Made by a program: the position numbers and the translations under genes. The notes under the pieces were generated by a model. The model had not been told where the DNA came from and did not search any database. It worked only from the letters and a program-made list of their open reading frames with translations. Source: Ectocarpus siliculosus (Eukaryota; Sar; Phaeophyceae; Ectocarpales; Ectocarpaceae). Taken from it: a stretch of 31,239 bases of DNA. The DNA is taken from contig FN649736.1 in NCBI GenBank assembly GCA_000310025.1, positions 1-31,239 of the forward strand, written 5' to 3'. Shown here in pieces: positions 1-31,239 of the stretch (positions within the stretch are counted from its first letter, which is position 1; every line of letters begins with the position of its first letter).

Positions 1-19
1 CCCCCCCCCCCCCCCCCCC
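1..19. other. Poly-C run at the window edge
   Basis: Nineteen consecutive C residues open the window. A similar but longer poly-C run lies near the far end, so both edges look like places where an assembly stopped at a homopolymer rather than biological boundaries. No function is inferred. Confidence 0.7.
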
Positions 20-901
20 TTCTACCGTCATGTTCTCGAACGTCCTAGGGCCAGCCAACCACGGCATTCCCGTGTCAGAGGAAGAAGCCATGCAGAGCGT
101 GACCTCCAATCAGGTCCACCGATGCAAGCGCACCACCCCATAGCTCAGGTACGGTCGGCTTAAGTGAACTCTCCGGAGTAAATGCGAGATTTTGTTCAGA
201 AATGGTGCCCAGTGATTCGAAAAACAGAGAATGATGGAAAGTTCATGTCCGACCCGCGACACCTCTGTCCACCGAAAACAGATGAAGGTCTGCTACGGCA
301 CCTGCTGTCATGGTCGCGCATGACATCGTCGATCACTCCGGCATAGCTCCACGCAAGTTTTGAGTAAATCGCTCCTATTTGAATTTGAACGGAAGGAACG
401 ATGGAATACCTTATTTCGAGAGCTGTTCATTCGCTCATTTATGAGACTCAACCAAAGCGTATGCATACAATAGAAGGAAGGAACGGGGGGACCTGCAGGC
501 AACTATTCCTCGCGATGCATTGCTTGTGGAAAGAGTAGAGAATTTTGACGCACGCGCACCGGTACTGCTGTTGGTTTGAGGGTCTCACATGTTGTAGCGT
601 TAGCCTATAGTGCAAGACAGAGGGGCGTCGCAAGGTGAACCGATAGTGTGCAATTAGCCAACATCTCATGATGCCAAGCAACAGCGCCGGGGACGAAGAG
701 TTATTGTCCTTGAAATGTTAACGCCGCTTCCCTGTGGTTATGACGCTTGAACTTTTAATCCCCATGCACGTTTTTACAGCGAGGATAGCTACTGCTGATG
801 TCCTGTTTGCCCTCCTGCTTGCTGTTTCCGGCGCAAGTTCCAGGCCATCTACTGTCACCCTTGCTCTGGTGCATCCATCCATCCAGCCCCTTGCCCGCTC
901 A
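20..901. other. Stretch without a supported gene
   Basis: Short open frames occur on both strands, but none combines a good start or splice acceptor with sustained coding-like codon use. I see no repeat longer than about 20 bp and no RNA gene. It may be upstream or intronic sequence of the exon group that begins near 902. Confidence 0.4.
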
Positions 902-2284
902 GCACCACTCTCCCCCCCCTCACGGTATGGATTGGCATCGTTCGAAGGTGCTCGAGCAGTACGTCCTCACGGATATCAAGACGAGGATGGGCACTACAGG
1001 CTTCACTTCGGTACAAAAGCGACCCCGACCACGACGGTATTGCCGTACCTTCCCCGTGTGCGAGGCTTTTTTCGAAAAGGCGTTTTCTGCGAAGGGCGGC
1101 GGCGGTGAAAAACCTTGGACGTCATCAGCGACATGTACGTTGCCTTTGTTGAAATGTGAACTAAGCTCTATGGGGCTCAGGGTTTTTGTTGTCTTTAGCA
1201 TATTCTTCTAACCCTATCTCCCCTGGTGTACTGTCGGCAATTTGTCAGGCCGATAAGCGCTCATTGGACGTGCAAGCTCTGCCGAACGTCCAACACTCTC
1301 GTAATTTTTTTTCCGGACGCGTTTCCAGCCTTTTAAATCATTTCCCCATATTTTCAGCGTCCCCTGAAGTTGCTCCCAGGCAGTCGACGCGCTGGTGGTT
1401 TGTCGCAAGCTATTTATGTATGAACCCGTGACGTCAAACAAACTGACGTTCACATGGAACGCTATTTGTTTTTTTTTTTCGTGTCTCAGGTCCTAGGAGA
1501 GCTTTATGCGGTTCGGCTTGGAATACGTTGGGCCGATCCTCTCCACCGAGAGTGTTAATCGTCAGGAAGATGCTAAGCGCTACCTCAAGCCGTGCTTGTT
1601 CGCGGACGAGGGGGCAGGAGGTGGAGGAGGTGACCCAGGGGCGGATGGGGGTGGAGGGTAAACTAAAGATGGAGACGGGGATGTTCTTCGTCTCCGAGCG
1701 AGAAAAGCGATGGTCCTGATGACTACGCTGGCTACAAAGCCTTGGCGGACACCTAAACCGTGTTGACAAGGTATGTCATGTGTCTTGTCCTTTCCAAAAA
1801 TCGTGTCCCTCTTGCTGCCTCTTTCGCTCTGCCTGCGATGATGTCGGATGCTTGCGTGTTTCTCGTCGTGCATCAGTTATGCCCGCGGCTCCCTATAATG
1901 TACACCCTTCCTCATCCCAGCGTGTCCGTTGGCGACCCCTGATGTTCGAATGTACCTCGCCTCCCTTCAAAGTAGTTCTCCGGGGGTGCGTAGCTTATCC
2001 TCGTCTCTGACGTATTCTACGACCTGCGGTTATGCTGTCGGTTTGTGTCCCCCCCCCCATGCCTGCTTGCAAATATTATTGTTGACAATGTACATCTGTC
2101 AGCTATACCAAGAACTATATATACTGCAGTAAAGGGGGAGAGCATGCCCTCCATTTCTCGATGGCCCACTTTTACCCTCTTCTCACACTTCAATATTATT
2201 TCGCTGCTGATCGGTAACCTCCAGGTCGAGTCGCCGGGGCCTCCGCTGCAACATCGTTCAAAGCGTTTCCTCGGGTCCTCATGA
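902..2284 (+). CDS. Candidate multi-exon gene, 3' end (unknown protein)
   Basis: A group of exon-like segments; the whole-gene model is incomplete. (a) About 902-1104, after a CAG acceptor, frame containing VLEQYVLTDIKTRMG, with donor G|GTGAAA. (b) About 1497-1657, behind a long T tract ending TCTCAGGTCCTAG, frame containing MRFGLEYVGPILSTES, with donor GG|GTAAAC. (c) 1921-1985, after a pyrimidine-rich CCCAG acceptor, frame ATPDVRMYLASLQSSSPG, with donor GTGCGT. (d) 2225-2284, after CTCCAG, ending FLGSS and a TGA stop. Exons (c) and (d) join in phase 0 and both are Ser/Pro/Gly-rich. The joins a-b and b-c do not agree in phase as drawn, so an exon is missing or a boundary is wrong. No domain is recognised. 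The segments could also belong to two genes or be a decayed gene. Confidence 0.3.
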
Positions 2285-3257
2285 CGTTCACAACGGGTGG
2301 AAGCTTTGACGGAGGAGGCGGAGAAATATCCCGCTCGCCATGTCTCACAGTTTTCTTTTTATCATATGGTGTTATGATACGCTTGTTGCTCTCACTGGTG
2401 CATGAGGGCGCCTGGCGCGGGATGAGAGCCAGGTGTTTTCTTACTGTGTCTGCAAGGGCATTTGGAATCTGTCGCTTAAGCCTCTTGGCTTCGTCCGCGC
2501 CCTTTTTTGTCCGTGCGAATTGTGGCTTTTTTGGGGGAGGGGAGGGGGGAGTTGTTTCAATGGTGTTGGGAAAGTAGAGAGGTCTATTTCTGCAGTCTCT
2601 GCATTGTTTTTGGAGGACACCGCTGTCGCAGATGGCTCCGTCTCAGGCAGTGACGTTTTTTCTTGACTAGAGTTTTTTGTAGAATTTGGGACGGCCAGGG
2701 TGGGGGGGGGTTCTGTGTTTCGTGTCGGGAGAGACGGTCGTTTCTACCTGTGCGTTTGGACAACACTGCTGCCGCTACGTGTAGCTGTTGCCTCCGGCTG
2801 AGTTGTGCTTCCTCACAACAAAGGTAGTTTATTGCGGGGATTGTGGGTCGTCTCCATGATCGACGTCGCTGACGGTCATGGGCGAGGGCATGCTGTTGTT
2901 GTGGGGGGACATTCAATACACAGAACGACGTTCGAAAGGGTATGCGTGTATTGTTTGAATTTGAAGTGTACCTTTTATGGTTCTCGCTTACATGTATTCG
3001 TGCAACTTGGGATGTTGACGGCCCTGGGTCGAGATGATAAGCCGCGGGCGGAGATGGATTTAAGCTAGAGCTGGCAACATGCGTATGATGCGTGGGCACG
3101 GGATGTCGTTGTTTCGGGAGTTTGCTCGGGAATGTACCGACGGTAAGATTGTAGTGATTCGAATGCAGGGGGCGAAAAAACAAATATAACATGAACAAAA
3201 AAAAAACGTTTTGCAGGGGAATTGAACCCGCCACTACGGTGTTGAGCACTGCTGTTT
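2285..3257. other. Non-coding stretch before the 72-bp repeat
   Basis: No convincing gene. The minus strand is open for a long way here (2584-3618) only because it runs on into the 72-bp tandem array, whose period is a multiple of three. Near 3200-3235 the minus strand carries a tRNA B-box-like GGTTCAATTCC followed by a T run, without a foldable tRNA. Confidence 0.4.
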
Positions 3258-3835
3258 GTTGTAGACCGGCCGCATCGTGCGCAACCTCTATGAGAGGGTA
3301 CGCATTGCAATACGCAACCTGCCCCCTACCGGCTTGTGCGCAACGCGCCAACCTGCAAGAGAGGGTACACCTTGCACTATTACCGGCAACCTGCCCCCCA
3401 ACCGGCTTGTGCGAAGAGCGCCAACCTGCAAAAAAGGGTACACCTTGCCATACCATAGGCAACCTCCCCCCTAACTGACTTGTGCATGGCGCGCCAACCT
3501 CCAGGAAAGGGTACACCTTGCGCTGCCATCGGCAGCCTGCCCGCTGTCCAGCTTGTAAGCAGTGCACCAACCACAAGAAATGGTACACCTTGCGCCGCCA
3601 TCGACAGCTTGACCCCAATCCGGCTTGTTAGCAGCGCACCAACCACCAAGAAAGGGTACACCTTGTACTACCATCGGCAACCTGCCTCCTATCCGGCTTG
3701 TAATAGCGCACCAACCACCAAGAAAGGGTAAACCTTGCACTACCATCGGCAACCTGCCCCCTATCCGGCTTGCAAACAACGCGCAACCTCCAAGAAAGGT
3801 ATACCTTGCACAACCTGGCCATCGTTGAATTGCAA
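3258..3835. repeat. 72-73-bp tandem repeat, about eight copies
   Basis: A diverged minisatellite. Each unit carries AACCTGCCCCCTA-like sequence, then CCGGCTTGT, then GCGCACCAACC, then AAGAAAGGGTACACCTTGC. The CGGCTTG core recurs near 3331, 3404, 3476, 3549, 3621, 3695 and 3767, giving a period of 72-74 bp. Copies differ by substitutions and 1-2-base indels. The near multiple-of-three period leaves long spurious open frames on both strands, rich in Trp, Gly, Cys and Arg on the minus strand. I do not read these as proteins. Confidence 0.9.
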
Positions 3836-4339
3836 CGATTACCCAAGGTGGGGAGGTTGCAACTCGTGCGAAAATAAATATCGATTCAGGTTGGCAAAAG
3901 TGCCCTTACAACCCGTGTGACCTATTAGTCTATGTGCCTACCTTGTGCCTAGACTACAGCACTAAAGGCATAGATACTGCTGCACATACGACATACACGC
4001 AAGTTCTTTGCTCGTTGTCGGGTGATGTGGCGTGTACTGAATGCTGTCATGAAATAAATTGCCGCGTCAAGCAAAATACAACAAATGTCCAAGGGTCGCA
4101 AATGCTTACCACATGGCTCGTAGCAGAGTCTAGACATGTATTTTTTTCTTGTGTCGAAAGCTATGTACTCGTCCAGCACATTGGTCCACCTGCTTATTTT
4201 ACATAGCGTGTTCGGCCGTCCACAACCTAAACCTCGCACTGCATTCCAAGGCTGCCGCATTCCACTTAGCGATCTACACTCCTATGCTACTGCAGCACGC
4301 GTGCTGTATGCCGTATCTTGATGTGGAGAAAGAGCTCAC
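3836..4339. other. Stretch without a supported gene
   Basis: Lower-GC sequence than its surroundings. A minus-strand frame (3949-4260) is open but has no splice signals or coding-like codon use. If the exon at 4340-4472 is real, this would be its first intron. Confidence 0.35.
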
Positions 4340-4472
4340 CTGCTGTGCCGTGCGTCTTGGTTGGCAGCCGCTGCAGCAATCTCCGAGCTCCAAACCCTAA
4401 GGCATCCTCAGGGTCTTCGAAGGGTGCGTCCTCCTCTCCCCCTCCCGTAGTACCGTAAAGCTTTTTCTTCAT
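4340..4472 (-). CDS. Candidate first exon of a minus-strand gene (unknown)
   Basis: Reading the minus strand, an ATG at 4472 opens a frame beginning MKKKLYGTTGGGEED and continuing with PEDALGFGARRLLQRLPTK. It ends at a strong donor, CACAGCAG|GTGAGC, after 44 codons plus one base. Codons are GC-ending and the residue mix is protein-like (acidic stretch, then Arg/Leu-rich). No downstream exon could be joined with confidence and no family is recognised. The frame is open 17 codons further upstream, including an Ala run encoded by a CAG/GCN-rich stretch, so the exon could be internal. Confidence 0.25.
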
Positions 4473-5200
4473 CGAATGCGACGCAGCCGCTGCTGCTGTG
4501 GCGGGAACGTCCTCGAACCCCACCTATCTATGCTGCTGGGCGGTGCCTGCTGTTGTTTCTCAGCAGCACACGGGACTTCTCGCCACTACCTCTATCTCGG
4601 GTCCTCGGACCTGCGGGCCCGTTTGGCTTTGGGGATCTGTCGACCTTGCATCTGTTGTACTACTGTGCTAGTGGGTTGGCTATGTGTTCCTTGTTGCCGC
4701 TGTAGGGACTGTGTCTCCACTTCCTCCATGGAAGTGGGTTTCTGCTTCCATGGAAGCTGTATTCATTTGTCCAATAGTGCGGAAGATCGCGGAAATCGGG
4801 GACCGACAACGATGTCGACCTGGCCAAGCATGTGCACACCCGGGACGTTCTGAAGGGAGGAGGGGTTGAATTCTGCCAACTCCGGCAATGAACGGAGGCA
4901 CACACGAAACGTGTCCACAACCCAAAAATCCAAGTATCCAAGTTCCAGTGGTAGTAGGCTGTGCTGGGATGAGTTGGTTGGACGCAGTAGCTACAGCATG
5001 TGCACTGCAAACCGCAGTATCCACGAATTTCCAAGAGCGGCGGCGCAACTGGTGCCGGTTCGGGATGCAAATTTACTCCGAGGACCGAGGACCGCGTTTT
5101 GCCCCATGGGGAGAGAACAGGAGAACCGCAATCGTGAGCTAGTTAGGGGCATGGTGGCAGAAGCCGTAAGGAACGTGCGTTGCTCTTTCCGCCGATCAAC
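4473..5200. other. Region between candidate divergent genes
   Basis: It lies between a possible minus-strand exon (start 4472) and a plus-strand gene (start 5201), so it could hold promoters for both. A plus-strand frame at 5106-5212 (starting MGREQENRNRELV, good ATG context, donor-like AT|GTAAGC) could be an alternative first exon of the downstream gene. I see no repeat. Confidence 0.3.
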
Positions 5201-6457
5201 ATGTTTTCCCATGTAAGCAATGCCTTCCCTTCAAGCTTCAGCGAGTTTTCCAAGAGCATCACGAACACGATCGCGAGCCAGCTAAATCTCTCGGGGAATA
5301 AGCGGGAGGTCCCCAACTACAAGGCGGACGGAGATGCGCACACTCCTCCTACCATTGACCCAGATGTGTTACTTTCATATTATGCGCACGCTGCCGAGCA
5401 CCGACCGTCGAGTCGCCTTCTGAAAGAGAGAGTGTTCGACAGAAGACTCAAAGGGCCTCGATCGGCGAATTTGCTTGTGTCGGGTTCGCCGATTTTCGAG
5501 AGGCCCTGGAGGTGCGTGGAGCGTGTGGGGGCACGGTGCCTCGTGTGTCGCACTGCGAAAGGGATGTGTACTACTGTATACATGCCGCGAAATCGATTGG
5601 GTAGATGCTGTTACACAGGTCATTTTTGGTTGTTGTCAGCTACTGCCTGTTGTTAGAAAAGGTGCTTCCAAGTGAGGCTGCAAAACCTAGCGTGACTTCA
5701 GGAGTCTATTGCTGAGCACAGCGAGCCGTCGGCCTCTCTACTTCCAGGTACTCTGCTCATTGCAAAGCTCAGAGGGAAGCTATGAAAACGGTGTGTGCCA
5801 AAGGATGCCCCCATGGGTTGGAAAATTGGCAAACTGATGACTCTCGTCACACATGTTGTATACTGCACCATCGCCGACCTTGTCGTCCAACTCGACTTGT
5901 AGGATACTGCTTTAGAGTCACCACGGCATCTTGCGCACTCTGTTTCAGGGCTCCTGAACGTGCTCCAGGACGCGGCAACAAGAGGAGATCCAGCTCAGCT
6001 CAAAGCTTCGGCGCCCCGTATCGACCAAAAACAGCCGCGAGTCTACAGAGTGGCAAAAACCTCCAGGATTCCAGCGGCAACCATCGGAGGAGTTCACACT
6101 CTCTCGGGGGCGTTTCCGGGGAAGAATGCGTACCCCTTTCTGCGGGAGGGCTGCAACAACGGGTGAAGAGAACCCAGAGGCACGAACAAGCAGGGGAAGG
6201 TTCCCAAGAGATCGCGGGATGGCGAAGCAGAGGCGTGCCCAAAGCTTCGACGCGGGCGAGAACAAGGTCCTCCTTAACGGCGACACCTCCCGAGGTATTG
6301 CCGCAAATCCCGCACGGCGACCCAACCCCAGTGCCGGCAGACGACCACGCCGAGCAGGGTGGACTGGGAGAAGGTGGCCTCGGGCACGAAGATTGTAGAA
6401 AAAGCGACGCTCCTGCTGCCGAAGAACCTACCGAGACGCTTTCGGAGAGGCCGTTGA
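5201..6457 (+). CDS. Five-exon gene, hypothetical protein (197 aa model)
   Basis: Proposed exons: 5201-5365, 5443-5511, 5702-5747, 5949-6162 and 6358-6457 (TGA stop). Coding length is 594 bases and every junction agrees in phase (0, 0, 1, 2). The donors are GTGTTA, GTGCGT, GTACTC and GTGAAG; all acceptors end CAG. Codons in exon 1 (frame around FSEFSKSITNTIASQLNLSG), exon 2 (IGEFACVGFADFREALE) and exon 4 (LLNVLQDAATRGDPAQLK) are coding-like. The product looks like a soluble, mostly helical protein with a basic C-terminus; I see no signal peptide, membrane segment or known motif. The 76-bp first intron is unusually short here, and the GTGTTA and GTACTC donors are weak. Alternatives: a different first exon at 5106-5212, or one frame spliced 5511 to 5949 and open to a CAG|GTAAAG donor at 7272. 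Function unknown. Confidence 0.4.
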
Positions 6458-7272
6458 CGGCTCCTTCCGCTGTAACCCTGTCGCCCGAGCGCGTCGGTCA
6501 ACGTGCCTTAGACTGTGATGTAGGAGTTGACGGGGTGGCCGACGAGGCCACCACCGAGCCGACAAGCGGCGAGACCTCGGCCGCTTCGCCTGGGTGGGGG
6601 CCTCGTCGATCGTCCAACGACGGTGATCGAAGAAGTACAAGCTCGACGAGAAAATCGATTCGATCAAGCGATGCCGACCGAAACGACGACAATGTCGGCC
6701 ACACGCGCCCGGAACAACACGCCAGAGACCGCATGACACGCCCACGCACCACCCCAGCAGTGGCAACGCCAGGAGTGGGGGCTTCGTTTCGCACATCAGA
6801 GACAATCCTCTTCGATGCCCAACCTGTTCCTCCATCGCTACTCAGTCGCAGGCCATCGACAACGGCACCGCCCTCCCGACGCCCTACCATCGAAACCGAC
6901 GCCGCCCTCTCGAGGTCCTCGCTGCTACCGCCGGCCTCCACCGCTTCGGCACCTTCGCTTCCGTTCGAACGTGGAAGCGCCATCTTGGGAAACTCGGTCG
7001 TCGGTGGAAGCGGCGACAGTCGAAGAGTGGGAGGATCAGACAATTGTGAATTTTCAACAGCCGGAAGAAGTGGTGAAGACTGGTTTTCCAGCTCCCTGTC
7101 TGGAGCCACCGGTGCCACGTGGACGAAACGGTGGCACCCTGGGGATAGTGGTGATCTCGATGTGGGGTCCGAGTCGGTTTACGGCGAGAGCAGCTGGCAG
7201 AACGAAGGGGCGGCGGCGGCGTGGACCAACAATGGTGCGGCTACTGGAGCGGGGTGGGGGGGAGAAGACCAG
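6458..7272. other. GC-rich region open in several frames
   Basis: The plus frame is open from 5782 to 7287, Ser/Thr/Arg/Gly-rich and low in complexity, and reaches a good donor (CAG|GTAAAG at 7272/7273). A minus-strand frame (7118-6498) is open as well. High GC and few stop codons in all frames make this openness weak evidence. It may be a disordered downstream exon of the 5.2-kb gene, or 3' flank. Confidence 0.2.
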
Positions 7273-8707
7273 GTAAAGATTGCATGAATGCTTCCATTGC
7301 GCGTTCCTCGACGGCAATGCGTCCGTTGCGCGTTCCTCGACGCTTCAACGCCGAGAAACCACAGCGAACCGTGAACATGCATGAATATAGCGTCATGTCG
7401 TTGTCAAGCACGGTTTCGTTTTATCGCCAAATTTCAGGCGACCTGCTTTAGGAGTCTCCACACCATACATACTATCGAAAACTGCGGTGTGTTAGCGCAA
7501 CCAAACACGTTCTAGTAGCATCATAGGATGCCACAGGGAACTTTGTTCGGGATTCTGGCCTGACCTTGTAGCTGGGCGGGGTTGGTTCGCCATTCTTCCG
7601 ACGATGTCGCGTTGTTGACTGTTTGAAGTCATGGAAGTGATTACGGGCGTATGCATGAGAGACCACCTGTGTTGCGCCATTCTTCATGTCGCTCGACAAT
7701 TCCCAGATGGACAGGGTGGCCGCAGCTCCGAAATCGGTAGCGGCGTTCGGCCGGAGGCAGCGCGGTATCTTGGCAGCCGGCGGCGGCGTCGACGAGGACA
7801 GACGGCCGGACACACGGGAGCGGTGCTATGACGCCCCGATTGAGGTCCTGAAGTCTTTCCATCCGTGCGTTCGTTGCTTCGATGCCCTCATGGGTCATCT
7901 CCGGGGTGCGTCCGTAAACGTAGTGTGATGCATCTTGTGCTACAATTGCCATCGAGGTGTGCCGCTAGTCGTTGGGGCAGATCTTCTTTTGCGGGTGTTT
8001 GAACCTGTATATCTTCGGTTTGGCAGTCACTGGTTGTTCTTGAGCCGTTTTCACTCTTCGCGTACGCTGTCAACGACCGGCATTCACACAAACCGCCACC
8101 CGCTTCGCAAGGTACGAAATGTGAAATCTGCTTTAATACTCACTCGGTACTCAGGCATTCAGTCCAATACATTCGCTGTATGGTCCTCCTGGGGCACTGC
8201 AACAATAGCAAGCACGTTCTATCATGACAGGCAGTTATGTCTGAGACAATCCATCACAACAGTTACCTTCGGAACCTGCGAGCGGTTCCCTGCCACGACG
8301 TTGTCCAGGAAACCTACGCCAAGGGCAACCCGAACTCGTCCGCAATAGCGGTTGGTGGAAGGCTGATCTACGCGGTTATCGTGACTTACTGGCGGTTTTG
8401 GTGCTTCTGTTGTTCTTTCGTCAATCCCACCGAACCGAACCGAACGGCAGACGGCACGGGGGCAGAAGAGCTCAGGAGGAGAACTTCGAGCGGCTCCACC
8501 GTGGCGGCGGGAGATCCTCATGTCGCCTTCTTCGTCAGGTGAGTCCATGACTCCTGCTGCCGCCTGCCGCAATTATGTTATTGTCGTTGACGTTGCCGTC
8601 GCCGTGTTGGCGCTCCTCGTCGCCCCGCGCTCAAAGCGGGAAAGCCATGAAGAGGAGGGAACGAGTGAATCAGTGAATCAGTGAATCAGTCGAGGCCCAC
8701 GCATGGA
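7273..8707. other. Stretch without a resolved gene
   Basis: A 16-17-bp direct repeat (TTGCGCGTTCCTCGACG) occurs twice near 7297 and 7331. At 7641-7952 both strands are open with plausible residue mixes: plus ends GASVNVV at a TGA at 7926-7928, and minus contains GRTPEMTHEGIEATNARM. I could not decide between them or extend either by splicing. Near 8665 there are three tandem copies of GTGAATCA. Confidence 0.3.
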
Positions 8708-8779
8708 ACTGGATGGAGGGCTGTAGCTTGCCCCCGAATGAGCGAATGAGTGAATGAATGAATCAGCCGAAGGCCATGC
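8708..8779. repeat. Dispersed direct repeat, copy 1
   Basis: The segment CTGGATGGAGGGCTGTAG ... CCCCCGAATGAG ... GTGAATGA ... CGAAGGCCATG is matched, with substitutions and small indels, by 9302-9369. Part of it (GGGATGGAGTGCTTGCAG...) recurs again near 9375-9412. The copies are in the same orientation about 590 bp apart. It is too short and diverged to classify. Confidence 0.6.
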
Positions 8780-8792
8780 GGCCTGGTCCCTC

Positions 8793-8936
8793 TTTGTCCT
8801 CGCCCTTTTTTTCATTTTTTCATTTTATTTTCATTTATTTTCTCTTCTCCTTACGGTTTCCATTTTTATTTTTTCTCCTTTTTTTGTCTCTTTGTCCTTT
8901 TTTTTCTCTCTTTTTTTCTCTCTTTTTCTGTGCCAG
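8793..8936. repeat. CT/T-rich low-complexity tract
   Basis: About 140 bases of almost pure pyrimidine on the plus strand, built from C(T)n and TCTC blocks. Frames across it read as artificial Phe/Leu/Ser strings. It could serve as a polypyrimidine tract or be simple-sequence expansion; no gene is inferred. Confidence 0.85.
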
Positions 8937-9255
8937 ATGGACTTGTCTCTGCTTGCGTTGTGAAGTACCAAGATTGAACCAACGGAGTGTGCCTCTTTCT
9001 CTCCGGCCCATGATAGATAGTGACTGCTAATCTCAGTTGATACCCCGCATAGCGTGAAGAGGGAGCGGAGGATCCCAGAATATCTGTCGTTGATTTCTAT
9101 TGACTTGCGGACCCCTCGGGGCCAGTTTATTTGAGTGTACCTTTTTAGGGTAAGTTAACCTGTGACCACGGGAATCGACCGCGTCGAGTGTTGGATCAGT
9201 ACGGACATACGAAGGTACTGGGTAGAGAGAGATCGGAACGGTTTTTAATGTGAAG

Positions 9256-9293
<38 letters not shown>
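9256..9293. repeat. (AAC)n microsatellite
   Basis: About 13 uninterrupted AAC units on the plus strand. On the minus strand it reads as poly-Val or poly-Cys/Leu runs in spurious frames. Confidence 0.95.
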
Positions 9294-9294
<1 letters not shown>

Positions 9295-9301
9295 TGTGTG
9301 G

Positions 9302-9369
9302 ATTGGATGGAGCGCTGTATATTGCCGCCCCAGTGAATGAGTGAATGGTTGAAGCAGCTGAAGGCCATG
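9302..9369. repeat. Dispersed direct repeat, copy 2
   Basis: Matches 8708-8779: TTGGATGGAGCGCTGTA ... CCCCAGTGAATGAG ... GCTGAAGGCCATG. It begins eight bases after the AAC microsatellite. A partial third copy follows at about 9375-9412. Confidence 0.6.
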
Positions 9370-9412
9370 TGTCGACGGGATGGAGTGCTTGCAGTACCTT
9401 GCTCCCCCCATC

Positions 9413-10721
9413 GTGCCCATTGCCGTCGTCACCTGGAAGGTGGGAGACCATGGATAGGGGACTCGGGCGCTTCACCCCCAGGGGGTTCATGGGCAGTTTT
9501 ACTCCGAGTCCGTTTCGACCAGCGCTGGCAGAGTACGCCGTCAAGGCAGCGACAGAAGACCCAAAGTTTTGGGGCCTAGGTTGGGCGCGGATTCCGGACA
9601 CGAGGTGAACATGTCTCTGCCTTCTCCGGCCGTAAACACGTCCACCTTTTGAAGTGCGTGCATTTGTTTGACGGTCTTGGTTTCTACAAGGGGTGAGGAC
9701 TGATTGCAGCAAGTCGTGAACTTGTGGCTTATGTCCGGACTGCAAGTGTTTACTTTCCGGGCCAACAACCACGACAGATGCAAAGGAACCCCAATGAATC
9801 CCTCCCTATGGTTACTCACATCTCGCAACGGCATTGATTGGTAGAACAGCTCTGCAGCAACAGTGTGATCAGCGCCAAGGTTCAAGGACTCGGGGCATCA
9901 TGGTTGGCATGCCATCTGCATGACGGAACTTAATGTTGTGGAGCCTCCAGACGCAGCAGAACTCCGTCTATGGAGCCTGGGTCGATGCAAAGGCTGGATG
10001 CCCCTCTCCCGTCTACCACGCCCATTGATTGGCATCCCGAGCTGGAACAGTCCCAACTTCATTCGTTCATTGAAATCGAGTTGTCATTTTCATGTCCACA
10101 CCGCTTTGTACCGTTTACTCAACCTTCTTCCGTGCTTCGATAATCTCGGTGAAATTCTACGCGCGGTGTTTCTTGGCGCCTCTTAAACTGGATGCAGGTG
10201 CAGGGTAATCGTCGTCAAGAGCCTCGAAGCGATGCAGGTAAAAGAGAAAAGTAGTGAAACCCGCCGCCTAGCTTCGGAAAGAAATAGGGAGGTAGCCAAC
10301 GACTACGATTGGCGCTTTGCCAGTAGAAAAAACGTACCCATCCCCCTTCTCTATCCAATGTCGCCGTGCTATCGATGACAACGATCGGCAAACGAGAGAG
10401 AGAGAGAGAGAGCGGCAGAGATAGACAGACCGACGGGCAGACACGCGGACAGATCTTGCGCACGACTATAGGTGATTCATTTTCTTCGAGTTCCAGCCTT
10501 GCACCTCGTTGAACGAATCCTTCTTGCTTGCTACTAAGGACTGAACGCACAGCTACCTTGTCGTACGGCCCGTTCAGCACGAGAGGGACTGGCTTTCGAA
10601 CCGACACGGGTTGATCCTGTCGTTCAAGGACGGTGCCGGACGACACTGCCAGGTGATAATTGCTACAGTACAGCTACTGTAGCAACACCAAGAGACCCAC
10701 CACTCGCTGTAGTGGATTGTG
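9413..10721. other. Stretch with no firm gene; short (GA)n
   Basis: A (GA)n run lies at about 10394-10412. On the minus strand, about 10450 to 10668, an open frame follows a TGTAG acceptor and contains VPLVLNGPYDKVAVRSVL and RLELEENESPIVVRK. It is exon-like, but I could not join it to a start, a stop or another exon. A plus ORF at 9920-10186 (88 codons) has no supporting signal. Confidence 0.3.
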
Positions 10722-11126
10722 ATGGCGTTCCTTGACACCCTCCTCCCTCGCTGTCCCACACTCACACCCCTCCGCAAAATCCCGTGTTCTTTTGACGGAC
10801 TGCTGCAGTCTACACTGTTTCCAGAGACCATCCGTAAGGCAGGCTGGAACAAGGAGCGAGCTATCGAGGCAATATACCAGAAGGCCGGCTACTGGAGAAC
10901 TCGTAAGAAGCGGTCGGAGAATCCCAGCAAGCCTTTGGTGGCCACCCCTACCCCATCGGAGAGGAAAAGCCACATGTTCCCGACGCCTACCGTAGTTGTA
11001 GCTGATCCTGCCAGCGGTGACGACCCGGTTGTTTCGCGCACAGCTGTGATGCTACGGTTTGAAACGGTTTCCTTTCGCATGGGTTTCGGAAAGTATATCG
11101 CGAAGAAAAGGCTGAAAGGGGGGTAA
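10722..11126 (+). CDS. Hypothetical ORF, 134 aa
   Basis: The ATG at 10722 opens a frame to a TAA at 11124-11126. The central part, LFPETIRKAGWNKERAIEAI followed by YQKAGYWRTRKKR, looks like folded, basic, helical protein; the C-terminal half is Pro/Ser-rich and then basic. A CTGCAG just before the central segment could be a splice acceptor, so this may be an internal exon rather than an intronless gene. It starts about 55 bp from a minus-strand exon-like frame, which could make a divergent pair. The helical basic segment recalls DNA-binding parts of transposases, but no catalytic motif is visible. Function unknown. Confidence 0.3.
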   Translation: MAFLDTLLPRCPTLTPLRKIPCSFDGLLQSTLFPETIRKAGWNKERAIEAIYQKAGYWRTRKKRSENPSKPLVATPTPSERKSHMFPTPTVVVADPASGDDPVVSRTAVMLRFETVSFRMGFGKYIAKKRLKGG

Positions 11127-13058
11127 ACGAGCACCGCTTTTCACACAGCTTGCTTGCAATAGGTTGGTTATCCCTCAGCAGAGTGCGGAGTGACGCCAGG
11201 CGAGCATTAGTGTGTCTCAAGAAATTGGTCCCTTGTATTCAGTGTGCTGTTGCTCAACCAGGCGCGAAAGCGGGTCCCGGAAAACAACAGACGTAACGCT
11301 ACAGACGCACCGGCCGGCCGTCAGCATGTTTGGTGCGAACTATAACCTCCTGATGGTGCTGTTGGTGGTTGACTTTCTAAAAAACCCATTTAGAACACGA
11401 CGGAGAGAGCAGGTAAGTACCTGTTATCAATTGCTACTCTTCGCGGGCATGCCGTACTCAAATTGCGAGACATGCCTATTCGCCGAAAGTGTATCGGCGC
11501 TACGGGCTATGATAAAAGACGTCATTATTCCACTATAGATTGCCGTGTCCCCATGTGTGCTTCCCAAATGATTTTCATTTTACATCCAGTGTGGGACCAG
11601 CAACAGTGTGCACAAAGCAGTGTGAGACACAGAGTTGTGTAGGACACAGGAGGAGCACGCAGACAGCAGTGCCGAACTGATCAAATACGTCTTTACTCTG
11701 CTTAACCCTTTTGAGTCTTCAGGCGTTCTCACTGATCATTGATTGATCATTTGCAAATGCTGGTGTAGTGGCAAGTCGTGGAGTTGCCGCCCTGCAGCCC
11801 TTCGCGCCGTGTATTGGCAAGTCCATAGGTAGGTGTGTCTAGATTATTAGCACCCGCGCTAACCGGCTGACCAATGAAGAGACTTCAGTGACAGCGGGTA
11901 ATGTCAAGGTCTCGGGAATGGGAATGGGGCCAATCAATGCCAAATCATGAATCTCTCAACGTATGCACATGTCAATGAACGCGTGTGTGCATACAGCAGT
12001 ACATACATACATACATATGTGTTCTTTCGCAGCACCACACATACACTCGCCCGAACGTAGGAAGCCACTGCTGCAAAGAGCAGAGGACAGCAAAAGGGAG
12101 GGGTATTGCAGTCCCTGCCGAAGCCCAGATATATATCGAGGACATCGTGGTTCCCAACAATTTGAAAATCGTTCCGAAGATCCAGCAGTCATTGTGTCAA
12201 CAGCTACAACGAACGCTACAACAACACTACTACTGCTGTAGACGAGTAAAACATATCAGCAACACATCCACACTCGTAGCGCCACACATACCACCCTCGC
12301 CCGAACCTAGGAAACCACGAGGTACAGGTGTGTGCTGGTGGATGTGCTTGTTGTTTGAAAAACACAGGAGCTCTAGAGAGTTGGCAGGGCACATTTCGGG
12401 GGGGGACAGAGAACAGAGAAGTACAGAAGTACAAATACCAGCTATGGGTCTTCACTGATCATTTTGCCCTCTCTGGACTGATCATTTACAATATACCGAA
12501 AATAGACTAGTTGAGGCAGCTAGACGACTGATCATTTCAAAGGCTACACAGCTAACCTGCCCTACTGACCGCAGCGCGACCACCCACCAACCCTTCTACG
12601 ACCCTGTCTGTGGCCACCACCCTGTCGCCGGCTTCTCTCATGGCCTACAGGGGGAGATAGTTGTTGCGTGTGCAGAAGTACACTGGTGTCTTTCTCTGCA
12701 CTTCTCTCTCTCCCGCTCGCTCTCGCTCTCATTTTTTTTTTTTTGGCGCAAAAAAAAAAATCTGACAGTCCAGCCTAGACCCAAAGGGGTTAAAAGTTTT
12801 TCAACAAAATTTTCGTGCTCTAGCAAGCGGCCACAGCATCACTCAACCTGGGACCGAGGAAATACTTGCCATGGGGGGCGAGCCGGCGTTACGGCATATG
12901 ACTGCATGCCCGTACACCGACAGCAAAGGAAAGAGGGCAGCCCCTTCGGCAACCACGGCCCACCGATACGTGATGGCGGTACATCGACGCTCCAAACACG
13001 GCCCCCCACACATAAATAAATCCAAAATTTCTACACTGTTTGGCGACGAAACCAATTT
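11127..13058. other. Stretch with short repeats, no firm gene
   Basis: A plus frame at 11325-11411 (starting MFGANYNLLMVLLVVDF) ends at a textbook donor, CAG|GTAAGT, but no partner exon was found. A direct repeat of about 35 bp (CACACATAC...CTCGCCCGAAC(G/C)TAGGAA(G/A)CCAC) occurs near 12034-12068 and 12281-12320. TGATCATT recurs near 11731, 11744, 12456, 12478 and 12528. A (CATA)n run lies near 12003. Near 12733-12762 a T run is followed by GGCGC and an A run, making an AT hairpin. Confidence 0.35.
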
Positions 13059-13289
13059 ATGGTGAGCAAACGACCAACAAAAGTCTTCTATCCCAACTGC
13101 AAGGGACACAGACCGTTCGGTTGCTATGCCCTTGCTATGTACACGGGGGTCTCAGCAGCGAAAATCGGGGACGCATACGGAAGACGTCCAGATCAAACGT
13201 GCCTACCTCACGGCAACCCCAAGCATCCGCTTCTGTTTCATGTACGGCTGGGGCGCTCTGCAGTGACAGAAATTCAACCTGAGACATGA
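13059..13289 (+). CDS. Hypothetical small ORF, 76 aa
   Basis: The frame from ATG 13059 to TGA 13287-13289 contains FYPNCKGHRPFGCYALAMY and HPLLFHVRLGRSAVTE, a protein-like composition with several Cys and His. There is no recognised motif and no clear splice signals. The flanks are repeat-like, so it may be the remnant of a mobile element or chance. Confidence 0.22.
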   Translation: MVSKRPTKVFYPNCKGHRPFGCYALAMYTGVSAAKIGDAYGRRPDQTCLPHGNPKHPLLFHVRLGRSAVTEIQPET

Positions 13290-13770
13290 TCGCCGCGGAT
13301 ACGCACCAACCGCTTACCATCAACTGCGGTCATGCCGAACACGATAAAGACAACACGCAAGACACGATTAAAACACACACCATGATCAAGGTAGTGAGCA
13401 AAACTCGAGTGAGACAAGAAGCACACACTATCAAGACAATAACCGAGACACGGGTAAGACAACGACCATTCATAATCGAGACCGTAAGCACACGGCGACA
13501 AGGCAAGGAAGCAAAACACGATTGAAGAGACCGAAACAAAAGAAGGGGCGTTGTTGCACATGCGCACTCAACTACAGTACATAGCAAATCCTGATAAAAT
13601 ACAGTACCAAATCCTGATAACACCACAGCCTGTAACCGAACACCCTTCCCGTAGCTACACAGAGAGCGCTCGAGGTGCCTCTAGGAGGATGTATGTCTAA
13701 TGGCAAAACACCCAACGACGCGTACATAGACGACCCCCCCCCCCCCCGCTCCCGTCCGCCGCGCCCCCCT
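13290..13770. other. 3' flank of the zinc-cluster gene, degenerate repeats
   Basis: At about 13330-13520 there are imperfect repeats built from GAGAC(A/C)..G(T/G)(A/G)AGACAA, CACACA and AATC(G/A)AGAC blocks with a loose period near 50 bp. CAAATCCTGATAA occurs twice (near 13585 and 13608). A C run of about 14 lies at 13733-13747, just beyond the stop codon of the minus-strand gene, and falls in its 3' untranslated region. No poly(A) signal is obvious. Confidence 0.4.
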
Positions 13771-16700
13771 CTAAGGCTTCCCCTCGAAAAACGGAAGCAT
13801 AATCGCGTCGGTGTCGTTATCACCATCCTGCCCGAAGCCGTTCAAGACGTCCTCCCCCAGAAGCTCGTCGAACGCATCAAGGAGGCCAGCGTCATCCGTG
13901 CCGTCGAGCTCCGAGGCAACCAACAGCTCGAGCCCAGCGATCACTTCTTCTCCTCGACCGGCAGCACCAGCACCCGCTCCAGCACCACCGGCAGCCGCAG
14001 CAACGTTACCTTGGGCCAGTTGCAATGGGACACACCCCTTCCTCTGTACATGCTCCTCTTTCACGCGATTCGCCGGCGCCCCCGGTGACGTCACCTCTCC
14101 CCCAAACACCGCGGCCGCCACCATTGGTGGTTGTTCCGCTGCTGGCGCTGGTGCTGGTGCTGCTACGCCGCCAGTACCGACTTCGACGGGTCCGGTGATG
14201 CCGCTGCTGCTGCTGCTGCCGCTGCCGCTGTAGCTGGCGTCAATCGACACCGCAGATGATGTCGCTCCCGGCCCACAGCAGGGCGAGCAAGACCTAGCCC
14301 CGAGATTCCCGCCCGCTTGTTGCCGTTGTGTCTCAATATCACCACCAAACGCTCCCACAAACCCCGTCGCGGCCGCCGCCGGCGCCGCCACCCTGGGCTC
14401 TTCAACAGGGGGTTCCGCAGCAGGGAAACTGGGTATACCCCCCTGCCGCTCGCTGTGCAAGACACCACGGGCCCAAGGTTCGTCCGAGATAGAAGACACG
14501 GGCATCGGTGAACGGCTTACGTGGGGGGGGGGCGGCTTCGACTCGTCCCCGATTGAGGAGGTGAAGGCTGTGTCCACGGACTCCGCCAGGGTATCCTTTT
14601 CTCGCTGTGGGAGCACGATGGTCATGAAGAAACAGTACAGAGACCTGCAGGGTTGACGGGAGGGGAGGGGGGGGGGGGGGACAACGACCAAACATTTTCG
14701 GCGGAGAATCAGCGCAAGAGCGCAAACAAAAGATATTTCTTATGCTGGATTGTTATGAACTCGACTCTGCCATCCTTGTTCCTGCACTTGTGTAGTTGTT
14801 TGCAATGTACAGCCGACGAGAACGCTGCTCTCAAGCCTCGCGCATGTAACGCCAGCAGGCCGTGCAGATGCATATGTAGTTCCGAGCTAAGCGCAGCCGA
14901 CCAGTCCGATGCAACCGTCCTACGCATGGAACGGGTGGACCGCGGGTCCACGCCACACTTGGCCCGCAGAACAAGTTTCTTACAAGTCTCTCGCTCGCCA
15001 AAAAAAAAACTACTCAGCTGCGAACCAACGTCCGGACGTAGGCGCTCGCTGAAAACGGTTTCCATATAGCCACTCGCACGCAGAAACGTTTTCCATTAGC
15101 CACCACCTCTCTCTTTCCATGAGCCAGTTACCTACCTGCAGAACACGTGCTTGCAGATGCACTCCATGCCTGTCCACTCCTCCGCAGGCGGGACCCTTAC
15201 GGCGCTAGGTTCGTCCATCACGGAGTTGTACGCTTGCCGCAGGCTCTCGTACTTTTCGTGGCGGCCGGACAGCAGCAGGCACGCGAGGGTGCAGTGGGCC
15301 AAGTGCGTCCTGGGGATCGACGAGCCGGAGAGGAAAGGAGGAGAAGCAAGGAGGTAAGATACACAGAAAAGAAGAGAGTCGAGCCTGTGCATATGAAGGG
15401 GAGGTATGTATGTATCATTGCTGTATGTTGCCCTGACATTGACAGAAACGTACGTCGGTCATACGACACCCATGAACTGATATGAGAAGAAAGACCGCAG
15501 GGATCCTTGTACTTTTAACAGCGTGCACCGTCGTAGTGACGGCCGTACCGTAGATGATGCAATGCAGACGGGGGCAGGGGGGGGGGCTGCATGCCTTAGC
15601 GGTTAGGCCATTGACCACGCGTCCACGAGAGGACGGAGCTTTGTGGGGGGAGGGGGGGATGGGCCATGATATGACCACCAGAGTTGGAGCTGAGCTCAGG
15701 CAGAAGGGTGGATTTTTTATGGGTACGATCCTTGCCATGGAAAATGTTAGGGTAGCGCGGTGTACGTAATATACCACCCTCCCTTGGAGCGGATTTCAAA
15801 GCTCGACTACCGCACGGCAGCAGAGGTGGCGGTGCCGACAGCAGAAGTGGCGGTGTCGACAACGGCAGCAGAAGTGGCGGTGCCGACAACGTCTTTCCGA
15901 AAACGTGTCGTTTGACCCACACTTCCTGCTCAGCGTGGAGTAACGGGCCTTTTAAGGTCGGTCAGTCAGGGGGTGTGGTATCTTACGACATGTGACCGAC
16001 GGCAGACGGCGGGCGGCGCGTATTGCCCTCCGGCAGCGTCAAGCCCACCCGGTATCCAAACGAAGGGCAAGAATCGAGCTCTAATTTTCTGAGTTTGTCC
16101 TAAGACGAAAAAAAGCCTCTGGATGTCCTGGCTTTGAATGAAGAGTTATCGAAAATCAGTGTATTTTTTCTCACCTTCAGGAAAACAACACCCAACAGTC
16201 AAAACACTTTTTTCTCGGCCAAAAGAGTAGATCGATTTTTGGAACATCATCAACACACGACCAAAGAAGCCCTTCGATTTTGCGTCTGGAAGTTAAGCAG
16301 GGGTTGCGCGGCCGCCAGGTTTTCTTTCCTGTTGTTTTGGCAGACGCAAGCTCTCCGAACCACTGCTGCAGACGCTCCTAATCACTAGCCCGCATCTCCC
16401 GCCCCTCCTATCCTCCTCTACTCTCCGAGTATTCCACTCACCACGCAGTCAGGCGGCAAATCCCGGGGCTAGTCAAGAAGATGTCCGCGCAGCGCCACAG
16501 GCCATCCATAGCCCACGATTGCCGCCCCTGCAGCACGTTGGCGTAGGCCATGATGCTGTGGAAGTAGAGCTCGCCAACGCCTCCCTTCACCTCGGGCCTG
16601 TTCTCCCCGGGAGACACGATGCGTCACGGAGGCGTATTTGGTCGAAAGTTGGGTCGAATTTTGTGTTAAGTTAATCTTACAGAAGTAGATGGGGCGCTAT

Positions 16701-19700
16701 CGGGTTGAAAACGAGCCTTGGGGCACTCGGGAGTGAGAGATGTCGTAGGTTCTAAGCGCACGGAAGGGAGAAGGAGAAAAAAACTCAAGTGTTGCCCTAA
16801 AAAACTTGCGAAGAGAGCGGCACTTGGGCAAAAAATGCAGTCCGAGCACGAAAAAACAAAGAAACAATAAAAAATATTTATGCCTCCTCGAAACTCTTGG
16901 CTAAGCGCTTGCATTGACCTAGCTAGCGTTGACTCCAACGCAACAAAGCAACAACCCAAGAAAATACGTCTCTCATCCCTCAAAGTCATGGGGGGCAACA
17001 AGACAAGGACATCGTTTGGTATCGTGGGGCGAATAGGCTATTGTGAGCGCCCATACAAACAGCCCTGTTGGCGTGTGAAGACTGCAAAAAAAAACAGTCG
17101 TACTCACGTCTGTGTGGCATGAACCATCAGGTCGCACTCCGGCAGCAACTCCGCCGCGAACTTGAGGCTCATCTCTCCCGGCGGAGGGGGCTCCGTGGAC
17201 TGATCGAAGCTTCTGAGGCTGAAGCAGGTAGGGGTATTAGCGGCGCCCGCGCCCGTCACGGGCGAAGACCCTCCCTTCCCCTCATCGTAAACCACGTGCG
17301 GCTGCGCGGACAGACCCGGGTTGCGTGTCGCGCCGACATCTTGGGGTCCTCCTCCGTCTTCGCCCGGAGGAGACCCGTCCCCTTCCCAACGGGCGTACCT
17401 TCCGACGTCGCTGCTGTCTTCGTTGAACGCCCCCTTGTCCAGCATGTCCACCGAGAAGCAAGCGGTGAGGCGGATGTCCGCCTTGAGCAGCCAGCGGCAC
17501 AAGTCCTTCTGATGGATGAGCCTCGGCTCCTGCCCATGTTGAGTTAGGGTTAGGGTTAGGGTTAGGGTTAGGGTTAGGGTTAGGGTTAGCCCAACATAGC
17601 GTCGACCCGCACGGAACCCGAACAAGGGTTGAGGCATGATAACAATAGCGCAACTGCTGTAACAAGAAGAAAAATTCGCCAGTGCTGTACTGTAAACTGT
17701 AGCGGGAAGTGCCCATAATGTTGACCTCCCTCAAAGCGGGAGGTGGCCAGAATGTTGGTGGCTTAAAGCGTGAAGTGTTCCTAACGTTGTTATCCTCAGA
17801 GCAGGAAGTGTAGCTAATGTTGGTGTATTAAGAAAAGCGTGGAGGAATGCCCTTAACGATGGTGTATTTACAGCGGGAGGTGCCCTTTTACCGTAGATGA
17901 CATGACGCAAGACACCACACACCCCCGACCGATTCTCAGAGCTCATCTACTGTAAACAGCAACAGCGGCGGTGCAGACAGTGGCAGCGTTGGAACCCGTC
18001 ACGTCGAGAGCTTTCCGAAAACGTGTCGCATCATTGCAAGTTGGCATCCTCTTTATCGTGGAGTGATCGAGCTTTGATAATCGGTGGAAGGCGTGTGGTA
18101 TCTTGTGTCACCTACGGTATGTTGGCTTCCAAAAGGAATAGGGATAAGGCGACTGCAGTGCCTTCTGTGGTCGGTTGCCCAGGCAAAGATTGCCGTTTTT
18201 GCAATACGCAACGGCAGGTGGTCCCTTTGCAAGACCGGTCGCCCTGAAAAAAGGCCAGCGAAATCACGTGACACACAGAGAGACGGAACATCAACGTGTC
18301 TCATACTCTTCACTAGTGCCCGGTGTGCGGTACTAAGGCCAGCCATATCCCTTGGCACTACTCGGCCTTACACGGGGACCACTCTAATACTTGGGGTTGT
18401 TGCTGTGCCTCGGACGTTGTGCAGGATTCGAGAGTCCGGTTGCCACAAATACTGCTCTGCCTCGGGCAAATCGCGCAGGTTTCGAGAGTCCCGTCACTAC
18501 TTCTACTGCTGTACCTTGGACGTCATGCAGGATTCGAGAGTCCCGTTGTTACAACTACTGCTGTGCCTCGGACATCGTGCAGGATTCGAGTCCGCCTGCC
18601 ATTAATACTGCTCTGCCATGGGCAAATCGCGCAGGTTTCGAGAGTCCCGTCACTACTACTACTGCTGCACCGTGGACATCTTGCAGGATCCGAGAGTCCC
18701 GTCACCTCTACTGCTGCTGCACCGTGGACATCTTGCAGGATTCGAGAGTCCCGTCACTACTACAGCACTACTGCTGTACCTTAGCCATCGCGCAGGATTC
18801 GAGGGTCCCACTGGCAGCCTTGATATACTCCTCGTCGACCTGGTGGCTGTACCCCTCCAGCATGTCGCAGGCCTTGACGAACAGGTGCGTATCCAGGAGG
18901 TCCGCCGGGACCTTTTCCGGGGGCAGAGCGTTGATGATCGACTTGGCGAAGTCGATGTACTTGATGAACTTGTCCTGCGGGCGGAGGGCAGGTTGCGTTT
19001 CGTGCCACACCGCCGTGTCGCCACCAGCGTGTAAACAAAAAGAAAAAAAAATCGGGACGGTGTTGGCGAACGGGGGTCCCGTAGGGTGTATAAGGTACAC
19101 ACACAAACCCTGGATCGATACATTGTAAAGCTGGAACAACCCAAGACCACGAAGCGAGAGTGAAAAACTCGAATGACCGGAAAGCTTTTTCTCGACGAGA
19201 TGGTTCTCCTGCCGCCGTCACTTTCGGCAAAGCAGTCACTGCTGTTAGAGTAGTGCTGCAGGTAACCCGGGGTTCGAACATAGGCGTACGGAATCTCATC
19301 GAGCCACGGCCAGTAATACGCTCTTAGCGCCGCTTCACTAGGGCACAACGGCAAACGCGGGAAAGCTAGCCGATCCCAGAAGAAGTGGACGGACACGCGA
19401 GACCACGGCCACGGCTTGCTCCAATCACCGAAGACCTCGAGGGGACAAAAGAAAAGGCGCCACACAAAAAAAAAACGCCTTCCTGTTGCCTGTGCGACCG
19501 CACCTCGTTGCCCATGAAGTCTTGAAAGAGCGCCATCGCCGTGAATGCCCTGTGAGGGTCGGGAGAGGCACAGGAGAAGGCGAATCAACGAATTCGTTGC
19601 GAAAACAAGCACAAACAACAAGGATCGGGAGGCGTGTATGGATTTGAGTGCGTTGAGTCAATAGGGCAACCAGCAACGAGAGCGGGAGATACACAAACAC

Positions 19701-22700
19701 AGCGACGAGAGCGGGAGATGCACAAACACAGCAACGAGAGCGGGAGATACACAAACACAGCAACGAGAGCGGGAGATGCACAAACACAGGAACGAGAGCG
19801 GGAGATACACAAACACAGCAACGAGAGCGGGAGATACACGTTGACACGGCACCCACAACAAGGATCAGGAGAGTTGCAGGAGAAGGCGGCGACTACGTCA
19901 TGTACACACACCACCCCAACAGGATGAGGAGGGGTGCACGAGACTGCGCTGCCAAAACACGCCGCCAGCACCATGGATAAGGAGAGAGTACGCCACAATC
20001 ATGACGCCATCGCCTCACCTAGCCGTCTCCGCGGTACCATCGTCGAAGCAGACTGACAGCGCCTCCCGAGCAAGGTGGACGTATCCCTCCACCTGCAAGC
20101 AGGGGGGGGGGCCGAAGAATGGTACAGTTAAGGGAGGGGTTCAAGGAGTGCCCCCAAGGGCGGACGACTATTCCCCTCCCGTGGCATGTTTTTCTTGCCC
20201 TCTTCGGAGCCTGTTCTTTTTTCATTGCAGGACCTCAAATCGGGGAGCCCTCTCATGACCAAGGTGCCTTTTAAGCAAACAAAAGGAGCGGCGGTCTGGA
20301 AGCAGTTGCGTTTTCCTCTTCTTCGATGCGAAAGGGGGGGATTCCACCCATGACGAGATGGTACTTCGGCAGCAAAGAAATGTCACTGCTGTCACTGCGA
20401 AGACCAGTAAATTCTCGCGTCTATCGGTTGCCCAACGGTCCTACATCTCCGTAGACATAAACACCAAACAACGTCCGAGCACACGCCTCACACAAACACT
20501 GACCCCCGTCCACTGCACGCCTTGACACCCACCCACCCACCCCGTCCTTCCAGACAACCCTGCCGCCAACAAGCTCACCGAGGACTTGGGCCGCCCTCGA
20601 ATCAAGCACCCCACCCCGACAGTACTCCACAGCACGCACGCCGCCGCCGCGTTCTCGACGGCACTCTCTGCCCGTACCAGGCCGCCACCACCACCACCAC
20701 CTGGCACCAGTGCGCTTTCTCCCCACCCGTGGCCGCCGCCAACAACGCCTCCTGCTTCAGGCCCTGGGAACTCCGGGTCGCGCTCCTGCATGGTGCGGAA
20801 CATGGTGCTCACCATGGCCTTACGGATGAAGCTGTGCGGAAGGGGAGACGGAGAATGGGGGGGGGGGGGGGGGGGGCTCAATTGTTTTACACATGAATCG
20901 CTACATGGGTCCGCTTCGGAGGATGCGCCTCGAAAGCCACGCCGTAAGGATGACCCTCGACACAGGCATGGTTGGGGTCGACTCGACGAGACACCTGCAC
21001 GTCCAACGCCACCCACGGTAGTGGCCGGGTCTCGTAAGTAGTGGCGATGGGGTTCGGCAGAGGAATTCTATACCGGACACCCATTTGGCCCTCCCTACTC
21101 AAGAGTGTAGCATGACACGACTTGGGCATGCCACGTGTGTTACGCGATTTACACCGGCCTTGCACACGGCGACCGGCCTACAGCAGTATCTTACACAGGG
21201 ACCAACCACCGTTATACCGTAGGTTACGTAAGATATATTGTTTTACCCCGTGGACCCATCTTCAACGCTCGATTACTCGGTAGAAAGAGCAGTAGCGGTG
21301 CCAAAAATGGAGGCGTTGGAATCGTCTCGTCGAGAGCTTTCCGACACGCTTAAGTATTTGAATTTCGCATACTCTTCATCGTGGATGAATTGCGCTTTGA
21401 AAATCGGTCCAGGGGTGTGTGGAATCTTACGTCATGTAGCCTACGGTACAGGGACCACCTACTGCACCTACTACGGAAACGGGACACGCCTGACCGTCAA
21501 CCGGTCCTCTTCGTCCCCTGACGCTGACCGTTTCGTATTCTACAGCTGATTTCTCATCTCCAACTCTTCCGGTTTCTCTTGTCATCGCGGCAACTCTACA
21601 CTATTACTACAGGGGGAAAAAAATGAAAGGATGGAAAGAAAACAAATCGCGAGATCACACGCACCTCTCGCTTGTGATGGGCAAGAAGCCCATGGTCTGG
21701 AAGAAGTCGCCGATGTACGCGTTCTCCTTCAACCCGATCAGTCCCGTAGCCGGCGAGGGGCTGAGGCGAGCCCTGCCGTTGCATCCAAGCACAAAAAAAA
21801 ACACGGCACGCCACCATTCGGCATACATGCACACCGTCCAACCATCAGACACCGTCGACATGGTAAACCGTGCAGGCTGTGCCAAGGAGAACCGTTTGGT
21901 CTTCTTTATCGGCATCAAGACTTCAATACACAGTCGTTTTTTTTGCCCCCTCACTGACACAAACCCCCCTTCGGCTGCGGTGGCCTTGCCTCGAACGGGG
22001 AGTCTTTTCTGTGACTGCATATTTCCTCAAAAAAAAAAAGTCCAGTATCTAGCAGAGGGGCTCCTCCGCCCTCACTGCTACAAAGACGGCAACGCATCCC
22101 TCTTGAATGGGTTGTTATCTCGAACGAACATCTGCTCATTCTTTGATGTTACGGAGTTGGAAAGTGTTTTCTTATTTCTGATGAAAGGTCCGATCCTATC
22201 ATCCTTATCATCGTCCGCGTCCACATTTTCCAGGAACTGGTTCGCCACTTTCTCGCCTGCTCTTCTCCTCGAGAAAACAGCCCGTGTGTCGAGGATGGCC
22301 CAAAATAGTCACAATCACCCCGGGCGCAAAAAAAGAACAGCACAGCTATGACCCAAAGAGCAAACAAACAGCAGCACTTCCCCCGAAAAACCGGCTGATG
22401 GCACCTGCGCCCAAGTGAATCCCAAATCTGACTCAAGAACAAAGCGAGTTAGGCATACAGAAGCCGAAATCAAACCATTAGACTAGTCAGCGCTGACTAG
22501 TCTCATGGTTTGATTTCGGCTTCTACAGGCAGTAGCAACAAACCCGACACACGCATTTGTCCGAGCTCTCACCGCTTTAGAGGTATCATGGCCGTGGACA
22601 CCATCCCGCCGCCGGCGTGCCCCCCCCACCCCTCCGATACCGGTGTCCTGGCCGCGGTGCCCCCCATTCCGCCCGGAAAACCCGCACCGTATCCGTTTCC

Positions 22701-25641
22701 GTTGTAGCCGCTGCCGGTGCATTCTTCGCTGCGTGCTGGTTTGGACGAACGACCGCTGTTGGTGCTGACTGCCGCTGGTCGCGGTCCCGTCAAGAGCCTC
22801 AGGCTGTAGTGGCACTCCGGCTGATTCTTGGCGATACAGAAGCTGTTTTCGATAAAAAAATAACAACAGTATAGCGCAGGGGGGAGGGGGGGAGGGGGAT
22901 GGATGCGAGGCCAGGGGGTTGGTATGTGGTTCGCTAAATAGGGCGTTACAGACGTGAAAACAAGTCGCCAGAGGAGCAAAGACTACCTGTAACTACCTGT
23001 ACCTCGAAGAACACGGGAGGTGTGTGTGCAGAGTGCACAAGCGTGAGTGTAGTGCACAGCAGTCTACGGGAGCAGGAGAGACGTGTCGGCTTTCTCGAGT
23101 GTCGCAGTCAGTGCGCGATAAAAAAGCGATGTGGTCGAGCGCCTCCTTCAGAAGTCCCCGTCGCCGCGCGTGGTACGTGCTGCACACACGCCCCCGTCAC
23201 AAAAAAAAAACGGGGCAACGCGGAACGCGCACCATATATGTAGCTCGCATAAGGTACCACAACCCCTCGACCGATTGGTACAGCGCGACTAATTACTCCA
23301 CGACCAACATGAACGCCAAAATCGAACACTTTGGATTGCCCCAGACCAAGTGGTTCTAAAGACACCGTTTTCGGTACCATCGCCGCTCTATTGCTGCAGC
23401 GCATCGGGCTTTGAAAACCGGCCCACGGGGCGTGATATCTTACGCAATGCAACCTACGGTACCAGCTACTGCCGTTGCCACTCATGACCGAGCTTCCAAG
23501 CGTAAGCACTTCCAACCGCTGTCATTGCCGGGGGCGATGATTCTCGCAAAGCGCGCGAGAGAGACAGAGAGAGTCGTCGGAAAGCAAAATAGGCAATGCA
23601 TCGCATGTCTCGTGGGCACTTCACAAAGCAGATCACATGGCATCACAACAGGACGGGGTGTACAGTGTGTTGAGGGGAACGAGGGTTACACATGGGAGTG
23701 AGTGCAGCGGTGTTGCTTACATCGCTGGCAACAAGAAACGCACATACACCCACACGCCCACCACCACGTCATGCCCTTTTTACTCCAGCCTCTTTTCCCA
23801 CCACGTGGAAGAAGCAGAGAGGGAAATAGACATTCGCCCCAAGCTCTCACCGTGCAAACGACAAAAGCACCAAAGTAGACCTACCTACCCTTGTCAGCTA
23901 GAATCTAGCAGCACACCCAACACCCATATTTCACTCATTCTCAACAGGGGACACTGCACGCAAACACGGCCTAAATACGCCGCGCATGCGGCCTATTCCA
24001 ATACGAAGTGTACCTCAAGCCCTCATCTCCTACCCCTCCAACGTCGACGCACAGCAATCAGATCGCCACCACAAGCTCCCTTATTACGCCTGATACCCAC
24101 ACAGGGGGGGGGGGCGCCGTATGCTGCACAGGGATCAGTAGAAACACACACGGCCTGTATGTAACACCGTGTGTGAAGCCCATCGCGAGACTACCGTAAG
24201 GACGCGAGAGATTGCGTGCCCCCCCCCCAGACCGACTTTCAAAGTCCGATTGCTCCACAGACAAATGGGTTCGGACGAGAGCCCGATACGTCATCGGAAA
24301 GCGCTTCGCGAGACGTTTCTAAAACCACCAATCTTGGTGTTTGCGCCAAGCTTGCTTGTGGAGCAATCGAGCTTTGATTATCGGTCGATGGGGCAGGGGC
24401 GCAATCTTTCGCATCCTTTCGGTGCCTTTGCACGAACGAGGTGCGTAGACGCAAGATCAAATTCGACTACATTTAATTTTCAAAAATACAACGGAAGTAA
24501 CAAGTTGCACCATGGTGTTCTTCCGACCACTCGCAACGCGTGCACGTGATGTGGTCATCGTTGGTCAGAGGAGGCTTTTGAGCGTCGAAGGGGAATCAAT
24601 CGCGATCCAACTCTGATAGGGGGGAGGTGAGAGAGAGACACCGAGCGCCCCAAGGCTGCATGCACATGCGCTGTGCGCTGCCAGCCAATCACGTGTCAAC
24701 ACACAAGCCTCTTGAAAATGAAGTACTTATATGACTTGCGTGCTGCCTCCAAAGCGCGAACCCTTGGAAGGTGCTATGCATACTATATACTTGGAAATGG
24801 TCAAGTAGTCTCCCTTGCGACACCGGTGTGAAGGCATCTGTTCCGTTCGTTGCCACGCTTTCGTATGCGACAACGTGACAACACAAGCAAGCCTGGTCAC
24901 GATACGCCTGTGTGAAACGGAACGAAACGAGTCTAAAATAGATACAAGCTACACAATTTTCTCTAGGCCACAGCACCTCTTTTGTGATGTACTTCTTCAA
25001 ACTCTGGCACACGAGAACCTGAGCTGTCCGTCTCCTGATACTTCGTCGTACAACATGTCTCGGGCCTGCCTACGCTTGCTTCGACGCATAGCGACAAGTA
25101 TCTCGAAAATAGGGTGCCGTGGATGATCCGCCATGGGGAAGAGACAGCAGTCACAGGACTGTTCCACAGAAAGGTCCAGGTCACACATGCTTTTAGGCAA
25201 GTAGATCTTGTGATCACACACACACAAGATATGGTAGGCAGCCAACGGTCCCTCACGAGAGCCTCTATCCACCGCGCTCGATAGGGGCACTCATGTTGTT
25301 CCCCGCACAGAACCCGCGGCTCTTCCGACGGCACACTTGTGGTCCACGCAACTTCACTTTCCTTGACAGCACAAACCTGGCAAAAGTATTCGTTCAAATC
25401 AAGACGATGCCGCCGCCCTTCACCTGCAGCGGTCAGCCCCATACCGAGTCTGCACCAGGGAAGGATCACCGTCGCACTTCCGTTTCCGCCGAGTGCAGAA
25501 GTCGCACGACCCCCGAAGACGTTTGGTGAACTTTCTGGCATGATGGCTGTGTGCCTCATCATCATCATGCGGGGTCTTGGCGTGCGGGGGCGGTCGAGTT
25601 TCCCCGCCGGCGGCGGGGATATTTTGCGCGCACGCAAGCAT
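13771..25641 (-). CDS. Zn2Cys6 (fungal-type) transcription factor, 10 exons
   Basis: Exons on the minus strand: 25641-25424, 22842-22573, 21772-21665, 20831-20640, 19549-19504, 18974-18780, 17529-17108, 16597-16442, 15309-15136, 14644-13771 (TAG stop). Together they give 2655 coding bases, 884 residues, and all nine junctions agree in phase with GT..AG introns. Exon 1 has CDFCTRRKRKCDG (Cys46, 49, 56); Cys72, 75 and 83 follow, the last two in exon 2 (FCIAKNQPECHYS). This is the C-x2-C-x6-C...C-x2-C-x7-C pattern of a two-zinc binuclear cluster that contacts DNA. Residues about 165-610 are helix-rich (GDFFQTMGFLP, FIKYIDFAKSIINALP, YANVLQGRQSWAMDGLWRCA) and resemble the middle homology region of such factors. 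After a Gly/Ala/Ser-rich linker, residues 841-884 are acidic-hydrophobic (LLDAFDELLGEDVLNGF), like an activation domain. A nuclear role is inferred. The start is uncertain: the frame stays open to an ATG at 25797, but that adds a (CAGA)n-encoded stretch. Targets unknown. Confidence 0.85.
15750..16002. mobile_element. TIR element copy E (intron 8)
   Basis: A non-autonomous inverted-repeat element. The left end contains GTACGTAATATACCACCC and then GATTTCAAAGCTCGA; the right end contains GGGTGTGGTATCTTACGAC, roughly its reverse complement. The core has TCTTTCCGAAAACGTGTCG, shared with copy A. It also carries three internal copies of a CAGCAGAAGTGGCGGTGCCGACA-type unit (about 15818-15891), which explains its greater length. 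The ends are diverged, so the boundaries are approximate. It lies wholly inside an intron of the zinc-cluster gene and has no coding capacity. Confidence 0.6.
17530..17589. repeat. Interstitial telomere-type (TTAGGG)n at a 3' splice site
   Basis: Seven perfect TTAGGG units plus a partial one (17544-17589 on the plus strand). On the coding (minus) strand this is (CCCTAA)n ending 14 bases before the CAG acceptor of exon 7. CCCTAAC contains CTAAC, the usual branch-site motif, so the array supplies repeated candidate branch points and pyrimidines for intron 6. It is too short and internal to be a chromosome end. A trace CCCTAACCCTAAC also occurs near 29971. Confidence 0.9.
17702..17890. repeat. 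34-bp minisatellite, about six diverged copies
   Basis: Units begin GCGGGAGGTG or GCGGGAAGTG, followed by CC.(A/T)AATGTTG(G/A)TG and then an AT-rich end. Starts fall near 17702, 17736, 17768, 17801, 17836 and 17873, a spacing of 32-37 bp. It lies in intron 6 of the zinc-cluster gene, and its last unit abuts TIR element copy A. Confidence 0.75.
17891..18117. mobile_element. TIR element copy A (intron 6)
   Basis: About 227 bp. The left end, CCGTAGATGACATGACGCAA, and the right end, TTGTGTCACCTACGG, are inverted repeats extending about 50 bp inward (CACCACACACCCCCGACCG versus CGGTGGAAGGCGTGTGGTA). TA flanks both ends, consistent with a TA target duplication. The core contains GTCGAGAGCTTTCCGAAAAC. 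There is no ORF of its own. The size, TIRs and TA flanks suit a MITE mobilised by a Tc1/mariner- or PIF-like transposase elsewhere. Confidence 0.75.
18385..18812. repeat. 50-57-bp minisatellite overlapping an exon end
   Basis: Eight units containing GGATTCGAGAGTCCCGT on the plus strand, starting near 18424, 18480, 18533, 18583, 18635, 18687, 18739 and 18796. The last unit is the 3' end of exon 6 of the zinc-cluster gene: GACCCTCGAATCCTGC on the coding strand, followed by the donor AAG|GTACAG. The array therefore grew from, or into, the exon-intron boundary, and most units carry a splice-donor-like site at the same position. Confidence 0.85.
19671..19842. repeat. 29-bp minisatellite, six copies
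   Basis: The unit AGCAACGAGAGCGGGAGATACACAAACAC (a 29-bp period) is repeated six times with a few substitutions (C/A in CGACGAG, T(A/G)CACA, AG(C/G)AAC). It is well conserved, which suggests recent expansion. It lies inside intron 4 of the zinc-cluster gene. Confidence 0.9.
21217..21446. mobile_element. TIR element copy B (intron 3)
   Basis: About 230 bp, with ends CCGTAGGTTACGTAAGAT and ATCTTACGTCATGTAGCCTACGG flanked by TA on both sides; the terminal bases are nearly perfect inverted repeats. The core, TCGTCGAGAGCTTTCCGACA, matches copy A, and CTCTTCATCGTGGA...GCTTTGAAAATCGGT matches the right arms of A, C and D. No coding capacity. Confidence 0.75.
22459..22524. repeat. 66-bp near-perfect loopless palindrome (intron 2)
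   Basis: Two 33-base arms, AGAAGCCGAAATCAAACC... and its reverse complement, meet at GTCAGC/GCTGAC with no spacer and a single mismatch (ATT versus CAT opposite). It begins 48 bases inside intron 2 from the exon 2 donor. It could form a cruciform in DNA or a long hairpin in the pre-mRNA. It does not match the TIR element family. Confidence 0.92.
23237..23459. mobile_element. TIR element copy C (intron 1)
   Basis: The right arm, GCTTTGAAAACCGGCCCACG then ATCTTACGCAATGCAACC and TACGG, closely matches copies A and B. The left arm (TGTAGCTCGCATAAGGTACC then CCCCTCGACCGATT) is more diverged, so the left boundary is approximate. It lies in the 2.6-kb intron that splits the zinc cluster. No ORF of its own. 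Confidence 0.6.
24194..24422. mobile_element. TIR element copy D (intron 1)
   Basis: About 229 bp. The left end, CCGTAAGGACGCGAGAGATT, and the right end, AATCTTTCGCATCCTTTCGG, are inverted repeats. The inner inverted arms, GACCGACTTTCAAAGTCCGA with TTGCTCCAC and GTGGAGCAATCGAGCTTTGA, extend the pairing. TA precedes the left end. Its terminal sequence differs from A-C, so it is a subfamily. Confidence 0.65.
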
Positions 25642-26035
25642 TTCTTTTCCCGCTTCCTCGCCAACGCCCACCTCTTCGCCGATACCCGGAGCTGTTGGTG
25701 GGCGAGGTCGTCGCACTCTAACGCAGGATCTCTCTGTCTGTCTGTCTGTCTGTCTGTCTCTGCACTTTACTGATGATGCATCACAACAACACAACATTCA
25801 TCACAAATTTTTCAGTATATTTGTGCTTGCCAAGGGGCTTCGTGAAAGGATAAACCGTTATATACAGGTACCCATGTTATCTTCGCATTGTGTGCGTCTC
25901 CCCCGTGCTGGAGGTGAAGTGCACAGGGCAGAGGGAGAACAGCAGCGACTGAGGCAGGGGCAACAGCACAGACGAACCCCTCTCCCCTAGCTCGCTCATC
26001 TCCGAAGCCTCGGGGGGAAGAGGTGAAGGCGAACC
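25642..26035. promoter_or_regulatory. Divergent intergenic region, likely bidirectional promoter
   Basis: These 394 bp separate the start of the zinc-cluster gene (minus) from the start of the phosphatase-subunit-like gene (plus). It holds a (TCTG)n microsatellite at about 25733-25759 and TATATA at about 25859-25864, which would suit the plus gene if its start site is close by. Promoter activity is inferred from geometry only. If the minus gene starts at the in-frame ATG at 25797, the gap shrinks to about 238 bp. Confidence 0.5.
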
Positions 26036-26556
26036 ATGGACTTGCAAGGCGGGCCGACGTTTGAGGACCTGTCCATTGACGATGAGCTCACGCAACTGCA
26101 GAGGCTGGTAAGGTACAGCAGCAGCTCCATCGCGCTGCAGCGGCTTGTTCACGTCAAGGTGAGCAAGAGCCAGACAAAAGTTTTGCGTCTCCCGGCACCC
26201 TGCTGCTTGTTAGGAGCGAGGGAGGCGGGGCTTGCTTACCTCTAGGCGGCCTGGAATCCATCAGTCCAGCAGAATTTCTGTCCGGAACAAAACCAACATG
26301 GAGTTTTGAGTTGAATTGTGCAGGTGTTGTCGTACCGCGTCTTTTCGTCTTTTCGCCCTATAATAGACATCACATCAGCCTCCAAAAAGAGGAAATCATC
26401 ATCACGGACACCGGCTTGTGTCCGGACCTACATACCTGCTGCTCACCTCCGAGCATGCTGTGACAGTGGGTCGCTCCGCGATTACCTCGTGTGGGAGATG
26501 CACCCAGATTTTCTTGAGGTTTGGGCAGTAAGTGGAACACGCCGCTCAAGGCAGCT

Positions 26557-26592
<36 letters not shown>

Positions 26593-29500
26593 CACCAGCA
26601 GCATCGAACAAATGTCCAACACACTCTCTACAAAGGTCTGTCCTTGCTGCAGACCGTTAGAATCTGGTCTCAGCAGAACCGCCGTGGCAAAGTTTCGCGC
26701 CGCGCTTTCCTTCTGCAGCTTGGTCTACGCCTGCCCCCGACCGCGTTATGGGAGGGATTTATCTCGCTGCGTACACATGATGGAAATCCTCACCATGCTC
26801 TGCTGTAGCGACGGATTTTGTCTTCGCCGCCAGAACCGATGGACAGCAGTAGCAGTACGGCAATGTCTTGCTCTATACCAGAACCCACGCAATCTCTGCT
26901 GTTGGTACAACGGTATGCACAGCATTCAGGTATTGTAGCCCGCATCACAGCGATGTGCTATTATGTCCACCCGAAGGGCAGGCGGCTTTGTTTATGCCCC
27001 CAAAACGAACGCAAACGGAGGTACCTCGTATGTATGCATAGGTGACGACGAACGCGTCGAGCGGGACAGAATCTTATAGCCACGTTTTGGGCCGTAAACG
27101 AGGCACACAATCAGAAGCTGAGGCGTGCTTCAGCACCGAGTGTTCAATGGGTAGCAACGAGCCCCTGCTGTGTTTAGGGTAGCGTTGTTGGCGTCAAGCT
27201 CGGCAATTAATGACGCCGGCTAGGGGGCACCGCAGATTTTGTAGTAGGACCCGCACCCAGGCCAGCCTGGGTGTTTCTTTGGTTCATGTCCTGCGTCCGC
27301 GGCAGTGTTCCCTCCCCCACCTGTGGAGCCTTCGTCGCTTCAGCGCGAACCAGTGAACAAAGCCACGTTCATGATAACGTACAAGTATTCGTCTCCGATG
27401 TGGTATGTATCTAGCTGGTGTGTTTTGGTGACAACGTTAACGTTAACGAAGGCCTGCCCGCTCGAAACAAACCGGGCCGGTTGGTTGAGGAGGGCCACGG
27501 CAGGCGGACCGCGGTTTGCAGTGGGCAAGGGTACCGGAGGATCCTGCTTTGCCCTCACGACGGTATTCAGGACCGGTGTGATGGGGTGGATGGGTTGTCG
27601 GTGATCTTTCGTTCACTTGTGTACGAAGCGCACACGCTGTACCTCGGTGCGGGTAATAGTAGCCTGGGAATGGTGCCAACGTATTATTACCTCTTGCCGA
27701 GCGCGACTTTATTAGCTAGTTAGCTTCTTAGGACAGGACAAGACCTTCTGGATTTCGTCCCTTAATCACCAATCACCGCAGAGTAGGGGGGGGGGGGAGA
27801 GACGTATCTCCCGTGTGCCAGATTCCCGAAGTCTACCCTGTGTCTAAAGGACACAAGAGCTAGTAGGCTGGTGCTAAAGACGTGTACTTGAGTATTATGT
27901 TGCTTCGCTGTTTCCGAGGAAATGGGTAGAGCGGCAGCAGCAATTGTGGCGACATATGCGGCCTTTGCTGCCTCGTGAACGATGCGCCTTCCTTTCGTCG
28001 GAGCCCTCAATCACGGACAAGGGTTTCGATATTGGTAGCATGTCTATTCCAAGGACCTTTTGTTGCACTCCTTTTTCCGTCAAGACTATGCGTACTTCGT
28101 GTGAAAAGAGGGTCATTGACGTCGGGGAGAGGTTGTAGCTATGATAAAGGGGGTCTCCACAATAGTTTTCGAAGGTCGAGGTGGAAAGCGAACGGACGGC
28201 AGTTGGGGAGAGGTTGTAGCCTTGATAAAGGGGATCTCCGCAATAGTTTTCGGAGGCCAGGTTGGAAAGCGAACGGACGTCAGTACCCTGCGTGTTGATG
28301 TTCATCATTTCAAGAACACAACAAAGTGATTGCCTTCCACATAACCAAGAGTCCGGGATAAACCATTTGGCGATTAATTCATCCATAGCGTTAGCGGACA
28401 CTAATTGTTTGCTTGGTTTTTAAAAAGTGAAACACTTCAACCCCCGAATTCCCTCGAAGCGACAAATTACCTTTGATGCCGCGAAATTGCCGGCGTTTTA
28501 GTAATATGGGTCTGGATTGCGAGCATTTTTGGAAGATGCGCCTGGAAGCAGGGTTTTTTATCTTCGGAACAATTACCTCCACCCCCCATCCCGACAACAT
28601 GTACTGGCCTGCAAGGTTGGTTGAAAGAAGCGGATCATCTTGGGTTTGTGGAGCCGGACTGAATCGTACAAACAACCGTGGCACGTTAAGAAAGAAATTG
28701 CTAGGAAGTTTCGGCGGGCCAACCGGAGAAGCAAAGGGGCTGTGACGTAGCGAGGCTACTCCCATGCGGCGTTGATTATGCTGTAGACTAGGCAGGAGGC
28801 GATATGGGGTTTTGAGGGAGCAGCGGGCCTCCGCTTGTTGAGCAGAACACCCAGCAACAGTACCAGTACAGTCGTGACTTCGTTATGAGAGAGGGATCCG
28901 ATGTATAAGAGGGTCGAGGGCCTTTGTCACACCACCCTCTCAAAACCGAGCCACGAGTACTGTTGTGTACCTTCGCGCAGGGGACTTTAGGAACAGCTGT
29001 TATCCTGTAGTTGACCGTTGACCTTGCGGTTGTCCGGAGGGGGTTCCGCTACAGCAGGCACGGGGTGTTCTCAAGGGGGGGGGCTTCAGCTCAGCGTGGG
29101 AGATTGCGTTGCACGGAAGCAGTAGGCTTCCACGATTGTGAAATCGACGGACCCACCAATAGTCTGTCATGTCAGCACCCGAAATTACGATTCTCGTCCG
29201 GAGTCGAAGCTTGAGTTTCCGGTACATGGAGGATGACCGTGTATAATTCTATACCGTCAGCGAGGTGGCCTGTCGACCATACCGGGTTCTGGGTCAGACA
29301 ACCTTTTTTGCTCGTCCACTCGTTTTTTTCTGCCCCCCCCCCCCTCTAATGTTTTCTTTTGGTGTGCTCCCGCATCATTATTTTTATATTGTATCGTCTT
29401 TCACGCAGACCCCACACTCTCCCTTGCCTCTTCGCTTGTTCGTCTCCTCCCCCCCCCCTGTCGCTGCAGATGCTAGCGGAGACCGTTACAGCGGTCGGTT

Positions 29501-30776
29501 TCGAACAAACGGTCAAGTCGGTGGTGCCTTTGCTGGGGCCACTCGCCGAGGTGTGCGTGTGTGTGTTTTTTTTCTTTTTCGCTATTTGAATGCAAGTGAA
29601 CACAGAAGAATGAACGTGCTACTTTCCACGACGCTGCGGTCCATGTCTATTGCCGTGCTACCGCCATTTGCGAGGCTTGTCGCCTGAATTGTGTGCCGTG
29701 CGTAGTAAGATGAGGGCTGTCGAGAGTGTACTGTGCACCAGCACGTTGCCAAACTGCCACCCACAGCCCCCGAACAATAAAATACCGGATGAATATGTTC
29801 TCAAGGTCAACACGAGGCCAGACTACTCTCGGATCAAGTGACAGGGCGACGTAGGATACCACCCCCCCCCTCCCACCACCACCACCACGGGCAAAAACTG
29901 ACCGCCTTCGAGCGATTAATAAGTTATTGAGGAAAAAGAACAGGGAGGGGGGACGCAGACCGTATTCCCTGACCCTAACCCTAACGCAACTTCCCCGATG
30001 GTATGCTTTATCCAACATGTTTACATAATACATTCGAATAACCCTGAGAGGGCTAGACTACAGGTAAAAACACAGCGGGTGATAGTTTTTGTAGAAGACA
30101 ACATGTAGGGCATCACCGTGGGTTTATTCTTGCTTGTTAATAATGTCGTGTTCGGTGCAGCAGTGCGGGCCCGCAGTATCGGGAAAAACTCGTTACACTA
30201 CACTACAAGGCTCAAATGTCCACGGAAGATGTTAAAATTAAGAATTAAGAAGGACTCGTCCGCTGAGGATGATACCCTTAACTATGTATGGTGTCATGTC
30301 ATGACCTGCACTCGACGTTGGTGATGAAGTAGGCGCTGACCTTTTGGCCCACCTTGTTTCTGGTAGGCAGCAGCAGGCGCCATGGTTTGTAGAGAGCTCG
30401 CAGCGTCGGCAAGCCGTAAGGAGAGAAGATGTCCTTGCCCATGACCTATGAACCATTTGAGCTTCGGCCCGAAATCGACGTTTCGTATCTCCGGGCCCGT
30501 CCTTTTTGTACCATGTACACCCGAAGCGGCTGATCTGTTGGTTGCTGTTGACGTTGTTGTTTTCGGCCATCGATGTCTTCGCTTCATCAGCTGCTGCCGT
30601 CTCTACCCTACCGCGTCCTACCCTGTTAACTTGTGCTCCTGGTGCTGCATGGTCGTGTGGTCGGTCTGCAGGACCAAGAGCTTGTCGTCCGGCAACACCT
30701 GGGCGAGCAGCTGGAGGAGATCGCCAGGTTTTGCAGGCTGCAGGGCAAGGAGGCTGGCTACAGGCTCATCATCGAG
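26036..30776 (+). CDS. PP4 regulatory subunit 1-like HEAT protein, 5' part
   Basis: Exons 26036-26158, 29470-29550 and 30672-30776, all in phase 0, encode the first 103 residues; the gene continues past the window. The start ATG sits in a strong context (GAACCATGG). Donors are AAG|GTGAGC, GAG|GTGTGC and GAG|GTAACA; both acceptors are CTGCAG. Joined, the sequence reads as HEAT-type helix pairs: LTQLQRLVRYSSSSIALQRL, then LAETVTAVGFEQTVKSVVPL, then LVVRQHLGEQLEEIARFC. The VR..L.EQ...IA.FC pattern is characteristic of PPP4R1-like scaffolds, which bind protein phosphatase 4 catalytic subunit and direct it to substrates. The PP2A A-subunit is a less likely alternative because it shares the fold. 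Intron 1 is 3.3 kb, by far the longest in the window, and holds a CAG repeat, a duplicated segment and an antisense ORF. Confidence 0.75.
26561..26591. repeat. (CAG)n microsatellite, about 10 units
   Basis: Ten uninterrupted CAG triplets in the first intron of the phosphatase-subunit-like gene. Frames through it give poly-Gln or poly-Ala, but none connects to the flanking exons. Confidence 0.92.
27895..28401 (-). CDS. Antisense ORF within intron, 168 aa (doubtful)
   Basis: A minus-strand frame starting MSANAMDELIAKWFIPDSW runs 168 codons to a stop. Its central part is a 27-residue unit (ending ENYCGDPLYQGYNLSPT) present twice in tandem, so the duplication kept the frame. The rest (MTLFSHEVRIVLTEKG, KVLGIDMLPISKP) is protein-like and then becomes basic. 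Further minus frames flank it on both sides (28765-28391; 28010-27762), offset in frame, as in a decayed mobile element or a nested gene with introns. No family is recognised. Confidence 0.22.
   Translation of the reverse strand: MSANAMDELIAKWFIPDSWLCGRQSLCCVLEMMNINTQGTDVRSLSNLASENYCGDPLYQGYNLSPTAVRSLSTSTFENYCGDPLYHSYNLSPTSMTLFSHEVRIVLTEKGVQQKVLGIDMLPISKPLSVIEGSDERKAHRSRGSKGRICRHNCCCRSTHFLGNSEAT
28121..28282. repeat. 81-bp tandem duplication
   Basis: Two adjacent copies of GTCGGGGAGAGGTTGTAGC... ...GGAAAGCGAACGGACG, 81 bp each, with roughly ten differences. The period is a multiple of three and the minus-strand frame is open through both. It lies in intron 1 of the phosphatase-subunit-like gene. 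Confidence 0.88.
29847..29925. mobile_element. Possible truncated TIR element end
   Basis: CGTAGGATACCACCCCCCCC followed by CTGACCGCCTTCGAGCGATT resembles the left arm of copies A and C (CCGTAGG..GATACCACAC.CCCC..GACCGATT). No matching right arm follows, and a CCA/CAC-rich interruption lies between the blocks. A solo or broken copy is likely; chance similarity is possible. Confidence 0.3.
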
Positions 30777-31115
30777 GTAACAAATGACTTGTAATATGTA
30801 GCTACAACCAGGAGCAGTAGCACTGAGATGGTGTCGCGCTTGGTTCGTGCAGCTGTAGAAAGAACCCGTCGTCGCGGTTGAAGACGCTCGGACGTCTGTC
30901 TGCCCCAAGACATGCCCGTTCCGTGCTATATAGACCAGACTCCGTCCAGTCCCGCCGGAGTGAGCTAGCTGTGTGTTTTTGTTTCGGTGCTTGCGCCCTA
31001 CAACTGTTTCCATGTTTCCCCACTAACGATGGTGCTACACTATAGAGCAGCAGCAGTCGTTAGTCTTTCCCCTGCGAATGAACCACGTGCTCGTCAAGCC
31101 GCACACATCGTAGTA

Positions 31116-31239
31116 CCCCCCCCCCCCCCCCCCCCCCCCAGCAAAAAAACCGGGAAGAAAAAAAAAAAGGAAAGGGTTCCGGGGGAAGAAAAACGGTTTG
31201 GGAAAAAAGGGGACCCCCCAATAAATTCCAAAAGGGATT
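31116..31239. other. Poly-C run and unreliable contig tail
   Basis: About 24 C residues are followed by 100 bases of stretched homopolymers (A8-A12, GGGG, CCCCCC) with almost no normal sequence complexity. This is typical of low-quality read ends or a failed join, so it should not be annotated. The next exon of the phosphatase-subunit-like gene lies beyond it. Confidence 0.75.

Follow-up and report, generated by a model that had tools for sequence, protein, structure and literature searches.

A zinc-cluster domain divided by an intron in a probable transcription factor gene from a brown-alga-like genome

Introduction

Zn2Cys6 zinc clusters bind two zinc ions and recognize a CGG-type DNA target. 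Among solved structures, the best zinc-cluster match to the gene described here is the ethanol regulon activator (PDB 1f4s, 1f5e, 2alc, and 3alc), which we take to be AlcR of Aspergillus nidulans. Only the cluster is aligned, and on its own the match lacks significance (E = 0.74 for the domain, 2.8 for 418 residues). Yeast GAL4 (PDB 1d66 and 1aw6; E = 1.7 and 2.3) has in common with our protein the basic CxxCxxxxxxC stretch and the order of the cysteines, but its aligned loop between the third and fourth cysteines is nine residues shorter.

Genes of this family, also called fungal TRFs, are reported from several algal groups. Published counts of fungal TRF (Zn-clus) genes cover Tisochrysis, Pavlova, Emiliania, Nannochloropsis, and Phaeodactylum (PMC4827209). 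For Ectocarpus, two copper-induced Zn_clus genes have been described (PMC4108028), and two fungal TRFs are named as being among the transcription factors with the highest expression in gametes (PMC3879662). The Ectocarpus siliculosus genes named in these reports (Esi0071_0075, Esi0071_0081, Esi0008_0230, and Esi0348_0008; PMC4108028, PMC3879662) carry the same family name as ours. Interruption of the domain by introns also has a described case: in Trichoderma Xlr2, introns lie inside the zinc cluster, and the domain was missed in published gene models (PMC11121469). Loss of the zinc-cluster domain during gene prediction is reported to be frequent in fungi (PMC10141177).

Here, we analyzed a stretch of 31,239 nucleotides (the window) and present a complete model of a gene that probably encodes an algal zinc-cluster factor. 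The locus is most likely a nuclear gene of a brown-alga-like stramenopile that codes for a zinc-cluster (Zn2Cys6, fungal TRF) transcription factor, with the two parts of the cluster united when intron 1 is spliced out. As in Xlr2, the cluster is intron interrupted; in Xlr2 the inclusion of a 20-nt microexon is regulated, whereas a single long intron is found here. The original prediction had proposed that such a copy is informative about how widely the family is distributed. Because the family is already in print for Ectocarpus, the diatom Phaeodactylum, Nannochloropsis, and haptophytes, this proposal is not sustained and the range is not extended: the gene adds one more ordinary member, with an intron running through its DNA-binding domain, to a family already known.

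Results

Two predicted exons encode a Zn2Cys6 zinc cluster

On the minus strand, joining positions 25641 to 25424 (exon 1) to positions 22842 to 22573 (exon 2) yields the pattern C-X2-C-X6-C-X15-C-X2-C-X7-C. Cys46, Cys49, Cys56, and Cys72 come from exon 1 and Cys75 and Cys83 from exon 2; these coordinates, the division of the cysteines, and the predicted splice sites (donor AG|GTGAAG, acceptor AAAACAG) were all reproduced from the original prediction. The spacings of 2, 6, 15, 2, and 7 residues fit the Zn-clus range C-X2-C-X6-C-X5-16-C-X2-C-X6-8-C as given in PMC4827209. The basic residues expected of a Zn2Cys6 zinc cluster between the second and third cysteines are present as TRRKRK, and residues 36 to 100 are basic overall (15 K/R versus 5 D/E). 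The loop of 15 residues between Cys3 and Cys4 is unusual. It lies outside the range of 5 to 12 reported for yeast, and its precedents are one Pleurotus member with X15 (PMC7295025) and the ethanol regulon activator, with 16 residues in the aligned chain compared to 15 here.

The match to the Pfam Zn_clus profile (PF00172; gathering score, 21 bits) is real but modest. The joined 163-aa piece scored 22.3 bits, over the cut-off, as did a 94-aa spliced piece (23.1 bits, acceptor 22842) and the full-length 909-aa model (21.2 bits, 0.2 bits over the cut-off), so that the profile check proposed for the spliced product returned a match in the range of 21.2 to 23.1 bits. The bulk of the score derives from exon 1, with exon 2 contributing ∼3 bits; in Pfam, exon 2 by itself gave no Zn_clus match, and exon 1 by itself reached 19.4 bits (E = 0.0012). 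The expectation that single-frame searches would miss the domain thus holds at the Pfam cut-off but not more generally, given the E value that exon 1 alone attains. With E values of 8e-5 to 3e-4, the spliced domain would probably also be missed at the cut-off of E < 1e-5 stated for a survey of brown-algal factors (PMC6418280). With its first exon by itself scoring below the Pfam cut-off, the locus shows how intron-split zinc-cluster genes can drop below annotation thresholds.

An 11-exon gene model extends to position 13771

The interval originally proposed, 22573 to 25641, stands as two exons of the gene but not as its extent: position 22573 is an internal GT donor (CG|GTGAGA) rather than the gene end. 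Our model bears out the prediction of a multi-intron gene: its 11 exons span 11,871 bp of the minus strand, encode 909 residues, and finish with a stop codon whose last base is at 13771. All ten introns are GT-AG with phases in register, and the 909 codons contain no internal stop. Because exon boundaries were set by hand with the frame in view, this agreement in phase is not independent support. Codon usage does provide independent support for exons 2 to 11. When each exon was left out of training in turn and all six frames were compared, the modelled frame scored highest in 10 of the 11 exons.

Exon 1 (25424 to 25641) encodes the N terminus, the basic CxxCxxxxxxC stretch, and the fourth cysteine; a second in-frame ATG, also a candidate start, lies at 25797, 156 bases upstream. 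Exon 2 (22573 to 22842) carries Cys75, Cys83, and a Gly/Ser-rich linker. The modelled frame gave the best codon score in exons 3 (21665 to 21772), 4 (20579 to 20831, with a Gly-rich stretch), 5 (20019 to 20092), 8 (17108 to 17529), 9 (16442 to 16597), and 10 (15136 to 15309), and likewise in the 46 bases of exon 6 (19504 to 19549), where its lead was 0.02 bits per codon (0.40 versus 0.38 in the next-best frame). Exon 7 (18840 to 18974) has the least certain boundary, with a weak donor (GTCGAC) beyond which the coding-like score continues. Exon 11 (13771 to 14644) encodes a low-complexity region and the acidic-hydrophobic C terminus and contains the stop codon. All exons lie on the minus strand. 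Window GC was ∼54% (mean of 31 windows), and the ten introns average 914 bp. These figures resemble those published for three brown-algal species (54 to 56% GC, 7 to 10 introns per gene, and mean intron lengths of 530 to 740 bp; PMC6418280), in agreement with the algal or stramenopile look noted in the original prediction.

Exon 1 is the exception: codon bias is absent from its modelled frame (score of −0.06 bits per codon, versus −0.01 and 0.00 in two other frames). The case for it therefore comes from the zinc-cluster match, an uninterrupted frame, and a GC content of 62% (exon range, 56 to 68%), which is above the 53% of introns. This lack of bias, the marginal Zn_clus score of the full-length model, and the repeats in several introns would fit a decaying or nonfunctional gene copy that begins with what is left of a zinc cluster. 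However, 909 codons remain open across 11 exons with GT-AG sites, ten of those exons have codon bias in the modelled frame, and all six cysteines are kept; we consider decay unlikely.

Intron 1 separates zinc ligands 4 and 5

As predicted, the Zn2Cys6 domain is cut between its fourth and fifth ligands, and it exceeds the profile cut-off once joined. The intervening intron 1 (22843 to 25423, minus strand; GT-AG, phase 2) measures 2,581 bp and is the longest of the model's ten. Read-through meets a stop immediately at the donor (AGG TGA). In the account of Xlr2, two of the six cysteines sit on the microexon, which is spliced in depending on glucose (PMC11121469). By analogy, retention or alternative splicing of intron 1 could act as a regulatory switch, dropping half of the cluster to leave a form that does not bind DNA. 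The length of intron 1 is well above the brown-algal means, yet length alone shows no role, and both the donor (AG|GTGAAG at 25424) and the acceptor (AAAACAG|C at 22842) look ordinary. We judge such a switch very unlikely, and its more specific version, in which the device of Xlr2 would have arisen separately in an algal protein with a non-MHD middle region, a shade less likely still. Most likely, intron 1 is an ordinary, rather long intron with no role of its own.

Acceptor choice was examined among the 325 AG dinucleotides located 50 to 6000 nt downstream of the donor. Three keep the exact cysteine spacing, of which only 22842 scores above the Zn_clus cut-off; it opens 91 residues ahead of a stop and is in phase with exon 3 onward. 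Acceptor 22404, also considered, gives the wrong cysteine spacing. In a scan of both strands of the window for joins (GTRA...YAG introns of 60 to 5000 nt, the six-cysteine pattern, and at least three K/R between Cys2 and Cys3), two joins were detected, both starting from this exon 1; in a chance control, any join at all appeared in 1 of 200 dinucleotide shuffles. It is highly improbable that exon 1 is part of another gene or splices to a different acceptor, with exons 2 to 11 encoding a protein that has no zinc cluster: acceptors 21189 and 20498 also keep the spacing, but their joins fall under the cut-off (10.3 bits for a 102-aa piece and 17.2 bits for a 91-aa piece) and stop after 30 and 19 residues, while the 22842 join runs on in phase.

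The protein beyond the zinc cluster

Four features can be read directly from the sequence: the cysteine pattern, the profile match, an acidic-hydrophobic C terminus, and a reading frame that stays open with its phases in agreement. In the last 60 residues, there are 17 D/E, 1 K/R, and 20 large hydrophobic residues (LIVMFWY). With this acidic, hydrophobic end and a basic N-terminal region, the protein appears to have the layout of a zinc-cluster activator, in which DNA binding would lie at the front and activation at the back.

The fungal middle homology domain that marks Zn2Cys6-MHD factors was not detected behind the cluster at the sequence level in Pfam. The original prediction had suggested a search with the Fungal_trans profile, and no match to it appeared at E up to 10; over the 909 residues, Zn_clus was the only Pfam family returned at that setting, in a search that drops most matches above ∼0.1. 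For pieces of the middle region, Pfam gave no match to 206 aa and the PDB gave no sequence match among solved structures to 343 aa. Since the middle has neither a Pfam family nor a solved-structure match, sequence comparison does not reveal the usual fungal middle homology domain there. The first 650 residues had no match in NCBIfam. Searches of two further collections, both the wrong kind for an algal gene, confirmed no relative: in viral contigs, 6 stretches fit a pattern derived from the 206-aa middle piece (0 confirmed), and in prokaryote genome contigs, 22 stretches fit one from a 329-aa piece (0 confirmed), both queries being taken from outside the zinc cluster.

Several weak candidates were set aside. 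PDB entry 7akd, whose E value of 0.68 was better than the 2.8 of the zinc-cluster match, aligns partly through a Gly-rich stretch with the tail of a construct, and a piece from exons 10 and 11 scored well under the cut-offs for NepR (13.6 bits versus 25.7) and Asp4 (13.3 bits versus 27.7).

Taking these features together, the zinc-cluster factor that we favor might work as follows. Splicing of intron 1 would bring the two halves of the cluster together, and its six cysteines could then coordinate a pair of zinc ions. The basic residues TRRKRK may read a CGG-type half-site, the role that such a stretch has in GAL4. The middle region may be regulatory, and the acidic tail could recruit the transcription machinery.

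Other features of the window

Nothing in the window reached Rfam gathering scores. On the plus strand, positions 5782 to 7287 hold a low-complexity open frame of 501 residues, with a moderate coding-like score at 6301 to 7272 and no Pfam match. Pieces of an AMMECR1-like gene occur in order at 9345 to 9605 and 10713 to 11123 (both plus strand), covering positions 43 to 78 and 119 to 153 of the Pfam AMMECR1 profile with 18.2 and 16.2 bits (cut-off, 25). Positions 7674 to 7910, which gave no Pfam match, presumably resemble the front end of the same gene.

Several repeats were observed, most of them in introns of the zinc-cluster gene. Three MITE-like stretches of ∼235 bp are found at 17884 to 18120 (intron 7), 21214 to 21453 (intron 3), and 24193 to 24423 (intron 1); those in introns 7 and 3 are related to each other for the greater part of their length, and all three have a 41-base segment in common at 76 to 80% identity. 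Intron 2 contains a palindrome at 22459 to 22524, ∼50 bases after exon 2, with two 33-base arms that are 97% complementary and adjoin with no spacer. Minisatellites are present at 3314 to 3815 (73-bp unit), at 19671 to 19839 (29-bp unit), and at 18401 to 18809 (52-bp unit), the last starting ∼30 bases behind exon 7. In intron 7, a perfect telomere-type repeat of 7.8 copies of GTTAGG spans 17543 to 17589 and ends 13 bases upstream of exon 8.
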